Source of the DNA: Streptomyces sp. NBC_01210
Lineage (GTDB): Bacteria; Actinomycetota; Actinomycetes; Streptomycetales; Streptomycetaceae
Reading direction: 5' to 3'
NCBI RefSeq assembly: GCF_036010325.1
Contig: NZ_CP108549.1
Span: forward strand, 5,022,001-5,086,000
Length of the DNA: 64,000 nucleotides
Shown here: one piece after another, positions 1-64,000 of the stretch
Position numbering within the stretch: position 1 is the first letter of the stretch
How the letters are laid out: every line of letters starts with the position of its first letter
Made by a program: the position numbers and the translations under genes
The notes under the pieces: generated by a model
Seen by the model: the letters and a program-made list of their open reading frames with translations, nothing else
Database searches by the model: none
What the model was told of the DNA's origin: nothing

Positions 1-982
1 AGCCTTCGTGCTCCAGGATCCCCGACTGTGCGATGAGATAGCCGAGTTGGGTCCGGCTGCCGCTGCCCAGCGAGGAGCCCAGCTTGGCGATATGGGCACG
101 GCAGGTACGGACGTTCATGCCGAGCCGCCGGGCGATGGCCTCGTCCACATGGCCCTCGACCAGCAGCTTGGCGATCGAGCGCTGGACGCCTGTGATGCCG
201 TCGAGCGGGGGGCCGTAGGAGACCTGCTCCTCCCACGGGATGCCGTGCAGCCAGAACTGCTCGAAGACGCCGACGAGATACTCGACGATTCCCTTGTGCC
301 GTAGCTCAAGTGCCGAGAGCCTGTCGCTACTTGCCGGTATGAACGCCACTTTCCGGTCGACAATGATCAGCCGGTCGATGATCTCCTCGAGCGTGCGCAC
401 CTCCACGCCGGACGGGCCGACCTGCTCCATGTAGGCCAGGGTGGCCGGGTGGTGGCGGGCCGTGTGCTGGTAGAGCGTCCGCATCCGTACACCGCGGTCG
501 ATCAGCGGCTCCACGCGTCGCAGCGCCTTCTCCAGGATGTGCGGCTGTCGCCCGCTGCCGGGCTGCACCGTGAGAAGCTCCTCCGAACACTCTGCGGTGA
601 CCTGGTCAAGGGTTGTGTTGATGCGGTTGAGACCCTCGAGGACGGTGATCCCTTGTGGGACGGTGGAGTTCTGAGCACTGAACGCCATGAATGGCTCAAG
701 AGCATCGGTCAGAGCGACAGTTCGACGTCGGCGCTCTTGGATCTCCCGCTCGATGGGGTGTATCAGCTGTGTCAGCGCAGTGGTCGGCGGAACCGGACGG
801 AGCCATTGAGCGTCGTCGGGATCCGGATGCAGTAGGGCGAGATCGAAGAGACAGGGTGTGGGCTCCGCCTCTGACCGGGCTATTCGCCCGGTCCGCAGAG
901 CGGTGATGTACAGATTCTTCCCCGCCTCGCACAGCTCGCCGTCTGCGTGAGGGTGTCCCGTTTCGCCCCCCTTCGATGACAT
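1..982 (-). CDS. LuxR-type HTH regulator with TrmB/PLD-like sensor domain (3' end cut by window)
   Basis: The ORF reads leftwards from ATG at 982, preceded by GAGGGGG five bases upstream, and runs off the window edge after 327 codons. The N-terminal two thirds resembles the phospholipase-D-like effector region of TrmB-type regulators, including the segment RLIIVDRKVAFIPAS near residues 210-225. The end is a LuxR-type helix-turn-helix: GITGVQRSIAKLL, then DEAIARRLGMNVRTCRAHI. There is no phosphoacceptor domain, so it is probably a stand-alone, ligand- or peptide-responsive transcription factor. It is divergent from the repetitive-peptide operon with a gap of about 125 bp, which suggests it controls that operon. 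The ligand is unknown and the C-terminus is not visible. Confidence 0.85.
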   Translation of the reverse strand, partial: MSSKGGETGHPHADGELCEAGKNLYITALRTGRIARSEAEPTPCLFDLALLHPDPDDAQWLRPVPPTTALTQLIHPIEREIQERRRRTVALTDALEPFMAFSAQNSTVPQGITVLEGLNRINTTLDQVTAECSEELLTVQPGSGRQPHILEKALRRVEPLIDRGVRMRTLYQHTARHHPATLAYMEQVGPSGVEVRTLEEIIDRLIIVDRKVAFIPASSDRLSALELRHKGIVEYLVGVFEQFWLHGIPWEEQVSYGPPLDGITGVQRSIAKLLVEGHVDEAIARRLGMNVRTCRAHIAKLGSSLGSGSRTQLGYLIAQSGILEHEG

Positions 983-997
983 GTGCACCCCCTCAGG

Positions 998-1014
998 CTC
1001 CTGCATTACAGGAA
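998..1014. promoter_or_regulatory. Small inverted repeat between the regulator and the peptide operon
   Basis: TCCTG (999-1003) and CAGGA (1009-1013) are separated by CATTA, about 16 bases upstream of the regulator's ATG and 95 bases upstream of the peptide start. It is a plausible operator for the divergent LuxR-type protein, but the arms are short and could occur by chance. Confidence 0.3.
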
Positions 1015-1082
1015 CATGATGCCTGCCGTCGCTGGTGCAAGCGTTCGGAGTGAGACATCGTCTTATGCGCGGGGGAGGAGGA

Positions 1083-1148
1083 ATGATCAAAAGAGGTGGA
1101 GATCACCCATGTCTAGGACGCTTCGTGCTCTTTGTGCTCTTGCCATAG
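1083..1148 (+). CDS. Possible 21-codon leader ORF overlapping the peptide gene start
   Basis: ATG at 1083 follows a very strong purine-rich ribosome site (GGGGGAGGAGGA) and opens a 21-codon frame ending in TAG at 1146-1148. It overlaps the first 40 bases of the repetitive-peptide gene in another frame. The product (MIKRGGDHPCLGRFVLFVLLP) resembles nothing I know. It may be a translational-coupling or leader ORF, or the ribosome site may simply serve the ATG at 1109. Translation is not established. Confidence 0.3.
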   Translation: MIKRGGDHPCLGRFVLFVLLP

Positions 1149-1420
1149 CGGCGGCCGCGCTCGGTGCGGTGGCTTCCGGCGAGCCCTCCTGGGGTAGCTC
1201 TCCCGCCGGCGCTGTGACGGCAACCCCCGGCGAACCTTCGTGGGGCTTCGTTCCCGCGGACGCTGTGGCAGCAACGCCCGGTGAGCCCTCCTGGGGTTTC
1301 GTCGCAGCAGATGCGGCGCTTACCCCTGGTGAGCCTTCCTGGGGTGTAGCACCGGCGGCTGCCGCGGGCACTCCTGGTGAGCCTTCCTGGGGTGTCGCTC
1401 CGGCCCGCACGGACGCATGA
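1109..1420 (+). CDS. Secreted repetitive peptide precursor with five GEPSWG repeats
   Basis: This is a 103-residue protein. Residues 1-22 form a Sec-type signal peptide (SRTLR basic start, Ala/Leu core, LGAVA before the repeats). The rest is five exact GEPSWG hexapeptides at residues 24-29, 41-46, 58-63, 74-79 and 90-95, spaced 16-17 residues apart and joined by Ala/Thr/Pro-rich linkers; four are preceded by TP. The hexapeptide is invariant although its codons vary synonymously (GGC/GGT, GAG/GAA, CCC/CCT, TCC/TCG), which argues for selection on the peptide. The start was chosen for its ribosome site (GAGGTGGAG seven bases upstream). The stop overlaps the next gene (ATGA). It looks like a multi-copy precursor of a small signalling or modified peptide. 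I do not recognise a described family; function unknown. Confidence 0.85.
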   Translation: MSRTLRALCALAIAAAALGAVASGEPSWGSSPAGAVTATPGEPSWGFVPADAVAATPGEPSWGFVAADAALTPGEPSWGVAPAAAAGTPGEPSWGVAPARTDA

Positions 1421-1734
1421 CCGTTCCACCGGACGACCGGGTCTTCCGGCGTGAAATGGCTACGGCCTACCGATCGGGGTGGCATTTCATCGACCTCGTC
1501 ACGGCAATCCCCCACCGTGGCGACTCGTTGATGGTCACCCTCTTCGGGGAGCCGATCGTCGTGGCGCGCGAGGAGGATGAGGACGTCCGCGCGTATCGGT
1601 GCCTTCGCAGGCCCCGTGGGGCTCCGCAGCCCGTCCGCTGTGCCATCCGGTACGGCATGATTTTCGTCAATCTTGACCAGCGGGATCACCAGCTGGTCGA
1701 GCCCGACACCACCGCCACCCCCCGCAGTGCCTGA
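1417..1734 (+). CDS. Small Rieske-oxygenase-like protein lacking the [2Fe-2S] ligand set
   Basis: The 105-residue protein is translationally coupled to the repeat peptide by an ATGA overlap. Its layout follows the N-terminal Rieske domain of ring-hydroxylating oxygenases: GWHFIDLVTAIPHRGD (about 21-36), LFGEPIVVAREEDEDVRAY (42-60), a C..RRPRGAP segment (62-70) where CxHRG is expected, and PVR...GMIFVNLDQ (72-88). The second cluster loop (CPYHGW-type) is absent, and the first Cys/His pair is reduced to Cys with Arg/Pro. A normal Rieske cluster is therefore unlikely, and no catalytic iron domain follows. Candidate roles are binding, maturation or chaperoning of the GEPSWG peptide, inferred only from the operon. 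The family assignment is by motif reading. Confidence 0.7.
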   Translation: MTVPPDDRVFRREMATAYRSGWHFIDLVTAIPHRGDSLMVTLFGEPIVVAREEDEDVRAYRCLRRPRGAPQPVRCAIRYGMIFVNLDQRDHQLVEPDTTATPRSA

Positions 1735-1776
1735 GCGGTTCCCCCGTCGTTTTAAATCGCTCAGGTGCTTCCCCCA

Positions 1777-1821
1777 CACAGCGGCGCCATCGTGGACCTG
1801 AAACACGATGGCGCCGCTGTG
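1777..1821. terminator. Perfect 18-bp hairpin between convergent genes
   Basis: Arms at 1777-1794 and 1804-1821 are perfect complements around a 9-base loop (GACCTGAAA), followed by CTTTTCC on the plus strand. It sits between the Rieske-like gene and the convergent PPOX gene and probably terminates both. Confidence 0.85.
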
Positions 1822-1894
1822 CTTTTCCCGTACGGGGCTTCTCCCGTGCGGAAGCGGGACGGCCGACGGCAGCCGCGTCCCTCAGCCGCGTCCG

Positions 1895-2341
1895 TCAGCC
1901 GCGCCCCAGCGCCCGGTCCAGGGCGATTTCGATGAGCACCCGGTCCGGGTTGGGCGCCGGCATCCGCTCGTAGCGCTCCGCGTAGCGCCGTACCGCGTCC
2001 TCGATGAGCTCCGGCTCCGTGCGTACGGTCGCCCGCCCCTCCAGCGTCGCCCAGCGCCCCCTGTGGACCTGACAGACGGCCACGCGCGCCCCGCCCTGCC
2101 GGTCCGCGGCCAGGATGTTGGCCACCTTCCTGCTGCTCTTGTTGGTGATGATGCGGGCGAGCCCCGCCTCGGGGTCGTACGTCACGCCCACCGGCACGAC
2201 GTGCGGGCTGCCGTCCGGACGCTGTGTCGTGAGTGTGCACAGATGGTATTCACGCCAGAACGCGAGGTACTCGGGACCGGGGTTGCGTACGTCGATGGCC
2301 ATGGTCTGCAGGGTAGTGGCGGCAATGGTTCGCGTCGGCAT
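1895..2341 (-). CDS. PPOX-class (pyridoxamine-phosphate-oxidase-fold) F420/FMN-dependent oxidoreductase
   Basis: The product has up to 148 residues. It has the split-barrel flavin/F420-binding pattern LCTLTTQRPDGSPHVVPVG, followed by NKSSRKVANI and a GRWATLEGRATV strand, and is typical in length for single-domain actinobacterial F420-dependent PPOX proteins. These reduce or bind small electrophilic substrates using F420H2 or FMN; the substrate cannot be read from sequence. The start at 2341 gives an N-terminal extension; an internal ATG at 2302 (MAIDVRNPGPEYL) may be the true start, and neither has a strong ribosome site. It is divergent from clpB, and the HspR box lies only 18 bases upstream of the 2341 start, so it may share heat-shock control. 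Confidence 0.85.
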   Translation of the reverse strand: MPTRTIAATTLQTMAIDVRNPGPEYLAFWREYHLCTLTTQRPDGSPHVVPVGVTYDPEAGLARIITNKSSRKVANILAADRQGGARVAVCQVHRGRWATLEGRATVRTEPELIEDAVRRYAERYERMPAPNPDRVLIEIALDRALGRG

Positions 2342-2358
2342 GTCCTGGCCCGCCCATA

Positions 2359-2379
2359 CTTGAGTGAAGTAGACTCAAC
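2359..2379. promoter_or_regulatory. HAIR element (HspR operator) upstream of clpB
   Basis: CTTGAGT (2359-2365), seven bases, then ACTCAAC (2373-2379) matches the HspR-associated inverted repeat CTTGAGT-N7-ACTCAAG with one mismatch. HspR is known to repress dnaK, clpB and lon in Streptomyces. The box is 65 bases upstream of the clpB start and also precedes the divergent PPOX gene. Confidence 0.9.
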
Positions 2380-2443
2380 TTAGTGCAGGTTGAATGAGTC
2401 AGTGTTGAGGGAAGAGTCCCTACAGCGAGGAGGAGAGGCCGCA

Positions 2444-5029
2444 GTGGACGCCGAGCTGACCAACAAGAGCCGGGATGCGATCAACGCCGCCACCACTCGG
2501 GCCGTGTCCGAGGGGCATCCCGATCTGACCCCCACGCATCTGCTGCTCGCGCTGCTCGCGGGCCAGGACAACGAGAACATCACCGATCTGCTGGCCGCGG
2601 TCGAGGCCGACCAGGCCGCCGTACGGTCCGGGGCGGAGCGTCTGCTGGCCGCGCAGCCCAGCGTCACCGGGTCCACCGTCGCGCCGCCGCAGCCCAACCG
2701 CGAGCTGCTCGCCGTCATCGCCGACGCAGCGCAGCGGGCCAAGGAACTCGGGGACGACTACATCTCCACCGAGCATCTCCTCATCGGAATCGCCGCCAAG
2801 GGCGGGCAGACCGGGGAGGTGCTGGACCAGCAGGGGGCCACGGCGAAGAAGCTGCTGGCCGCGTTCGAGACGGTAAGGGGAGGGCGCCGGGTGACCACCC
2901 CCGACCCTGAGGGGCAGTACAAGGCGCTGGAGAAGTTCGGTACGGACTTCACCGCCGCGGCCCGCGAGGGCAAGCTCGACCCGGTCATCGGCCGGGACCA
3001 GGAGATCCGTCGCGTGGTGCAGGTGCTGTCGCGGCGTACGAAGAACAACCCCGTCCTCATCGGTGAGCCCGGCGTCGGGAAGACCGCGGTCGTCGAGGGC
3101 CTCGCCCAGCGGATCGTGAAGGGCGACGTGCCCGAGTCGCTCAGGAACAAGCGGCTGGTCTCGCTCGACCTCAGCGCGATGGTCGCGGGTGCGAAGTACC
3201 GCGGTGAGTTCGAGGAGCGGCTGAAGACCGTCCTCTCCGAGATCAAGGAGAGCGACGGCCAGATCATCACCTTCATCGACGAGCTGCACACCGTCGTGGG
3301 CGCCGGCGCGGGCGGCGACTCGTCCATGGATGCGGGCAACATGCTGAAGCCGATGCTGGCGCGCGGCGAGCTGCGCATGGTCGGCGCGACGACGCTCGAC
3401 GAGTACCGCGAGCGGATCGAGAAGGACCCCGCGCTGGAGCGGCGGTTCCAGCAGGTGATGGTCGCCGAGCCGTCCGTGGAGGACACGATCGCGATCCTGC
3501 GCGGGCTCAAGGGCCGGTACGAGGCACACCACAAGGTGCAGATCGCGGACTCGGCTCTGGTCGCCGCCGCGACGCTCTCGGACCGGTACATCACCTCGCG
3601 CTTCCTGCCGGACAAGGCCATCGACCTTGTCGACGAAGCCGCCTCCCGGCTCCGTATGGAGATCGACTCGTCGCCTGTCGAGATCGATGAACTCCAGCGC
3701 TCGGTCGACCGGTTGAAGATGGAGGAGCTCGCCCTCAAGAACGAGACCGATCCGGGCTCCATGCAGCGCCTGGAGAAGCTGCGCCGCGACCTCGCCGACA
3801 AGGAGGAGGAGCTGCGCGGCCTCACCGCGCGCTGGGAGAAGGAGAAGGAGGGCCTCAACCGCGTGGGTGCGCTGAAGGAGAAGCTCGACGAACTGCGCGG
3901 CCAGGCCGAGCGGGCCCAGCGCGACGGCGACTTCGACACCGCGTCCAAGCTGCTGTACGGGGAGATCCCGGGCCTGGAACGGGAGTTGGAGGAGGCGGCG
4001 GAGGCCGAGAAGGAAGCGGCCAAGGACACCATGGTCAAGGAGGAGGTCGGCCCGGACGACATCGCGGACGTGGTCGGCTCCTGGACCGGGATCCCGGCCG
4101 GGCGGCTGCTCGAGGGCGAGACGCAGAAGCTGCTGCGCATGGAGCAGGAGCTGGGAAGGCGGCTGATCGGCCAGACCGAGGCGGTGCGGGCGGTGTCCGA
4201 CGCGGTCCGGCGCACCCGGGCCGGGATCGCCGACCCCGACCGGCCGACCGGCTCGTTCCTCTTCCTCGGCCCGACCGGTGTCGGCAAGACCGAGCTGGCG
4301 AAGGCCCTCGCCGACTTCCTCTTCGACGACGAGCGGGCCATGGTCCGCATCGACATGAGCGAGTACGGGGAGAAGCACTCCGTGGCCCGGCTGGTCGGCG
4401 CTCCTCCCGGGTACGTCGGCTACGAGGAGGGCGGCCAGCTCACCGAGGCGGTGCGGCGGCGTCCGTACTCCGTCGTGCTGCTCGACGAGGTGGAGAAGGC
4501 GCATCCCGAGGTCTTCGACATCCTGCTCCAGGTCCTCGACGACGGCCGGCTGACGGACGGGCAGGGCCGGACGGTGGATTTCCGCAACACGATCCTGGTC
4601 CTGACGTCGAACCTCGGCAGCCAGTACCTGGTCGAGCCGCTCACCTCGGAGGAGGAGAAGCGGGAGCAGGTCCTGGAGGTGGTCCGGGCGACCTTCAAGC
4701 CGGAGTTCCTGAACCGGCTGGACGATCTGGTGGTCTTCTCGGCACTGTCCCGCGACGAGCTCGCGCACATCGCGAAGCTCCAGATCGACCGCCTCGCGCA
4801 GCGCCTCGCCGAGCGCAGGCTCTCGCTGGAGGTCACCCCGGCGGCGCTGGAGTGGCTGGCCGACGAGGGCAACGACCCGGCGTACGGGGCGCGCCCGCTG
4901 CGCCGTCTGGTGCAGACGGCGATCGGCGACCGCCTCGCGAAGGAGATCCTCGCGGGTGAGGTCGCGGACGGCGACACGGTACGGGTGGACCGTTTCGAGG
5001 ACGGCCTGATCGTGGGCAAGGCGGGCTGA
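2444..5029 (+). CDS. clpB: ATP-dependent disaggregase ClpB
   Basis: This is an 861-residue Hsp100 chaperone that, with DnaK, pulls polypeptides out of aggregates through its hexameric pore. In order: Clp N-domain repeats (about 1-150); first AAA+ domain with Walker A GEPGVGKT near residue 207, Walker [14 protein letters not shown] and pore loop [10 protein letters not shown]; a coiled-coil M-domain (about 400-520) that distinguishes ClpB from ClpC; second AAA+ domain with GPTGVGKT near 610, pore loop GYVGYEEGG and sensor segment LTSNLGS. GTG at 2444 is chosen because AGGAGGAGAG lies just upstream and it yields [11 protein letters not shown]; the in-frame TTG at 2390 lies close to the HspR box and lacks a site. 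Heat-shock control by HspR is expected. Confidence 0.98.
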
Positions 5030-5169
5030 GGCGGTGCGGGGGCCGTCTTGCCGAGGCGAATGGCTCCGGCCGGAAATGTCAGACTGCATCGGATCGGGTG
5101 AGTCGGGGGTTGCCATGCCCCGCCGGACATGGGAGAGGATGGCGGGAACCGTACGAAGGGAAATACACG

Positions 5170-5721
5170 GTGACCATCGATCCGTCCTCGATTCCTAATT
5201 TCGGGGGCCAGCCCCAGCCGCAGGCCGCAGGACCGGCGGGCCCCGTCGTTCCCGATCAGGACCTGGTCAAGCAGCTCCTCGATCAGATGGAGCTCAAGTA
5301 CGTCGTCGACGACGAGGGCGACCTCGCCGCGCCGTGGGAGGAATTCCGCACGTACTTCATGTTCCGCGGCGAGGAAGACCAGCAGGTCTTCTCGGTGCGG
5401 ACCTTCTACGACCGTCCGCACGCCCTTGAGGAGAAGCCCAAGCTCCTCGACGCGATCGACGACTGGAACCGCCGCACCCTGTGGCCGAAGGTCTACACGC
5501 ATATCCACGACGAGGACGAGGACGCACCCAGCACGGTCCGCCTCATCGGCGAGACGCAGATGCTGATCGGCATGGGCGTCAGCCTGGAGCACTTCGTGTC
5601 GTCGACGGTCAGCTGGGTCCGGGCCTCGATCGAGTTCGACAAGTGGCTCGTGGAGCAGCTCGGCCTGGAGCCGTCGGACGAGCAGTCCGCCGACGAGAAG
5701 CCCGCCGACGACGAGGCCTGA
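5170..5721 (+). CDS. YbjN domain-containing protein
   Basis: The protein has 183 residues, from GTG at 5170 with AAGGGA about 6-11 bases upstream. After a Pro/Gln/Gly-rich linker (about 10-35), a YbjN-type fold (related to type III secretion chaperone-like proteins) runs from VKQLLDQMELKYVVDDEGDLAAPWEEF through TYFMFRGEEDQQVFSVRTFYD to WVRASIEFDKWLVEQLGLE, with an acidic tail (DEQSADEKPADDEA). YbjN proteins are regulators or adaptors in enterobacteria; in actinobacteria their role is not defined. It follows clpB by 140 bp without an obvious terminator, so it could be read from the clpB transcript. Confidence 0.85.
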   Translation: MTIDPSSIPNFGGQPQPQAAGPAGPVVPDQDLVKQLLDQMELKYVVDDEGDLAAPWEEFRTYFMFRGEEDQQVFSVRTFYDRPHALEEKPKLLDAIDDWNRRTLWPKVYTHIHDEDEDAPSTVRLIGETQMLIGMGVSLEHFVSSTVSWVRASIEFDKWLVEQLGLEPSDEQSADEKPADDEA

Positions 5722-5742
5722 GCGGCCCCCCGGCAGCACCGG

Positions 5743-7050
5743 CTACGGCGCCAGCGGGGACAGTGTCACCAGATACGTCCCGTAGGCGAACGACAGCCCG
5801 GCCAGCGCGACGGTCACCACGACCGCCGCACTCGGCCGGGCTTTCGTCATGACGCGGGCCACCGGCAGCAGCAGCGGAAAGGCCGGCAGCAGAAAGCGCG
5901 GCTTGGACTCGAAGAAGCCGGAGCCGCCGACCGTGATCAGCACCAGCACGATGGTGTAGACGAACACCGCCAACGGCGGCCGCTCCAGAGCGAACAGCAC
6001 GAACAGGACCACCGCCGCCGCGACGATCAGCAGCGCCACCACGGGTGGGAACATCGCCGGGCGCAGCACGATGTCGCGCACCACCTTCAGCGCTCCGATC
6101 CCGAAGTCGAAGCGCGAGTTCCAGCCGCGCTGCACGGCGAAGTACCCGTCCAGCGGGTCGCCCTTACGGAAGCCGACGAAGAGCACATAGCCGCACCAGC
6201 CGAGCGGGGCCACGGCCGCGCCCGTCCAGATCCGCCACCCCGGGCGCTCGCCCCGCCGGTACGCCTTGGACACCTCGTACGCCGCCACCGCGAGCACCGC
6301 CGCGGCCACCGCGATCCCGTTGGGCCGGGAGAGCCCGGCGAGTGTCGCGAGCGTGCCCGCCCACACCCAGCGGCGGGTGAGCAGCGCGTACAGCGACCAG
6401 GCGGCGAACGCGGTGAGCACCGGCTCCGTGTACGCCATGGAGAGCACGATCGAGTGCGGCAGCAGGCCCCAGAGCAGGACCACCGCGGTCGCGATGCGCC
6501 GCCCGCTCAGCCGCTCGACGACCGCGTAGATGCCCCAGGCGGCCGCCGCGGCCGCGGACCAGGAGAGCAGCAGCCCGGCAGTGCCGCTGGTCACCGGCAG
6601 CAGGGTTGTCACCCCGCGCAGCAGCCCCGGGTAGAGCGGGAAGAACGCCAGATCGCTCTGGACCGAGCCGTCCGGCCAGCGCAGGACGCGGCCGTAGCCG
6701 TGCTCGGCGATCAGCATGTACCAGTCGGAGTCCCAGGCACGGGCCACGAGCATCCGGGGCGAGCGCCCGATGTGCCAGGCCCAGCCCGCCATCACCAGCA
6801 GCCCGGCCAGCCGCGCCGCCGCGAACAGCCCCAGCGCGGGGGCTGCCCTCAGCAGCGCGGTGCGCCAGCGGGGAGCGGGCCTGGCAGCCGCCGCCGCTGC
6901 GCTGTCGAAAGTGTCGGCGGACAGGGTGCACCTCCGGGCGCGCGCAGGGGGTCGGTCAACCCGACCTTGTGCCGCCCAAGGCGCACGCGCGAGCGCTGCG
7001 CAGCAGATGGTGCTGGTTCTTACCCGGTCGGCTGAAGGTGTGCGTGTCAC
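5743..7050 (-). CDS. Polytopic glycosyltransferase, PIG-V/mannosyltransferase type
   Basis: The protein has up to 435 residues and about 8-10 hydrophobic segments. After the first membrane span comes ARAWDSDWYMLIAEHGY, matching the acidic, Asp-containing loop of GT-C enzymes that use polyprenol-phosphate sugars. FFPLYPGLLRG and LSRPNGIAV are typical of PIG-V-like mannosyltransferases. It probably transfers a hexose, perhaps mannose, from a lipid carrier on the outer face of the membrane; the acceptor is unknown. The first 40 residues (Arg/Ala-rich) are probably not coding. A GGAGGTG site near 6931 suggests translation starts close to LSADTFDS, although no standard start codon sits there. Confidence 0.8.
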   Translation of the reverse strand: MTRTPSADRVRTSTICCAALARAPWAAQGRVDRPPARARRCTLSADTFDSAAAAAARPAPRWRTALLRAAPALGLFAAARLAGLLVMAGWAWHIGRSPRMLVARAWDSDWYMLIAEHGYGRVLRWPDGSVQSDLAFFPLYPGLLRGVTTLLPVTSGTAGLLLSWSAAAAAAWGIYAVVERLSGRRIATAVVLLWGLLPHSIVLSMAYTEPVLTAFAAWSLYALLTRRWVWAGTLATLAGLSRPNGIAVAAAVLAVAAYEVSKAYRRGERPGWRIWTGAAVAPLGWCGYVLFVGFRKGDPLDGYFAVQRGWNSRFDFGIGALKVVRDIVLRPAMFPPVVALLIVAAAVVLFVLFALERPPLAVFVYTIVLVLITVGGSGFFESKPRFLLPAFPLLLPVARVMTKARPSAAVVVTVALAGLSFAYGTYLVTLSPLAP

Positions 7051-7067
7051 TCGTGACAGCGGGCGGT

Positions 7068-8258
7068 TCAGCCGTTACTGAGCCCCTTCAGGCGGGTCAC
7101 GGCCTCCTGGAGCACCGACTCACGCTTGCAGAACGCGAATCGGACGAACGGCGCGCCCTGGTCGCGGTGGTCGTAGAAGACCGCGTTCGGGATGGCGACG
7201 ACCCCGCACCGTTCCGGCAGCGCCCGGCAGAAGGCGAAGCCGTCGTTCTCGCCCAGGGACCGGATGTCGGTGGTGACGAAGTACGTGCCCGCCGGGCGGT
7301 AGACCTCGAAGCCGGCATCCACCAGACCCGCGCTCAGCAGATCCCGCTTGGCCCGCAGACCGTCCCGCAGGTCCTCGAAGTACGTGTCCGGCAGCCGTAG
7401 CGCCTCGGCCACCGCGTACTGGAACGGCCCCGCCGACACGTACGTCAGGAACTGCTTCGCCGACCGGACCGCCGTGACCAGCTCGGGCGACGCCGTCAGC
7501 CAGCCGACCTTCCAGCCGGTGAACGAGAACGTCTTGCCGGCCGAGGAGATGGTCACCGTGCGCTCGCGCATCCCGGGGAAGGAAACGATCGGGACGTGCT
7601 CGCCGTCGAAGGCGAGATGCTCGTACACCTCGTCGGTGACGACGAGCAGATCACGCTCGACGGCGAGTGCGGCGATCGACGCCAGCTCCTCGCGCGTGAG
7701 CACCGTGCCGGTCGGATTGTGCGGCGTGTTGAGCAGGATCAGCCGGGTCCGGTCGGTGATCGCGTCCCGCAGTTCGTCCAGGTCGAGGTGGTACGAGCCG
7801 TCCCGCGGCCGCAGCGTCACCGGTACCCGCGTCCCGCCCGCCAGCGCGATGCACGCGGCGTACGAGTCGTAGTAAGGCTCCAGCGCGATGACCTCGTCGC
7901 CCGGCTCCACCAGCGCGAGCAGCGCCGCCGCGATCGCCTCCGTCGCCCCCGCCGTGACCAGGACCTCCGTGTCGGGGTCGTACGACAGGCCGTACCGCCG
8001 CTGCTGGTGGTCGGTGATCGCGGTGCGCAGCTCGGGGACCCCGGGACCCGGCGGGTACTGGTTGCCACGGCCGTCGCGCAGCGCCCGTACCGCCGCCTCC
8101 CTGATCTCCTCGGGGCCGTCCGTGTCGGGGAAGCCCTGGCCGAGGTTGATCGACCCGGTCCGTACGGCCAGCGCCGACATCTCCGCGAAGATCGTCGTGC
8201 CGAATTCCGCCAGCCGGCGGTTGAGCAGCGGTCGTGGTCCGGGTTCGCGTCCAGTCAT
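7068..8258 (-). CDS. Class I/II pyridoxal-phosphate aminotransferase
   Basis: This fold-type I aminotransferase has 396 residues. Recognisable parts are NLGQGFPDTDGP (substrate loop), VLVTAGATEA, the Asn of LLNTPHNPTG, the PLP-binding Asp of VVTDEVYEHL and the Schiff-base lysine in SSAGKTFSFTGWK (about residue 242). The sequence fits the branch that contains kynurenine-oxoglutarate/methionine aminotransferases and actinobacterial N-succinyldiaminopimelate aminotransferases, so it could act in lysine biosynthesis, but the substrate is unproven. ATG at 8258 has AGGA eight bases upstream; an in-frame ATG at 8267 has its purines too close. It ends 18 bp before the mannosyltransferase-like gene and may be co-transcribed with it. 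Confidence 0.9.
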   Translation of the reverse strand: MTGREPGPRPLLNRRLAEFGTTIFAEMSALAVRTGSINLGQGFPDTDGPEEIREAAVRALRDGRGNQYPPGPGVPELRTAITDHQQRRYGLSYDPDTEVLVTAGATEAIAAALLALVEPGDEVIALEPYYDSYAACIALAGGTRVPVTLRPRDGSYHLDLDELRDAITDRTRLILLNTPHNPTGTVLTREELASIAALAVERDLLVVTDEVYEHLAFDGEHVPIVSFPGMRERTVTISSAGKTFSFTGWKVGWLTASPELVTAVRSAKQFLTYVSAGPFQYAVAEALRLPDTYFEDLRDGLRAKRDLLSAGLVDAGFEVYRPAGTYFVTTDIRSLGENDGFAFCRALPERCGVVAIPNAVFYDHRDQGAPFVRFAFCKRESVLQEAVTRLKGLSNG

Positions 8259-8402
8259 GGTCGACATCCTGTGCCCAAGCTCTGGAGTTGCTCAAGTCTG
8301 CTTTGGGTCTTCGGAGCCGGGGGCATCCCCCTCTCACACAAGAAGCGGTCACGCAAAGACGCGGGGGGCTCGCTTCGGGGGAATGGAAGGACGGTGAGAG
8401 CA

Positions 8403-8666
8403 ATGGCAGCTTTCTTCGGGATTCTGATGGCCGTATTCGTCTTCGCTGTGATCATGGCCAGCAGGGCACACGCGAAGAAGAACAACAAGGTCAGGACGGT
8501 CAAGAGCCGTCGGCGCAGCGGGGCCGGGGGCAGCGGTGGCAGCTGGTGGGCGGGCGGCGGCGGCGCGTCCTGCGGCGGCTCCTCGTCCTGCGGCGGCTCT
8601 TCGTCCTGCGGGGGTGGCTCCTCGTCCTGCGGTGGCGGGGGCGGATGCGGTGGCGGAGGCAGCTGA
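8403..8666 (+). CDS. Small membrane protein with Gly/Ser/Cys-repeat tail
   Basis: The 87-residue protein has one N-terminal membrane segment (AAFFGILMAVFVFAVIMAS), a basic linker (KKNNKVRTVKSRRR) and a C-terminal tail made only of Gly, Ser and Cys with two Trp. The tail contains CGGSSSCGGSSSCGGG-type repeats with five cysteines spaced 5-7 residues apart. Similar Cys/Gly tails end some larger Streptomyces membrane proteins (TIGR04222-type), as I recall. Regular cysteines could bind metal or be crosslinked. It is divergent from the aminotransferase and followed at once by a terminator, so it is a monocistronic gene. Function unknown. Confidence 0.7.
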   Translation: MAAFFGILMAVFVFAVIMASRAHAKKNNKVRTVKSRRRSGAGGSGGSWWAGGGGASCGGSSSCGGSSSCGGGSSSCGGGGGCGGGGS

Positions 8667-8694
8667 CACGGGGCAGCCGGTCCGCGACCACTGA

Positions 8695-8728
8695 AGGCAC
8701 CCGGCGGGTGAACTACCGCCGGGTGCCT
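8695..8728 (+). terminator. Terminator of the Cys-rich gene
   Basis: Perfect 13-bp arms at 8695-8707 and 8716-8728 with an 8-base loop (GTGAACTA), 28 bases after the stop codon and followed by CCTTGTT. Confidence 0.85.
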
Positions 8729-9042
8729 CCTTGTTGGCTGCTCCGTCGGCCGCCGCGCGGCTCGCTCCACGGCTCACCGTTGTCGACCCTGGCGGCCCTT
8801 TTCTGTTGAACAGTTGAACTGTAAGGCCCCCGAGGGGATGGAAACCCAACCAAGTTGGGTAAAAGCGCTGTGGGTGCCGCGTAGTTCATGATTCCCTCGC
8901 TGTTGGAACCTGTAGGAACCATCCAGCCCCTCGTTCCTCATGTGGACCCGAGCAGGCGTTCCCCGCTTTCTTGACCTTCCCCCCTCCGGGGCGCCCCCGG
9001 TCCACGTGTCCACCTGCCGAAGCGTGTTTGCGGAGCCGACCC
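8729..9042. other. Gene-free stretch before the DUF2617 gene
   Basis: About 310 bases with no convincing ORF. It holds a TTGAACAGTTGAACTG direct repeat near 8805-8820 and a 7-bp hairpin ACCCAAC/GTTGGGT (8844-8850, 8854-8860), and probably contains the promoter of the next gene. No recognised riboswitch was seen. Confidence 0.4.
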
Positions 9043-9561
9043 ATGCTCACGACCCTCAAGACCGCCTATTCCGATACCAGTGCCGACGACCTCGCCTGGG
9101 CGTTGGGCCGGGAGCCGCTCCCTGCCCTGGCCGTACTCGATCTCGAACTGTCCGGTGCGAAACTGCAGTTGAGACTGCTGGGCGCCTCCCATCAAGTGCT
9201 GCTGGAGGAGGAGCGGGGCAACTGCTCCGAGACCGTCGCCTGCATGCGCGGCAGCAGCACTCCGCTGCCGCTCGGCGTGGCCAAGCGGCTCGGCGACTGG
9301 GAGTACGAGTTCGCGGCCCATGTCGAAACGCTCACGAAAGGGTCGTTCGCGGGGCGCGCGCAGGAGCTGCTCGCGCTGGTCGCCGACCACCCGAACGGAC
9401 TGGCCGGCACCTTTCCCGGCTCGCCGCACGCGTTCACCGCGATGCTGGCACAGCGGTTCGACGACCAGGTGCGGTGGCGCACCTGGCACGCCTATCCGCA
9501 GGAGGGGCGCCTCGTTGTCACCCGAACGCGTGTCGGTGCCCGTATGCCGGCCCTGCTGTAG
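9043..9561 (+). CDS. DUF2617 family protein
   Basis: The protein has 172 residues (MLTTLKTAYSDTSADDLAWAL...). It matches my recollection of the actinobacterial DUF2617 family: LAVLDLELSGAKLQLRLLGASHQV early, a central RGNCSETVACM, and LPLGVAKRLGDWEYEFAAHVETL followed by PGSPHAFTAM. No catalytic motif, signal peptide or membrane span is visible. It sits 54 bp upstream of the spermidine synthase gene on the same strand, and the two may form a transcription unit. Function unknown. Confidence 0.8.
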   Translation: MLTTLKTAYSDTSADDLAWALGREPLPALAVLDLELSGAKLQLRLLGASHQVLLEEERGNCSETVACMRGSSTPLPLGVAKRLGDWEYEFAAHVETLTKGSFAGRAQELLALVADHPNGLAGTFPGSPHAFTAMLAQRFDDQVRWRTWHAYPQEGRLVVTRTRVGARMPALL

Positions 9562-9615
9562 TCGCACCCTTGTGGGTGACAGAGTGAAGGTGTGCAGTGA
9601 CGTAGCGTTACAAAC

Positions 9616-11211
9616 ATGATCGACCAGCGGCCGACCTCACCGCCCGAGAGCGTGCTGCGGCTGCCCGTCCGCCCGGCCGCCGGCCGGTATCTGGTGCTGG
9701 TCGCGGTCTTCGTCTGCGCCGCCTGCGGGCTGGTGTACGAACTCGAACTGGTCGCCCTCGCCTCGTACTTGATCGGCGACTCCGTCACCCAGGCATCCGT
9801 CGTCCTCTCGGTGATGGTCTTCGCGATGGGCGTCGGCTCGCTGCTCGCCAAGCGGCTGCGCTGCCGGGCCGCAGTCGGCTTCGGTCTGCTGGAGGCCGCG
9901 CTGGCCCTGATCGGCGGCTGCTCGGCCATGGTGCTGTACGCCTCCTTCGCCTGGATCGGCGAGTCCCGGTTCGTGCTGGTCGTGTTCTCCCTGGCCATCG
10001 GCGTGCTGATCGGCGCCGAGATCCCGCTGCTGATGTCCCTGATCCAGCGCATCTCCCGGCGCGACGCGGAGGGCACGGTGGCCGATCTGTTCGCCGCCGA
10101 CTATGTGGGCGCCCTCGTCGGTGGACTCGCCTTCCCGTTTCTGCTGCTGCCGTGGCTGGGTCAGCTCATGGGCGCGCTGCTGACGGGAGCCGTCAACGCG
10201 GTGGCGGGCGGGCTGCTGGTGCTGTGGCTCTTCCGCCGCGATCTGACGACCCGTTCGCGCTGGTGGCTGCTCGCCGCCAATGTGGCGGTGCTCGCGGTGC
10301 TGGCGGCCGCGGCGGTCCTGGTCGACGACTTCGAGCGGGCTGCGCGCAGCGCGGTCTACGGGCACCAGGTGCGGGTCGCCGTCCACACCGACGTACAGGA
10401 AGTCGTGCTCACGGGCGGCCGGTCGGGGCCGCCGGATCTCTTCCTGGACGGTCGGCTGCGTGTCAGCGGGCGCGACGAGTACCGGTACCACGAGGCGCTG
10501 GTCCACCCGGCGATGCGCGGGCCGCACGCACGCGTACTGATCCTGGGCGGCGGCGACGGGCTGGCGGCGCGCGAGGCGCTGCGGTATCCGGATGTCCGGT
10601 CCGTGACCGTCGTCGAACTGGACCCGGGCGTCGTCCGGCTGGCGCGCACGGACCCGGCGCTCGCCACGCTGAATGCCCACGCCTACCAGGATCCGCGGGT
10701 GCGGGTCGTCCCGGCGGACGCCTTCTCCTGGCTGCGTGCGCCCCAGGGGACGTACGACGTGGTGATCTCGGACCTCCCCGACCCCGGCATCACTCCCAGC
10801 ACCAAGCTGTACTCCCAGGAGTTCTACGGGCTCGCCGCACGGGTCCTCGCGGACGGCGGGCGGCTGGTCGTGCATGCGGGGCCGCCGGCCTCCCGTCCGC
10901 ACACCTTCTGGACGGTCGACGCGACGCTGCGCGCGGCCGGGTTCGGCACCCGGCCGTACAGCGCTACCGGCCGGCTCCCGGGATTCGCCGCAGGACCGGA
11001 CCGTGTGACGGGCGCTGCCGCCGCGTCGCGTGACTGGGGGTTCCTGCTCGCCGTCGTGGGCCGGGTCCCGCGGCTCGGACTCGACGCCGAAGTACCGCGG
11101 CTGCGGGCACTGGGCCCGTCCGCGCTCGCGGCGGGGGTGCGCGCCGCCGAGCGGACCAGGCTGCCGGACCTGCCGCCGTCGACGTTGGTGCACCCGCGGT
11201 ACACGGACTGA
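9616..11211 (+). CDS. speE: Membrane-fused polyamine aminopropyltransferase (spermidine synthase)
   Basis: The protein has 531 residues. Residues 1-225 form six to seven membrane spans (starting [20 protein letters not shown]); the rest is a spermidine-synthase domain. Its landmarks are the SAM-binding loop [13 protein letters not shown] (about 308-320), VVELDPGVV (about 332), [14 protein letters not shown] with the polyamine-site Tyr/His, and SDLPDP with the catalytic acidic residue. Such fusions are common in actinobacteria; it would transfer aminopropyl from decarboxylated SAM to putrescine or a related amine at the membrane. The diamine specificity, and whether the membrane part transports anything, are not known. 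The start has little ribosome-site signal. Confidence 0.92.
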
Positions 11212-11279
11212 GTACGGACTGCGCAGTACACGGACCGAAACGCTGACGTAGCGGTCCTGCCTGGGTAGGCTCGGCTCCC

Positions 11280-12173
11280 ATGGAGCATGAGGTGTTCGTT
11301 CCGCTTCCGGCAGAGACCCTCCGACAGGCGCTGCGGGACCCCGCGCGGGTCGCCCGCTGCGTCCCCGGGCTCCAACAGGCCGCGGAGGAGTCGGCCGGCC
11401 CGCTCTCCGGGCGTCTGAAGATCCGGATCGGCGGGCACACAATCACCTACCGGGGCACCCTGCGCATTGTCGAGCAGGGCGACATCTTTGCTGTCGAGGG
11501 CGAGGGCGTGGAGGCGCGCGGCACGGGCTCGGCCAAGGTGACCCTGACGATCCGTCCGGAACCCACCGACGGCGGTACGAGGCTCTGCTTCACCGGGACG
11601 GCCGGCGCGGAGGGCAGGCTGGCGGAGCTGGCCGACTCGACGACGGCATCGGCCGCGCACCGGCTGCTGGACCGGTTCGCCGACCGGCTCGCCCTGACCG
11701 CGGAGCCGACACCGGAAGAGCTGGAACAGCCGGTCGACGGCGGCGAGGCCCCTGCGGACGCCGCGAAGCCGTCCGTGTTCGATGCGCCCGTGCCGCCGCC
11801 GTCGCTCGACCCGGTCGCCGAGGAGCAGTTCGACGCAACGGATGTGCCGGACGTGCCCGGCGCACCGGACCTGCCTGCCGTACCGGACGTGCCAGATGTG
11901 CCGGAGGTGCCCGACGCATCCGAAGCACCGGAGCTGCAGGAGCTCCCCGCCGTCCCCGCCGAGCCGCCCGCCGAGGCCGCACACGCCCGCCGCACCATGA
12001 TCGGGCGCAGCGCCGAAGAGGTCGACCACGCCCCGCCGCGCGGCCGCTACGCCCCTACGCCCGCCCCCGACGCGGGCACCGCCGGCGCGACCCTGCGCTG
12101 GCTCGCGCCCGCCGCGGCCCTCGCGCTCGCCTCCGCGGTCGTCGTCGGACGGGTGCTGCGCCGCCGCAAGTAG
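11280..12173 (+). CDS. SRPBCC (CoxG-like) domain protein with Pro-rich linker and C-terminal anchor
   Basis: The protein has 297 residues. Residues 1-145 read as a CO-dehydrogenase-subunit-G-like SRPBCC hydrophobic-pocket domain: EVFVPLPAETLRQALRDP, then CVPGLQ, GRLKIRIGGHTITYRGTLRI and a TASAAHRLLDRFADRL helix. A Pro/Asp/Glu/Val-rich spacer follows with PDVP-type repeats (about 180-225). The end is a membrane anchor (LAPAAALALASAVVVGRVL) capped by RRRK. It is therefore probably a tail-anchored cytoplasmic lipid- or ligand-binding protein. It is not beside CO dehydrogenase genes, so a role in CO oxidation is not supported. Confidence 0.8.
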   Translation: MEHEVFVPLPAETLRQALRDPARVARCVPGLQQAAEESAGPLSGRLKIRIGGHTITYRGTLRIVEQGDIFAVEGEGVEARGTGSAKVTLTIRPEPTDGGTRLCFTGTAGAEGRLAELADSTTASAAHRLLDRFADRLALTAEPTPEELEQPVDGGEAPADAAKPSVFDAPVPPPSLDPVAEEQFDATDVPDVPGAPDLPAVPDVPDVPEVPDASEAPELQELPAVPAEPPAEAAHARRTMIGRSAEEVDHAPPRGRYAPTPAPDAGTAGATLRWLAPAAALALASAVVVGRVLRRRK

Positions 12174-12199
12174 TCGCCGGTCGCCAGTACTGTCGTCGT

Positions 12200-12997
12200 G
12201 TGAGTAGCAGCGAAGAAAACATCCGGCTGGCCGCCGGAGACGTCGAGTTGACCGTGCATCCGCAGAACGGCTGCCGCATCGCGAGCCTGCGCATCGGCGG
12301 CACCGAGGTGCTGCGACAGGGCGAGCGGTACGGCTCCTTCCCGATGGTCCCCTGGTGCGGCCGCGTCGGGAACGGCCGGTTCAGCAACGGAGACGTACGG
12401 CATCACCTGCCGCTCAACTCACCGCCGCACGCCATCCACGGCACGGGCCGCGACACTGCCTGGCACACCGCCCGCGCGAGCAAGAGCGAGGCGGCCTTCA
12501 CCTATGACCTCGCCGACCCCTGGCCGTACGGCGGACGCGTCACTCAGGCCTTCGAACTGGCCGAGGACTCGCTGATCCTCACCATGGGCGTCGAGACGTA
12601 CGAGAACTCCTTCCCGGCCCAGGCCGGCTGGCACCCGTGGTTCCTGCGCAACCTCGGCACCGGTGAGGACGCACGGATCGACTTCACGCCCGAGTGGCAG
12701 GAGGAGCGTGGCCCCGACCATCTGCCCACCGGCCGGCGCGTCGCCCCGCTGCCCGGCCCGTGGGACGACTGCTTCGGGATGCCCGACGGTGTCTCGGTCA
12801 AGCTCACCTGGCCGGAGCAGCTGGAGCTCACGGTCACCAGTCGCGCCCAGTGGGTCGTCGTCTACGACGAGGAGGGCGAAGCCATCTGTGTGGAGCCGCA
12901 GTCGGGCCCGCCGAACGGTCTCAACACCCACCCGCAGCTGGTCACCCCGATCGAGCCGCTGGAGATCGCGACCACCTGGGCCTGGCGCCGCCTTTAA
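12200..12997 (+). CDS. Aldose 1-epimerase family protein
   Basis: The protein has 265 residues from GTG at 12200. It has the galactose-mutarotase-like beta-sandwich pattern: NGCRIASLRIGG, PWCGRVGNGRF, the catalytic-type His in HAIHGTGRD, AGWHPWFLRN with the second His, and a C-terminal VEPQSGPPNGLN in which the Glu is the expected base. It probably interconverts anomers of a hexose or hexose phosphate. It lies 26 bp after the SRPBCC gene and 10 bp before pyrE, suggesting one transcription unit. Confidence 0.88.
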   Translation: MSSSEENIRLAAGDVELTVHPQNGCRIASLRIGGTEVLRQGERYGSFPMVPWCGRVGNGRFSNGDVRHHLPLNSPPHAIHGTGRDTAWHTARASKSEAAFTYDLADPWPYGGRVTQAFELAEDSLILTMGVETYENSFPAQAGWHPWFLRNLGTGEDARIDFTPEWQEERGPDHLPTGRRVAPLPGPWDDCFGMPDGVSVKLTWPEQLELTVTSRAQWVVVYDEEGEAICVEPQSGPPNGLNTHPQLVTPIEPLEIATTWAWRRL

Positions 12998-13007
12998 GCT
13001 CATGGGC

Positions 13008-13547
13008 ATGACTGACGTACGTGCTGAGCTGCTCCAGCAGATCAAGGACAAGGCCGTGGTGCACGGCAAGGTGACCCTCTCCTCGGGTCTTGAGGCCGAC
13101 TGGTACATCGACCTGCGCCGGATCACGCTGGACGGCGAGGCCGCGCCGCTGGTCGGCCAGGTGATGCTCGATGCGACCGCCGAGCTGGACTACGACTGCG
13201 TGGGCGGTCTGACGCTGGGCGCCGACCCGGTGGCGACGTCGATGCTGCACGCCTCGGCGGCGCGCGGGCAGCGGCTCGACGCCTATGTCGTACGCAAGAC
13301 GGGCAAGGCACACGGCATGCAGCGCCGGATCGAGGGCACCGACGTCAAGGGCCGCCGCTGTCTGGTCGTCGAGGACGTCTCGACCACCGGCGGCTCCCCG
13401 CTGACCGCCGTCGAGGCGGTACGGGAGGCCGGCGGCGAGGTTGTCGCGGTCGCCGTGATCGTGGAGCGGGGCGCGGCTCCGGCCATCGCCGAGGCGGGGC
13501 TGCCGTATGTCAATGCGTACTCGCTCGATGAGCTCGGGCTCGCCTGA
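13008..13547 (+). CDS. pyrE: Orotate phosphoribosyltransferase
   Basis: This 179-residue type I phosphoribosyltransferase makes OMP from orotate and PRPP in pyrimidine biosynthesis. VTLSSGLEADWYIDLRR at the front is diagnostic of the family, and the PRPP loop is CLVVEDVSTTGGS (about 118-130). The second ATG (13008) is chosen because MTDVRAELLQQIKDKAV matches the usual actinobacterial N-terminus; ATG 13002 adds two residues. It ends upstream of a hairpin that contains a parS-like site. Confidence 0.95.
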   Translation: MTDVRAELLQQIKDKAVVHGKVTLSSGLEADWYIDLRRITLDGEAAPLVGQVMLDATAELDYDCVGGLTLGADPVATSMLHASAARGQRLDAYVVRKTGKAHGMQRRIEGTDVKGRRCLVVEDVSTTGGSPLTAVEAVREAGGEVVAVAVIVERGAAPAIAEAGLPYVNAYSLDELGLA

Positions 13548-13605
13548 CCCTCCTTCGCCGACTCGTGACCTAGGTCCCGAGACGCGCTCTGACCTGCGAT
13601 GACGT

Positions 13606-13645
13606 CGAGGGGCGTGCCGTTTCACGTGAAACAGCACGCCCCTCG
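13606..13645. terminator. Hairpin after pyrE carrying a parS-like loop
   Basis: Twelve-base perfect arms CGAGGGGCGTGC (13606-13617) and GCACGCCCCTCG (13634-13645) enclose a 16-base loop that is itself a palindrome. It lies 60 bases after pyrE and 125 before fba. It probably acts as a pyrE terminator; there is no U-tract, as is usual in Streptomyces. Confidence 0.75.
13619..13632. other. parS: parS-type ParB-binding site
   Basis: GTTTCACGTGAAAC is an exact match to the conserved parS core used by chromosomal ParB in Streptomyces and Bacillus. Streptomyces parS sites cluster around oriC. The intergenic position, and the origin-proximal type of gene order around it, support a genuine centromere-like site where ParB loads and spreads for chromosome segregation into spores. 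Confidence 0.85.
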
Positions 13646-13770
13646 CGCAGGTCGGCGACCCACGCGGGGTGGAGCCGCGCGCAGAGTCTGGAAAGATGGG
13701 CGCCGACGATGACGTCGCCCCCAGGTCAGGGCCAAGCACCACATACCCGCACATCACAAGGAGCGGACAC

Positions 13771-14802
13771 ATGCCCATCGCGACTCCCGAGGTCTACAAC
13801 GAGATGCTCGACCGGGCGAAGGCAGGCAAGTTCGCCTACCCGGCTATCAATGTGACCTCGTCCCAGACCCTGCACGCTGCGCTTCGCGGCTTCGCGGAGG
13901 CCGAGAGCGACGGCATCGTCCAGATCTCCACCGGTGGGGCCGAGTTCCTGGGCGGCCAGTACAAGAAGGACATGGTCACCGGCGCGGTCGCGCTCGCCGA
14001 GTTCGCGCACATCGTCGCCGCCAAGTACGACATCAACGTCGCGCTGCACACCGACCACTGCCCGAAGGACAAGCTGGACGGCTATGTCCGTCCGCTGCTC
14101 GAGATCTCCGCCGAGCGCGTCAAGGCCGGCCAGAACCCGCTGTTCCAGTCCCACATGTGGGACGGCTCGGCCGAGACCCTCGCCGACAACCTGGCCATCG
14201 CCCAGGAGCTGCTCGCGCAGGCCGCCGCCGCCAAGATCATCCTCGAGGTCGAGATCACCCCGACCGGCGGCGAGGAGGACGGCGTCACCCACGAGATCAA
14301 CGACGAGCTGTACACCACGGTCGACGACGCGCTGCGCACCGCCGAGGCGCTCGGCCTGAGCGAGAAGGGCCGCTACCTGCTGGCCGCCTCCTTCGGCAAC
14401 GTCCACGGCGTCTACAAGCCGGGCAACGTCGTCCTGCGCCCCGAGCTGCTGAAGGACCTGCAGCAGGGTGTCAGCGAGAAGCACGGCCTGAAGGCCGGAA
14501 GCCAGCCGTTCGACTTCGTCTTCCACGGTGGATCCGGCTCGACGGTCGAGGAGATCGCCACCGCGCTGGAGAACGGCGTCGTGAAGATGAACCTCGACAC
14601 CGACACCCAGTACGCCTTCACCCGCCCCGTCGCGGACCACATGTTCAAGAACTACGACGGTGTGCTGAAGGTCGACGGCGAGGTCGGCTCCAAGAAGACC
14701 TACGACCCGCGCACCTGGGGCAAGGCGGCCGAGGCCGGTATGGCCAAGCGTGTCGGCGAGGCCTGTGCCGCGCTGCGCTCGGCGGGCACCAAGCTCAAGT
14801 AA
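13771..14802 (+). CDS. fba: Class II fructose-bisphosphate aldolase
   Basis: This 343-residue zinc aldolase of glycolysis and gluconeogenesis interconverts fructose-1,6-bisphosphate with GAP and DHAP. The zinc and substrate motifs are present: ALHTDHCPKD, SFGNVHGVYKPG, FHGGSGST and VKMNLDTDTQYAF. AAGGAG lies 8 bases before the ATG. The length and sequence fit the long class IIA type. A strong terminator follows at 14858-14890. Confidence 0.97.
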   Translation: MPIATPEVYNEMLDRAKAGKFAYPAINVTSSQTLHAALRGFAEAESDGIVQISTGGAEFLGGQYKKDMVTGAVALAEFAHIVAAKYDINVALHTDHCPKDKLDGYVRPLLEISAERVKAGQNPLFQSHMWDGSAETLADNLAIAQELLAQAAAAKIILEVEITPTGGEEDGVTHEINDELYTTVDDALRTAEALGLSEKGRYLLAASFGNVHGVYKPGNVVLRPELLKDLQQGVSEKHGLKAGSQPFDFVFHGGSGSTVEEIATALENGVVKMNLDTDTQYAFTRPVADHMFKNYDGVLKVDGEVGSKKTYDPRTWGKAAEAGMAKRVGEACAALRSAGTKLK

Positions 14803-14857
14803 GCGGCTGGGGCAGCCGGCCCAGGCCGGCAGCCCGAACAAGCGTCATCCGTACGCC

Positions 14858-14890
14858 GGGCCCGGCACCCCTTCCCGGGGTGCCGGGCCC
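14858..14890 (+). terminator. fba terminator
   Basis: Fourteen-base perfect arms GGGCCCGGCACCCC (14858-14871) and GGGGTGCCGGGCCC (14877-14890) have a TTCCC loop. It ends only 22 bases before the next gene's start codon, so that gene either relies on read-through or has its promoter inside or upstream of the stem. Confidence 0.85.
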
Positions 14891-14912
14891 GCGGCATGTG
14901 GGAGGACTCACC

Positions 14913-16073
14913 GTGAGCTATGACTTCGACACTCCCGTCGACCGGCGCGGCACCTGGTCCGTGCAGTGGGACGGCGTCGCGGACCGGTTCGGCGTGGACG
15001 GGCTGCTGCCCTTCACCATCTCCGACATGGACTTCGCGTCCCCGCCCGAGGTGCTCGACGCCCTTCAGCGGCGTATCGCGCACGGGGTCTTCGGCTACAC
15101 CGACTGGCGCCACGAGGACTTCCTGTCCGCGATACGTGACTGGTTCGCCGGCCGCTACGGCACGGACATCGACACCGACCGGATCGTGTACGGGCCGTCC
15201 GTGCTCAACCAGCTCTCGCAGCTGCTGCAGATGTGGACCGGGCCGGGCGACGGCGTGGTCGTCCACACCCCGACGTACGACGGCTTCCTCAAGGCGATAT
15301 CGGGCCTCGGGCGGGAGCTGCGCGGGGCACCGGCCGGCGACACGGCGGCCCTGGAGCGACAGCTCGCCCGCCCGGACAGCAAGGTGCTGGTGCTCTGCTC
15401 GCCCCACAATCCGACCGGCAGGGTGTGGACGGAGGCCGAGCTGACGGAGTTCGCGCGGCTTGCGGCGGCGTACGACGTCGCGGTCATCAGCGACGAGATC
15501 CATGCCGACTTCGTACACACCGACTTTGTGCCCGACGGGCGGCGCCATCTGCCGTGGACGCGGTTCGGGGCAGGTCGCTGGGCGCTGATCACCTCCGCCA
15601 CCAAGGCCTTCAACTTCCCGGCACTCAGTGGTTCGTACGGGATCATCGGCGACGCGGACGACCATGCGGCGTTTCTGCGCCGGATGCAGACGGGCGAGGG
15701 GCTCGCCTCGCCCGCCGTACTGTCGCTGACCGCGCACATCGCCGCGTACCGGGACGGTGGGCCGTGGCTGGACCGGCTCAACGCCTATGTGGCGGGGAAT
15801 CTGCGCCTCGTCGCCGAGCGGCTCAACTCCGCGTTCCCGGAACTTCGCTGGCAGCCGCCGCAGGCGGGCTATCTGGCCTGGATCGATCTGCGGCCGCTCG
15901 GCGTCGACGACGCGGCGCTGCAGCGGGAGCTGATCGAGCGCGAGAAGGTCGCGATCATGCCGGGCACGACGTACGGCTCCGACGGCTTCGTACGGTTCAA
16001 CGTCGGGTGCCCCCGTGCCAAGGCGGAGCAGGGCGTGGACGCTCTGATCCGTGCCCTCCACCGGCTGGCCTGA
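14913..16073 (+). CDS. PatB/MalY-type aminotransferase (C-S lyase family)
   Basis: This is a 386-residue fold-type I PLP protein. MDFASPPEVLDALQRRIAHGVFGY is characteristic of the MalY/PatB cystathionine beta-lyase-like branch. The PLP contacts are CSPHNPTGR, SDEIHADFVH and the Schiff-base Lys231 in SATKAFNFP. It probably cleaves C-S bonds of cystathionine or cysteine conjugates, though some members are aminotransferases. GTG at 14913 has GGAGGA upstream. It is followed closely by the MFS exporter gene. Confidence 0.88.
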   Translation: MSYDFDTPVDRRGTWSVQWDGVADRFGVDGLLPFTISDMDFASPPEVLDALQRRIAHGVFGYTDWRHEDFLSAIRDWFAGRYGTDIDTDRIVYGPSVLNQLSQLLQMWTGPGDGVVVHTPTYDGFLKAISGLGRELRGAPAGDTAALERQLARPDSKVLVLCSPHNPTGRVWTEAELTEFARLAAAYDVAVISDEIHADFVHTDFVPDGRRHLPWTRFGAGRWALITSATKAFNFPALSGSYGIIGDADDHAAFLRRMQTGEGLASPAVLSLTAHIAAYRDGGPWLDRLNAYVAGNLRLVAERLNSAFPELRWQPPQAGYLAWIDLRPLGVDDAALQRELIEREKVAIMPGTTYGSDGFVRFNVGCPRAKAEQGVDALIRALHRLA

Positions 16074-16100
16074 GCCGCCCGGCCCGGGGATGATCCGGGT

Positions 16101-17684
16101 ATGGACAACAGGCCGGGGGAGACAAGTCCGGAGGAGAGGAACTCGGGGCGGAAGAGCCCGGGGCGGAAGAGCTCAGGGCGGAAGAGCTCGGCAGGGATGA
16201 GCCCGGGTGAGAAGACTCCGGGTGGCATCAGGCTGTCCACGGCCACCGGCCGCTGGGTGATTCTGACGACGGTGCTCGGCTCCAGCATGGCCCTGCTGGA
16301 CTCGACCGTCGTCAATGTCGCACTGCCCCGCATCGGGGAGGATCTCAACGCCGATATGGCGATCCTCCAGTGGACCGTCAACGCCTACATGCTCACCCTG
16401 GCCGGGCTGATCCTGCTCGGCGGGGCGCTCGGCGACCGCTTCGGGCGGCGGAAGATCTTTGTGCTCGGCGTGGTGTGGTTTGCGCTTGGCTCGCTGCTCT
16501 GCGGGCTCGCGCCCAATGACCTTGTGCTGGTGGGCGCCCGCGCGCTGCAGGGCGTCGGCGCGGCGCTGCTCACGCCGGGGTCGCTGTCCCTGATCCAGGC
16601 GAGCTTCCACCCGGACGACCGGGCCCGCGCGGTGGGGCTGTGGTCGGGGCTCGGCGGTGTCGGCGCGGCGGTCGGTCCGTTCCTCGGCGGCTGGCTGGTC
16701 GACGGGCCCGGCTGGCGCTGGGTGTTCCTGATCAATGTGCCGCTGGCTGCGCTGTGTGTGCCGGTGGCGCTGAAGCACGTGCCGGAGTCGCGCGATCCAC
16801 AGGCCCACGGCCGCTTCGATGCGCTGGGTGCGGTGCTCGGAGCCGCGGCGCTGGCGCTGGTGACGTACGCGCTCATCGCGCCGTCGGTGTGGGCAGGCCT
16901 CGCGGGTGTGGTGGTCGGGGTGGCCTTCGTCCTCGTCGAGCGGCGTCGGCCCCTTCCGATGCTGCCACTGTCGATCTTCGCGAACCGGCAGTTCACCGCG
17001 GCCAATCTGGTCACGTTGTGTGTGTACGCCGCCTTCAGCGGGTTCTTCTTCCTGACCGCCCTGCAACTCCAGGTGGTGGCGGGCTATTCAGCACTCGGCG
17101 CCGGTACGGCACTGCTGCCCACCACCGTGCTGATGCTGCTGCTTTCGGCGAAATCCGGGGAGCTGGGGGAGCGGATCGGCCCGCGTATCCCGCTCACCGT
17201 CGGCCCGCTGCTCTGCGCGACGGGCATGATGCTGATGCTGCGCGTCGGCGAGAACGCCTCGTACGTACGTGATGTGCTGCCCGCGATGCTGGTGATGGGC
17301 ATGGGCATGGTGACCCTGGTCGCGCCGCTGACCGCGACCGTCCTGGCCTCCGTGGAGACCGCGCGGGCGGGGCTCGCGAGCGGCATCAACAATGCGGCGG
17401 CCCGCGCGGCCGGTCTGCTCGCTGTGGCCGCGCTGCCGCTGCTGGCCGGGATGGGCCCGGAGGCGTACCGCTCGGCGGCGGAGTTCGACGCGACGTTCCA
17501 GCGGGCGATGCCGATGTGTGCGGGGGTGCTGGTCGTGGGCTCGCTGATCGCCTGGTCGACGGTGCGGAAGCCGCTGCCGGAGGCGGCGCGGGCCCGGCCC
17601 GAGTGCAGGATGAACTGCGGGCTGTCGTCGCCGCCGCTGGAGCCGACCGCCGTGGTCAGTACTGAGCCGGGTCGATCTGGTTGA
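16101..17684 (+). CDS. MFS drug/metabolite exporter, DHA2 (14-TM) type
   Basis: The protein has 527 residues. Motif C-like and motif A regions are clear: LDSTVVNVALPRIGEDL in TM1, GGALGDRFGRRKIF in loop 2-3 and GPFLGGWLVDGPGWRWVFLINVP after TM5, typical of the EmrB/QacA family of proton-driven exporters. The hydrophilic N-terminus contains three in-frame SGRKS-type repeats from a 15-bp tandem DNA repeat (about 16144-16190). The last 29 bp overlap tail-to-tail with the convergent lipoprotein gene. The substrate is unknown. Confidence 0.9.
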   Translation: MDNRPGETSPEERNSGRKSPGRKSSGRKSSAGMSPGEKTPGGIRLSTATGRWVILTTVLGSSMALLDSTVVNVALPRIGEDLNADMAILQWTVNAYMLTLAGLILLGGALGDRFGRRKIFVLGVVWFALGSLLCGLAPNDLVLVGARALQGVGAALLTPGSLSLIQASFHPDDRARAVGLWSGLGGVGAAVGPFLGGWLVDGPGWRWVFLINVPLAALCVPVALKHVPESRDPQAHGRFDALGAVLGAAALALVTYALIAPSVWAGLAGVVVGVAFVLVERRRPLPMLPLSIFANRQFTAANLVTLCVYAAFSGFFFLTALQLQVVAGYSALGAGTALLPTTVLMLLLSAKSGELGERIGPRIPLTVGPLLCATGMMLMLRVGENASYVRDVLPAMLVMGMGMVTLVAPLTATVLASVETARAGLASGINNAAARAAGLLAVAALPLLAGMGPEAYRSAAEFDATFQRAMPMCAGVLVVGSLIAWSTVRKPLPEAARARPECRMNCGLSSPPLEPTAVVSTEPGRSG

Positions 17685-18468
17685 GGATCCAGATGAGCTC
17701 GGGGTCGGTCTGGTAGTGGAAGACCAGGGTCTGCTTCTTCCGGTACGCATTGATCCTGGTGAGGAACTCGCTCGCGGTGATCGCCTTGCGCTGCCCGGCG
17801 GGTGCGAACGGCGTGGTGACGGTGATGTGCGCGTTCTCGTTCAGCGGGAACGCGCGTGCCGTCCCGCCGGTGGCGGTCCAGGTCGCCCTGTCCTTGCCGT
17901 GGCAGGTGAAGTGCCCCTCGCGGATGACGAGCCGGCCGGTCCGCCCCGTGCCGGAGCCGCTGTGGACCTGGATGTACGGGCCGTGGTCGCCGCCGCAGAG
18001 ATCGCCGTCGTACGGGAAACCGTCCGTCCCGCCGGCCGGGGCCTGCTGGGAGGGGGGTGGGGGCGCGGTGGGCGGCTCGGGTTCGCCGGCCCCGCCGCTC
18101 CCGCTCGTACCGCCGTCGCCACCGCCGCCGTCGCTGGAACCGGCCGAGCCGCCTGAACCGCCGGAATCACCCGTGGCCGTGCCGCCCGTGCCCGCACCGG
18201 CGGTCGTGGTCGGACCCGGTGCCGGTGAGCCCGCTGAAGCGCTGCCGGGGGGCTTCGCGGACACCGACGGCGAGGGCGTCGCGGGCGCGGGCGACGTCGA
18301 GGACGTCGAGGACGTCGAGGACGGAGACAGCGAAGGTGGGGCCGACGGCGGGCGCCAGGCCTCGTCGTGCCAGCCCTGGCCGCCCGGTTCACCGCACCCC
18401 GTCACCAGGCCCAGGACGACGACCGCCCCCAGTGCCATGGCCTTCCACCCGCCCGTGACCCTGCCCAT
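17656..18468 (-). CDS. Secreted lipoprotein with Ser/Pro/Gly-rich linker
   Basis: The protein has 270 residues. The signal peptide ends in the lipobox LVTGC (about residue 25), so it should be lipid-anchored outside the membrane. A low-complexity Ser/Thr/Pro/Gly linker (about 35-140, partly from repeated GTCGAGGAC DNA) leads to a C-terminal globular domain with FPYDGDLCGGDHGPYIQVH, VIREGHFTCHGKDRATW and ITASEFLTRINAYRKKQTLVFHYQTD. I do not recognise that domain. ATG at 18468 fits the signal peptide; the much longer upstream frame overlaps DUF3151 and is not coding. It is convergent with the MFS gene, with overlapping 3' ends. Confidence 0.75.
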   Translation of the reverse strand: MGRVTGGWKAMALGAVVVLGLVTGCGEPGGQGWHDEAWRPPSAPPSLSPSSTSSTSSTSPAPATPSPSVSAKPPGSASAGSPAPGPTTTAGAGTGGTATGDSGGSGGSAGSSDGGGGDGGTSGSGGAGEPEPPTAPPPPSQQAPAGGTDGFPYDGDLCGGDHGPYIQVHSGSGTGRTGRLVIREGHFTCHGKDRATWTATGGTARAFPLNENAHITVTTPFAPAGQRKAITASEFLTRINAYRKKQTLVFHYQTDPELIWILNQIDPAQY

Positions 18469-18546
18469 GACAACGATGGTCGCCCCCGTCGTAGAGCACC
18501 CGCACCGCTTCCACGGATTCCCCACCGACCTGTGACACTGGAGCCC

Positions 18547-18960
18547 ATGTCCATCCATGAAAACCTGCTCGGGGGACCTGCCCCGACCCACCTGCCCGAC
18601 GACCCCGAGCCGCGCGAGCTCCTCGCGACCGGGGCGGCTCCCGCCGACGTTGCCGCCAAGTACCCGACCTCGTCGCTGGCCTGGGCACAGCTCGCCGACG
18701 ACGCGTTCGAGAACGGCCGCATCGTCGAGTCGTACGCCTACGCGCGCACCGGCTACCACCGCGGCCTCGACTCGCTGCGGCGCAGTGGTTGGAAGGGCCA
18801 CGGCCCGGTGCCGTGGGAGCACGAGCCGAACCGCGGCTTCCTGCGGGCGCTGCACGCGCTGGCCCGCGCCGCGCAGTCGATCGGCGAGCAGGCGGAGTAC
18901 GAGCGCTGCTCGACGTTCCTGCGGGACTCCTCGCAGACGGCGGCCGACACGCTGAGCTGA
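18547..18960 (+). CDS. DUF3151 family protein
   Basis: This 137-residue cytoplasmic protein matches the conserved actinobacterial DUF3151 family: HENLLGGPAPTHLP at the start, then WAQLADDAF, ESYAYARTGYHRGLDSLRRSGWKG, VPWEHEPNRGFLRALHALA and an RAAQSIGEQAEYERC helix. Function is unknown; members lie near central metabolism genes in many actinomycetes. A hairpin follows immediately. Confidence 0.88.
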   Translation: MSIHENLLGGPAPTHLPDDPEPRELLATGAAPADVAAKYPTSSLAWAQLADDAFENGRIVESYAYARTGYHRGLDSLRRSGWKGHGPVPWEHEPNRGFLRALHALARAAQSIGEQAEYERCSTFLRDSSQTAADTLS

Positions 18961-18971
18961 TGGAAAATGAA

Positions 18972-19021
18972 CCGAAGGCCCGTATCCCCCGTCTGTACAG
19001 ATGGGGGGCGCGGGCCTTCGG
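18972..19021 (+). terminator. DUF3151 terminator
   Basis: CCGAAGGCCCG (18972-18982) pairs with CGGGCCTTCGG (19011-19021), with a further CCCCC/GGGGG pairing inside. It begins 11 bases after the DUF3151 stop. Confidence 0.8.
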
Positions 19022-19069
19022 CCGCTAACGATCGTCCGCACTGACAATTCGCACGCACCGGCGATTGAG

Positions 19070-20026
<957 letters not shown>

Positions 20027-20126
20027 CCCGCAAAATGACCACCGGCTTATGATGCCGGTGGGGACCGGGGCTCCCGAGCCAACAGGAAGGGGCGGACCGC
20101 TACCCGGACACGTCGAGGAGACAGCG

Positions 20127-20948
20127 ATGTCACATGACGCGGCCCCGAATCTGGATTTCGCGGGCACGACTCCGTACGAGGACTATGTCCAGGCGGACGT
20201 TCTCACCCACCTGCAGCATCCGCTCTCGGACGATCCCGGAGAGATGGTCTTCCTGGTCACCACCCAGGTGATGGAGCTGTGGTTCACCGTCATCGTCCAC
20301 GAGTGGGAGACGGCGGCCGGCGCGCTGCGGGAGGACAATCTCCCCGTCGCTCTCGCCGCGCTGAAGCGCAGCACGTACGAGCTGGAGTCGCTCAACGCCT
20401 CCTGGGAGCCGCTCGCGCACCTCACCCCCGCTCAGTTCAACTCGTACCGCAGTGCTCTGGGCGAAGGCTCCGGCTTCCAGTCGGCGATGTACCGGCGGCT
20501 CGAATTCCTCCTCGGCGAGAAGTCGGCGTCGATGCTGGTGCCGCACCGGGGCGCGCCGCGGGTGCACGCGGAGCTGGAGAAGGCGCTGCAGGAGCCGAGC
20601 CTGTACGACGAGGTGCTGCGGCTGCTCGCGCGGCGCGGGATGGCGGTTCCGTCCGCTGTCCTCGACCGGGACCTCTCGCAGAGGTATGAGCCGTCGGCGG
20701 AGATCGAGGAGGTCTGGGCCGCGGTGTACGGCGGTGCGGACCAGGACACCGAGCTGGTGCGGCTGGGCGAGGCGCTGACCGATGTCGGCGAGCTGGTGTG
20801 GCGCTGGCGCAACGACCATCTGGTGGCGACCCGGCGGGCCATGGGCTCGAAGTCGGGCACGGGTGGTTCGGCGGGCGTGGCCTGGCTGGAGAAGCGCGCC
20901 CGCAAGAACGTCTTCCCCGAGCTGTGGACGGCGCGCAGCCATGTCTGA
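20127..20948 (+). CDS. kynA: Tryptophan 2,3-dioxygenase
   Basis: This 273-residue haem dioxygenase opens the indole ring of L-tryptophan to N-formylkynurenine. Family signatures are NLDFAGTTPYEDYVQADVLTHLQ at the start, FLVTTQVMELWF, FNSYRSALGEGSGFQSAMYR and the C-terminal haem/substrate segment RWRNDHLVATRRAMGSKSGTGGS. GAGGAG precedes the ATG. The stop overlaps the kynU start by 8 bp, so the two are coupled. Confidence 0.96.
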   Translation: MSHDAAPNLDFAGTTPYEDYVQADVLTHLQHPLSDDPGEMVFLVTTQVMELWFTVIVHEWETAAGALREDNLPVALAALKRSTYELESLNASWEPLAHLTPAQFNSYRSALGEGSGFQSAMYRRLEFLLGEKSASMLVPHRGAPRVHAELEKALQEPSLYDEVLRLLARRGMAVPSAVLDRDLSQRYEPSAEIEEVWAAVYGGADQDTELVRLGEALTDVGELVWRWRNDHLVATRRAMGSKSGTGGSAGVAWLEKRARKNVFPELWTARSHV

Positions 20949-22167
20949 GTCACTGGCCGGGAAGGCCGCGGCGCTGGACGCCGCAGATGAACTGGCCGGT
21001 GCGCGCAAGCTGTTCGCGCTCGACGAGACCGTGTACCTGGACGGCAACTCGCTGGGCGCGCTGCCTGCCCATGTGCCGGCGCGGGTCGCCGATGTGGTGA
21101 CCCGGCAGTGGGGCGAACTGCGGATCCGCTCGTGGGACGAGAGCGGCTGGTGGACGGCGCCGGAGCGGATCGGCGACCGGATCGCGCCGCTGGTGGGCGC
21201 GGGGCCGGGGCAGGTGGTCGTCGGCGACTCCACAAGTGTCAACGTCTTCAAGGCGGTCGTGGGCGCGATACGGCTCTGCGAGCGCACCGGCGATCCCTCC
21301 CGTACGGACATCCTGGTCGACGCGACGACGTTCCCGACGGACGGCTATATCGCCGAGTCGGCGGCCAGGATGACGGGCAAGCGGCTGGTCCCGGTCGCGC
21401 CTGCGGACCTCCCGGCGGCGCTCGGCCCGAACACGGCGGTGGCGCTGGTCAACCACGTCGACTTCCGCACCGGCCGCCTCCACGACCTGCCGTCCCTGAC
21501 GGCGGCGATCCACGAGGCGGGCGCGCTGGCGGTCTGGGACCTGTGCCACAGCGCGGGCGCGCTGCCGGTCGGTCTGGACGCCCACGGCGTGGACCTGGCG
21601 GTCGGCTGCACCTACAAGTATCTGAACGGCGGCCCGGGGTCACCGGCGTATCTGTACGTCGCCGAACGCCATCAGGCAGCCTTCGACTCCCCGCTGCCGG
21701 GCTGGAACTCGCACACGGACCCGTTCGCGATGACGTCCGCCTACGAGGCGGCACCGGGCGCGGTACGGGGCCGGGTCGGGACACCCGACATCCTGTCCAT
21801 GCTGGCGCTGGAGGCGGCGCTGGATGTGTGGGACGGCGTATCGATCGACTCCGTGCGGGCGAAGAGCCTGGCGCTGACGGACTTTTTCCTGGAGTGCGTC
21901 GAGTTGTACGTCCCCCAGGGCCGCGTCACTTCCCTGACCCCGCTGGAGCACGCGTCGCGCGGCAGCCAGATCGCGCTGCGCTGCGAGCAGGCGCCCGCGG
22001 TGATGGAGAAGCTGATCGCACGGGGCGTGGTGGGCGATCTGCGCCGCCCGGATGTGCTGCGCTTCGGGTTCACACCGCTGTACGTGGGCTTCGCAGACGC
22101 GGAACGGGCGGCGTCGGTACTGGCGGAGGTACTGGCGGAGGTACTGGCCGGGATACCGGCCGCCTGA
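20941..22167 (+). CDS. kynU: Kynureninase
   Basis: This 408-residue PLP enzyme cleaves kynurenine to anthranilate and alanine. Features include LDGNSLGALP near the N-terminus, GDSTSVNVFK, VDFRTGRLHDL, the PLP Asp region WDLCHSAGALP and the Schiff-base lysine in GCTYKYLNGGPGSPAY. Its start lies inside the end of kynA. The last residues (EVLAEVLAEVLAG) come from a 12-bp triplicated DNA segment. It acts with kynA in tryptophan degradation or in anthranilate supply. Confidence 0.95.
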   Translation: MSESLAGKAAALDAADELAGARKLFALDETVYLDGNSLGALPAHVPARVADVVTRQWGELRIRSWDESGWWTAPERIGDRIAPLVGAGPGQVVVGDSTSVNVFKAVVGAIRLCERTGDPSRTDILVDATTFPTDGYIAESAARMTGKRLVPVAPADLPAALGPNTAVALVNHVDFRTGRLHDLPSLTAAIHEAGALAVWDLCHSAGALPVGLDAHGVDLAVGCTYKYLNGGPGSPAYLYVAERHQAAFDSPLPGWNSHTDPFAMTSAYEAAPGAVRGRVGTPDILSMLALEAALDVWDGVSIDSVRAKSLALTDFFLECVELYVPQGRVTSLTPLEHASRGSQIALRCEQAPAVMEKLIARGVVGDLRRPDVLRFGFTPLYVGFADAERAASVLAEVLAEVLAGIPAA

Positions 22168-22184
22168 CGCTGTGACGATCTGAT

Positions 22185-22211
22185 CAGCGGGGGCTGGTAC
22201 CGTCCCCGCTG
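22185..22211 (+). terminator. Weak hairpin after kynU
   Basis: CAGCGGGG (22185-22192) and CCCCGCTG (22204-22211) form an 8-bp stem with an 11-base loop between kynU and the hydrolase gene. It may partly attenuate read-through. Confidence 0.45.
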
Positions 22212-22253
22212 GTCAGGTCAATTCCGCCGCCCTGTCGGAAGGTTGGAGCAGCA

Positions 22254-23123
22254 ATGCCGGACCCCGCCGCCCGTGACGCCGCCGAGAGCGACTCCTTGTT
22301 CTCGCATCCCGTCGTCGCGCCGGATGCCTCCGCCGCGTACGGCGAGCACCCCGACCAGGTCGTGGATTTCTACGCACCCCGTGGCGGGCTTGTCGGCGTG
22401 CCGCTCGTCGTCCTGCTGCACGGCGGGGCCTGGCGGGCGCCGTACGACCGGCAGCACGTCACTCCCTTCGCGGACTTTCTGGCCCGGCGCGGGTTCGCCG
22501 TCGCCAATGTCGAGTACCGGCGCGGCAGCGAGATTCCGCAGCAGCGGGGGAGCGAGCCCGTCGCCGGGCGGTGGCCGGAGACCTTTGACGATGTCGCCGC
22601 CGCGATGGACGCGCTGCCCGGCCTGGTGAAGGACGTCCTGCCGCAGGCCGACGCCCGGCGCACCGTCGTCACCGGGCACTCCGCCGGCGGGCATCTCGCG
22701 CTGTGGGCCGCCGCCCGGCATGTGCTGCCGGCCGGCTCGCCGTGGCGGCCGGCCGGGCCGCCCGCGCTGCGCGGCGTCGTCGCGCTCGCGCCGGTCGCGG
22801 ACTTCGCGAAAGCCGTCGAGCTCGGTGTGTGCGGCGGGGCGGTGACACAACTCCTGGGCAGCGAGGCGGAGTTCGATGCGCGCAGTGCGTACGCGGACCC
22901 GGCCGCACTCCTGCCCACCGGCATCGCCACCACCGTCGTACAGGGCCGTACCGACATCGTCGTGCCGTACGCCGTCTCGGAGGCCTATGTCGACGCCGCC
23001 GCGAAGGCCGGTGAGACCGTCGGGCTGACGCTCCTCGAGGACGTCGGGCACTTCCCGCTGATCGACCCGGCAGCGGATGCGTGCGCCGTCGTCGCGGAGG
23101 AGATCGCTCAGCTGGCCTGGTAG
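22254..23123 (+). CDS. Alpha/beta hydrolase, probable arylformamidase-type
   Basis: The protein has 289 residues. It has an HGGAW oxyanion motif (about 61-65), the nucleophile elbow GHSAGGH (about 142), an acid in GRTDIVVPY and a final histidine in DVGHFPLID, the pattern of the kynurenine-formamidase/BD-FAE group. Since kynA and kynU lie immediately upstream, it may hydrolyse N-formylkynurenine, which would complete the tryptophan-to-anthranilate route. The substrate is inferred from context only. Confidence 0.82.
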   Translation: MPDPAARDAAESDSLFSHPVVAPDASAAYGEHPDQVVDFYAPRGGLVGVPLVVLLHGGAWRAPYDRQHVTPFADFLARRGFAVANVEYRRGSEIPQQRGSEPVAGRWPETFDDVAAAMDALPGLVKDVLPQADARRTVVTGHSAGGHLALWAAARHVLPAGSPWRPAGPPALRGVVALAPVADFAKAVELGVCGGAVTQLLGSEAEFDARSAYADPAALLPTGIATTVVQGRTDIVVPYAVSEAYVDAAAKAGETVGLTLLEDVGHFPLIDPAADACAVVAEEIAQLAW

Positions 23124-23262
23124 CCACGGGGCCCTGCCCGTACTCGTCATACCTCAGAGCTACGTCACAGGTGCGTTCCCCAGCGGGACGCCGACCACAC
23201 GCCAGGATTCATAACTTCTGTTCCGAGAGAAAGCATTCAGCACTCGGAACGGAAGGAAAGCC

Positions 23263-24210
23263 ATGGCGTCCCGCCTGCGTCGTACCTTGCTCGCCGCGCT
23301 CGTCACCGCCGCGGTGACCGTGCCGGTGTCGGCGGCGGCGCGGCCCGCCGCCGTCCCCGCGCCCGCACCGGCCACCCTCGCGCCGCTCACCGCCGCCGAA
23401 CTCCCCCTCCTCGGCGACAGGTTCGCGGCCGGCCGCGCCGACATCCGCGCGGCCGCGGAGACGGCCGCCGACCATGGCGATCAGGGGCGGGCCGCCCGGC
23501 TGCGCGTCATGGCGGACCCCGCGCGGCATTTCCTCTCCTTCGACGGGCGGGACGGCGGCCGCACTGCCGAGGTCTTCGGCGATCTGGCGCGTGCCGAGCG
23601 GATCGCCGTGCTGGTGCCGGGCTCGGACACCAACCTCGATACGTACGAGCGTTTCCGGGCCGGCGCTGTCGCCCTTCACGACGAGCTCGGCGGCCGCGCC
23701 GCAGTCGTCGCCTGGCTCGGCTACGCGACGCCGGGAACCGTCAGCCCCGAGGTCCTGACCGAAGGGAGGGCGGACGATGCCGCCGCGCAACTGCAAGAAT
23801 TTGTAGGGGAGTTGAAAGGGGCCAAGCCGGGCTCGCGAGTGTCGCTGCTCTGCCATTCGTACGGTTCCGTCGTCTGCGGACGCGCCGCTCCCTCCCTCGA
23901 CGTCGCCGACATCGCCCTCTACGGCAGCCCCGGCGCCGGTGCCGACAACGTCGCCGACCTCCACACCTCCGCCACGGTCTGGGCCGGACGCGGCTCCGAC
24001 GACTGGATCGCCGACGTCCCGCACGTCCGGCTCGACATCCTCGGCACCACCCTCGGGCTCGGCGCCGACCCCGTGTCGGACGGCTTCGGCGCCCGCACCT
24101 TCGCCGCCGGTGACGGCGGGCACAGCGACTACCTGAAGCCCGGCTCCGTATCCCTGAAGAACCTCGCCCGGATCGCCCTCGGCCGCGCAACGGAGGTCAC
24201 TCATGCATGA
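23263..24210 (+). CDS. Secreted alpha/beta hydrolase (DUF1023 type)
   Basis: The protein has 315 residues with a Sec signal peptide (LRRTLLAALVTAAVTVPVSAAA). The DUF1023 fold shows VLVPGSDTNLDTYERF, the nucleophile elbow LCHSYGSVVCG and a late GGHSDYLKPGS histidine. It is probably an extracellular esterase or lipase; its natural substrate is unknown. Its 3' end overlaps the acyltransferase start by 8 bp, so the pair is translationally coupled. A promoter should lie in the 139 bp upstream. Confidence 0.85.
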   Translation: MASRLRRTLLAALVTAAVTVPVSAAARPAAVPAPAPATLAPLTAAELPLLGDRFAAGRADIRAAAETAADHGDQGRAARLRVMADPARHFLSFDGRDGGRTAEVFGDLARAERIAVLVPGSDTNLDTYERFRAGAVALHDELGGRAAVVAWLGYATPGTVSPEVLTEGRADDAAAQLQEFVGELKGAKPGSRVSLLCHSYGSVVCGRAAPSLDVADIALYGSPGAGADNVADLHTSATVWAGRGSDDWIADVPHVRLDILGTTLGLGADPVSDGFGARTFAAGDGGHSDYLKPGSVSLKNLARIALGRATEVTHA

Positions 24211-25381
24211 CTCACGGCTGCGTGACCTGGCACGCCGTATCGACGCGGCCACCCCTCCCGACCGCGATCGCGCCCTCGACGCGCTGCGCGCCCTCGCCAT
24301 CCTCGGTGTCGTCCTCGGGCACTGGCTCGTCTCCGCCCTCGTCATCGACGGCGGCGCACTGCGCGGCGCGAGTCCGCTGGAGCATCTGTCCCAACTCGCC
24401 CCGATCTCCTGGATGTTCCAGACCCTCGCCGTGTTCTTCCTGGTCGGCGGGCAGGTGGGTACGTCGAGCTACGCCTCGGCCCGCGCCAACGGCACGACCT
24501 ACGGGCAGTGGCTCGGTGTCCGAATGTCCCGTCTCTTCCGGCCGGTCGCCGCCGTACTGATGCTGTGGACCGTGGCGGCCGTGTGCATGCTCGCCTCCGG
24601 TACCGGCCTGGACACCGTGACCACCCTTCTCAACCTTGTCCTCTCACCTCTCTGGTTCCTGCTGGTCTTCGCGGCGCTCACGGCGGCGACGCCGCTGGTC
24701 GCGAGGCTGCATCCGCTGTGGCCGCTCGCCGTCGTCCTGCACATCGACCTGTTCCGCTTCGGCCTGGGCGGGCCTGCCTGGCTGGGCTCGATCAATGTGG
24801 CGGCGGGCTGGCTGGTCCCGTACTGCCTGGGCGCGGCGTGGGCACGCGGTGAGTTCCGCTCCCGTACCAGCGGCTGGGTACTGCTCACCGTCGGCGTTGC
24901 CGCCACCGTCGGGCTGGTCGTGTTCGCCGGGTACCCGGCGTCCATGGTCGGGGTGCCCGGTGCCGAGATCTCCAATCTCAACCCGCCCACTCTGGCCGCC
25001 GTGACCTTCGGTCTCGCCCAGTGCGGGGCGGCGTTGCTGCTGCTCGGCCCGCTGCGCCGGGTGCTTCGAAGGCCCGTGGCATGGGCGGCGGTGGCGCTGG
25101 TCAACCTCTCCGCGATGACGGTCTTCCTGTGGCACCAGACCGCGATGATGGCGGTCACCGCGACCGGCCTGCTCGCGGGCACGGCGCTGCCCGGCCTGCA
25201 CACCGTGCCCGATGGCCCCGGCTGGGTGCTCGCCCGGATCGCCTGGCTGCCGGTGTTCGCGGCCGCGCTGCTGGTGTGCTGGGCCGCGTTCCGTACATAC
25301 GAACAGCGACGGCCCCGGAAAGGAAGCCGGGTCGTACGGACCCACGAGCCCGCCCGGGAACGGGAGATGGGCCGTGTTTAG
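24203..25381 (+). CDS. Polytopic acyltransferase 3 family protein
   Basis: The protein has 392 residues and about ten membrane spans. RDRALDALRALAILGVVLGH is the usual start of the acyltransferase-3 (OafA/ExoZ-like) family, with the conserved His in TM1; FFLVGGQVGTSSY and LVNLSAMTVFLWHQTAMM are further family-like parts. It probably acylates a surface or exported glycan or lipid. It is coupled upstream to the secreted hydrolase and overlaps the sensor kinase start by 8 bp, so all four genes to 27.3 kb look like one operon. Confidence 0.85.
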   Translation: MHDSRLRDLARRIDAATPPDRDRALDALRALAILGVVLGHWLVSALVIDGGALRGASPLEHLSQLAPISWMFQTLAVFFLVGGQVGTSSYASARANGTTYGQWLGVRMSRLFRPVAAVLMLWTVAAVCMLASGTGLDTVTTLLNLVLSPLWFLLVFAALTAATPLVARLHPLWPLAVVLHIDLFRFGLGGPAWLGSINVAAGWLVPYCLGAAWARGEFRSRTSGWVLLTVGVAATVGLVVFAGYPASMVGVPGAEISNLNPPTLAAVTFGLAQCGAALLLLGPLRRVLRRPVAWAAVALVNLSAMTVFLWHQTAMMAVTATGLLAGTALPGLHTVPDGPGWVLARIAWLPVFAAALLVCWAAFRTYEQRRPRKGSRVVRTHEPAREREMGRV

Positions 25382-26669
25382 GGTTGACGCCGTGGACAAC
25401 GACGACAAGGCGCGCCTGGCCCCGGCGGCCAAGAGCCTGCGGTCGTTTCCGCGCACCCTCCGTGAGGACCTGTGCACCCTCGCCGCCGACCCGCTGCCGC
25501 GCATCACCAAGGTGCGATGGCTGGCCTGGTTGCCGCACGTCATGGTGGTGTGGCTGTCGATTCCCCTCTTCCTCGCCAACAGCGATGAGCTGGAACACCG
25601 CTCCGGCCCCGGCGCGCAGTACGGGTTGCTGCTCGCGGCGTTCCAGTCGGGCGCGCTCATCCTCGCGATGTTCCGTCCGGTGCCCGCCTGGTGGCTGTCC
25701 CTGGTCCCCACTCTCGTCGTCGCGGTCGGCGAGCCGAGGCCGGACGATCCGTGGCCGTGGCCCGTGACCGGGATCCTCGCGCACGCCGGCGTCCTGCTCC
25801 TGCTGTCACTGCGCGTACGCCCCCGGGTTGTGGTCGAGGCGCTGCTGCTCAGCTGTCTGACGGGCCTGGTCCTCGAGGGGATCGGCGACCGCCCCCACGA
25901 CACGACGGCCCCGGTGGCGGCGCTCGTTTTCACCGTCGTCGTGATCGTGGGCGGATCGCTGCGCGGCCGCCGCGAGGCCCGCACCAGGCTGGTTGAGCAG
26001 GAGGTGCTGACCGCGGAGGAACGCGCCAGGCGCACGCTGCTGGAGGAGCGGAGCCGTATCGCACGCGAGCTGCACGACGTGGTCGCCCACCATATGTCGG
26101 TGATCTCCATCCAGGCGCAGGTCGCGCCGCACCTGGTCGAGGATCCGTCCGATGAGCTGAAGGAGAACCTCGCGGGCATCCGCGAGAACGCCGTCGACGC
26201 GCTGACCGAACTGCGCCGGGTGCTCGGCGTACTGCGGTCCGAGAACCCCGAGCCGAACGACGAGTCGCAGACCCCGCAGCCCACGCTGGCGCGGCTCGGC
26301 GCCCTCGTCGACAACGTCCGCAGCGCGGGCCTGACCGTCACCACCGAGGTCGACGACGGTACGCGCCCGCTGTCGCCGGGCATCGAACTGTCGGCCTTCC
26401 GCATAGTCCAGGAAGCGCTCAGCAATGCGATGCGGCACGCGCCGGGCTCGATGGTGCGGGTGCGGATCGCGTACGACCCGGCCGGGCTGACGGTCAAGGT
26501 CACCAACACCGCGCCGGCCGGGCCGGTCCCGGCATCCCCGGGCGCCGGCCACGGTCTGCTCGGCATGCGCGAGCGCTCCACGATGCTGGGCGGCGAAGTG
26601 ACGACCGGCCCTACGGCCGACGGTGGGTACGAAGTGACCGCCACGCTCCCGTTGAACGGGACCCTATGA
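25374..26669 (+). CDS. Sensor histidine kinase, DesK/NarX (HisKA_3) type, copy 1
   Basis: The protein has 431 residues. Membrane spans occupy about residues 50-200; the dimerisation/phosphoacceptor helix EERSRIARELHDVVAHHMSV has the phosphorylated His at about 234; the ATPase domain has EALSNAMRHAP (N box) and GAGHGLLGMRERSTMLGG (G box). It should phosphorylate the regulator encoded 10 bp downstream. GTG 25374 has GGGAGATGG just upstream and overlaps the previous stop; GTG 25392 is an alternative. The signal is unknown. A paralogue lies about 2 kb downstream. Confidence 0.92.
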   Translation: MFRVDAVDNDDKARLAPAAKSLRSFPRTLREDLCTLAADPLPRITKVRWLAWLPHVMVVWLSIPLFLANSDELEHRSGPGAQYGLLLAAFQSGALILAMFRPVPAWWLSLVPTLVVAVGEPRPDDPWPWPVTGILAHAGVLLLLSLRVRPRVVVEALLLSCLTGLVLEGIGDRPHDTTAPVAALVFTVVVIVGGSLRGRREARTRLVEQEVLTAEERARRTLLEERSRIARELHDVVAHHMSVISIQAQVAPHLVEDPSDELKENLAGIRENAVDALTELRRVLGVLRSENPEPNDESQTPQPTLARLGALVDNVRSAGLTVTTEVDDGTRPLSPGIELSAFRIVQEALSNAMRHAPGSMVRVRIAYDPAGLTVKVTNTAPAGPVPASPGAGHGLLGMRERSTMLGGEVTTGPTADGGYEVTATLPLNGTL

Positions 26670-26679
26670 AGGACAGAGC

Positions 26680-27348
26680 ATGACGATCCGCGTGATGGTC
26701 GCCGACGACCAGGCGATGGTCCGGCAAGGCTTCACGGTGCTGCTCAACGCCGAGCCCGGTATCGAGGTGGTCGGCCAGGCCGTGGACGGCCTCGACGCCG
26801 TCGCCAAGGTCGCCGAGCTCGACCCCGATGTCGTTCTGATGGACATACGGATGCCCGAACTCGGCGGCATCGAGGCCACCCGCCGGATCACCCAGGCCCC
26901 GGACGCAACCGTCAAGGTCCTCGTACTCACCACCTTCGACCTCGACGAGTACGTCTACGAGGCGCTGCGCGCGGGTGCGTCCGGCTTTCTGCTGAAGGAC
27001 GCCTCGGCCGCTCAACTGGCCGAAGCCGTAAGGGTGGTGGCGGCGGGCGACGCGCTGCTCTCGCCGAACATCACCAAACGGCTGATTCTGGAGTTCTCCC
27101 GGACCCTCGGCGCACCGCGGGCCCCGCTCAAGGAGCGCGTCGGAGGTCTGACGGAGCGTGAGACCGAGGTGCTCGCGCTGATCGCTCAGGGTCTGTCGAA
27201 CGCGGAGATCGCCCAGCGGCTGGTGGTGGCGGAGCAGACGACGAAGACGCATGTGAGCCGGATCCTGCTGAAGCTGGGGCTGCGGGACCGTACGCAGGCG
27301 GCGGTCTTCGCGTACGAGACGGGTCTGGTACGCCCCACCGGTTACTGA
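26680..27348 (+). CDS. NarL/FixJ-type response regulator, copy 1
   Basis: The protein has 222 residues. The receiver domain (ADDQ, phosphoacceptor Asp55 in LMDIRMPE, Thr in VLTTFD, Lys in LLKDAS) is followed by a LuxR-type DNA-binding helix-turn-helix (LTERETEVLALIAQGLSNAEIAQRL...KTHVSRILLKLGLRDRTQAAV). It pairs with the upstream kinase. It is very similar to the second regulator at 28956-29615, indicating tandem duplication of the whole pair. Confidence 0.95.
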   Translation: MTIRVMVADDQAMVRQGFTVLLNAEPGIEVVGQAVDGLDAVAKVAELDPDVVLMDIRMPELGGIEATRRITQAPDATVKVLVLTTFDLDEYVYEALRAGASGFLLKDASAAQLAEAVRVVAAGDALLSPNITKRLILEFSRTLGAPRAPLKERVGGLTERETEVLALIAQGLSNAEIAQRLVVAEQTTKTHVSRILLKLGLRDRTQAAVFAYETGLVRPTGY

Positions 27349-27359
27349 GTCCTCTTGAG

Positions 27360-27482
27360 GCACCGTTCGCCGGCCGGCTCAGCGCCATGGCCCACGAGGG
27401 CGACATCGGCGCCGTCGCGGCAGTCGCTCTCACCGGGACCGGCCACCGCGACCGGGCGTATGTGGTCACAGGCAGAGGGTCA
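27360..27482 (+). pseudogene. Fragment of an NmrA-like NAD(P)-binding protein
   Basis: In the frame beginning at 27360 the text reads APFAGRLSAMAHEGDIGAV, then AAVALTGTGHRDRAYVVTG. This resembles the C-terminal half of NmrA-type proteins (DIAAVAAAALTE.GH.GRAYTLTGPE). No start or remainder exists in the 250-bp gap between the two two-component systems. It looks like the tail of a gene lost by deletion. Confidence 0.5.
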
Positions 27483-27642
27483 TGGGCCGCCCGGCGCGAA
27501 GCTTCGCCGCTTGGGCGGCCGATCACGCCGACATCCTCCGGTCCTCGTCGCACGCGGTGAGCAGGTAGTACTCAGGACGGACGCGGCAGGATCCGTAGCG
27601 ATGCTGACGACCGCGTCCGTCCTTCCGCTTACCGTTCTGTAC

Positions 27643-28959
27643 GTGACCGAGAAGACCCGCAGCCCCGAGTACCGCCTGGCCTTGGGCGCGCTGAGCGGCC
27701 TCCGCCAGGACCTGTTCCATGACGCTCTCGCCTACCGCCCGCTGCACCCGATGCGAACGGACGGGCCGCTCACCCGCCGTCTCCCCGGCCGGATACGCGA
27801 CGCCGCCGCCTGGACCCCGCACGCCGCCGTGGTCGTCCTGGCGATGTTCGTGCTCTCCATGGCGTACGTCTCCGGTGACAGCGGGGGGGCCGGGGCGGAG
27901 TTTGTACTGACGGGGTTCATCCCGGCGGCCGCAGTGCTGATGACCTTGGTCAGGCCGGTCGGCGCCTGGTGGCTCTCGCTGCTCAGCACCCCCGTGGTCG
28001 CCGTCCTCGCTGGCTACTGGGACGGCTGGCCGTGGACGCCCGGCGGCTTCCTCTCGCATCTGACGGTGATGACGGTGGTCGCGATGCGGACCCGCCCGCG
28101 GGCCGCAGGCTGGATGTGGGCGCTGACGGCGGCATACGGCTTCTTCGCCGAGGTCGGTCTCAGCGGTCGGTACGGCGGCTCCGACACTCCCCAGATGCTC
28201 TTCGTCGCCGCCCTCGCGCTGCTGGTGGTGACCGTGCTGCACGTCCGCCGCGAGGCGCGGCAGGAGGTCGCGGCGCAGCAGACCGTGACAGCCGTCGAGC
28301 GCGACAAGCGCACGCTGCTGGAGGAGCGCACCACCATCGCCCGCGAGCTGCACGATGTCGTCGCCCACCACATGTCGGTGGTCGCGATCCAGGCGGAGGC
28401 CGCGCCGTACCGCGTGGAGAATCCGCCGCCCGAGCTGGAAAAGGCCTTCGCCACCATCCGCGAGAACGCGGTGGCCGCGCTGACCGAACTGCGCCGAGTC
28501 CTCGGTGTCGTACGGGCGGAGGACTACCAGGCCCCCGACGCGCCGCAGCCGGTGCTCGCCGATATCGAGAACCTGCTCGCCAATGTCCGCGAGGCGGGTC
28601 TGGACGTGCAGAAGACGATTACGGGCGCGGTCCGCGCTCTGCCGCAGGGCGTCGAGCTGTCGGCGTACCGGATCGTCCAGGAGGCGCTCAGCAACGCGCT
28701 GCGCCACGCGCCGGGTTCGACGGCGAAGGTCGAGATCTCCTACGTCCTCGGTGGCCTTGGTCTGCGGATCGCCAACACCGCCGCACAGAGCCTGGTCAAG
28801 CCCTCGCCGGGGGCCGGCCACGGCATCACGGGCATGCGGGAGCGTGTGACGATGCTGAACGGCGAGATGACCGCGGAGCCCACGGAGGAGGGCGGCTACG
28901 AGGTGACCGCCTTCATTCCCGTCGCTGTGATCGAGACCGCCTCCGAGGAGACCTCATGA
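27643..28959 (+). CDS. Sensor histidine kinase, DesK/NarX type, copy 2
   Basis: The protein has 438 residues from GTG 27643 (MTEKTRSPEYRLALGAL); ATG 27601 with AGGA nine bases upstream is an alternative start. Several membrane spans (about 60-200) precede the phosphoacceptor helix EERTTIARELHDVVAHHMSV (His at about 237), the N box EALSNALRHAP and the G box GAGHGITGMRERVTMLNG. It overlaps the cognate regulator by ATGA. It is paralogous to copy 1 in the output domains but diverged in the membrane sensor, so the two probably sense different cues. Confidence 0.9.
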   Translation: MTEKTRSPEYRLALGALSGLRQDLFHDALAYRPLHPMRTDGPLTRRLPGRIRDAAAWTPHAAVVVLAMFVLSMAYVSGDSGGAGAEFVLTGFIPAAAVLMTLVRPVGAWWLSLLSTPVVAVLAGYWDGWPWTPGGFLSHLTVMTVVAMRTRPRAAGWMWALTAAYGFFAEVGLSGRYGGSDTPQMLFVAALALLVVTVLHVRREARQEVAAQQTVTAVERDKRTLLEERTTIARELHDVVAHHMSVVAIQAEAAPYRVENPPPELEKAFATIRENAVAALTELRRVLGVVRAEDYQAPDAPQPVLADIENLLANVREAGLDVQKTITGAVRALPQGVELSAYRIVQEALSNALRHAPGSTAKVEISYVLGGLGLRIANTAAQSLVKPSPGAGHGITGMRERVTMLNGEMTAEPTEEGGYEVTAFIPVAVIETASEETS

Positions 28960-29615
28960 CGATCCGCGTCCTCATCGTCGACGACCAGATGATGGTCCGC
29001 GAGGGTTTCTCGGTCCTGCTGAACGCGATGCCCGACATCGAGGTCATCGGCGAGGCGGTGAACGGCCGCGAGGCGGTCACCAAGGTCGCCGAGCTCGCGC
29101 CCGACGTCGTGCTGATGGACATCCGTATGCCGGAGCTGAACGGTATCGAGGCGACCCGCGAGATCGTCGCGGCGCACAGCGAGTCCAAGGTGCTGGTGCT
29201 GACGACCTTCGACCTCGACGAGTACGTGTACCAGGCGCTGCGCGCGGGGGCGTCCGGCTTCCTGCTGAAGGACGCGTCGGCCCGCCAACTGGCCGACGGC
29301 GTACGGGTGGTGGCGGCCGGCGAGGCCCTGCTGGCCCCGACGGTGACGCGCCGCCTGATCACGGAGTTCTCGAAGCTCTCGCAGAACCCGCGGCCGCCGG
29401 CGCTGGCGCAGGTCGGCGATCTGACGGAGCGCGAGACGGAGGTCCTGGTGCTGATCGCGCAGGGTCTGTCGAACGCGGAGATCGCCTCGCATCTGGTGGT
29501 GGCGGAGTCCACGATCAAAACGCATGTGAGCCGGGTGCTGGTGAAGCTGGGGCTGCGGGACCGTACGCAGGCGGCGGTGTTCGCCTACGAGGCACGCCTG
29601 GTGACCCCGGGCTGA
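28956..29615 (+). CDS. NarL/FixJ-type response regulator, copy 2
   Basis: This 219-residue regulator has the receiver Asp55 in LMDIRMPELNG and a LuxR-type helix-turn-helix (LTERETEVLVLIAQGLSNAEIASHL...KTHVSRVLVKLGLRDRTQ). It is coupled to kinase copy 2 by a 4-bp overlap. The recognition helix is nearly the same as copy 1 (VVAESTIKTHVSR versus VVAEQTTKTHVSR), so the two regulators may bind similar DNA sites. Confidence 0.95.
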   Translation: MTIRVLIVDDQMMVREGFSVLLNAMPDIEVIGEAVNGREAVTKVAELAPDVVLMDIRMPELNGIEATREIVAAHSESKVLVLTTFDLDEYVYQALRAGASGFLLKDASARQLADGVRVVAAGEALLAPTVTRRLITEFSKLSQNPRPPALAQVGDLTERETEVLVLIAQGLSNAEIASHLVVAESTIKTHVSRVLVKLGLRDRTQAAVFAYEARLVTPG

Positions 29616-29636
29616 TCAAGCCTCGTCGGACGGGCT

Positions 29637-29755
29637 GGGTTTCCCGGACATCCCAGCCCTTCCGGCGTTCGAGGAGCGGGGCTCGGGGCGGAGCCCCGAC
29701 AGGAGCCTCGTCGGCGTCGAGGCGCGGGGTCCGGGGTGGAGCCCCGGGTACGGGA
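29637..29755. repeat. Dispersed intergenic repeat, copy A
   Basis: The stretch contains GGGCTGGGTTTCCCGGACATCCCAGCCC (imperfect stem), CCGGCGTTCGAGG, a GGGGCGGAGCCCC palindrome and a second CGGGGTGGAGCCCCG. The same elements recur near 34.2, 47.8, 51.4 and 57 kb. It could act as a terminator for the two-component operon. Confidence 0.65.
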
Positions 29756-29776
29756 GGCGACCGGTAGCGTCGGCGC

Positions 29777-30979
29777 ATGGCCGCCTTCGACCCCTGGTCA
29801 CCCGCATTCGTCGCCGACCCCTACCCCGCCTACGCCGAGCTCCGCTCCCGCGGCCGGGTGCACTACTACGAGCCCACCCGCCAGTGGCTCGTCCCGCACC
29901 ATGCCGACGTCTCCGCGCTGCTGCGCGACCGGCGGCTCGGGCGGACCTATCTGCACCGCTTCACGCACGAGGAGTTCGGCCGTACGGCACCTCCGGCCGC
30001 GCACGAGCCGTTCCACACGCTCAACGACAGCGGGATGCTCGATCTCGAGGCGCCCGACCACACCCGGATCCGGCGGCTGGTCTCCAAGGCCTTCACACCG
30101 CGCACCGTCGAGGCGCTCGTGCCCACCGTGCGCAGGCTCGCGGCCGAGCTCGTCGCGGGGATCACGGACGCCGGCGGAGGTGATCTGCTCGCCGAGGTCG
30201 CCGAGCCGCTGCCCGTCGCCGTCATCGCGGAGATGCTCGGCATTCCGGCCGCCGACCGCGCGCTGCTGCGGCCCTGGTCGGCCGACATCTGCGGGATGTA
30301 CGAGCTGAATCCGGCCGAGGAGACCGCCCGCCGCGCCGTCACGGCATCGCTCGAATTCAGCGCGTATCTAAGGGAGTTGATCAACGAGCGGCGCAGCTCG
30401 CCCGGCGCCGACCTGATCTCCGCGCTCATTGCCGCCTACGAGGAGGGCGACCGGCTCAGCGAGCAGGAGATGATCTCCACCTGTGTGCTGCTGCTGAACG
30501 CAGGCCACGAGGCGACGGTCAGCACCACCGCCAACGGCTGGTGGACGCTCTTCCGCCACCCCGGGCAGCTCGCCGCTCTCCGCGCCGACCACACATTCCT
30601 GTCCACAGCTGTGGAGGAGCTGATGCGCTACGACACTCCGCTCCAGCTGTTCGAGCGGTGGGTCCTCGACGACATCGAGATCGACGGGACGGTCGTCCCG
30701 CGCGGCTCCGAACTCGCCCTGCTCTTCGGCTCGGCCAACCGCGATCCCGCGAGGTTCGGCCACCCGGACACCCTGGACCTCGCCCGCGCCGACAACCCTC
30801 ATGTCAGCTTCGGCGGTGGCATCCACTACTGCCTCGGCGCGCCGCTCGCCCGTATCGAACTGGCCGCGTCCTTCGGCGAGTTGCTCCGCGAGGCCCCGAC
30901 GATGCGGCTCGCCGCCGAGCCGGAGTGGAAGCCGGGCTATGTCATCCGCGGCGTCAAGGAGCTGCTGGTCGAACTCTGA
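29777..30979 (+). CDS. Cytochrome P450
   Basis: The protein has 400 residues. It has the I-helix motif LLNAGHEATVST, the K-helix ExxR (EELMR) and the haem loop FGGGIHYCLGAPLAR with its thiolate Cys. Soluble bacterial class I P450s need a ferredoxin and reductase, and neither is encoded nearby. By position relative to purA it may correspond to the CYP159-type gene of S. coelicolor, from memory and unverified. The substrate is unknown. It starts directly after a dispersed repeat. Confidence 0.93.
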   Translation: MAAFDPWSPAFVADPYPAYAELRSRGRVHYYEPTRQWLVPHHADVSALLRDRRLGRTYLHRFTHEEFGRTAPPAAHEPFHTLNDSGMLDLEAPDHTRIRRLVSKAFTPRTVEALVPTVRRLAAELVAGITDAGGGDLLAEVAEPLPVAVIAEMLGIPAADRALLRPWSADICGMYELNPAEETARRAVTASLEFSAYLRELINERRSSPGADLISALIAAYEEGDRLSEQEMISTCVLLLNAGHEATVSTTANGWWTLFRHPGQLAALRADHTFLSTAVEELMRYDTPLQLFERWVLDDIEIDGTVVPRGSELALLFGSANRDPARFGHPDTLDLARADNPHVSFGGGIHYCLGAPLARIELAASFGELLREAPTMRLAAEPEWKPGYVIRGVKELLVEL

Positions 30980-31094
30980 TGCCCGCGCGGCCGGCCCGGG
31001 GAACGTACGGCGCCCGGACTCCACCACAGGTCCGGGCGCCGTGCGTTCCCCGCCGGGCGTTCCCCGCCGGGCGTTCCCCGCCGGGCGGGCAGGG

Positions 31095-32717
31095 TCAGGT
31101 CTGCATGTCCCTTCTGCGCAGACCGCCGAGTCCCGCCGCCACCAGTGCCGCCGCCACCGCGGTCAGCAGCAGCACCGGCGTCCAGGTCATCTCCGGGCCC
31201 GGCAGCTTCGGCAGGTGGCTGAACGGCGACAGGTTCATCACCGACTCGGGCAGGTCCAGCGCCGGGCCGAGCCAGCCCAGGGTCAGGCAGATCCCGACCA
31301 CCGCCCAGGACGCCACGGCCGCCTTCGGGAACAGCCCGTACAGCACCACCGCGAGCCCGCCCAGCAGCCAGACCGCCGGCAGTTCGACCAGGACCGCGCC
31401 CATGATCGGGCCGAACTCCTCGCCGTGGCCGATCGCCAGCCCCAGGCCGGCCACAGCCATGATCACGACCGCGCCGCCGAAAGCGATGGCGAGGTGGCCC
31501 GCCGCCCAGGCGAGCCGGCCGACCGCGTTAGCCAGGATCGGCTCGGCGCGCTGCGAGGTCTCCTCGCCGTGCAGCCGCAGCACGGACGCGACCGTGTACA
31601 GCGCGGCGACCATGCCGAACATGCCGATCATCGCCGCCAGGAAGGCCTCGGTCATCCCGGCCTGCCCGCCCATCCGCTCGAAGATCTCCCGGGCAGCCTC
31701 GTTGTCGCCGACCAGGTCCGCCGTGCCCTTCGCCATCCCGCCGAAGACGATCCCGGCGAGGAAGAAGCCGACGGCCCAGCCGAGAACGCTGCCGCGCTGG
31801 AGCCGCCGGGCGAGCCCGGCCGCGGTGGCGATCCTGCCTTCCGCGGGCCCGGGGCGGGTCGGCAGGAAGCTCATGCCGACATCGCGCCGTCCGGCCAGCA
31901 GATAGGCGATCGCACCCTGTGCGACGACCGCGACCGCGAGGAGCAGCAGGACCCACCAGCGCTCGTTCGCGTACGGCCGCACGTTCTCCGCCCAGCCGAG
32001 CGGCGAGATCCAGGTCAGTACGGAGGAGCCGTCGTCCGTCGAGGCGTCGCCCGCCGCGCGCAGTACGAACGCGATGCCGAGCACCGCGGCCGTGAGGCCC
32101 TTGGCGAGCCGCGCGCTCTCGGTGAGCTGCGCCATGATCGCCGCCATGCCCGCGAAGAGCATGCCGATCGCGCCGATCGTGAGCCCGACCCCGAGCGCGC
32201 CGGCGCCGGAGCCGGTCGGTCCCGCCAGTCCGGCGGCGATGATCAGCGCCAGCACCGCATTGGCGACGAACGCCGTCAGCAGCGCCGAGGTCAGCGGAGC
32301 CCGGCGGCCCACCATCGCGGAGGACAGCAGTTCCTGACGGCCCGTCTCCTCCTCTTCCCTGGTGTGCCGGACGACGATGATCAGGCTCATCACGGCCGCC
32401 AGTACGGCCACGAAGCCGGCGAAGCGCCAGGCGACAAGACCGCCGAGGGAGTCGCTGAAGACCGGGCCGTACATCGCCCGCAACGAGCCGTTGGTGGACA
32501 GGGACTCGGCCAGGTCGGCGCGCTTGGCGGCGGTGTCGTACAGCTTCTCCAGCGAGCCGGAGCCGCTGGTGACGACGGCCCCGAGCACCAGGACCCAGAC
32601 CGGCATCATCAGCCGGTCCCGGCGCAGGGCCAGCCTCAGCAGCGTTCCCGTACCCGCGAGTTGACGGCTTCCGCCGGTGCGCGGGGCGAACCCGCCCGCA
32701 TGGGTCACGGCGGTCAT
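31095..32717 (-). CDS. ABC exporter permease, ABC-2 type with two homologous halves
   Basis: The protein has 540 residues and about 12 membrane spans. The halves begin [21 protein letters not shown] and [22 protein letters not shown] and include the pairs [20 protein letters not shown] and [19 protein letters not shown], the usual cytoplasmic coupling loops of tetronasin/antibiotic-exporter type permeases. Its start overlaps the ATPase stop by 4 bp. With the ATPase it forms an efflux pump, probably for a hydrophobic antibiotic or lipid, controlled by the divergent GbsR/MarR gene. Confidence 0.9.
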
Positions 32718-33613
32718 CGCGACATCGCCGCCTCGGGTGCGTAGTGGCGGAGGAAGAGCTCTTCGAGCGTGGGCGGGGTGCTGGTCAGTGAGCGGATCCC
32801 GGACTCGGTGAGCGAGCGCAGCACCGCGTCCAGCTTGTCGGTGTCGACCTGGAGCTTGACGCGCCTGCCCTGTACGTCGAGATCGTGCACGCCGGGCAGC
32901 TTGGCAAGACCGTTCGGCGCCCCGGCGAGCTCCGCCGTCACGCTCGTACGCGTCAGATGCCGAAGTTCCGCGAGCGAACCGGTCTCGACGGTCCGGCCCT
33001 TGCGGATGATGCTGACCCGGTCGCAGAGGGTCTCCACCTCGCTGAGGATGTGCGAGGAGAGCAGGATGGTCCGGCCGCGGTCCCGTTCGTCCTCGACGCA
33101 GCTCTGGAAGACCTCTTCCATCAGCGGGTCGAGTCCGGAGGTCGGTTCGTCGAGGATCAGCAGATCCACGTCGGAGGCGAAGGCGGCGACCAGGGCGACC
33201 TTCTGGCGGTTGCCCTTGGAGTACGTACGCCCCTTCTTGGTGGGGTCGAGCTCGAACCGCTCGATGAGGTCCGCGCGTCGTGCCTTGTCGAGGCCGCCGC
33301 GCAGCCGGCCGTAGAGGTCGATGACCTCGCCGCCGGAGAGGTTCCGCCACAGGGTCACATCACCCGGTACGTAGGCGACGTGGCGGTGCAGCTCGACCGC
33401 GTCGTGCCATGGATCCCTGCCCAGCAGCTGGGCCGCGCCGGAGTCGGGGCGCAGCAGTCCGAGGAGGACCCGGATGGTGGTGGACTTCCCGGCGCCGTTG
33501 GGGCCGAGGAAGCCGTGGACCTCACCGGTCTCGACGGCGAGGTCGAGGCCGTCCAGTGCATGCGTCCGCCCGAACGACTTGTGCAGTCCGGCGACGGTGA
33601 GTGCCTTCGTCAT
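32714..33613 (-). CDS. ABC transporter ATP-binding protein
   Basis: The protein has 299 residues. Walker A is GPNGAGKST (about 37-45), the signature is the variant YSKGNRQKV in place of LSGGQ, Walker B is [12 protein letters not shown] and the switch is SSHIL. The C-terminal extension (about 215-299) is typical of drug-export ATPases of the DrrA type. It is expressed with the permease. The start is 100 bp from the divergent regulator, with a dyad operator between them. Confidence 0.95.
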
Positions 33614-33633
33614 AGTTCGGAAGGTACAGTAGT

Positions 33634-33658
33634 TTCACGAACTTATGAAGTTAAGGAA
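33634..33658. promoter_or_regulatory. Dyad operator between the ABC exporter and GbsR/MarR gene
   Basis: AACTT (33640-33644) and AAGTT (33648-33652) around ATG are nested inside TTC (33634-33636) and GAA (33656-33658), all symmetric about 33646. The site lies 21 bases upstream of the ATPase start and 55 upstream of the regulator start, so a dimeric winged-helix protein bound here could repress both. Confidence 0.55.
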
Positions 33659-33713
33659 GCGTATAAAGTCGAGGGCGCAGGATGGGTGAGCGGCGAGGGA
33701 AGTTGATGAGGCC

Positions 33714-34214
33714 ATGAGCGGCGAGAACAGCACGACGGGGCGGGCCGGGGACGAGGGTGTCTCGCGTTTTGTGGAGCGTTTCGCGGCGGAGCTGACCGAT
33801 GCCGGTATGCAGCGGATGGCCTCGCGGGTCTTCGCGGCGCTGCTGTCCTCGGAGAAGGGCAGCATGACCTCCGCGGAGCTGGCGGAGCAGCTCCGGATCA
33901 GCCCGGCCGCGGTCTCGGGCGCGATCAGGTACCTCAACCAGGTCAACATGGTCAGCCGCGAGCGCGACCCGGGTTCGCGCCGTGACCGGTACGTCCTGCA
34001 CAACGAGCTCTGGTACGAGACCTTCACCCGCCGCGACCAGCTGTTGTCCCGCTGGGAGAAGGCACTGCGCGACGGCGCGGAGACGCTGGGCCCGGAGACG
34101 GCGGCGGGCAGGCGGGTGGCGGAGACGGCGGAGTTCTTCGAGTTCCTGCAGGGTGAGATGACGGGCCTGATGGACCGCTGGCGCGCCCATCGCGAGGCGC
34201 GGGGCATGGCCTGA
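33714..34214 (+). CDS. GbsR/MarR-family winged-helix regulator
   Basis: The protein has 166 residues. The central winged helix reads MASRVFAALLSSEKGSMTSAELAEQLRISPAAVSGAIRYLNQVNMVSRERDPGSRRDRYVL, the pattern of GbsR-like MarR regulators, followed by a long dimerisation helix (RDQLLSRWEKALRDGAETLG). It is divergent from the ABC exporter and is probably its ligand-responsive repressor and its own. Confidence 0.88.
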   Translation: MSGENSTTGRAGDEGVSRFVERFAAELTDAGMQRMASRVFAALLSSEKGSMTSAELAEQLRISPAAVSGAIRYLNQVNMVSRERDPGSRRDRYVLHNELWYETFTRRDQLLSRWEKALRDGAETLGPETAAGRRVAETAEFFEFLQGEMTGLMDRWRAHREARGMA

Positions 34215-34322
34215 GGGCTGTCCTCACACGGCCCGGACGGGCTGGACACTGCCGGACGGGCTTGGAGTCGAGCCTGTCCGGCGCTTGCGGACGAACCGGC
34301 TGCTCCGGGCCCTCCCGGCTCA
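34215..34322. repeat. Dispersed intergenic repeat, degenerate copy B
   Basis: The stretch includes GGCCCGGACGGGCTGGACACTGCCGG and CCTGTCCGGCGCTTGCGGAC, diverged versions of the CCGGCG-TTGAGG family, and lies between two convergent genes. Confidence 0.45.
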
Positions 34323-35141
34323 CTACCCGCCCGACGCCACCGCCGCCGACGGCAGCGTCAGCCCCCACGCCCCCGGCCGCAGCGTCCACGTCCGCGTCCG
34401 GACCGGGCCCGTGATCATCGCGTCCGCCCGGTAGCGGAAGTCCGCCCCGGACACGGTCACCGTCAGCGCCCGCGCCGTGACCGGCTCCATGTCCGCGCCG
34501 TGCCGGACGACCACCTCCGCCCGCCCGCCGCCCGCGCGCACCGTCACGTCCTCCACCAGCCGGTCGAGATCCGTCAGCAGCACTCCGTCCGCCTCCACCC
34601 GCAGCCGGTGCGTACGCATCGCGGGCACCGGCGGCGCCGGGCGGACCAGGGTGCGGACCAGCGAGCGGCAGGTGCCCCACACCGTCGCCCCGTTCGCCGC
34701 CGCGCCCGCCGCCCGCGCCACCGGGATCGACAGATCCCCCAACACCACGCCGTCGCTCTCGTCCACCAGCAGATCCAGACGCTGTACGGTCCCGTCCAGC
34801 ACCGCCCGAGCCGCCGCCACCGCACCCCTCGGCACGCCCAGTGCGTGCGCGAGCTCTACGGATGTGCCGACCGGTACCAGCGCCAGCGCCCCGTCGCCCA
34901 GCCAGCGGTCCCGGTGCAGCAGGGCCACCGCCCGCAGCAGCGCACGGTCGTCACCGACCACCACCGGCCGCCGCGAGCCCCTGCGTGCCAGTGCCCGCGC
35001 AAACTCCTCCGGACTCTCGGGAAGGCAGATCTTCGCCTCCGCGCCGCCACACAGCACATCTTTCGCGATCCGCACGGACTCGCCGTCACTTCGGCGGGCG
35101 ACCGGGTCGATGACCACCAGTAGCTGGTCGTGAGCCGACAC
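34323..35141 (-). CDS. Diacylglycerol-kinase-like (NAD-kinase fold) protein
   Basis: The protein has 272 residues from GTG 35141, which has AGGAAGG upstream. It opens with LLVVIDPVARRSDGESVRIAKDVL, followed by RRPVVVGDDRALLRAVALL and LALVPVGTSVELAHALGVP. These parallel the GGDGT and GTGN.A elements of the DAGK catalytic domain, but both are altered (GDDRA for GGDGT; GTSVELA for GTGNDFA). It may therefore be an inactive or specialised lipid kinase. It is divergent from purA with 150 bp between. Confidence 0.75.
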   Translation of the reverse strand: MSAHDQLLVVIDPVARRSDGESVRIAKDVLCGGAEAKICLPESPEEFARALARRGSRRPVVVGDDRALLRAVALLHRDRWLGDGALALVPVGTSVELAHALGVPRGAVAAARAVLDGTVQRLDLLVDESDGVVLGDLSIPVARAAGAAANGATVWGTCRSLVRTLVRPAPPVPAMRTHRLRVEADGVLLTDLDRLVEDVTVRAGGGRAEVVVRHGADMEPVTARALTVTVSGADFRYRADAMITGPVRTRTWTLRPGAWGLTLPSAAVASGG

Positions 35142-35175
35142 CTCGGTCCTTCCTCGGGTAGCATCTTTGTGCAAG

Positions 35176-35203
35176 AGCCCCTTGCGCTATTGCGCCAGGG
35201 GCT
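35176..35203. terminator. Hairpin in the purA leader region
   Basis: AGCCCCTTGCGC (35176-35187) and GCGCCAGGGGCT (35192-35203), loop TATT, pair with one mismatch. It lies between divergent genes, about 90 bases before purA. Since no upstream gene ends here, it could be a purA leader attenuator or an mRNA stability element. Confidence 0.45.
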
Positions 35204-35294
35204 TCGTCTATTCCGGGGCAACCGGTCCGAAGACTCAGGCACGGCTCAGGCCCCCTGACCTTGGTCTTGCCCCGCCCGGAAGGGGTGTACGCCT

Positions 35295-36578
35295 GTGCCC
35301 GCACTTGTGCTGCTCGGTGCTCAGTGGGGTGACGAGGGCAAGGGAAAGGCCACCGACCTGCTCGGTGGATCAGTGGATTATGTAGTGCGTTACCAGGGCG
35401 GCAACAACGCCGGCCACACGGTTGTCGTGGGTGACCAGAAGTATGCGCTGCATCTCCTCCCTTCCGGAATCCTCTCGCCCGGATGTACTCCGGTAATCGG
35501 CAACGGCGTCGTTGTGGACCCGGCGGTACTGCTCTCCGAGCTGAGCGGGCTGAACGACCGCGGCGTCGACACGTCCAAGCTGCTGATCAGCGGAAACGCC
35601 CATCTGATCACTCCGTACAACGTCACCGTCGACAAGGTGACGGAACGGTTCCTCGGGAAGCGGAAGATCGGCACGACCGGCCGCGGAATCGGCCCGACGT
35701 ACGCGGACAAGATCAACCGCGTCGGCATCCGCGTCCAGGACCTCTACGACGAGTCGATCCTGGAGCAGAAGGTCGAGGCGGCGCTGGAGTCCAAGAACCA
35801 GCTCCTCGCCAAGGTCTACAACCGGCGCGCGATCGAGGCCGACAAGATCGTCGAGGAGATGCTCCAGTTCGCTGAGCAGCTCAAGCCGTACGTCGCCGAC
35901 ACCACGCTGATCCTGAACAACGCCATCGACGAGGGCAAGGTCGTCCTCTTCGAGGGCGGCCAGGGCACGCTCCTCGACGTCGACCACGGCACGTACCCCT
36001 TCGTCACCTCCTCGAACCCGACCGCGGGCGGCGCCTGCACGGGCGCGGGCGTGGGCCCGACGAAGATCAGCCGGGTCATCGGCATCCTCAAGGCGTACAC
36101 GACCCGCGTCGGCGCGGGCCCGTTCCCGACGGAGCTCCTCGACGAGGACGGCGAGGCGCTGCGCCGCATCGGCGGCGAGCGTGGCGTGACCACCGGCCGC
36201 GACCGCCGCTGCGGCTGGTTCGACGCGGTCATCGCGCGGTACGCGACCCGGGTCAACGGCCTGACCGACTTCTTCCTCACCAAGCTGGACGTGCTGACCG
36301 GCTGGGAGCAGATCCCGGTGTGCGTGGCGTACGAGATCGACGGCAGGCGCGTCGAGGAACTCCCGTACTCCCAGACCGACTTCCACCACGCGAAGCCGAT
36401 CTACGAGATGCTGCCGGGCTGGTCCGAGGACATCACCAAGGCGAAGACCTTCGCCGACCTGCCGAAGAACGCGCAGGCGTATGTGAAGGCGCTGGAGGAG
36501 ATGTCGGGCGCGCCGATCTCGGCGATCGGTGTCGGCCCCGGCCGCACCGAGACGATCGAGATCAACTCGTTCCTCTGA
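35295..36578 (+). CDS. purA: Adenylosuccinate synthetase
   Basis: This 427-residue GTP-dependent ligase joins aspartate to IMP in AMP synthesis. It starts at GTG with the signature [16 protein letters not shown], then [23 protein letters not shown] and [22 protein letters not shown], and ends [14 protein letters not shown]. The length is normal. A strong terminator follows. Confidence 0.98.
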
Positions 36579-36597
36579 TCCAGGAGTCCGTTTCTGT

Positions 36598-36637
36598 AGC
36601 GCGCCCCGGTTGGCCTTTCGGCCGGCCGGGGCGCGCT
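36598..36637. terminator. purA terminator
   Basis: AGCGCGCCCCGG (36598-36609) pairs perfectly with CCGGGGCGCGCT (36626-36637), with a second small GGCC pairing in the loop. It also faces the end of the convergent kinase gene. Confidence 0.85.
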
Positions 36638-36657
36638 GCGTTCCTGTGGACCCGTTC

Positions 36658-38814
36658 CTAGGGACGCCGGTACTCGCGGGGCGAGTCGCCCGTGTCGAGG
36701 AAGGACCGGTTCAGCGTGCTGCCGCTCACCGTCAGAACCGACGACCCGGCCGCCGCGCAGTCGCCGCTCACCACCAGGGAAGGACCGATCACGACGCGGT
36801 CCCCCGCCGAGAACAGCGCGGACTTCGACGTACAGGTGCCGCCGCTCTGCGTGGTGGTGAAGGTGACGACCTGGCTGCCCACGGCGCCCTGCGAGACGGT
36901 CAGCCGCTGCACACCGGCGGAACTGGTCAGTTGTCGCTCCCAGGAGCCCAGGAACTTGCTCTGGATCATGTCGGAGCCCGCCTTGCGCAGCGTCGAGCTC
37001 CGGCCGCCGCTCGCGGTCCACGCGAGCGTCCCGTCGGAGCGCGCTGTCAGGGTCTGCTCGCCGATGGCGGAACACTTCCCGGCGGGCGTGCTGACGGTGA
37101 CACCGGTGTCGATACGGATCGAACCACCGCCTGCCGCAAGCAGCTTGCCGGTGCCCTTGCACAGATAGCTCTCGCCCACGCTGATGCTCGCGACGACGGT
37201 GTCGCCGACCTTGCCGGGGGAGAGGGTGATCCGGCGCTGTGAGCCGGTGTCCGTGCCGTCGCGGAGGACGCTGCCGATCCAGGTCCCGGCATACGCGGCG
37301 GGCAGCGCGGCCGGTCCGGCGGGTTTCCCCGACTCTCCCGGCTTCTTGCCCGCCGGGTCCTTGGCCGCGGGGTCCTTCGCGTCGTCGCCGGCGCTGCTCC
37401 CGGGCTCGGGGGACGACAGCGACTCCTTGCCCTTGCCCTGTGCGGCCGCGCCAGGCCCTCCTGTGGCCGAACCGCCGCTTCCCAGCCGGCCGGCCACCGT
37501 GTCGCCGTCCCCGCGCAGCAGGGTGACGGCGGCAAAGGCCGAGCCCAGCAGCGCGGCCACGGCCACACCGGTGATCACCACGGTCCGCCGGGAGCGCTTC
37601 CGCGCCTGGGGGCTGGTGCCGGCGGTGTCGGGTGCGTCGGAGGCGAGGTTGCCCTGTACCCAGGAGCCGTAGGGAGCGGCGGCCGAGGGGGTGCCGGGCG
37701 CGCCGCCGGGGGTTACGGGCGCAGGGGCGCCGGGCGCAGGGGCGCCGGAGGTCTGGGGCCACGGGGGCATGGCACCCGGCTGCGGGGTGCCGGGAGTGCC
37801 GGGGGTGCCGTAGGTGCCGGGAGTTCCAGAAGTTCCGGGCGTGCCCGGCGACGGCGGGGTGCCGTACACCGCCCGACCGGCATCCGGCGTCGGCGTCGGC
37901 GGGTTCGGCACGGCGCCCCTCGTCGGCGTATCGGCATCCAGCAGTGACACCGCGCGCTGCCCGAGCTCGGCGATCAGCGCCGCGGGCAGCCAGGGTGCGG
38001 CCGGATCGGCAGGGCGGGTGCGCTCCACGATCTGCTCCGGCGTCGGCCGCCCTGCCGGATCCTTGGCCAGACAGTCCGCGATCAGCTGCCGCAACTCCCC
38101 GTCCACGCCGCTCAGATCGGGCTCCGCGCTCACGATCCGGAACATGACCGAGTGAATCCCGGTGTCCGAACGCCCGAACGGCAGCCGTCCGGTCGCCGCA
38201 TACGCCAGCACCGAGCCCAGCGAGAACACATCGCAAGCAGGACCGACCCGCTCGCCCTGGATCTGCTCGGGCGACATATAGCCCGGCGACCCCACCACCA
38301 CGCCGGTCTGGGTCAGTTCGTCGGACGGATTCTCCAGCGCGCGGGCGATGCCGAAGTCGATGACCCGAGGACCGGCGATCGTGACCAGTACGTTGGACGG
38401 CTTCAGGTCCCGGTGGACGAGACCGGCCCCGTGCACGCTCCGCAGCGCACCGGCCAGACCGTACGCCAGTGTCCGCACCGACTCCTGAGGCAGCGGCCTC
38501 TCCCGCACGACGTGCAGCAACGAGGGCCCGGCGATGTACCCGGTCGCCACCCAAGGCTCCGCCGCCTCGGTGTCCGCGTCCAGCACGGGCGCGGTCCACT
38601 CCCCGCCGACCCGGCGCGCGGCGGCCACCTCCTGCCGGAACCGGCCGCGGAACTCCGGATTCCCGGCGAGCTCGGCCTTGATGAGCTTGACGGCGACCGT
38701 ACGGCCGCCCGCGGAACGGGCGAGGTAGACCCGGCCCATCCCGCCCTCACCAAGGCGGCCGAGCAGACGGTACTCACCTATGGAGGGCGGATCCTGGGGC
38801 GCGAGCTGTTCCAT
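36658..38814 (-). CDS. Transmembrane Ser/Thr protein kinase (PASTA-less), copy 1
   Basis: The protein has 718 residues. The Hanks-type kinase domain (about 1-275) is complete: [15 protein letters not shown], the lysine in VAVKLIK, catalytic [16 protein letters not shown] and activation segment [11 protein letters not shown] Pro/Gly/Thr linker with PGTPGT repeats leads to one membrane span ([19 protein letters not shown]), then an extracellular domain with [18 protein letters not shown] and repeated beta-rich units containing paired cysteines. It presumably relays an envelope signal. The paralogue at 44313-45983 shares the architecture, including an extracellular GTW motif. Confidence 0.93.
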
Positions 38815-39157
38815 GCGCCGAACATTACGCAGTCGGTGTGGCGACGCCGAGTTCGGGGCTTACGGGGTCTCGACGCCGGATGATCGCTCCCCAAGTCACC
38901 CTGGGGGGTGAACTCTTAAGGGAAGTGGCGGCTGTCTGCCGCCCGTCGATTCGACCCCATTTTTGGCAAATGCCGACCGGATTTCGGGCTTTGAGTAATT
39001 CGAACTGCGGGTTTGGCATAGTCAGTTGGCACTTGCGTAGATCGCTGTGCCCGGCGGTACGGTCACCCGGCAGTCGTAAGAACCCGAGAGGAAGAAGGTC
39101 TTCATGACCCTCCAGTTAGAGCGGCCCGAGGTGGTATACCACCGGTATACTGTCGTC
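38815..39157. other. Gene-free stretch between kinase and toxin-antitoxin pair
   Basis: About 340 bases that are AT-richer than average, with three TTGGCA motifs (about 38964, 39012, 39026) and a GTCACCCTGGGGGGTGA near-palindrome. An ATG at 39104 with an AAGG site is in frame with the antitoxin and could be an alternative start. Confidence 0.4.
39131..39151 (+). promoter_or_regulatory. Operator/promoter of the toxin-antitoxin pair
   Basis: GTGGTATACCAC (39131-39142) is a perfect palindrome, and a second GGTATAC half-site follows at 39144-39150. TATACT at 39146-39151 is a good -10 box positioned seven bases before the ATG at 39158, so the mRNA is probably leaderless and the operator overlaps the promoter, as expected for autoregulation. 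Confidence 0.65.
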
Positions 39158-39421
39158 ATGGCTGACACCACCGTCAAGGTTGACCCCGCTGTTCGCGACC
39201 GCCTTCTCGTGCTTGCCCGCGAGCGGGGCATGACGATGCGCGATCTCATCGCCGAGCTGGCCGGAGCCACACCCACCAAGGAAGAGCTTCAGAAGCGGTA
39301 CGAGGCAACGAAGGCGTACTGCGAGACACACTTCGGTGTGACGCTCACGGACGAGGACCATGACAGGGTCGAGAAGATCTGGCAGGACCTCGAGGCCGAC
39401 CGGCCTGTGGACAGCCTGTGA
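39158..39421 (+). CDS. Ribbon-helix-helix-type antitoxin-like protein
   Basis: The protein has 87 residues. TTVKVDPAVRDRLLVLARERGMTMRDLIAEL (about 4-34) reads as a ribbon-helix-helix DNA-binding domain; the charged C-terminal half (KRYEATKAYCETHFGVTLTDEDHDRVEKIW) is what usually wraps a toxin. It precedes the toxin-like gene with a 4-bp overlap and has a palindromic operator, all consistent with a type II antitoxin. The start was chosen for its leaderless promoter; ATG 39104 would add 18 residues. Confidence 0.75.
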   Translation: MADTTVKVDPAVRDRLLVLARERGMTMRDLIAELAGATPTKEELQKRYEATKAYCETHFGVTLTDEDHDRVEKIWQDLEADRPVDSL

Positions 39422-39819
39422 GCGCATCCACTGCGGTGATCTATGACGAGACCGCCCTGCTCGCGCTCGGTTCGGGCAACCGGCTGGCCTCGCAGTTCAT
39501 TTCCAATACCGAGCACGGCCCGACCCGGCACGTATTCGTGCCCGCGCTGTGCCTGTTGGCGGCCGACGGTATGCGCAAGGGGCTGGCGGAGCACGTGGGC
39601 GCCCTGCCCGCCGCGGAGATCGTGGAGCTGGACTTTGCGGGTGTGGCGGCGGTCGGTGCGTTGATCCGGGATGGGGTGCAGTGGCACCTGGGTCACGCGA
39701 TCCATCTGTCCCGCCCGACGGTCGACTGGCCGGACGGCCGGTACGTGCTGACCTCGACGCCGGAGCTGTACGCGGAGATGCCGCTCGTACGGACGATCAG
39801 GCTGCCCGAAGCGCGCTGA
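39418..39819 (+). CDS. PIN-like toxin candidate
   Basis: The protein has 133 residues from GTG overlapping the antitoxin stop. The N-terminus VIYDETALLALGSGN resembles the first strand of PIN nucleases with its acidic residue; VFVPALCLLAADGMRKGLAEH and GRYVLTSTPELYAEM fit later helices and strand. The full acidic quartet is not obvious, so RNase activity is not assured. It is best read as the toxin half of a type II module with the upstream RHH protein. Confidence 0.6.
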   Translation: MSASTAVIYDETALLALGSGNRLASQFISNTEHGPTRHVFVPALCLLAADGMRKGLAEHVGALPAAEIVELDFAGVAAVGALIRDGVQWHLGHAIHLSRPTVDWPDGRYVLTSTPELYAEMPLVRTIRLPEAR

Positions 39820-39828
39820 CCGCCCACT

Positions 39829-39862
39829 GGCGCGGGGCCCGGAACCGTCCGGGCCCCGCGCC
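39829..39862. terminator. Terminator between the toxin gene and convergent P450
   Basis: Perfect 14-bp arms GGCGCGGGGCCCGG (39829-39842) and CCGGGCCCCGCGCC (39849-39862) have an AACCGT loop. It probably serves both converging genes. Confidence 0.88.
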
Positions 39863-39873
39863 TTCGCGTCAGG

Positions 39874-41247
39874 TCACTGCGCCCCGTCCACCCGCCGCAG
39901 CGCGCACCGCGCCGGGCCCGCCGCCCGCAGAGTGATCCCGGTGTCCACCGGAACCTCGACGTCGACCGCCTCCAGCTCGTACTCCCGCAGGATCATCGCC
40001 AGCGCCAGCACCGACTCCAGCATCGAGAAGTGCTGACCGATGCACGCCCGCGGCCCGCCGCCGAACGGGAACCACGCGTACCGCGGCCGCTCCTTCTCCC
40101 GCTCCGGCGTGAACCGTTCCGGGTCGAAGCGCTCCGGATCGTCCCAGTACCCCGGATGCCGGTGCGTCACCCACGGCGCGACGATCACATCCGCGCCGGC
40201 CGGGATCGTGTGCCCCCCGACCTCCGCCGCCGCGACCGCCCGGCGGCCGATGACCGGGCCCGCCGGATAGAGGCGCATCGCTTCCTTCAGCACCTGTGTC
40301 AGATACGGCAGTGCGTCGAGATCCGCGGCCCCTGGGGTCCGTCCGTCCAGTACGCGTACGACCTCGTCCCGCGCCCGTGCCTGCTGCTCGGGGTGGCGGG
40401 CCAGCAGATGCAGCGCGAACGCCAGCGACGTGGCCGTCGTCTCGTGCCCCGCGAGCAGGAACACCAGCACCTGGTCGCGGATTTCGGAAGCGTCGAGGGT
40501 CCCGTCCTCCGCGCTCTCGGCCTGGGAGAGCAGGGTCAGCAGATCCTCGCCCTGGGCCGTATCCCCCTCCGCCCGCCGCTTCTCGATGATCCCGTCGCAC
40601 ACCGCGAACAGTTCTTCCATCGCGGTGGCGGCCCGCCGGTTGGCGGGAGTCGGCCAGCTGCGCGGGAAGTTGGCGGGGGAGTAGCCGCGGGTGAGCGTGT
40701 ACTCCCCGATGATCGGGAAGCATCGCTGCACGACGTCGACCGCCGCCTCGACGTCCGTGCCGAACAGGATGCGGGCAACCGCCCGCAGAGTGAGCCGGGT
40801 CGTCTCGTCGACGACGTCCACCGTGGCGTCCGGGGCGGTGCGCCAGGCGGAGAGCAGAGCAGAGGTTTCGGCGGTGACGGCGTCGGCGTAGCCGTCGACC
40901 CGGCGGCGGGTGAACAGCGGCTGCACGAGCCGCCGCTGCCGGAGGTAGTCGTCGTCCTGGCTGGTCAGCAGGCCGTTGCCGAACGACTCCCGGACCTCCT
41001 GGTAAAAGGCGTTGTCCTTGCGGAAGTTGGCCGATTCCGTCGCCAGCACCTGCTGGGCGCCCTCCGCGGAGAACACCGCGTACAGCTCGGCCCGCAGCCC
41101 GGGCGGGCCCGCGGTGATCCTGACGACGTCTCCGTACTCGCGCTGCGCGTTGAGGAAGGTGCCGAGCGAGTCCCGCTTGAGCTCGAACATCGAACCCAGG
41201 AGCGGCAGACCCGCCGGACCCGGTACCGCTGTGCCCGTCATCGTCAT
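39874..41247 (-). CDS. Cytochrome P450
   Basis: The protein has 457 residues. It has I-helix LLAGHETTATSLAF, K-helix KEAMRLYP, PERF-type DDPERFDPERF and the haem loop FGGGPRACIGQHFSMLE. The overall pattern resembles the longer, eukaryote-like (CYP4/CYP102-haem-domain-like) bacterial P450s and differs from the 400-residue CYP107 type found at 29.8 kb. The ATG has GGAGAAG upstream. No redox partner is nearby; the substrate is unknown. A DUF397/XRE pair lies just upstream on the same strand. Confidence 0.93.
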   Translation of the reverse strand: MTMTGTAVPGPAGLPLLGSMFELKRDSLGTFLNAQREYGDVVRITAGPPGLRAELYAVFSAEGAQQVLATESANFRKDNAFYQEVRESFGNGLLTSQDDDYLRQRRLVQPLFTRRRVDGYADAVTAETSALLSAWRTAPDATVDVVDETTRLTLRAVARILFGTDVEAAVDVVQRCFPIIGEYTLTRGYSPANFPRSWPTPANRRAATAMEELFAVCDGIIEKRRAEGDTAQGEDLLTLLSQAESAEDGTLDASEIRDQVLVFLLAGHETTATSLAFALHLLARHPEQQARARDEVVRVLDGRTPGAADLDALPYLTQVLKEAMRLYPAGPVIGRRAVAAAEVGGHTIPAGADVIVAPWVTHRHPGYWDDPERFDPERFTPEREKERPRYAWFPFGGGPRACIGQHFSMLESVLALAMILREYELEAVDVEVPVDTGITLRAAGPARCALRRVDGAQ

Positions 41248-41267
41248 GGCTTCTCCTCCGTACGGGT

Positions 41268-41504
41268 TCAGCTCGCCCAGTCGAGGAAGTTCGTCCAGGT
41301 GGTGGGGGCGACGGCGAAGGTGGGGCCGTCGGTGACCTTGGAGTCGCGGATGTGGATGGTGTGGGGGCAGGCGGCGACCTCGACACAGTTGCCGGTGCAG
41401 TCGCTGCTGTACGAGGACTTGCGCCAGTCGAAGGCCACTTCGATGCACTCGCCACCGCTGCTGTCGCTGTAGCTGGACTTGAACCAGCGCAGGGTGTTGC
41501 TCAT
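41268..41504 (-). CDS. Tandem double-DUF397 protein
   Basis: The 78-residue product contains two DUF397 cores: WFKSSYSDSSGGECIEVA (7-24) directly followed by WRKSSYSSDCTGNCVEVA (27-44), then ACPHTIHIRDSK and a short C-terminus. DUF397 proteins are the small partners of Scr1/DUF5753 XRE regulators in streptomycetes and behave like toxin-antitoxin-type pairs affecting growth and development. The start overlaps the XRE gene stop by 4 bp, so expression is coupled. Confidence 0.88.
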   Translation of the reverse strand: MSNTLRWFKSSYSDSSGGECIEVAFDWRKSSYSSDCTGNCVEVAACPHTIHIRDSKVTDGPTFAVAPTTWTNFLDWAS

Positions 41505-42337
41505 CTGTGCTCTCCCGCCAACCGCTCGATGAGGCCCAGCGATTCACGAGGACCCAGGGCCTGTGCCCGGATCTTCGCATACCGCTGGGCGAATGTGCTC
41601 ACCTTTGCGAGGTCCTTGATCAGCAGGCTCTCGAACTGGATCTCCAGGTAGACCAGGTGGTCGTGCTCCGGGGTCTCTACCAGGGTCATTCCGCCGTTGT
41701 CGCCCGCGTGTTCGCCGCTCACCCCGCAGTCCAGCGGCAGTACCTGAAGCGTCACGTTACGCCGCCTTGCACACTCCGCAAGGTGCCGCATCTGGCCGCG
41801 CATGACCTCCTCGCCGCCGATCGTCCGCCGTAACACCGACTCCTCCAGCACCACCTCGATCAGCGCCACCGGCTCCCGCTCGAACAGCGCCCTACGCGCC
41901 ATCCGCGCTTCGACCAGCTCCTCCACCCGCCCCTCGCTCAGCGGCGGGTACCCGCCCCCGATCAGCGCCCGCGCGTACTCCTCCGTCTGGAACAAGCCGT
42001 GCACGACCAGCGTCGCGTACAGACACAGCCCCACCGCCTTCTGCTCCAGCAGCGCGTAGTTCTTGAACTGCGCCGGGTACTTGTCCAGCCGTACGTACGT
42101 CCTCGCCTCCTCGAAGATCCCCGTACCGCCCCCGAGCACCCTCTCCAGCTCGACCAGCATCTGGTCGCTCGCGGGCTGCGCGCAGGTCTCCATCGCGCTC
42201 ACCGCCGCGCCCGTGAAGCCCATCTCGTCTCCCAGCTGCTCCTGTGTCAGTCCTTTCTGGACGCGCATATTGCGCGCGACATTCGCTACCAGACGCGTCG
42301 CCGGACCCGCCGTTTCCTTGTTTTCCGAACGTGCCAT
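41501..42337 (-). CDS. XRE-family regulator with DUF5753 (Scr1-type) domain
   Basis: The protein has 278 residues. An N-terminal helix-turn-helix (MRVQKGLTQEQLGDEMGFTGAAVSAMET, about 25-52) precedes the DUF5753 domain: GLFQTEEYARALI, VEELVEARMARRALFER, EESVLRRTIGG, QVLPLDCG and a final ESLGLIERLAGEH helix. It pairs with the downstream DUF397 protein. Three 10-bp direct repeats immediately upstream suggest autoregulation. Confidence 0.93.
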   Translation of the reverse strand: MARSENKETAGPATRLVANVARNMRVQKGLTQEQLGDEMGFTGAAVSAMETCAQPASDQMLVELERVLGGGTGIFEEARTYVRLDKYPAQFKNYALLEQKAVGLCLYATLVVHGLFQTEEYARALIGGGYPPLSEGRVEELVEARMARRALFEREPVALIEVVLEESVLRRTIGGEEVMRGQMRHLAECARRRNVTLQVLPLDCGVSGEHAGDNGGMTLVETPEHDHLVYLEIQFESLLIKDLAKVSTFAQRYAKIRAQALGPRESLGLIERLAGEHR

Positions 42338-42354
42338 TTGCGATCACCGCTTCG

Positions 42355-42384
42355 ACTCAACCGGACTCAACCGGTCTCAACCAG
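42355..42384. promoter_or_regulatory. Three 10-bp direct repeats upstream of the XRE gene
   Basis: ACTCAACCGG at 42355-42364 and 42365-42374, then TCTCAACCAG at 42375-42384, lie 18-47 bases upstream of the XRE start. The 10-bp helical phasing suggests an iterated binding site for the XRE protein. Confidence 0.55.
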
Positions 42385-42494
42385 TCCCCGCCGAATTCGA
42401 CCCGCCTCAAAGGAGGTTCACGCAGGTCAACGTATGCCGGACCCCCTCCTCGCGGTCCTGGAAAACGCTAGCCAAAGTCACTCAGACTGTCCTT

Positions 42495-42902
42495 GTGGAT
42501 ACGCAAAGTCGCAAAGTAAACCTCGATTGGATTCCGGCTTCCGGATTCCAGCTCCGTAAGGCAGGCGTGCAATTCGACGCAGTCCGCGTCGACGACGAGG
42601 ACGGCCGCCGCCTCGCCGACCTCCTGGAGAGGATGACCGGGGGCGACCCGGGCCCCGTCGTCATAGAGGCGTACGGGCGACGGTCGGTCTACTTCCTCGT
42701 ACCGCCCGGGACGACGTCCCACCGGCCCTGGCCGCGTGGTGTCACCCGGTTCAACTCAGGTCCGGCACATGTGAGTTATGTTCCCGTGCCCGCCCTCCGT
42801 GGGCGCACCTGGCCGCTCTCATGGCGGTTCCCGCCCACCGGCGAAGGGCGGTTCGTACACCCTCTCCTGCTGTCCAACGCCGCGTCCGCGCTGCTCAGTT
42901 GA
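42495..42902 (+). CDS. Small conserved protein of XRE/DUF397 neighbourhoods
   Basis: The protein has 135 residues from GTG 42495, divergent from the XRE gene; no ribosome site is visible and GTG 42568 is also possible. FDAVRVDDEDGRRLADLLERM, GPVVIEAYGRRSVYFLVPPGT and TWPLSWRFPPTGEGRFVHPLLL recall the small unnamed protein often found next to XRE/DUF397 pairs (abaA-like loci), which has weak resemblance to the primase/polymerase N-terminal fold. That link is from memory and tentative. Confidence 0.55.
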   Translation: MDTQSRKVNLDWIPASGFQLRKAGVQFDAVRVDDEDGRRLADLLERMTGGDPGPVVIEAYGRRSVYFLVPPGTTSHRPWPRGVTRFNSGPAHVSYVPVPALRGRTWPLSWRFPPTGEGRFVHPLLLSNAASALLS

Positions 42903-42910
42903 CCCCCGGC

Positions 42911-42934
42911 GTGTCCGGGACACGTCCCGGACAC
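42911..42934 (+). terminator. Hairpin after the small protein gene
   Basis: GTGTCCGGGA (42911-42920) and TCCCGGACAC (42925-42934), loop CACG, form a perfect 10-bp stem 9 bases after the stop codon. Confidence 0.7.
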
Positions 42935-42980
42935 GACAGCCGGCGACAGGCCGTCGCCACCCTGTCTAGCGTCCAGCCGT

Positions 42981-44258
42981 ATGGACACAACACGGAGAAC
43001 CATTCTGCGCGGCATGGCCGCGGCCCCCCTCGTGGCGACGGCCGGCGGGCTCCTGGTACCCGCGACGGCGCGCGCAGCCGCCGCGGCGGAACTGCCGGGA
43101 GTCAGGCTCTGGATACGCACGGGCAGCAAGGAGGGTGGCGGCACGTCCTACCCGGACGCCATCAAGGGGTTGGGCGATGTGGAAAAACTTCCCCATGCCC
43201 CCTTCGGCCGGGTAATGGGGGATCTCAACAGGGACGGCACGTATCGGAGAAGGCCGGACTGGCCGCGGCGGAATTCGCCCGCCGTGGCGCGTGCGTTCAC
43301 CTGGCGCCATGACGACTTCATCACCCGGGACTGGCGGCCCCAAGGCATTACCACCGACTACGACGGCCACGGCACCGGCGGAAATGTCGTCCTGGTCTCC
43401 TGGTACACGATGAAGAAGGCCGCTCATCAGGCCGCACGCATCAGCTTTGTTGATGTGAGCGGTTCGTCCCGTCCGAGGTACCGGCATGTGCTGTTGGTCG
43501 AGCCGTACCGGGAGGGCGGGCGGTACAGCTTCCGGCCCGTGACCGTGCACGTCGGGGGGATCGCCTGGTACAAGGAGCGGCTGTACGTCGTGGACACCTA
43601 TCGCGGTCTTCGGGTGTTCAACCTGGACCAGATGTTCCAGGTGGCGACCGGCGGCCAGGCGACGGATCACTGCGGGCTCCACACCGACAACCGCTACTAC
43701 GGCTACGGCTGCAAGTACGTCCTGCCGCAGAGCCGCGGGTACGACGACATCGAGCCCGAGATCGACAGGATGCGCTATTCCCAGGTGTCGGTCGACCGCA
43801 CGACCAAGCCGTACGACACGCTGCTGGTGAGCGAGTTCGTCGACAAGAAGGCGGCATCGCCGGAGGCACGGGCGGTGCGGTTCGAGGTCGAGCCCGACTA
43901 TGGGGCACTGCGGCACGTTGATCCCGCGACGCAGTCGGTGCTCTCACAGAAGACGTACCGGATCACCAATGGGAAGCAGATCCAGGGCGCGGCCAGCGTC
44001 AACGAGACGTTCTACGTCTCCCGCAGCGACGGCCCGTCCGTGTACGGCTACCTGGCCACCGGCCGGGCGTCCGCCACCGATCTGACCGTGCGGACGAGCG
44101 GAAGAGTGGTGCGGGGTCCGGAGGACCTGTCCTACGCACAGACCGGCGGGCGACGACTCCTGTGGTCGCTCGGCGAGTACGCGGTCGACGACCAGGACCG
44201 GGGCACCCGTCCGCGGTCCCCGTACAACAGCCGCTACGTGTACGCGATCAGACTCTGA
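42981..44258 (+). CDS. Tat-secreted protein of unknown function
   Basis: The protein has 425 residues. The twin-arginine signal DTTRRTILRGMAAAPLVATA ends near ARAAAA, so it is exported folded. The mature protein is rich in aromatic and charged residues and contains GDLNRDGTYRR, WRPQGITTDYDGH, HVGGIAWYKERLYVVDTYRG, GPEDLSYAQTGGRRLLWSLGEY and paired cysteines at HCGLH and YGCKY. The spaced beta-strand pattern (GIAWYKERLYVVD, GRRLLWSLGE) suggests a beta-propeller. No enzyme motif was recognised. Confidence 0.8.
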   Translation: MDTTRRTILRGMAAAPLVATAGGLLVPATARAAAAAELPGVRLWIRTGSKEGGGTSYPDAIKGLGDVEKLPHAPFGRVMGDLNRDGTYRRRPDWPRRNSPAVARAFTWRHDDFITRDWRPQGITTDYDGHGTGGNVVLVSWYTMKKAAHQAARISFVDVSGSSRPRYRHVLLVEPYREGGRYSFRPVTVHVGGIAWYKERLYVVDTYRGLRVFNLDQMFQVATGGQATDHCGLHTDNRYYGYGCKYVLPQSRGYDDIEPEIDRMRYSQVSVDRTTKPYDTLLVSEFVDKKAASPEARAVRFEVEPDYGALRHVDPATQSVLSQKTYRITNGKQIQGAASVNETFYVSRSDGPSVYGYLATGRASATDLTVRTSGRVVRGPEDLSYAQTGGRRLLWSLGEYAVDDQDRGTRPRSPYNSRYVYAIRL

Positions 44259-44312
44259 CCGCATGGCCGGTGGCGGTCGCAGTACGGGATGACGGACCTC
44301 GAGGTGTGAGCC

Positions 44313-45983
44313 TCAGCTCGTCTTCGTGTACGTGAGCGGCGCGCCGCCCGAGCCCACCAGTTCGCGCACGATCGTCGTGTCGTTGGGCATGTTCAGGCGG
44401 CTCCACTGGCCCGGTGAGCACTGCTTCGGGTCGCCGAACGTGACCTGGGTCGGCCCGAGTTCGAGGGGCGGGCCCGAGGCGCGGAGGGTGGCCGACCAGC
44501 GGCAGTCGTAGTTCGGGCCGGTACCCGTCAGGGTCATGACCTGGGTGCCGGTCGAGCCCTGGGTGATCGTCATGGTGCGGACGTTGGTGCCGTCGGCGGT
44601 GTCGAAGGAGGCCTGCCAGGTGCCGACGTACTCCTGGGGGACGCCGCCGGTCCCGGTGCCGGGATCGGTCGGGGGTGTGGTGGCGGGGGCCGTCGGCGGC
44701 GAGGTCTGCGGCGAGGGGGACTTCGAGGCCGGCGGCGTGGAGTGGCCGGCACCGGTGTGCTTGCCGTCGCCGCCCATGAACGCGTACACCGAGCCGCCCG
44801 CCAGGACCGCGACGAGGAGGGCCACCGCGACGAGGGCTATGGTGCCGCCCTTCCTGCTGGGCGCGGGCGGGGGTGCGTACGGGGCGGGGGCGGGGAGGTA
44901 CCCGGTCTGGGCGGGGGCGTTGTACGGGTAGCCGTACCCGTACGCCGGGGGTGGGGTCGGCGGAGGCGTGGGCCGCGGCATCGGGGGCTTCGGGGCGGCC
45001 GAGGTCATCGTCGGCGGCTGTTCCGGGGCCGGGGCCGGGGTCGGGGCCGGAGGCGCGGCCGGTGCGGGAGCAGCCGGGGCCGCCGGCTGCTCCACCTCCA
45101 GCAACTGCACCGCATGGCGGCCGAGTTGGGCGATCAGCGCTCCGGGCAGCCAGGGCTCGCCGTCCGCGTCGGAGGTCGTACGTTCCAGGATCCGCGCGAG
45201 CGTCGGGCGGGCCTCGGGGTCCTTGTTGAGGCAGTCGCGTACGAGCTCGAGCAGGCCCTCCGGAAGGCCGGCCAGGTCCGGTTCCTCCTGAGCGATACGG
45301 AACATCAGCGCGTGTACACCGCTGTCGGCCGAGCCGAACGGAAGGCGGCCCGTCGCCGCGTACGCGAGGACGGAGCCGAGGCAGAAGATGTCGCAGGCGG
45401 TGGTGACGCGGTCGCCGCGTACCTGCTCGGGAGCCATGAAGCCGGGCGAGCCGACGAGCGCGCCGGTGCGGGTGAGACCGCCGTCGGTGACCGTTTCCAG
45501 GGCGCGGGCTATGCCGAAGTCGATGACGCGGGGGCCATCGATCGTGATCAGGATGTTGGACGGCTTGAGGTCGCGGTGGATGAGGTCGGCGCCGTGGATG
45601 TTCTCGAGTGCGTGCGCGAGGCCGGTGGCGAGGATGCGGACGGAGCGCTCCGGGAGCGGACCGTGGTCGCCGGAGACGACGCTGTGGAGCGCGGGTCCCG
45701 CGATATAGCCGGTGGCGACCCAGGGGACGGGGGCCTCGGTGTCGGCGTCGAGCACGGGTGCGGTCCACTCGCCGCCGACGCGCAGGGCCGCGCGTACTTC
45801 CTGGCGGAAGCGGCTGCGGAACTCCTCCTGAACGGCGAGCTCCTGGCGTACGAGCTTGACGGCGACGGTGCGGCCGCGGTCGTTGCGCGCGAGGTAGACC
45901 TGGCCCATGCCGCCCGCGCCGAGCCGGGCCAGCAGACGGTACTCGCCGATGTGCCGTGGATCTCCCGGTGCCAGTGGCTCCAT
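44313..45983 (-). CDS. Transmembrane Ser/Thr protein kinase, copy 2
   Basis: The protein has 556 residues. The kinase domain (about 1-270) has [38 protein letters not shown] and GSPGFMAPEQ. After a Pro/Ala linker (PAPAAPPAPTPAPAPE) and a Tyr/Pro segment comes one membrane span (GGTIALVAVALLVAVLAGGSV) and an extracellular domain starting VGTWQASFDTADGTNVRTMTI with two cysteines (YDCRW, KQCSPG). The near-identical start (GEYRLLARLG versus [10 protein letters not shown]) shows it is a paralogue of the kinase at 36658-38814. Confidence 0.93.
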   Translation of the reverse strand: MEPLAPGDPRHIGEYRLLARLGAGGMGQVYLARNDRGRTVAVKLVRQELAVQEEFRSRFRQEVRAALRVGGEWTAPVLDADTEAPVPWVATGYIAGPALHSVVSGDHGPLPERSVRILATGLAHALENIHGADLIHRDLKPSNILITIDGPRVIDFGIARALETVTDGGLTRTGALVGSPGFMAPEQVRGDRVTTACDIFCLGSVLAYAATGRLPFGSADSGVHALMFRIAQEEPDLAGLPEGLLELVRDCLNKDPEARPTLARILERTTSDADGEPWLPGALIAQLGRHAVQLLEVEQPAAPAAPAPAAPPAPTPAPAPEQPPTMTSAAPKPPMPRPTPPPTPPPAYGYGYPYNAPAQTGYLPAPAPYAPPPAPSRKGGTIALVAVALLVAVLAGGSVYAFMGGDGKHTGAGHSTPPASKSPSPQTSPPTAPATTPPTDPGTGTGGVPQEYVGTWQASFDTADGTNVRTMTITQGSTGTQVMTLTGTGPNYDCRWSATLRASGPPLELGPTQVTFGDPKQCSPGQWSRLNMPNDTTIVRELVGSGGAPLTYTKTS

Positions 45984-46150
45984 CGCCGCGCGCCCTTCCC
46001 CCGTGCCGGACCTGCTTCGTGCCGGACGTGCTTCCGTTCCGACGGATCGAGAATAGTGCGCGCGGAGGTGGCCCTTGTAGGTCAGAAATTGACCTCATTG
46101 ACCCCTACCGTCGGACTCACGAACGCAACCCCGTACGCGAGGAGACTGTC

Positions 46151-46642
46151 ATGGCCGTCAAGCCGGTTCCCGAGGGCTGTTCCAGCGTCACGCCGTGGAT
46201 CATTTCGCAGGACACGGCCGGTGTCATCGACTATCTGAAGGCCGCCTTCGGGGCGGTGGAGCTGGGCCGGACGACCGGCGAGGACGGCCGCATCGGGCAT
46301 GCGGAGATACGGATCGGGGACGCGGTGGTCATGCTGTTCGACGCGGCGCGCGCCGACTGGCCGCCGACGCCGGCGTTCCTGCGGCTGTATGTCGAGGACG
46401 CGGACGCGGTGCACCGGCGGGCGGTGGAGTGCGGCGGCGAATCGGTGACCGAGGTGACGCACCTCTTCTTCGGGGACCGGGTCGGACGGGTGCGGGACCC
46501 GTTCGGGAACCTGTGGTGGATCCAGACGCACGTCGAGGATGTGAGCGAGGCGGAGATGGCGCGTCGCCTCGGGGATCCGGTGTTCACCGAGGCGATGGAC
46601 TACCTCACGAGCGCGGACTTTTTTCCTGGGACTCCGAACTGA
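46151..46642 (+). CDS. VOC-family (glyoxalase/bleomycin-resistance-like) protein
   Basis: The protein has 163 residues with two beta-alpha-beta-beta-beta modules: VTPWIISQDTAGVIDYLKAAFGAVELGR and GHAEIRIGDAVVMLFD, then FLRLYVEDADAVHRRAVECGG and RVGRVRDPFGNLWWIQTHVED. It belongs to the PhnB/YdeH-like subgroup; the metal ligands and substrate are uncertain. The 3' end overlaps the convergent MarR gene by 38 bp. Confidence 0.85.
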   Translation: MAVKPVPEGCSSVTPWIISQDTAGVIDYLKAAFGAVELGRTTGEDGRIGHAEIRIGDAVVMLFDAARADWPPTPAFLRLYVEDADAVHRRAVECGGESVTEVTHLFFGDRVGRVRDPFGNLWWIQTHVEDVSEAEMARRLGDPVFTEAMDYLTSADFFPGTPN

Positions 46643-47090
46643 TGCTGTCGAGACTGATGCTGTCGAGAGCTTTGGAGAGCTGGTCGAGCACTCGCGCCGT
46701 CTCGGCGAACTGCTCGGGGCCGAGGGCGTCGGCGAGGCGGGCCGCCAGTTCCGCGTGACCGGGGTCGATCTTCGCGATCGCGGCGCGGCCTTCGTCGGTG
46801 GGCCGGAGCAGTTTGGCGCGGCGGTGGGCGGGGTTGGGTTCGTACGCGGCGAGACCACGCTCGACGAGCAGATCGGCGATCCGCTGCACGCTCTGACGGG
46901 TGATGCCCATGTCGCGGGCGATCCCGGCGACGGGCAGCGGATCGCGCAGTACGGCTCCGAGGACCTGCCACCAGGCGGCGGTCAGCCCGGCCGGCTTCGC
47001 CAACTCCTCGGACACGGCGAGGAATTGGCCGTTCAGCCGGAAGACGCCGAGCGCCGTCCGGCTGAGCAGGTCCTGCTGTTCGCGGCTCAT
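46605..47090 (-). CDS. MarR-family regulator
   Basis: The protein has 161 residues. The winged helix is LPVAGIARDMGITRQSVQRIADLLVERGLAAYEPNPAHRRAKLL, followed by a dimerisation helix. It is the second gene of an operon with the DJ-1-like gene (ATGA overlap), and strong palindromes upstream of that operon are probably its operator. The Ser/Asp-rich tail (SISLDSISSESQE) comes from a 15-bp direct repeat (CGAGACTGATGCTGT-like) at the 3' end. Confidence 0.9.
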   Translation of the reverse strand: MSREQQDLLSRTALGVFRLNGQFLAVSEELAKPAGLTAAWWQVLGAVLRDPLPVAGIARDMGITRQSVQRIADLLVERGLAAYEPNPAHRRAKLLRPTDEGRAAIAKIDPGHAELAARLADALGPEQFAETARVLDQLSKALDSISLDSISSESQEKSPRS

Positions 47091-47680
47091 GAGTTCAGGA
47101 CCTCGAAGGCGGAGGCGTCCGAGTCGTGGAACAGCCGGTACCAGGCGTCCAGTTTCTCGCCCTCGTACACGCCGAGCCGTGCGAAGACCTCGCGGGCGAA
47201 GGCGACGGGCTCGGTCGGCCCTGCGGTGATCAGATCCCCGTCGGTGACGGCGTCGGTGTCGCGATAGTGCTCGCCGCCCTTGTAGCCGGTGGCGTCGAGG
47301 TAGAAGGAGACGGCGCTGGTGTGCTCGCGATCGTCGAGCAGCCCTTCGCGGGCGAGCCCGGCGGTGGCACCGCAGATGGCGGCGACGGGGATGCCGGCAT
47401 CGAGGAACTCACGCGCCTTGGCGGCGAAGGGGGCGAGATCGTCACCGGTGTCCCAGAGGTGTGCGCCGGTGAGGATGAGCAGGGCGCTGTCCTCGGGCCG
47501 CAGGTCGGCGAGCGCGAGATCGGGCTGGATACGGACGCCGCCCATGGTGGTGACGGGGTCGGTGGTGAGCCCGACGGTCCGCACGGTGAAGCCGTTCTGG
47601 GTGAGGTGGGCGGTGGTGTGGCCCGTCTCCCAGTCGGCGTAGGTGTCGTACACGGCGAGATGAACGGTGCGGGTGGTCAT
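47087..47680 (-). CDS. DJ-1/PfpI-family protein
   Basis: The protein has 197 residues. It has the class I glutamine-amidotransferase-like fold with the nucleophile elbow AAICGATAGLA (Cys at about 104) and the early acidic residue in YDTYADWETGH. DJ-1/PfpI proteins act in stress resistance, as glyoxalases or as amidases. ATG 47680 has AAGGAGG upstream. Its promoter region holds overlapping GACAG/CTGTC palindromes, so it is probably repressed by the co-transcribed MarR protein. Confidence 0.9.
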   Translation of the reverse strand: MTTRTVHLAVYDTYADWETGHTTAHLTQNGFTVRTVGLTTDPVTTMGGVRIQPDLALADLRPEDSALLILTGAHLWDTGDDLAPFAAKAREFLDAGIPVAAICGATAGLAREGLLDDREHTSAVSFYLDATGYKGGEHYRDTDAVTDGDLITAGPTEPVAFAREVFARLGVYEGEKLDAWYRLFHDSDASAFEVLNS

Positions 47681-47700
47681 GGCGTCCTCCTTGGCCTGAT

Positions 47701-47733
47701 GACAGCAGCCTGTCATGTAGACAGCATGCTGTC
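47701..47733. promoter_or_regulatory. MarR operator: alternating GACAG/CTGTC half-sites
   Basis: Half-sites at 47701, 47710, 47720 and 47729 alternate in orientation and form three overlapping palindromes: GACAG-N4-CTGTC, CTGTCATGTAGACAG (47710-47724) and GACAGCATGCTGTC (47720-47733). On the minus strand TTGACA (a good -35) is embedded in the last one, placing the operator over the DJ-1/MarR promoter. Confidence 0.75.
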
Positions 47734-47754
47734 AAGAGAACCCGGTCCATCCGG

Positions 47755-47890
47755 CCTCAGGTCGGGGCTCCGCCCCGAACCCCGCGCCTCAATCGCCGGC
47801 GAGGCTTGATTTCCTCCGGTCGGCCTGAATGTTCGGGCCGACCGGAGGAAATTCCAGCCCGTCCGGCGATTGAGGACATGCGGCCGAAGG
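47755..47890. repeat. Dispersed repeat, inverted pair C with 17-bp hairpin
   Basis: CCTCAATCGCCGG (47787-47799) and CCGGCGATTGAGG (47863-47875) are inverted copies of the family core. Between them a perfect 17-bp inverted repeat (47809-47825 and 47836-47852) has a 10-base loop. A GGGGCTCCGCCCC palindrome (47764-47776) lies at the left end. The nested symmetry resembles a small non-autonomous element. Confidence 0.7.
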
Positions 47891-47955
47891 TCGCATACGG
47901 GGTCTGGGGGCTTGCCCCCAGTGCGGGAAGGGGCGGGTAGGGGAACAGGCCCGCC

Positions 47956-47997
47956 GCACCCGCACCCGCACCCGCACCCGCACCCGCACCCGCACCC
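47956..47997. repeat. (GCACCC)7 tandem repeat
   Basis: Seven perfect GCACCC units lie upstream of the class III aminotransferase gene, with no coding frame that I trust across them. The rest of 47730-48111 is the dispersed repeat and a C-rich stretch. Confidence 0.95.
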
Positions 47998-48111
47998 GTG
48001 CCGCGCACCCCCCCCAGTCGTCCCGGACCCGACACACTGCCCAGGAACCCGCCCCAGGCCATACACCGTGGCCATGTCCGCCCCCACCCGCGCGTCTCTA
48101 CCCTTGCCCGC

Positions 48112-49467
48112 ATGACCCCTCATCCCGACCCCCAGGCCGGCGCGGCCGTGAAGGCCGCAGACCGTGCGCATGTGTTCCACTCCTGGTCCGCCCAGGGCCT
48201 GATCGACCCGCTCGCCGTCGCCGGTGCCGAGGGCTCGTACTTCTGGGACTACGACGGAAACCGCTACCTCGACTTCACCAGCGGCCTCGTCTTCACCAAC
48301 ATCGGCTACCAGCACCCCAAGGTCGTCGCCGCGATCCAGGAGCAGGCCGGCAAGCTCGCCACCTTCGCTCCCGCCTTCGCCGTCGAGGCCCGCTCCGAGG
48401 CCGCACGCCTCATCGCCGAGCGGACCCCCGGCGACCTCGACAAGATCTTCTTCACCAACGGCGGCGCCGAGGCCATCGAGAACGCCATCCGGATGGCCCG
48501 GCTGCACACGGGCCGCCCGAAGGTCCTGAGCGCCTACCGCTCGTACCACGGCGGCACCGCGACCGCGGTCAACGTCACCGGTGACCCGCGCCGCTGGGCC
48601 TCGGACAACGGCACGTCGGGTGTCGTGCACTTCTGGGGGCCGTTCCTCTACCGGTCGCCGTTCTACTCGGAGACCGAGGAGCAGGAGTGCGCCCGCGCGC
48701 TCCAGCACCTTCAGGACACGATCGCGTTCGAGGGTCCGGCGACGATCGCCGCGATCATCCTGGAGACGATCCCCGGGACCGCCGGGATCATGACCCCGCC
48801 GCCCGGTTACCTCGCGGGTGTGCGCGAGATCTGCGACCGGTACGGCATCGTCTTCGTCCTCGACGAGGTCATGGCGGGCTTCGGCCGCACCGGTGAGTGG
48901 TTCGCCGCCGACCACTTCGACGTCGTACCCGACCTGCTGACCTTCGCGAAGGGCGTCAACTCCGGGTACGTACCGCTCGGCGGCGTCGCGATCTCCGGCG
49001 CGATCGCGGAGACCTTCGAGACCCGTCCGTATCCCGGTGGGCTCACCTACTCCGGCCACCCGCTGGCCTGCGCCGCCGCGGTCGCCACGATCCAGGTGAT
49101 GGCCGAGGAGAAGGTCGTCGAGCACGCGGCCCACATCGGCGAGACGGTCCTCGGCCCCGGGCTCCGGGAGCTCGCCGAGCGCCACCCGAGCGTGGGCGAG
49201 GTGCGCGGTACGGGCGTGTTCTGGGCGCTGGACCTGGTCAAGGACAGGGACACGCGCGAGCCGCTGGTGCCGTACAACGCCGCGGGCGAGGCGAACGCGC
49301 CGATGGCCGCCTTCGCCGCCGCGTGCAAGAAGAACGGCCTGTGGCCGTTCGTCAACATGAACCGGACGCACGTGGTCCCGGCGTGCAACGTGACGGAGGC
49401 GGAGGCCAAGGAGGGTCTGGCCGCGCTGGACGCGGCGCTCGCGGTGGCCGACGAGCACACGGCGTAG
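48112..49467 (+). CDS. Class III pyridoxal-phosphate aminotransferase
   Basis: The protein has 451 residues. Family features are YFWDYDGNRYLDFTSGLVFTNIGYQHP, FFTNGGAEAIENAIRMAR, SYHGGTATAVNVTGD, the PLP Asp in VLDEVMAGFGRTGEWF and the lysine of LTFAKGVNSGYVPLGGV, with TYSGHPLACAAA following. The pattern fits omega-amino acid:pyruvate or taurine-type aminotransferases; substrate unproven. ATG 48112 is used. The longer upstream frame crosses the GC-rich repeats and is not coding. Confidence 0.92.
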   Translation: MTPHPDPQAGAAVKAADRAHVFHSWSAQGLIDPLAVAGAEGSYFWDYDGNRYLDFTSGLVFTNIGYQHPKVVAAIQEQAGKLATFAPAFAVEARSEAARLIAERTPGDLDKIFFTNGGAEAIENAIRMARLHTGRPKVLSAYRSYHGGTATAVNVTGDPRRWASDNGTSGVVHFWGPFLYRSPFYSETEEQECARALQHLQDTIAFEGPATIAAIILETIPGTAGIMTPPPGYLAGVREICDRYGIVFVLDEVMAGFGRTGEWFAADHFDVVPDLLTFAKGVNSGYVPLGGVAISGAIAETFETRPYPGGLTYSGHPLACAAAVATIQVMAEEKVVEHAAHIGETVLGPGLRELAERHPSVGEVRGTGVFWALDLVKDRDTREPLVPYNAAGEANAPMAAFAAACKKNGLWPFVNMNRTHVVPACNVTEAEAKEGLAALDAALAVADEHTA

Positions 49468-49531
49468 CCCCCAAGGGGTGCTGCGCCCATGCCTGGGTGA
49501 GGGAAGCGCGGAGGCGGCGGCGCTGACGCAC

Positions 49532-49565
49532 GTGTGCCGTGTCCGGGGGACCGGACACGGCACAC
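49532..49565. terminator. Terminator between the aminotransferase and collagen-like genes
   Basis: GTGTGCCGTGTCC (49532-49544) and GGACACGGCACAC (49553-49565) are perfect 13-bp arms between convergent genes. Confidence 0.88.
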
Positions 49566-49597
49566 ATCATGAAGCCAAGCGGTTTCAGAGTGTGGGA

Positions 49598-50575
49598 CTA
49601 CTTCAGGCCCTTGGCTCTGTTCACAGAGGCCATCGCGAACGGGGAGCCGAACGCGCCGCAGGTGGGAGGATTGCCTGCGATGACCGCCGCGTTGCACTCG
49701 GCTTCCTGGAGGATGTCGCTGTCGACCTGTGCGATCGTGACGTAGAAGTCTGGAGTGACGGAATCCTCGTCGGCGGGCCCCGCGTGGACGGCGATGCCAC
49801 AGGCGTTCGCCGGGACATCAGGGAGCTCGGGGCCGAAGACGTACGTACCGCCGCTCGCGGGCCGCTGGCCTACGAAGATCTGCTTATCGGGGGTGAGTTG
49901 GGCGATGAACTGGTAGGTCGGAGTCGTCACGGCATCCACTTCTGAGCACGACGCCGTATTTGTCGGACCTTCCGGCCCTGTCGCTCCTGTCGACCCTGTC
50001 GCTCCGTCAGCTCCGGTCGGTCCGGTCGGTCCGGTGGTGCCGTCCTCGCCTGTGGGGCCGGTCGGGCCCGTCGCTCCGTCTGCTCCGTCAGCTCCGGTCG
50101 GTCCGGTCGGTCCGGTGGTGCCGTCCTCGCCTGTGGGGCCGGTCGGGCCCGTCGCTCCGTCTGCTCCGTCAGCTCCGGTCGGTCCGGTCGGTCCGGTTGC
50201 GCCGTCCTCGCCTGCGGGGCCGGTCGGGCCCGTCGCTCCGTCAGCTCCGTCTGATCCGGTCGGTCCGGTCGGTCCGGTTGCGCCGTCCTCGCCTGCGGGG
50301 CCGGTCGGTCCGGTGGCGCCGTTCTTGCCCTTGCACTTGTCTCCGCCGCCGCGCTCCACCACGAAGCCGGAGTCGGTGTCGTAGGTGATCCTTTCGCACC
50401 TGTCGTTCGCGGACACGGGTGCCAGGTTCGCCCGGGGGCTCGACGCCGTCGCCATCGCCGGGTTGGTGAGGCCCACCATCACGAGGGCCAGCGATGCCAT
50501 GGCGCCGCCGGTGAGCAGCTTGGTCCGCTGGGGAAACGGGCCGAGGCCGGACCCGCGCCTGCTCTTGGGGCTCAT
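49598..50575 (-). CDS. Secreted collagen-like protein
   Basis: The protein has 325 residues. A signal peptide ([23 protein letters not shown]) precedes a short Cys-containing head, then about 41 uninterrupted Gly-X-Y triplets dominated by GPT, GAT, GAD and GED. Nearly four copies of a 27-residue (81-bp) unit are evident. A C-terminal globular domain of about 105 residues follows ([34 protein letters not shown], with Cys near ANACGI and PPTCGAF). This is the bacterial collagen-like layout: a triple-helical stalk plus trimerising or binding head. No LPXTG or membrane anchor is present. ATG 50575 is preferred over the in-frame GTG at 50587. Confidence 0.88.
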
Positions 50576-50782
50576 GAAGCGTCCCACTTTCTCTATGTGT
50601 TCGAACCGATCACTCGAAGCTCGGTGGACCCAGTCGAAGCACCTGCGGCCCTCCTACCGGCATGATTCGGTCGCCTCCGCAACCGGAGCGGGAGGCGCGC
50701 TCGGTGATCAACACATCGGCCGAGCGCAGTCGGTCCGATGGGGCTACGTACCGGCGCGTCACATCGGTACCGGCGAAACGTG

Positions 50783-51368
50783 GCCTACTGGCGCGCGCAT
50801 ACACGCGCGGATCGCCGAGCTCGTGGGCCTTCCCCCGCTTCCTCCATCGGCAGCACACAGTCTCGACGTGCACCCGCAGACGGCGCGCCTCGATCAGCGC
50901 CGCGATCTCCTTCGGGCCGGCGTTGTCCGGCTCGACGATGGTGAACGCGGCGCGCAGGCCCCGCTGTTCAGCCTCCTCGGCCAGATACGCCTCCGCCGGT
51001 GAGGCGATGGAGACCAGGATGCCCCCGGGCCGCAGCGTCGCGAGCGAACGCGGCCCGTACTCGCCGCCGATGGTGTCCAGCACGACGTCCATGTCCCGCG
51101 CGGCCGTAGCGAAGTCGGTCTGCAGGCAGTCGATGACCTCGTCCGCGCCCAGGCTGCGTACGAAGTTGTGCTTGGGCGCGCTCGCCGTGCCGATGACGTA
51201 CGCGCCACGGGCCTTGGCGATCCGTACGGCGAGGTGGCAAGACACCGACCGTCGCCGCGTGGACGAGGGCCCGGTGGCCGGAGCGTACGTCGTCGTGAAC
51301 TCCGCGTGTGCGCCCGCCGGTTGGGGCAGCAACGGCATGCCGACCACCTCGTCGCCGGGCCGGTACAT
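50783..51368 (-). pseudogene. Broken zinc-type/quinone NADP oxidoreductase gene
   Basis: The stretch retains PGDEVVGMPLLPQPAGAHAEF, then HLAVRIAKARGAYVIGTAS, GADEVIDCLQTDF, DVVLDTIGGEYGPRSLATLRPGGILVS and GKAHELGD, characteristic of medium-chain NADP-dependent reductases. The first 70-80 residues are absent, replaced at the 5' side by dispersed repeat DNA. About 40 residues are deleted around 51270-51290, with a frame change (ALVHAA is readable in another frame). Two compensating shifts garble VCCRWRKR, where ...LPMEEAG is expected. It is clearly decayed. Confidence 0.8.
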
Positions 51369-51379
51369 GATGACGCCCA

Positions 51380-51445
51380 GCCCGGCCCGTCCGGCCTCGG
51401 GGCGGGGCTCCGCCCCGGACCCCGCGCCTCAAACGCCGGCGGGGC
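51380..51445. repeat. Dispersed intergenic repeat, copy D
   Basis: The stretch contains GGGGCGGGGCTCCGCCCC and CGCCTCAAACGCCGGCGGGGC, in inverted orientation to copy A. It forms the last codons of the gene at 51429-51887 and the truncated start of the oxidoreductase pseudogene. Confidence 0.7.
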
Positions 51446-51887
51446 TGAGATGCGGCCCCGCCGGCTCCACCTCCAGGAACCGGCGGCGCCGCGGCCCCCG
51501 GTACAGCAGCGCCTCCCAGCCCAGACGGCCCAAGGTCGCCGCGCACTCGGTCAGCCTGCTCTCCTCCTCCTGGGGCGCCCCGCTGCCCGGCGGGCCCAGC
51601 CAGTCCACGCAGACCATGCGCGGGCGCTCGGAGGCGCGCACGCGGTAGCCCGTCGCCGTCCGCGCGCCCGAGGCGTCGACCGCGGAGGCCGGGACGCCCG
51701 CCGCCTCCAGCGCCAGGGCGACCGCGCGCACCATCTGGTTGAGCTCCCAGGCCGCCGGTGCGGTGTTCGTCACGCGGCGGATCTGCAGCAGGCCCTCGAA
51801 GGCGACCCGTACCTCAGCTGTCCTTTCCCGCTCGGTCAGGGCGAACAGCAGCCCGTCGCCGGTGGCCGCCTCGAAGACGTCAGCCAC
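51429..51887 (-). CDS. Conserved hypothetical protein
   Basis: The protein has 152 residues from GTG 51887 with GGAGG six bases upstream. Sequence such as LLFALTERERTAEVRVAFEGLLQIRRVTNTAPAAWELNQMVRAVALALEAAGVPASAVDA suggests an alpha/beta cytoplasmic protein; there is no signal, membrane span or catalytic motif that I recognise. The last ten residues are read from the dispersed repeat, so the native C-terminus may have been replaced. It is divergent from the GntR regulator by 103 bp. Confidence 0.65.
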   Translation of the reverse strand: MADVFEAATGDGLLFALTERERTAEVRVAFEGLLQIRRVTNTAPAAWELNQMVRAVALALEAAGVPASAVDASGARTATGYRVRASERPRMVCVDWLGPPGSGAPQEEESRLTECAATLGRLGWEALLYRGPRRRRFLEVEPAGPHLSPAGV

Positions 51888-51990
51888 GCATACCTCCCCT
51901 TCCCGGCACCCTCAGGACCGTACGCCCCGCCCCCGGTGCAGCACCCCTGGCCTATCGTGTCCGGGACCCCTGGTGAAGGAGAAGGCCACG

Positions 51991-52671
51991 ATGCGCGGTA
52001 CCAGCAGCAGTACCGCTGTCACCCGCAACACCCTGCGGCAACAGATCGCGGACGCGCTGCGTGACGAGGTGCTTGCGGGGCGTTTGCAGCCCGGACAGGA
52101 ATTCACCGTCAAGCAGATCGCCGAGCAGTACGGCGTCTCCGCGACCCCCGTCAGGGAAGCCCTCGTCGACCTCTCCGCCCAGGGCCTGCTCGACTCCGAC
52201 CAGCACCGGGGCTTCAAAGTGCACCAGTTCTCGGTCGACGACTACCGCGGCATGGTCGAGGCGCGTTCGCTGATCGTGGACGGCATCTTCCGCCATGTCG
52301 CCGTGCGCGGCTCGGGCGGAGTGCACGGCCAGTCGCTGGTGTCCGTACGCCGCCGGGCCGAGGAGGCCGCCCGCGCGGCGCGCGTCGGGGACCTGGACAT
52401 CCTCATCGGATACGACCTGCGTTTCTGGCGCGAGCTCAGCTCGATCGTCGCCAACCGCTACATCTCCGACTTCCTGCACCGGCTGCGGGTCCAGGCCTGG
52501 GTGTTCGCCGTCCCGTATCTGCGGGGCGACGCGCAGGTGCGGGACTGGCTGTGGAACGGGCACGAGGACCTGGTGAACGCCGTCACCACCGGTGACGCCG
52601 ACTCCGCGCGCGCGGTCATCGGCGCGTACAACGACCATGCGCTCGCGTGGGCGGATCGGCTGGAGCGGTGA
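51991..52671 (+). CDS. GntR-family (FCD-type) regulator
   Basis: The protein has 226 residues. The winged helix QIADALRDEVLAGRLQPGQEFTVKQIAEQYGVSATPVREALVDLSAQGLL (about 17-66) is a textbook GntR N-terminus; the helical C-terminal domain fits FCD effector binding, with RFWRELSSIVANRYISDF and a late Asn-Asp-His (YNDHALAW). It lies immediately upstream of the glycosyltransferase gene and may regulate it. AAGGAG precedes the ATG. Confidence 0.92.
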   Translation: MRGTSSSTAVTRNTLRQQIADALRDEVLAGRLQPGQEFTVKQIAEQYGVSATPVREALVDLSAQGLLDSDQHRGFKVHQFSVDDYRGMVEARSLIVDGIFRHVAVRGSGGVHGQSLVSVRRRAEEAARAARVGDLDILIGYDLRFWRELSSIVANRYISDFLHRLRVQAWVFAVPYLRGDAQVRDWLWNGHEDLVNAVTTGDADSARAVIGAYNDHALAWADRLER

Positions 52672-52691
52672 GCTCGGACGGGGGCGTGGGC

Positions 52692-55154
52692 ATGAGCGCG
52701 GAGGCGAGCGCCGGTGACGGCGTGGACCTGAGCGTCGTCGTTCCGGCGTACAACGAGGAGGGCCGGCTGCGGCCCACCCTGGACGCGATCTGCGCGCATC
52801 TGCGCGCGGAACCCGGCCGCTGGGGCAACTGGGAGCTGATCGTCGTCGACGACGGCTCGTGCGACGCCACCGCGAAGATCGCCCAGGAGGCCGCTGCCGA
52901 GGAGCAGCGCATCCACCTGGTCTCCAGTGACGGCAACCGCGGCAAGGGCAGCGCCCTGCGCCTCGGGGTGCTCGCCTCGTACGGCCGGCGCGTCCTGATC
53001 ACCGACGCGGACCTCGCGACGCCCATCGAGGAGCTGGACCGGCTCGACAAGCAGCTCGCGGCCGAGGACAGCGCGGCGGCGATCGGCTCGCGCGCACACC
53101 CCGACTCCCGTATCGAGGTGCACCAGCGGCGGATGCGTGAATGGCTCGGCCGGATGGGCAACCGGCTCATACGTGCCGTCGCCGTCTCCGGCATCCACGA
53201 CACCCAGTGCGGCTTCAAGCTCTTCGACGGAGACAAGGCGCGTGCGGCCTTCGCCGATTCGCGGCTCGACGGATGGGGCATCGACGTCGAGATTCTGCGG
53301 TTCTTCCGGCGCCAGGGCTGGCGGGTCACGGAGGTCCCCGTGCGCTGGTCGCACCAGGCGGGCTCCAAGGTCAGACCGCTGGACTACGGAAAGGTGCTGC
53401 TGGAGCTGCTGCGGCTGCGCGCGCGTGCCGTACGGCGGGTGGACCTCGCCGTCACCGGGCTCTTCCTCCTCGCCTCCGTACTGCTCTACAAGGGGCTGTG
53501 GACCGACCTCGATCGCGGCTACCTCGCCGACGCCGGGCAGGACCAGAACCAGTGGGAGTGGTTCTTCGCGGTCACCGCCGACAATGTCGCGCATCTGCGG
53601 AATCCGCTGTTCACGACCCTGCAGGGCTATCCCGACGGTGTGAATCTGATGGCGAACACCGTCATGCTCGGGTTCTCCGTCCCGCTCACGCCGGTGACCC
53701 TGCTCCTCGGGCCGACGGTCACCTGGGCGCTGGTGCTCACGCTCGGGCTCGCCGCGACCGCCACCGCCTGGTACTGGCTGATCGCCCGGCGGCTGGTGAA
53801 GAACCGGTGGGCGGCCGCTGTCGGCGGAGGCTTCGCGGCCTTCGCGCCGCCGATGATCTCGCACGGCAACGCGCACCCCAACTTCCTTGTGCTCTTCATG
53901 ATCCCGCTGATCATCGACCGGGCGCTGCGGCTGTGCGAGGGCCGCAATGTCGTACGCGACGGGGTCCTGCTCGGGCTGTTCGCGACGTACCAGATCTTCC
54001 TCGGCGAGGAGCCGCTGCTGCTCGCGTCGATCGGCATGCTGCTCTTCGCGCTCTCGTACGCGCTCCTGCGCCGCGATGTGGCACGGGCGGCCCTGCGGCC
54101 GCTGCTGCGCGGGCTCGGTGTCGCGGCCGTGGTCTGTCTGCCGCTGATCGCCTTCCCGCTGGGCTGGCAGTTCTTCGGCCCGCAGAGCTACAAGAGCGTG
54201 CTGCACGGGGACAACGCGGGCAACAGCCCGCTCGCCTTCCTGGAGTTCGCGGGCCGTTCGCTGCTGGGCTCCGACGCGGGCGCGGACCCGCTCGCGATGA
54301 ACCGCACCGAGCAGAACGCCTTCTTCGGCTGGCCGCTGGTTGCGCTGGCGGCGGCGATCGTGGTGCGGCTGTGGCGGCACGCGGCGGTCAAGGCGCTGGC
54401 GTTCACCGGCCTCGCCGCGGCGTTTCTGTCGCTCGGACCCAAGTTCCGTATCCCGTACACGGACACCGTGCTGACGGGCCCGTGGCGGGCGCTGGCGCAT
54501 CAGCCGCTCTTCGAGTCGGTCATCGAGTCGCGGGTCGCGATGATCTGCGCGCCGGTGCTCGGCGTGCTGATCGCGCTGGCCGTGGACCGGCTGCTGACCA
54601 CACGGGAGCTCGTGCACCAGGTGGTGGGTCTCGCGGCGGTGGCGGCGGCCCTGCTGCCGGTGCTGCCGACGCCTTATCCGGTGCGGGAGCGGTCCGAGGT
54701 CCCGGCGTTCATCACGGAGGGGATGTACCGCGCGTACGTCTCCGAGGGCGAATCGGTGGTCACCGTGCCGCTCCCGTTTCCCGGCAGCGCGGAGGCGCTG
54801 CACTGGCAGTCGGCCACCGGGCTCGGCTTCTCGGTCGCCGGCGGCTACTTCAACGGGCCGTGGGGGCCGGACCGTATCGGTATCTACGGCGCGACGCCCC
54901 GCCACACCTCCAACCTCCTCAACGATGTCCGCAACAGCGGGCGCGTCCCGGTGCTCGGCCCCAACTGGCAGGCGCAGGCGCGCGCCGATCTCGCGGCGTG
55001 GAAGGCGGGCGTGGTGGTGCTGGAGCCGCAGTACAACGACGGGGCGCTGTATGCGACCGTGGAGAAACTCCTCGGGCAGCCGGGGAAGCGGGTGGGCGGA
55101 GTGTGGGTATGGGATGTGCAGGACCCGAAGAATTCCGTTCGGACGGGCAGTTGA
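52692..55154 (+). CDS. GT2 glycosyltransferase fused to a large polytopic membrane domain
   Basis: The protein has 820 residues. Residues 10-240 form a dolichyl-phosphate-mannose-synthase-like GT2 domain: VDLSVVVPAYNEEGRLRPTL, VVDDGSCDAT, DGNRGKGSALRLG, ITDADLATP and DTQCGFKLF. The remaining about 570 residues hold roughly 11 membrane spans and a C-terminal extracytoplasmic domain (EGESVVTVPLPFPGS...VVVLEPQYND), with an HGNAHPN loop. The fusion suggests synthesis of a polyprenol-phosphate sugar and its use or flipping by one polypeptide. GTG 52668 overlaps the GntR stop and is an alternative start. The acceptor is unknown. Confidence 0.85.
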   Translation: MSAEASAGDGVDLSVVVPAYNEEGRLRPTLDAICAHLRAEPGRWGNWELIVVDDGSCDATAKIAQEAAAEEQRIHLVSSDGNRGKGSALRLGVLASYGRRVLITDADLATPIEELDRLDKQLAAEDSAAAIGSRAHPDSRIEVHQRRMREWLGRMGNRLIRAVAVSGIHDTQCGFKLFDGDKARAAFADSRLDGWGIDVEILRFFRRQGWRVTEVPVRWSHQAGSKVRPLDYGKVLLELLRLRARAVRRVDLAVTGLFLLASVLLYKGLWTDLDRGYLADAGQDQNQWEWFFAVTADNVAHLRNPLFTTLQGYPDGVNLMANTVMLGFSVPLTPVTLLLGPTVTWALVLTLGLAATATAWYWLIARRLVKNRWAAAVGGGFAAFAPPMISHGNAHPNFLVLFMIPLIIDRALRLCEGRNVVRDGVLLGLFATYQIFLGEEPLLLASIGMLLFALSYALLRRDVARAALRPLLRGLGVAAVVCLPLIAFPLGWQFFGPQSYKSVLHGDNAGNSPLAFLEFAGRSLLGSDAGADPLAMNRTEQNAFFGWPLVALAAAIVVRLWRHAAVKALAFTGLAAAFLSLGPKFRIPYTDTVLTGPWRALAHQPLFESVIESRVAMICAPVLGVLIALAVDRLLTTRELVHQVVGLAAVAAALLPVLPTPYPVRERSEVPAFITEGMYRAYVSEGESVVTVPLPFPGSAEALHWQSATGLGFSVAGGYFNGPWGPDRIGIYGATPRHTSNLLNDVRNSGRVPVLGPNWQAQARADLAAWKAGVVVLEPQYNDGALYATVEKLLGQPGKRVGGVWVWDVQDPKNSVRTGS

Positions 55155-55256
55155 GCGGCACCCTTCGCCGAATGTATCCGTGGCATTACGCTGTCCCGAC
55201 CATCGCACGACCGCGCCCTATGCCGTGCCCGATCCCGTTGGAGAGCGAGCCTTCCC

Positions 55257-55907
55257 TTGGCCTGTGACCTGTGGCTGGTGCCCCTCGTCGATGTGCTGTG
55301 TCACAGCCCCGACAATCCCTTCGCCGAAGAGATCGCGTCCTACGACAAGGCCCTCACCGATGCCGGCCTGCCCACGGTCCCCGTCTTCGCCTATATGCCG
55401 GGACTGTCGGGTGATGTGGCGCCGGTCGCGGGCTTCGACTACGACGCGTTGCACTTTCTGCGCCGCGCTTATCTGCTGCAGCTGTGCGGTCTCGCGGTGA
55501 CGCCGGTGGACGAACTGGGCGGTGACTACGAGCAGTTGCTGGAGATGTTCGAGTCGACGGCCCAGCAGTCGCATCTGGTCTGGCACTACGACCACGCCGG
55601 CGCGTACGTCCCCGTGGACTTCGGCTCGCCGCTGTCCAACGACGAACTGCTGGCGGGCGGCGGCCCGTTGGGATCCACGCAGGGTCTGCTGCGGGAACTG
55701 GAGTATGTCGCGCCGTCGATCGGCATCGACCCGGCGAACCCGCCGGACGCGCCGCAGCCGCCGGAACGTCCCACCTCGCTGGAGGAGCCGGCGGGCCCGA
55801 TTCCGTACGACGAGAGCCCGTTCGCGCGGGAGCGGCATGTGTGGCTGGGGCTGCATGCGGCGGCGACGCGGAGCCTCGGCCAGGGCTCAATGATCATTTT
55901 CAGCTGA
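55257..55907 (+). CDS. Conserved hypothetical protein (TTG start)
   Basis: The protein has 216 residues. It begins at TTG 55257 (MACDLWLVPLVDVLCHSPDNPFAEE); GGAGAG lies about a dozen bases upstream. DYDALHFLRRAYLLQLCGLAVTPVDELGGDYEQLLEMFESTAQQSHLVWHYD is the best-ordered part; the end is Pro-rich. No signal peptide, membrane span or catalytic motif was recognised. It sits between the glycosyltransferase fusion and a methyltransferase on the same strand. Confidence 0.7.
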   Translation: MACDLWLVPLVDVLCHSPDNPFAEEIASYDKALTDAGLPTVPVFAYMPGLSGDVAPVAGFDYDALHFLRRAYLLQLCGLAVTPVDELGGDYEQLLEMFESTAQQSHLVWHYDHAGAYVPVDFGSPLSNDELLAGGGPLGSTQGLLRELEYVAPSIGIDPANPPDAPQPPERPTSLEEPAGPIPYDESPFARERHVWLGLHAAATRSLGQGSMIIFS

Positions 55908-55969
55908 CGCACATCCGTTGAATGCGCGGCCTTAAGCTCCGGGACATCTCGGCCCGGTAGGACCGGGGC

Positions 55970-56980
55970 ATGTCACAGACGAGTACTCCGGCACAGTCCC
56001 CCGCGGTGGCGACCGCGGGGGAGCACGTGGACGAGACCGCGGACCAGACCGCGGACCAGACCGCGAAGGAGACTGTGGAAGAACTTCCCAGGCCGACACG
56101 TTTCGCGGACGTCAAGGGCTGGTTCTGGCCCGCCGACCAACTGCTCTTCGACTGGTTCCTGACCCATCAGCGGGACACGGATCCGGACGGCCGCGGAGAT
56201 CTGCTCGAGCTCGGCGCGTATCTGGGCAAGAGCGCGATCTTCGTGGGCGGGTATCTGCGGGACGGGGAGGAGTTCACGGTCTGCGACCTCTGGGACTCCC
56301 CGGCGCCGGACGATCCCAACAGCGCGGAGATGGGCCGGTCGTACTCGACGCTCACGCGTCGCGCCTTCGAGGCGAACTACCTGTCGTTCCACGACGCGCT
56401 GCCGACGCTGGTGCAGGCCCCGACCTCGGTGATCACCTCCCGGGTCGGCCCGGGCAGCTGCCGCTTCGTGCACGTCGACGCCTCGCATCTGTACGAGCAT
56501 GTCCACGGCGACATCGAGGCGGCGCGGGAGCTGCTGCAGCCCGAGGGCATCGTGGCCTTCGACGACTTCCGTGCCGAGCACTGTCCGGGCGTCTCGGCGG
56601 CGGTGTGGGGCGCCGTGCCCACGACGGGCCTGAAGCCGATCTGCATCACGGGCACAAAGCTGTACGGCACATGGGGCGACCCCGCGCCGGTGCGGGAGGC
56701 GTTGCTGGCGTGGCTGGAGACGCGCGAGGACCTCTGGCACGGGGTGGAGGAGGTGGCGGGCCGCCCGCTGATCCGGATCAAGGGCACGAAGGCGCAGGTG
56801 CCGGTGCAGCCGCGGTCCCGCCATGAGCCGGAGCCGGATTCGACGCCCGCGCCGACCCCCGAGCCGCGCGTGCCCGCGCCAACCACGCCGTCGCGCCCAC
56901 CCCGCTCCCGCACCCGGCGCCTGGTCAGGGACCTGCTCCCACCGATCCTGACCCGAGCGATCGCGGGCCGACGGAAGTGA
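55970..56980 (+). CDS. Class I SAM-dependent methyltransferase (methyltransferase-24-like)
   Basis: The protein has 336 residues. An acidic N-terminus with a 12-bp repeat (ETADQTADQTA) precedes the SAM motif LLELGAYLGKSAIFVGGYL (about 80-98), then FTVCDLWDSP (motif II acid), RFVHVDASHLYEHVHGDIEAARELL and IVAFDDFRAEHCPG. This resembles macrocin-O-methyltransferase/methyltransferase-24 proteins acting on glycans or glycosides. The Pro/Arg-rich tail (about 280-336) is unusual. Context near a glycosyltransferase suggests a surface-glycan substrate; that is inference. Confidence 0.82.
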   Translation: MSQTSTPAQSPAVATAGEHVDETADQTADQTAKETVEELPRPTRFADVKGWFWPADQLLFDWFLTHQRDTDPDGRGDLLELGAYLGKSAIFVGGYLRDGEEFTVCDLWDSPAPDDPNSAEMGRSYSTLTRRAFEANYLSFHDALPTLVQAPTSVITSRVGPGSCRFVHVDASHLYEHVHGDIEAARELLQPEGIVAFDDFRAEHCPGVSAAVWGAVPTTGLKPICITGTKLYGTWGDPAPVREALLAWLETREDLWHGVEEVAGRPLIRIKGTKAQVPVQPRSRHEPEPDSTPAPTPEPRVPAPTTPSRPPRSRTRRLVRDLLPPILTRAIAGRRK

Positions 56981-56985
56981 AAATC

Positions 56986-57345
56986 AGCCCGTCCGGCGTG
57001 TGAGGACATGGCCTGCACGGTTGGGGCGCGGCTGCACTCACAGCCGGTCCGGCGTGTGGGGACATGGCCTGCACGGTTGGGGCGCGGCTGCACTCACAGC
57101 CGGTCCGGCGTGTGGGGACATGGCCTGCACCGCTGGGGCGCGGCTGCACTTCACAGCCGGTCCGGCGTGTGAGGGCATGGCCTGCACGGCTGGGGCGCGG
57201 CTGTATTTCGGCCGGTCCGCCGTTTTGGGGACATGGCCTGCACCGCTGGGGCCGGGCTGCACTTCACAGCCGGTCCGGCGTGTGGGGACATGGCCCGCAC
57301 CGCTGTGGCGCGGCTGCACTTCAGCCCGTCCGGCGATTGAGGACA
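56986..57345. repeat. Tandem array of about 56-bp units (six copies plus a partial)
   Basis: The unit reads AGCC-C/G-GTCCGGCGTGTG, then GGGACATGGCCTGCAC, then GGGGCGCGGCTGCACT. Six units start near 56986, 57042, 57098, 57155, 57210 and 57268, and a seventh near 57323 reverts to the dispersed-repeat core CCGGCGATTGAGG. Units 2 and 3 are almost identical and unit 5 is the most diverged. The array appears to have grown from one dispersed repeat. It fills the gap between the methyltransferase and the convergent SLATT gene. Confidence 0.9.
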
Positions 57346-57351
57346 ACGCCC

Positions 57352-57465
57352 GCACCCGCAGGGCCCCGCACCCGCAGGGCCCCGCACCCGCAGGGCCCCG
57401 CACCACAAGGCGCCCCCCACCACAAGGCGCCCCCCACCCGCAGGGCCCCCGCACCCCGCCCCACC
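57352..57465. repeat. Short tandem repeats next to the 56-bp array
   Basis: Three perfect 16-bp units GCACCCGCAGGGCCCC (57352-57399) are followed by two CACCACAAGGCGCCCCC units and one more GCAGGGCCCC-type unit. There is no trusted coding frame. Confidence 0.9.
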
Positions 57466-58209
57466 TCACCGCGGCGTCTCCGGCGGCCGCTGCCGCGGCA
57501 TGTTCGGCCGCGTACCCGGCGGCAACGGCACCCGCCCAGGTCCCGGCGTCGGCCCCGTGTCCGGCCGTCCCGCGCCCAGGCTCATCGACTGCATCGCCGG
57601 CGGCGCCGGGACGCCCGGGCGGAACTCCACCATCCAGTTCGCCGTCTCCGACCGCACCAGCTCCGTGATGTCCTCCGAGAACCTGCGCAGCACCCCGAGG
57701 CACCGCTCCGCCGCCTCGCTGGCGGTGCCCTCCGTAGGGCCCAGCACCTCTCGTACGGACTCCGACGCCCAGTCGAACTGCAGCGCCTGAAGCCTGCGCT
57801 GCACCGCCTGTGCCGTCGCGACATTCCTTATCCAGCCCGAGGTCAGCCCGAAATGCCGGTCGCAGGCCAGGCACGCCGCCCCCAGCAGCAGCGACAGATA
57901 CCCCCAGCCTGCGACGTCGGCCAGCGCGGCCGTCAGGTCGAGGAGGACGAGCGCCGCCCCGCCGATCACGCCCAGAGCCGTACCGATCCGCAGCACACGC
58001 GCCGTGCGCCGTTTCCACACGCGCTCCGCCAGGTACCACTCCGCCGTACGCAGCCCCGCCGCCTCGACCCATCTGTAGAGCTCGTCGAGGCGTTCCGCCG
58101 GCTCACCCCAGTCGCCGAGCGGAAACGGCATTCCAGTCAGATCACCGCGCGGCGCCTCGCCGCGCTCCTCCCGGGCCGGCCCCCCGGGCTGCATCTCCGG
58201 CTGGCTCAC
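57466..58209 (-). CDS. SLATT-domain 2-TM protein
   Basis: The protein has 247 residues. A soluble N-terminus ([39 protein letters not shown]) leads into two membrane helices ([43 protein letters not shown]), then a long helix with [14 protein letters not shown] and a Pro-rich tail. This is the layout of SLATT proteins, predicted pore-forming effectors in nucleotide-dependent conflict systems. Here no SMODS or SLOG partner is adjacent, so a housekeeping role is equally possible. It is divergent from ybaB. Confidence 0.72.
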
Positions 58210-58515
58210 CCTTGCACTCCTCTACGACCGACAACGGACGCGACAACAGACGCGACGACTGACGTAACACTGCGTGACGTAATGGTGCGCGCGTGCATCC
58301 TGATGTGCATGACCTTCCTACCGCCGAATGGTGGGCTGTGCTCCGAAAAGCCCGGTATTTCCGCCCGCAAGGGGGTCTTGATCCGTAAGGGCGCTCCACC
58401 CCACTCGCTCGAAAATCACTCGAAAGAGTTGGTCATCGCAGGGTGGGGCAGGCCGCCCGGTGACCACGTAGGCTCGGCGTACCGAACAATCGTCGTCGAA
58501 ATGCCAGGAGTGACC
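58210..58515. other. Divergent promoter region before ybaB
   Basis: About 305 bases without a gene. It contains repeated GACTGACGTAACACTGCGTGACGTAA-like motifs (about 58258-58283; TGACGTAA occurs twice) and CACTCG-N5-AAAATCACTCGAAA near 58403. It presumably carries promoters for the SLATT and ybaB genes. I looked for a signal-recognition-particle RNA here and saw none. Confidence 0.4.
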
Positions 58516-58851
58516 GTGATTCCCGGTGGTGGCCAGCCGAATATGCAGCAGCTCCTCCAGCAGGCCCAGAAGATGCAGCAGGATCTCGCAAAGGCCCAGG
58601 AAGAGCTGGCGCAGACCGAGGTCGAGGGTCAGGCGGGCGGCGGCCTGGTGAAGGCCACCGTCACCGGCTCCGGCGAGCTCCGCAACCTCGTCATCGACCC
58701 CAAGGCTGTCGACCCCGAGGACACCGAGACCCTCGCGGACCTCGTCGTCGCCGCCGTCCAGGCCGCGAACGAGAACGCGCAGCAGCTGCAGCAGCAGAAG
58801 CTCGGCCCGCTCGCCCAGGGTCTGGGCGGCATGCCGGGCCTGCCCTTCTAA
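58516..58851 (+). CDS. ybaB: YbaB/EbfC nucleoid-associated protein
   Basis: This 111-residue DNA-binding protein forms a tweezer-shaped dimer and is almost always upstream of recR. It reads [22 protein letters not shown], then [27 protein letters not shown] and [18 protein letters not shown] 58516 is chosen for the AGGAG five bases upstream; ATG 58501 adds five residues. It ends 55 bp before recR. Confidence 0.95.
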
Positions 58852-58906
58852 GGGCGCGGCCCACCAACTACCGTAAGCGTCAAAGCATTCCAGGAGAGGC
58901 GTTCCG

Positions 58907-59506
58907 TTGTACGAAGGCGTGGTTCAGGACCTCATCGACGAACTGGGCAGGCTGCCCGGCGTCGGTCCCAAGAGCGCGCAGCGGATCGCCTTCCACATCC
59001 TGCAGGCCGAGCCGACCGATGTCCGCCGCCTCGCGCACGCACTCCTCGAGGTGAAGGACAAGGTCCGCTTCTGCGCGGTGTGCGGCAATGTCGCGCAGCA
59101 GGAGCAGTGCAACATCTGCCGGGACCCGCGCCGCGACCAGTCGGTCATCTGTGTCGTGGAGGAGCCGAAGGATGTCGTCGCGATCGAGCGGACGCGCGAG
59201 TTCCGGGGCCGCTACCACGTGCTCGGCGGGGCCATCAGCCCCATCGAGGGCGTGGGCCCCGACGACCTGCGGATCCGCGAGCTGCTCGCCCGTCTCGCCG
59301 ACGGAACGATCACCGAGCTGATCCTGGCCACGGACCCCAACCTGGAGGGCGAGGCCACCGCCACCTACCTGGCACGCATGGTCAAGCCGATGGGACTGAG
59401 GGTCACGAGGCTGGCCAGCGGTCTCCCTGTGGGGGGAGACTTGGAATACGCCGACGAGGTCACGCTCGGGCGTGCCTTCGAGGGGAGACGACTACTCGAT
59501 GTCTGA
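58907..59506 (+). CDS. recR: Recombination mediator RecR
   Basis: This 199-residue protein works with RecO (and RecF) to load RecA at gaps. Parts are the helix-hairpin-helix [24 protein letters not shown] (about 9-32), a four-Cys zinc finger [16 protein letters not shown] (about 57-72), and the Toprim domain [12 protein letters not shown] with [13 protein letters not shown]. It starts at TTG 58907 with AGGAGAGG upstream. The stop overlaps the next gene's start by 8 bp. Confidence 0.97.
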
Positions 59507-60158
59507 CGTCATGCTGCACGCCACTAGCCAGGACCCGGACTCTTTCGCGGTCCAGATCGCCGACTCGATCGAATCCTTCATCGTCGCGACCACGGAAGTC
59601 GCGAAGGGCGACGAGCCCGACAGCGCGGTGCCGTTCATGCTGCTGGAGGTCTCGCAACTGCTGCTGACGGGCGGCCGGCTGGGTGCGCACGAGGACATCG
59701 TCCCGGACGAGCGGTACGAACCGGACACCGGCCCGGACATGGACGTCGACGACCTGCGCGAGCGTTTCGCGGTGCTGCTGGACCCGGTGGACATCTTCTC
59801 CGAGGTCTTCGACCCGTACGAGCCGCGCAAGGCCCCGGTCGCCTGCCGGATCTCCGACAACCTCGCGGACATCGTCACCGACCTGCGCCACGGCCTGGCC
59901 CACTACAAGGCGGGCCGCGTCAGCGAGGCGCTGTGGTGGTGGCAGTTCTCGTACTTCTCCAACTGGGGCCCGACCGCATCCGCGACGCTGCGCGCCCTGC
60001 AGTCGCTGGTCGCCCATGTCCGCCTCGACCAGCCGCTGGATGAGCTGGACGGCCTGGACACGGACGAGGACCTGGCCGAGGAGGTGCTGGCCGAGGAGGC
60101 CGGCAAGGTCATGGCGGAGGAGCTCGCGGGCCCGCTGGGCATGCGCACGGTCACCTGA
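59499..60158 (+). CDS. DUF5063 family protein
   Basis: This 219-residue acidic cytoplasmic protein is translationally coupled to rec[52 protein letters not shown] begins a largely helical domain; [43 protein letters not shown] is the conserved core as I recall it for DUF5063. The fixed position after recR in streptomycetes suggests a link to DNA repair or simple operon inheritance. Function unknown. Confidence 0.85.
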
Positions 60159-60226
60159 GCGGTCTCCGCTGACCGGTCTCTGCTACTTTCCGGCCACTGT
60201 CGGAATAGGGCTGGGGAGCGTACGCG

Positions 60227-60922
60227 GTGAGAAGACGTACAGGGGCGGGGCTCGCGGCGGTGGCGGCCGGTCTGCTGATGGCATCGTGCTCCCCGGACAC
60301 GGTGCAGACGGCGTCCGAGCCGAGTACGACGCACTCCGCGGCCCCTTCGCCTACGGTCTCTCCGTCAGCCCCTGGTTCGCCGTCGGCGTCGGCGTCGTCC
60401 CCGACGCCGTCTGCGGCTCCCTCCCGTACTTCCGCCGCGCCCTCCTTCCGCCCGGCCAGGCCGACCGTCCTGACCATGTACGCCTCGACCTCGGGCGGCC
60501 GCGTGGTCGTGGTGCGCGGCGGCGCCGCCCGCGAATTCACTGTCACTGTGTCCAACGGCAACACCCGTGCCTACACCGCTCTGAGTGTCGTCTTCCAGAT
60601 GGAGATGATGGTGGCCGACGAGGGTTCCACCCCGCCCCAGAACGGCTTCGTCCTGGAGCGCCGCGACCCGGCGACGGGCGCCTGGCGCCCGGTCGAGCTG
60701 CGGGTCGCCAATGACGTGCGGCCGCACTCGCTGTTCAGCGGCGGCACCCCGCTGGCCAAGGACACGCGCCGGACCGAGCACTACCGCATCCGGGCCGGGG
60801 AGCGCGGCCCGGCGGGCTCCACGCCGCTGATGATCCGCCTGATCGACACTGCGGCCCCGGAGAACGCGAGCGACGAGCAGGCCGTCCCCGCACGTACGTC
60901 GCTGATGATCACCGCGCGCTGA
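60227..60922 (+). CDS. Lipoprotein with Ser/Pro linker
   Basis: The protein has 231 residues from GTG 60227. The signal peptide ends with the lipobox LMASC (Cys at about 21), so it is membrane-anchored on the outside. A Ser/Pro/Thr-rich linker (about 25-75) leads to a beta-rich domain (VVVVRGGAAREFTVTVSNGNTRAYTALSVVFQMEM), reminiscent of Ig-like signal-accessory domains. It follows DUF5063 by 68 bp. Function unknown. Confidence 0.8.
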   Translation: MRRRTGAGLAAVAAGLLMASCSPDTVQTASEPSTTHSAAPSPTVSPSAPGSPSASASSPTPSAAPSRTSAAPSFRPARPTVLTMYASTSGGRVVVVRGGAAREFTVTVSNGNTRAYTALSVVFQMEMMVADEGSTPPQNGFVLERRDPATGAWRPVELRVANDVRPHSLFSGGTPLAKDTRRTEHYRIRAGERGPAGSTPLMIRLIDTAAPENASDEQAVPARTSLMITAR

Positions 60923-60945
60923 GCGCGGGGCGGAGCGGGTGCGCG

Positions 60946-61170
60946 TCAGCCGAGGACGGTCGCGAAGGCCAGCGCCACCCGCTCGATCCAGTCGATGGCG
61001 TCACTCGTCTCGGCCTCGGTGATCGGATGGCGCTTGCCCAGTCTCCGTCCTCCAGATCGGAGGCGTGAGCGATCTTGTTCCGCCGGTTGATGATCGCCTG
61101 GTAGTGCTTCGCGAGCGTCTTGTCGTTCCACTTGGTACGGCCGTGGTGCCAGGCATTGATCCGCGCGGCC
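60946..61170 (-). pseudogene. Truncated, frameshifted HEPN-domain gene
   Basis: Reading leftwards, the first part gives AARINAWHHGRTKWNDKTL, then HYQAIINRRNKIAHASDLEDGDW; after one frame change the tail gives ITEAETSDAIDWIERVALAFATVLG and a stop. RNKIAH is the Rx4H motif of HEPN (RiboL-PSP-type) domains, common in abortive-infection nucleases. The 5' part is missing and is joined directly to an oppositely oriented DUF397 fragment. Confidence 0.7.
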
Positions 61171-61179
61171 GCCTCAGCT

Positions 61180-61356
61180 GAAGTGGTTCAGGTCCAGTAC
61201 AGCGACGGCGAGGGTGGCGCCTGCGTCGAGGCCGCCACCTACTCCCACACCATCCACGTCCGGGACTCGAAACTCGCCGCGAGTCCCGAACTGGCCCTCC
61301 CCGCCCTCGTCTGGGCCGCTTTCGTCGCCAACGTCGCAGGTCGGCCCGGAGCTTGA
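61180..61356 (+). pseudogene. 5'-truncated DUF397 gene fragment
   Basis: QYSDGEGGACVEAA, then TYSHTIHVRDSK and LPALVWAAFVANV match a DUF397 protein that lacks its start (normally ...WFKSSYSDGEGG). It abuts the HEPN fossil, so a recombination event has joined two broken genes. A hairpin at 61389-61413 still follows. Confidence 0.75.
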
Positions 61357-61388
61357 GCCACGGGCCCCGAGCCCCCTTTTGAAGGAAT

Positions 61389-61413
61389 GGGTGGGTTGAA
61401 GTAGAACCCACCC
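61389..61413 (+). terminator. Hairpin after the DUF397 fragment
   Basis: GGGTGGGTT (61389-61397) and AACCCACCC (61405-61413) form a perfect 9-bp stem with a GAAGTAG loop. Confidence 0.75.
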
Positions 61414-61442
61414 ACCCTCCGCTGTAGGCGAGTTGGGTCGGC

Positions 61443-61554
61443 GTCACCCACACAGGTGACATTGTGTGATCAGCTTGCGTCGGTGAGTGAAGGCGTTTTA
61501 CGTTCACGGCAAAGAAACGGCCCCGGCCGGTGCTGACAACACCAGGTCGGGGCC
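61443..61554 (+). promoter_or_regulatory. Leader structures upstream of the HTH/zinc-ribbon gene
   Basis: GTCACC-CACACA-GGTGAC (61443-61460) is a short palindrome. A larger hairpin, GGCCCCGGCCGGTG (61519-61532) with CACCAGGTCGGGGCC (61540-61554), ends 76 bases before the ATG. The second looks like an attenuator or processed leader; I recall similar hairpins before related genes in streptomycetes, unverified. Confidence 0.45.
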
Positions 61555-61630
61555 TCACCGACGAATCGATTGCGACTCGATCGTGGCTTCCTCACACCTT
61601 AGTCCTGCTCCGCCTGTGTCCGCCCACCCC

Positions 61631-62560
61631 ATGGCCAATCCGGGGTACGGAAAGCGCCTCGCGGCTGACGAATTCCCGCGCGTAGAAGCGGACTTCGCAC
61701 ATCTGCCCCCGAGGGCGGCAGAGCTCGCGTCGCTCATCGACCGCCTGCCCGAGGGTTCCGCGATGGGCTACAAGACGCTCGCCGCCACGCACCCCGTCTA
61801 CGGCCAACAGGCCTGCCGCAGCGCCCTCAAGGAGCTCACGGACGCGGGACACCTGCGGCTGGTCAAGGAGCACCTGACGCTGGGGGACTCCACAATGCGC
61901 TGGGTGACGCGGACGTATTGGTCCCGTATCCGCAGATCGGATGTGTGGTGGGCGGAGTTTGTCCGCCGCGTGCACGGGGTCGACGTCACGGTGCTGGGTC
62001 GGGCGGGCCTGGCCCGCGTAGACGACGCAGACGAACCGGCACCCGCCCCCCTGCCCTCCCCGTCGGAGGCCTACGGCGTACTGGCCCGGCTCGGCCGCAC
62101 CGAACCCCGTATGACCCTGTCCGCCGCCGACTGCGCCGCGCTCGAACCGCTGGCCTGCGAGTGGCTGGCGCGTGGGGCCACCCACAACCACCTCACCCAG
62201 GCGTTGACCGCGGGCTTGCCGTCACCTGTACACAGCCCCGCTGCCATCGCCCGTACCCGACTGGAGAACAAGATGCCACCCAAGTCCACGGCCGGCACCG
62301 GCCGGGCCAGGGTCAACAAGATCGTGATGATCTGCGCCGGCTGCGATGCCGACGAGACGACGACGAAGCTCACGAACGGCCTCTGCGCCGCCTGCCGTAA
62401 AGAGCTGGACCGGGAGCCCGAGTGCGACGCCACCTGGCCCCCCGTCGGCTACGTGCCCGACACCTTCCGCGCGGCCCCGATCGAGTACGTCGTGAACCAC
62501 CACCTCCGTGCGGACGAGGCCCGCATCGCGGCCGGCCTCCCGCCACGAGGCCGGGGCTGA
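61631..62560 (+). CDS. Winged-helix protein with C-terminal zinc ribbon
   Basis: The protein has 309 residues. MANPGYGKRLAADEFPRVEADFAHLPPRAAELASLIDRLPEGSAM opens a winged-helix DNA-binding domain (MGYKTLAATHPVYGQQACRSALKELTDAGHLRLV). The middle is Ala/Pro-rich, and the end has a four-Cys motif CAGC...CAAC (about 237-257), probably zinc-binding. This type is common in Streptomyces accessory and plasmid-like regions. It leads a tight run of four genes ending with a toxin-antitoxin pair. Confidence 0.75.
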   Translation: MANPGYGKRLAADEFPRVEADFAHLPPRAAELASLIDRLPEGSAMGYKTLAATHPVYGQQACRSALKELTDAGHLRLVKEHLTLGDSTMRWVTRTYWSRIRRSDVWWAEFVRRVHGVDVTVLGRAGLARVDDADEPAPAPLPSPSEAYGVLARLGRTEPRMTLSAADCAALEPLACEWLARGATHNHLTQALTAGLPSPVHSPAAIARTRLENKMPPKSTAGTGRARVNKIVMICAGCDADETTTKLTNGLCAACRKELDREPECDATWPPVGYVPDTFRAAPIEYVVNHHLRADEARIAAGLPPRGRG

Positions 62561-62561
62561 G

Positions 62562-62747
62562 ATGAGCGGGACGGATGACGGCGCCTTCCTGTCCCTGAAG
62601 CTTGACGCTGACCTCTTGGTACGCCTGGAAGCGTATGCGCAGGCGGATCGAAGGGCGGTGTGTGCGGCAGTCCATGCCTGGGTCGACGAGATCTTGGCAC
62701 CCCGCGGCGACGGGTTCGGCGCCCGGCCGTCTGAGGAGGACCGGTGA
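62562..62747 (+). CDS. Small ribbon-helix-helix-like protein
   Basis: The protein has 61 residues. FLSLKLDADLLVRLEAYAQADRRAVCAAVHAWVDEIL has the strand-helix-helix spacing of ribbon-helix-helix (CopG/MetJ-like) DNA-binding proteins. It starts 1 bp after the previous stop and overlaps the next frame. It could be an accessory DNA-binding protein of the adjoining toxin-antitoxin locus; this is tentative. Confidence 0.5.
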   Translation: MSGTDDGAFLSLKLDADLLVRLEAYAQADRRAVCAAVHAWVDEILAPRGDGFGARPSEEDR

Positions 62748-62830
62748 ATCACAAGTCCGCGCTCGCGCGCCACAGGCAGGCGGCCGTGGCCAAGGTGCCG
62801 GAACCACACACGGACTGTCATACGCTGCAT

Positions 62831-63055
62831 ATGATTCAGAGTGTGACGACAAAAGAACGGGTGACTGTGACACTCCCCGCCGATCTGCTGGCTACCGCCA
62901 AGGCCGCATCCGGAGGCAATCTCTCCGCCTACGTCGAACGCGCCGTGCGCGCCCAGGCACTCTCCGAAGCGGGAGAGGCGATTACCGCATGGCGTGGGGG
63001 CGCCGCTGCCGACCTGGACGATCTCGCAGATGTCTTCGGGGAGGATGTCGCTTGA
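62831..63055 (+). CDS. Antitoxin of a MazEF/PemIK-like pair
   Basis: The protein has 74 residues. ERVTVTLPADLLATAKAASGGNLSAYVERAVRAQAL is a ribbon-helix-helix domain, followed by an acidic tail (AADLDDLADVFGEDVA) typical of MazF-neutralising segments. The start is uncertain: ATG 62831, or GTG 62843, which would be leaderless from the -10-like TATGAT at 62830-62835. A longer in-frame GTG at 62744 overlaps the previous gene. The stop overlaps the toxin's TTG start. Confidence 0.7.
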   Translation: MIQSVTTKERVTVTLPADLLATAKAASGGNLSAYVERAVRAQALSEAGEAITAWRGGAAADLDDLADVFGEDVA

Positions 63056-63372
63056 TCCTCGAACGCGGCCAGGTCTGGGAGGTCCAGCTCGCCACCAAGA
63101 CGCGTACGGTGCTGATCGTCGAGTCGGACGCAGCCATCCGCGCGTTGCCCGGAACGGTCGTCTGCATGATGATTGACCAGACCGGCGGCGCACCCGACAC
63201 GGTCATTACAGTGCCGGTGACCGAACCGATCACGGGTGCGGCCGTAGCGGTTGACCTGGTGGCCCTGACCGACAAGCGCATCAGCTCCGGCGCATTCCTC
63301 GGCTCGGTGGATGACGTTGCAATGGGGCGGGTATCTGCTGCCCTGCGCGTCGTTCTCGACCTGACCGACTAA
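63052..63372 (+). CDS. MazF/PemK-like toxin
   Basis: The protein has 106 residues from TTG 63052 (LILERGQVWEVQLATKTRTVLIVESD). RGQVWEV resembles the opening RGDVWLV of MazF/PemK endoribonucleases; TVVCMMID, TVITVPVTEP and VDLVALTDKRISSGAFLGSVDDVAMGRVSAALRVVLDL match later strands and the C-terminal helix. The RP-type residue after the first strand is replaced (TKTRTVLIV), so activity is uncertain. It overlaps its antitoxin by 4 bp. Confidence 0.7.
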   Translation: MILERGQVWEVQLATKTRTVLIVESDAAIRALPGTVVCMMIDQTGGAPDTVITVPVTEPITGAAVAVDLVALTDKRISSGAFLGSVDDVAMGRVSAALRVVLDLTD

Positions 63373-63450
63373 CTCCCCTCGTTGCAGGGTCCCGGTCTTC
63401 TTCGCAGGCCAGAGGCGGTCGGTGTGGACACGCAGGGCCGATCCGGGGCC

Positions 63451-63864
63451 TCAGGACTCCGCAGCGGCCTCCTCCGCGTCCGTGTCCGGCTTGACCTCGC
63501 CACCCAGTGCCTCCGCGATCGCCGCGAACTCGTCCAGTGCGGCCTGAAGGTCCTCGAGCTGTGGGCCGCCTGGTTGCGGTCCCGCCTGATGCGGTCGAAA
63601 TTGTCGCGGATGTCGGGGCCGAGGACGCCGGCCCCGGTGGGAGCGGCGGGTGCCCTCGACGCGCAGCGCGGTACGGCTAACGAGCTCCGCGGCGAGCACT
63701 TCACCAAACTGGCCCGCCTGGATCAGGGCGGCGTTGGGATTGGTGAAGACAGTGGCCTCGGCCTGAGCGCCGTAGATGGCGAGCAGCGGCTGCAAGGGGA
63801 ACAGGGCACCGAAATTCGGTGAGGACTTCGCCGGCTTCCGCGGTCCTGTGGCCGGGAACCGCAT
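63451..63864 (-). pseudogene. Frameshifted DUF4145/HEPN-like gene
   Basis: From ATG 63864 one frame gives SSPNFGALFPLQPLLAIYG, then AQAEATVFTNPNAALIQAGQFGEVLA, as found at the start of DUF4145 and type I restriction-associated proteins. The family continues in a second frame (GVLGPDIRDNFDRIRRDRNQAAHSS, with an Rx4H motif), then the first frame resumes with LEDLQAALDEFAAIAEALGGE to the stop. Two opposite frameshifts near 63650 and 63550 are needed to restore it. It is either a pseudogene or contains assembly errors. Confidence 0.65.
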
Positions 63865-64000
63865 CGCGGCATGTGACCCGCCCCACACTCCGCGTACTGC
63901 GCCTGACCCCGGGCAGGAGTCGTCCGAGCGGCCGTGATCTCCTTCCCATGATCACTGAGTGAGCGGGACATCTCACGATGTGACATCAGCGGGGCGGAGA
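63865..64000. other. Right edge, no supported gene
   Basis: The last 136 bases contain no convincing coding frame; short ORFs here lack any family resemblance that I recognise. Confidence 0.4.

Follow-up and report, generated by a model that had tools for sequence, protein, structure and literature searches.

A candidate peptide-pheromone circuit of Streptomyces whose repeated tetrapeptide word changes together with the divergently encoded TrmB/PLD-LuxR regulator

In Streptomyces sp. NBC_01210, a locus at the left end of a 64,000-nucleotide window (the whole stretch of DNA that was analysed, positions 5,022,001 to 5,086,000 of NZ_CP108549.1) is read here, with a probability of roughly 0.78 judged from sequence comparison, as a peptide-pheromone circuit whose peptide would be bound directly by the divergently encoded regulator. 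The evidence comprises the constraint on the precursor repeats, the species-specific words that these repeats spell, the co-inheritance of the genes, the co-change of the word with particular regulator residues, and a conserved dyad in the shared promoter region. A preliminary description had proposed a candidate peptide system made of an identical-core precursor, a divergent regulator and a truncated Rieske gene, and this proposal is supported as far as sequence allows.

The regulator gene (positions 2–982, minus strand) encodes 327 aa from a start at 982, its stop codon lying just beyond the window edge, and is separated by a divergent promoter region of 126 bp (983–1108) from the precursor gene (1109–1420, plus strand; ATG at 1109, stop at 1418–1420), which encodes 103 aa. 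The Rieske-like ORF (1417–1734, plus strand, 105 aa) begins at 1417 inside an ATGA overlap with the precursor stop, confirming the coupling noted earlier for the two genes; start codons were all rendered as Met in the scripted translations. To the right follow a pyridoxamine-oxidase-type ORF (1895–2341, assigned by eye) and then clpB, and dnaK, grpE, dnaJ and hspR lie to the left of the locus, outside the window, named by eye from their translations. Beyond these chaperone genes on the left, an IS30-type transposase-like ORF was also seen by eye in the same genome (L008, 634–1917).

The precursor and its repeated word

The precursor had zero family matches in Pfam and NCBIfam, and a protein search yielded 9 relatives at E ≤ 10. 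Its residues ~1–22 form a Sec-type leader, assigned by eye, by which it would be exported, and five copies of GEPSWG follow the leader at positions 1178–1195, 1229–1246, 1280–1297, 1328–1345 and 1376–1393 of the plus strand (precursor residues 24, 41, 58, 74 and 90). The 103-residue length, the spacing of 16–17 residues (17, 17, 16 and 16) and the synonymously differing codons were thus found just as first described. The hexapeptide as the core unit did not hold: the unit conserved between species is a tetrapeptide, [D/E/N]-x1-x2-W, of which GEPSWG is the version of the window's lineage. GEPSWG was rejected as a general core, since no more than 6 of the 392 genomes, counting the window's own, contained a doubled GExxWG-type DNA pattern, and in G297, one of the six, the reversed control matched as well.

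The dominant words of 176 unique precursor genes fell into 40 versions (EPSW 27, DSTW 16, EPTW 14, DSGW 13, and others), with as many as 12 copies per precursor, and the Asn form appeared in seven of these genes, which were without any D/E copy. The first 141 loci gave 133 unique precursors, of which 115 had more than one copy; the copies were all alike in 104 of these, and tetrapeptide pairs agreed in 845 of 862 comparisons within precursors versus 11,313 of 101,064 between them. Within precursors, the core positions had identities of 1.00, 1.00, 0.98 and 1.00, the residue after the core 0.72 and other positions 0.28 to 0.48; the motif search fixed the first position as D/E (or D/E/N) and the fourth as Trp, which forces the first and fourth values and leaves x1, x2 and the flanks as the unbiased positions. 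In a larger set, 916 copy pairs displayed 848 synonymous versus 45 non-synonymous nucleotide differences (0.46 versus 0.007 per site, with every difference in an amino-acid-changing codon scored as non-synonymous), and the codons at core positions 5–8 (D/E = 0) followed the opposite pattern with a ratio of 2.5. Since the synonymous sites of the copies have diverged and the amino acids are fixed, the identity is held by selection.

This bears on a reading in which the precursor is a low-complexity secreted protein, its copies resembling each other because they were duplicated or converted recently, and its link to the regulator being a matter of shared ancestry. The Ala/Pro/Gly-rich spacers and the variable copy number would suit it; the synonymous sites, which differ at many places around a fixed tetrapeptide and are far from identical, argue against recent duplication or conversion. 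In the pheromone circuit, the tandem copies would raise the signal yield, and would stay alike to fit one receptor.

The C-terminus lay exactly one residue past the last Trp in 42 of 175 unique precursor proteins (DTVWD, DSKWD, DSVWS, DTIWS and others), including 19 of the 33 single-copy precursors. The exported precursor would be cut into short peptides consisting of [D/E/N]-x1-x2-W plus one residue, in the window from five copies of the core EPSW within GEPSWG, and the peptide would re-enter the cytoplasm, probably through an oligopeptide permease. A peptide signal of roughly 655 Da is said to enter Streptomyces cells by BldK; identity with that signal was rejected, the computed [M+H]+ values being 621.3 for DTIWS and 632.3 for GEPSWG.

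Co-inheritance and co-change of the word and the regulator

In a draw of 392 Streptomyces genomes that included the window's own, 321 had both regulator and Rieske-like ORF, 4 the Rieske-like ORF only, none the regulator only, and 67 neither, as compared by eye between listings called at E ≤ 1e-95 for the regulator orthologue (321 genomes) and E ≤ 1e-12 for the Rieske-like ORF (325 genomes, an equal number being given by a second query). Of the four genomes with the Rieske-like ORF only, G245 had a regulator match at E 2.6e-94, G375 had regulator matches in pieces, and G063 and G261 carried short regulators (237 and 213 aa) in the stretches read. Among 20 genomes without the Rieske-like ORF, zero regulator matches above 41% identity were found (E ≤ 1e-50). 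The suggested co-occurrence of the LuxR-type and truncated Rieske genes was therefore nearly complete at the orthologous locus. Some distant regulator relatives have peptides and no Rieske-like neighbour that was found, so the Rieske-like protein is not a universal part. By protein search the regulator had 1764 relatives at E ≤ 1e-10, and the Rieske-like protein 167 at E ≤ 0.001.

We read 190 loci (80 plus 110 stretches, some repeated; the 80 being the best of 509 found and closest to the query) in addition to the window. In all 191, a divergent regulator match was located within 900 nt, and beside it a small leader-bearing ORF whose secretion is predicted by eye. The precursor end stood at −4 nt relative to the Rieske-like start in 107 of 176 unique genes, at +1 in 40 and at +5 in 14.

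The regulator comprises a weak N-terminal TrmB-like region, a PLD-fold central domain (~110–251) and a LuxR-type HTH (~262–323), which bears out the LuxR/TrmB-type assignment with a ligand-binding-like domain given in the preliminary description. A TrmBL2 profile match spans residues 7–259, in agreement with the fold match, and the central domain is folded like the sugar-binding domain of TrmB. The signal of the N-terminal HTH was weak, with Pfam TrmB found in 4 of 20 family members, the window protein not among them; the C-terminal HTH was matched by Pfam GerE in 19 of 20, in agreement with PDB and fold matches, the window regulator itself giving E 0.003, below the curated cut-off.

Regulators of at least 300 aa were obtained from 187 of the 191 loci and yielded 170 distinct regulator/word pairs, in which residue 136 of the central domain tracked x1 without fail (170/170): Ser was paired with Met136 (67), Pro with Leu136 (45), and Thr, Ile, Val or Leu with Val136 or Ile136 (58). 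On a tree built without the candidate pocket columns, the 22 branches with a change of x1 class, out of 338, were also the 22 with a change of residue-136 class (hypergeometric p 1.4e-32); among 241 regulator columns, the second best reached p 0.0014. The best other single column predicted the x1 class in 82.4%. In 18 cases two regulators shared at least 85% identity and differed in x1 class, and the 15 of these that were listed all obeyed the rule, as exemplified by DTHW and DSHW at 90% identity. An earlier comparison of regulator/word pairs was circular, with columns picked from the same data; the actual tests are the tree, the single-column, nearest-relative and close-pair comparisons, and the loci added later. 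Of 40 loci added after the rule had been fixed, 28 of 28 unseen and 11 of 11 already seen regulators obey it, the remaining locus having no regulator in its stretch. Five further loci obeyed it as well, namely two DPTW and two DPAW of a divergent lineage, all with Leu, and the DITW of G245 with Val. In total, the rule covered 203 distinct cases at the orthologous locus with zero exceptions, the later sequences being unseen but of related species. The repeats do not drift freely in orthologues, an outcome that the preliminary description had named as refuting; they are held identical within species, and their x1-class changes share branches with residue 136.

The second variable position was tracked by residues 153, 151, 143, 145 and 159. 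Residue 153 was Gly in 29 of 31 cases with Thr at x2 and Ala in 30 of 32 with Gly at x2, and for Ser at x2 it was Ala in 35 and Gly in 17, from which we infer a steric fit, small side chains of the peptide being matched with large ones of the receptor and vice versa. In partial correlations given overall distance, central-domain columns ranked top, some N-terminal ones followed lower, and zero HTH columns appeared in the top 25; the best regulator column reached 0.325 versus 0.08 for the best Rieske-like column. The peptide is accordingly proposed to bind the PLD/TrmB-like central domain, where residue 136 would fit x1 and residues 143, 145, 151 and 153 would fit x2. Of all the evidence for binding of the peptide by the regulator, the co-change of residue 136 with the word is the strongest.

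Shared ancestry alone does go some way, the nearest relative already predicting the x1 class in 149 of 170 pairs; the low-complexity reading nevertheless faces 22 of 22 class changes on shared branches and zero misses in the later loci, and we regard it as highly improbable. Co-change needs binding only and not secretion, and would be compatible with a private intracellular sensor, in which the regulator would bind the not yet exported precursor, and a cytoplasmic precursor would signify jammed secretion or folding stress without cell-to-cell signalling. The placement of the genes in a chaperone neighbourhood, between dnaK-grpE-dnaJ-hspR and clpB, speaks for such a sensor, which we consider unlikely; it leaves unexplained the diversification of words in step with the receptor (22 class changes) and the up to 12 copies per precursor. 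In the pheromone circuit, word and receptor would change together in each species, and the channels would thereby be kept apart.

The shared promoter and the Rieske-like protein

The promoter region between regulator and precursor was strongly conserved, and the overlapping 8-mers of GAACATGATGC each occurred in 155 of 155 unique intergenic sequences. Where TCCTG is present, GAACATGATGC lies within an imperfect dyad, TCCTG-N5/6-CAGGAAC; TCCTG was found in 159 of the 186 loci with the core, and CAAGAAC in five further loci. In the window the dyad, CCTG-N5-CAGGAACATGATGC (1000–1022), has a gap of N5, which is N5 or N6 in relatives, and it is predicted to be the operator of the regulator. The exact 5-gap pattern had a single match each in the window's genome and in G210. 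When four genomes were searched on both strands with ≤3 mismatches, 62 matches were obtained versus 64 for the reversed control, with relatives having 6 bases scoring as 3 mismatches owing to the 5-base gap of the pattern; without an excess of sites in these four genomes, no regulon was seen. A near-match recurring in three genomes sits inside long ORFs. The peptide-regulator complex would control the shared promoter region, and therefore the precursor together with the coupled Rieske-like protein.

In the Rieske-like protein, only the N-terminal part, 60 to 65 residues, matches Rieske oxygenases (5xbp, E 9.5e-5), and Cys62 and Cys75 were kept in 169 and 170 of 170 proteins, respectively; both His ligand positions, however, are Arg (Arg64 and Arg78, 170/170), so that the Rieske ligands C-x-H / C-x-x-H are missing, and in a wider set of Rieske-like proteins the cluster Cys were not universal. 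The C-terminus carries a conserved TPRSA tail. The match of the N-terminal residues is thus what the protein shares with Rieske ring-hydroxylating oxygenases, from which it differs in being a stand-alone protein of 105 aa with Arg in place of the His ligands and the catalytic domain absent. As a partner or enzyme of the peptide it was tried and rejected, because its 45 variable columns did not clearly change along with x0, x1 or x2 (lowest uncorrected p 0.02).

The several cores of the precursor, the translational coupling of the Rieske-like gene and the match of regulator to word would also suit antimicrobial or RiPP-like peptides, for which the regulator would be an autoinduction or self-sensing protein and the Rieske-like protein would take part in modification. 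Against this stand the loss of the His ligands and the lack of a clear co-change just described, and by eye no maturation enzyme or exporter was recognised in the neighbourhoods read, though a modifying enzyme may be encoded elsewhere; we judge such peptides improbable here.

Known systems, the S. coelicolor link and the wider family

The RRNPP pheromone systems of Firmicutes include Rap/Phr, PlcR/PapR, Rgg/SHP and ComR/XIP. As in these, a small leader-bearing precursor, here of predicted secretion, adjoins the regulator, the words are species-specific, and the short peptide is sometimes located at the precursor C-terminus (here the 42 of 175 mentioned above). Unlike these, the receptor is PLD/TrmB-like with a LuxR HTH instead of the TPR domain of RRNPP, the TPR family being absent from the Pfam matches of the regulator, the word usually stands in tandem repeat, and the phylum is Actinomycetota. 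The PLD-like effector-binding domain is shared with archaeal TrmB/TrmBL2, whose N-terminal HTH is weak here, whereas a C-terminal LuxR HTH is added and the ligand is likely a peptide, not a sugar. Yeast alpha-factor is likewise made from a multi-copy pheromone precursor, with identical cores and spacers in one protein (secretion being predicted in the present case), but the system described here is bacterial, with a four-residue core and a receptor that would be a cytoplasmic transcription factor. In the openly licensed literature we found no printed description of the system, which may exist elsewhere.

A link to antibiotic production comes from S. coelicolor M145, in which insertions in down-modulator genes reportedly including SCO3664 raise actinorhodin more than 50-fold, SCO2686 being on the same list; complementation restored 12 of 16 regulator mutants, the place of SCO3664 among them not being stated there (PMC6585502). 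SCO3666, SCO3665 and SCO2686 encode 394, 327 and 338 aa, respectively (PMC3282765, the first two in Table 1). The S. violaceoruber-type genome G246 has the order hspR, binding-protein-like ORF, LuxR-type gene of 394 aa, LuxR-type gene of 327 aa, regulator, precursor, Rieske-like ORF and clpB. This order and these lengths fit SCO3666 and SCO3665, so SCO3664 is the putative orthologue of the window regulator. The precursor beside the SCO3664-type gene of G246 ends SDTIWS. No peptide partner of SCO3664, SCO3665, SCO3666 or SCO2686 is mentioned in the available parts of the cited reports, and the terms SCO366, Rieske, clpB and hspR do not occur in those of PMC13118837. The complex would act, directly or indirectly, on antibiotic timing.

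Two further receptors, of the SCO3665/SCO3666 type and with Leu and Val at residue 136, adjoin the SCO3664-type gene in G246 (L199, L229, L234). Their own peptide was not found by the scan, and they could listen to other words. A regulator relative of 338 aa, the length of SCO2686, was also seen in G246 (L238), with a divergent small ORF ending DDSQWG.

For the wider family, relatives of the regulator were taken from Streptomyces and from further families of Actinomycetia, and their 84 loci were scanned for a small ORF with a leader and [DE]xxW. Such an ORF lay upstream in divergent orientation at 19 loci, upstream in the same orientation at 1 and downstream at 6, versus 0 or 1, 0 to 4 and 0 to 3, respectively, for seven control motifs. 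Five of the 19 (L225, L226, L228, L240, L243) are the orthologous locus or duplicate stretches, leaving 14, and most relatives among the 84 loci had no such ORF by the scan filter. The peptides of distant relatives are exemplified by QDPGWV, ADDKWD, DDSQWG and EEPGWS, and the residue-136 rule does not hold in these distant regulators.

Several variants were observed beside these. In family f26 (L316, L317, L322, L323), downstream small ORFs on the opposite strand contain DTSWG or DSSWG, three of them directly behind the leader, and the DSSWG locus has Met aligned with position 136. In G047, G050, G105 and G184 (L389–L392, L394–L397, L399–L404), three to four tandem receptors accompany a weakly matching Rieske-like ORF; the single-copy peptide of this lineage ends QQDPTWG or QQDPAWD, the first receptor has Leu136 and obeys the rule, and the third has Phe136. 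In G375 (L232), a regulator relative stands beside a divergent small ORF with GVIGWD and SVIGWD, a word without the acidic first residue.

Tentatively, and with the odds slightly against it, a large and so far undescribed family of peptide languages may be common to the Actinomycetia, in which TrmB/PLD-LuxR receptors would each be paired with an acidic-x-x-Trp peptide of their own, Streptomyces would diversify by matched changes of word and receptor at readable positions, and peptide-less tandem receptors (the SCO3665/SCO3666 type, and the three to four in a row in G047, G050, G105 and G184) would eavesdrop.

If the circuit is real, Streptomyces would possess a peptide communication system whose genes are present in 321 of 392 genomes and whose receptor class is unrelated to that of Firmicutes, with a residue-level code that is testable by single swaps. 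The species-specific word/receptor system may influence antibiotic production; it could explain the strong actinorhodin rise upon SCO3664 disruption, and synthetic peptides would be possible switches for antibiotic production. It would also be a natural record of how signal and receptor change jointly without loss of fit, and, from the related pairs seen in other Actinomycetia, a broader range of still unread signals would be expected.
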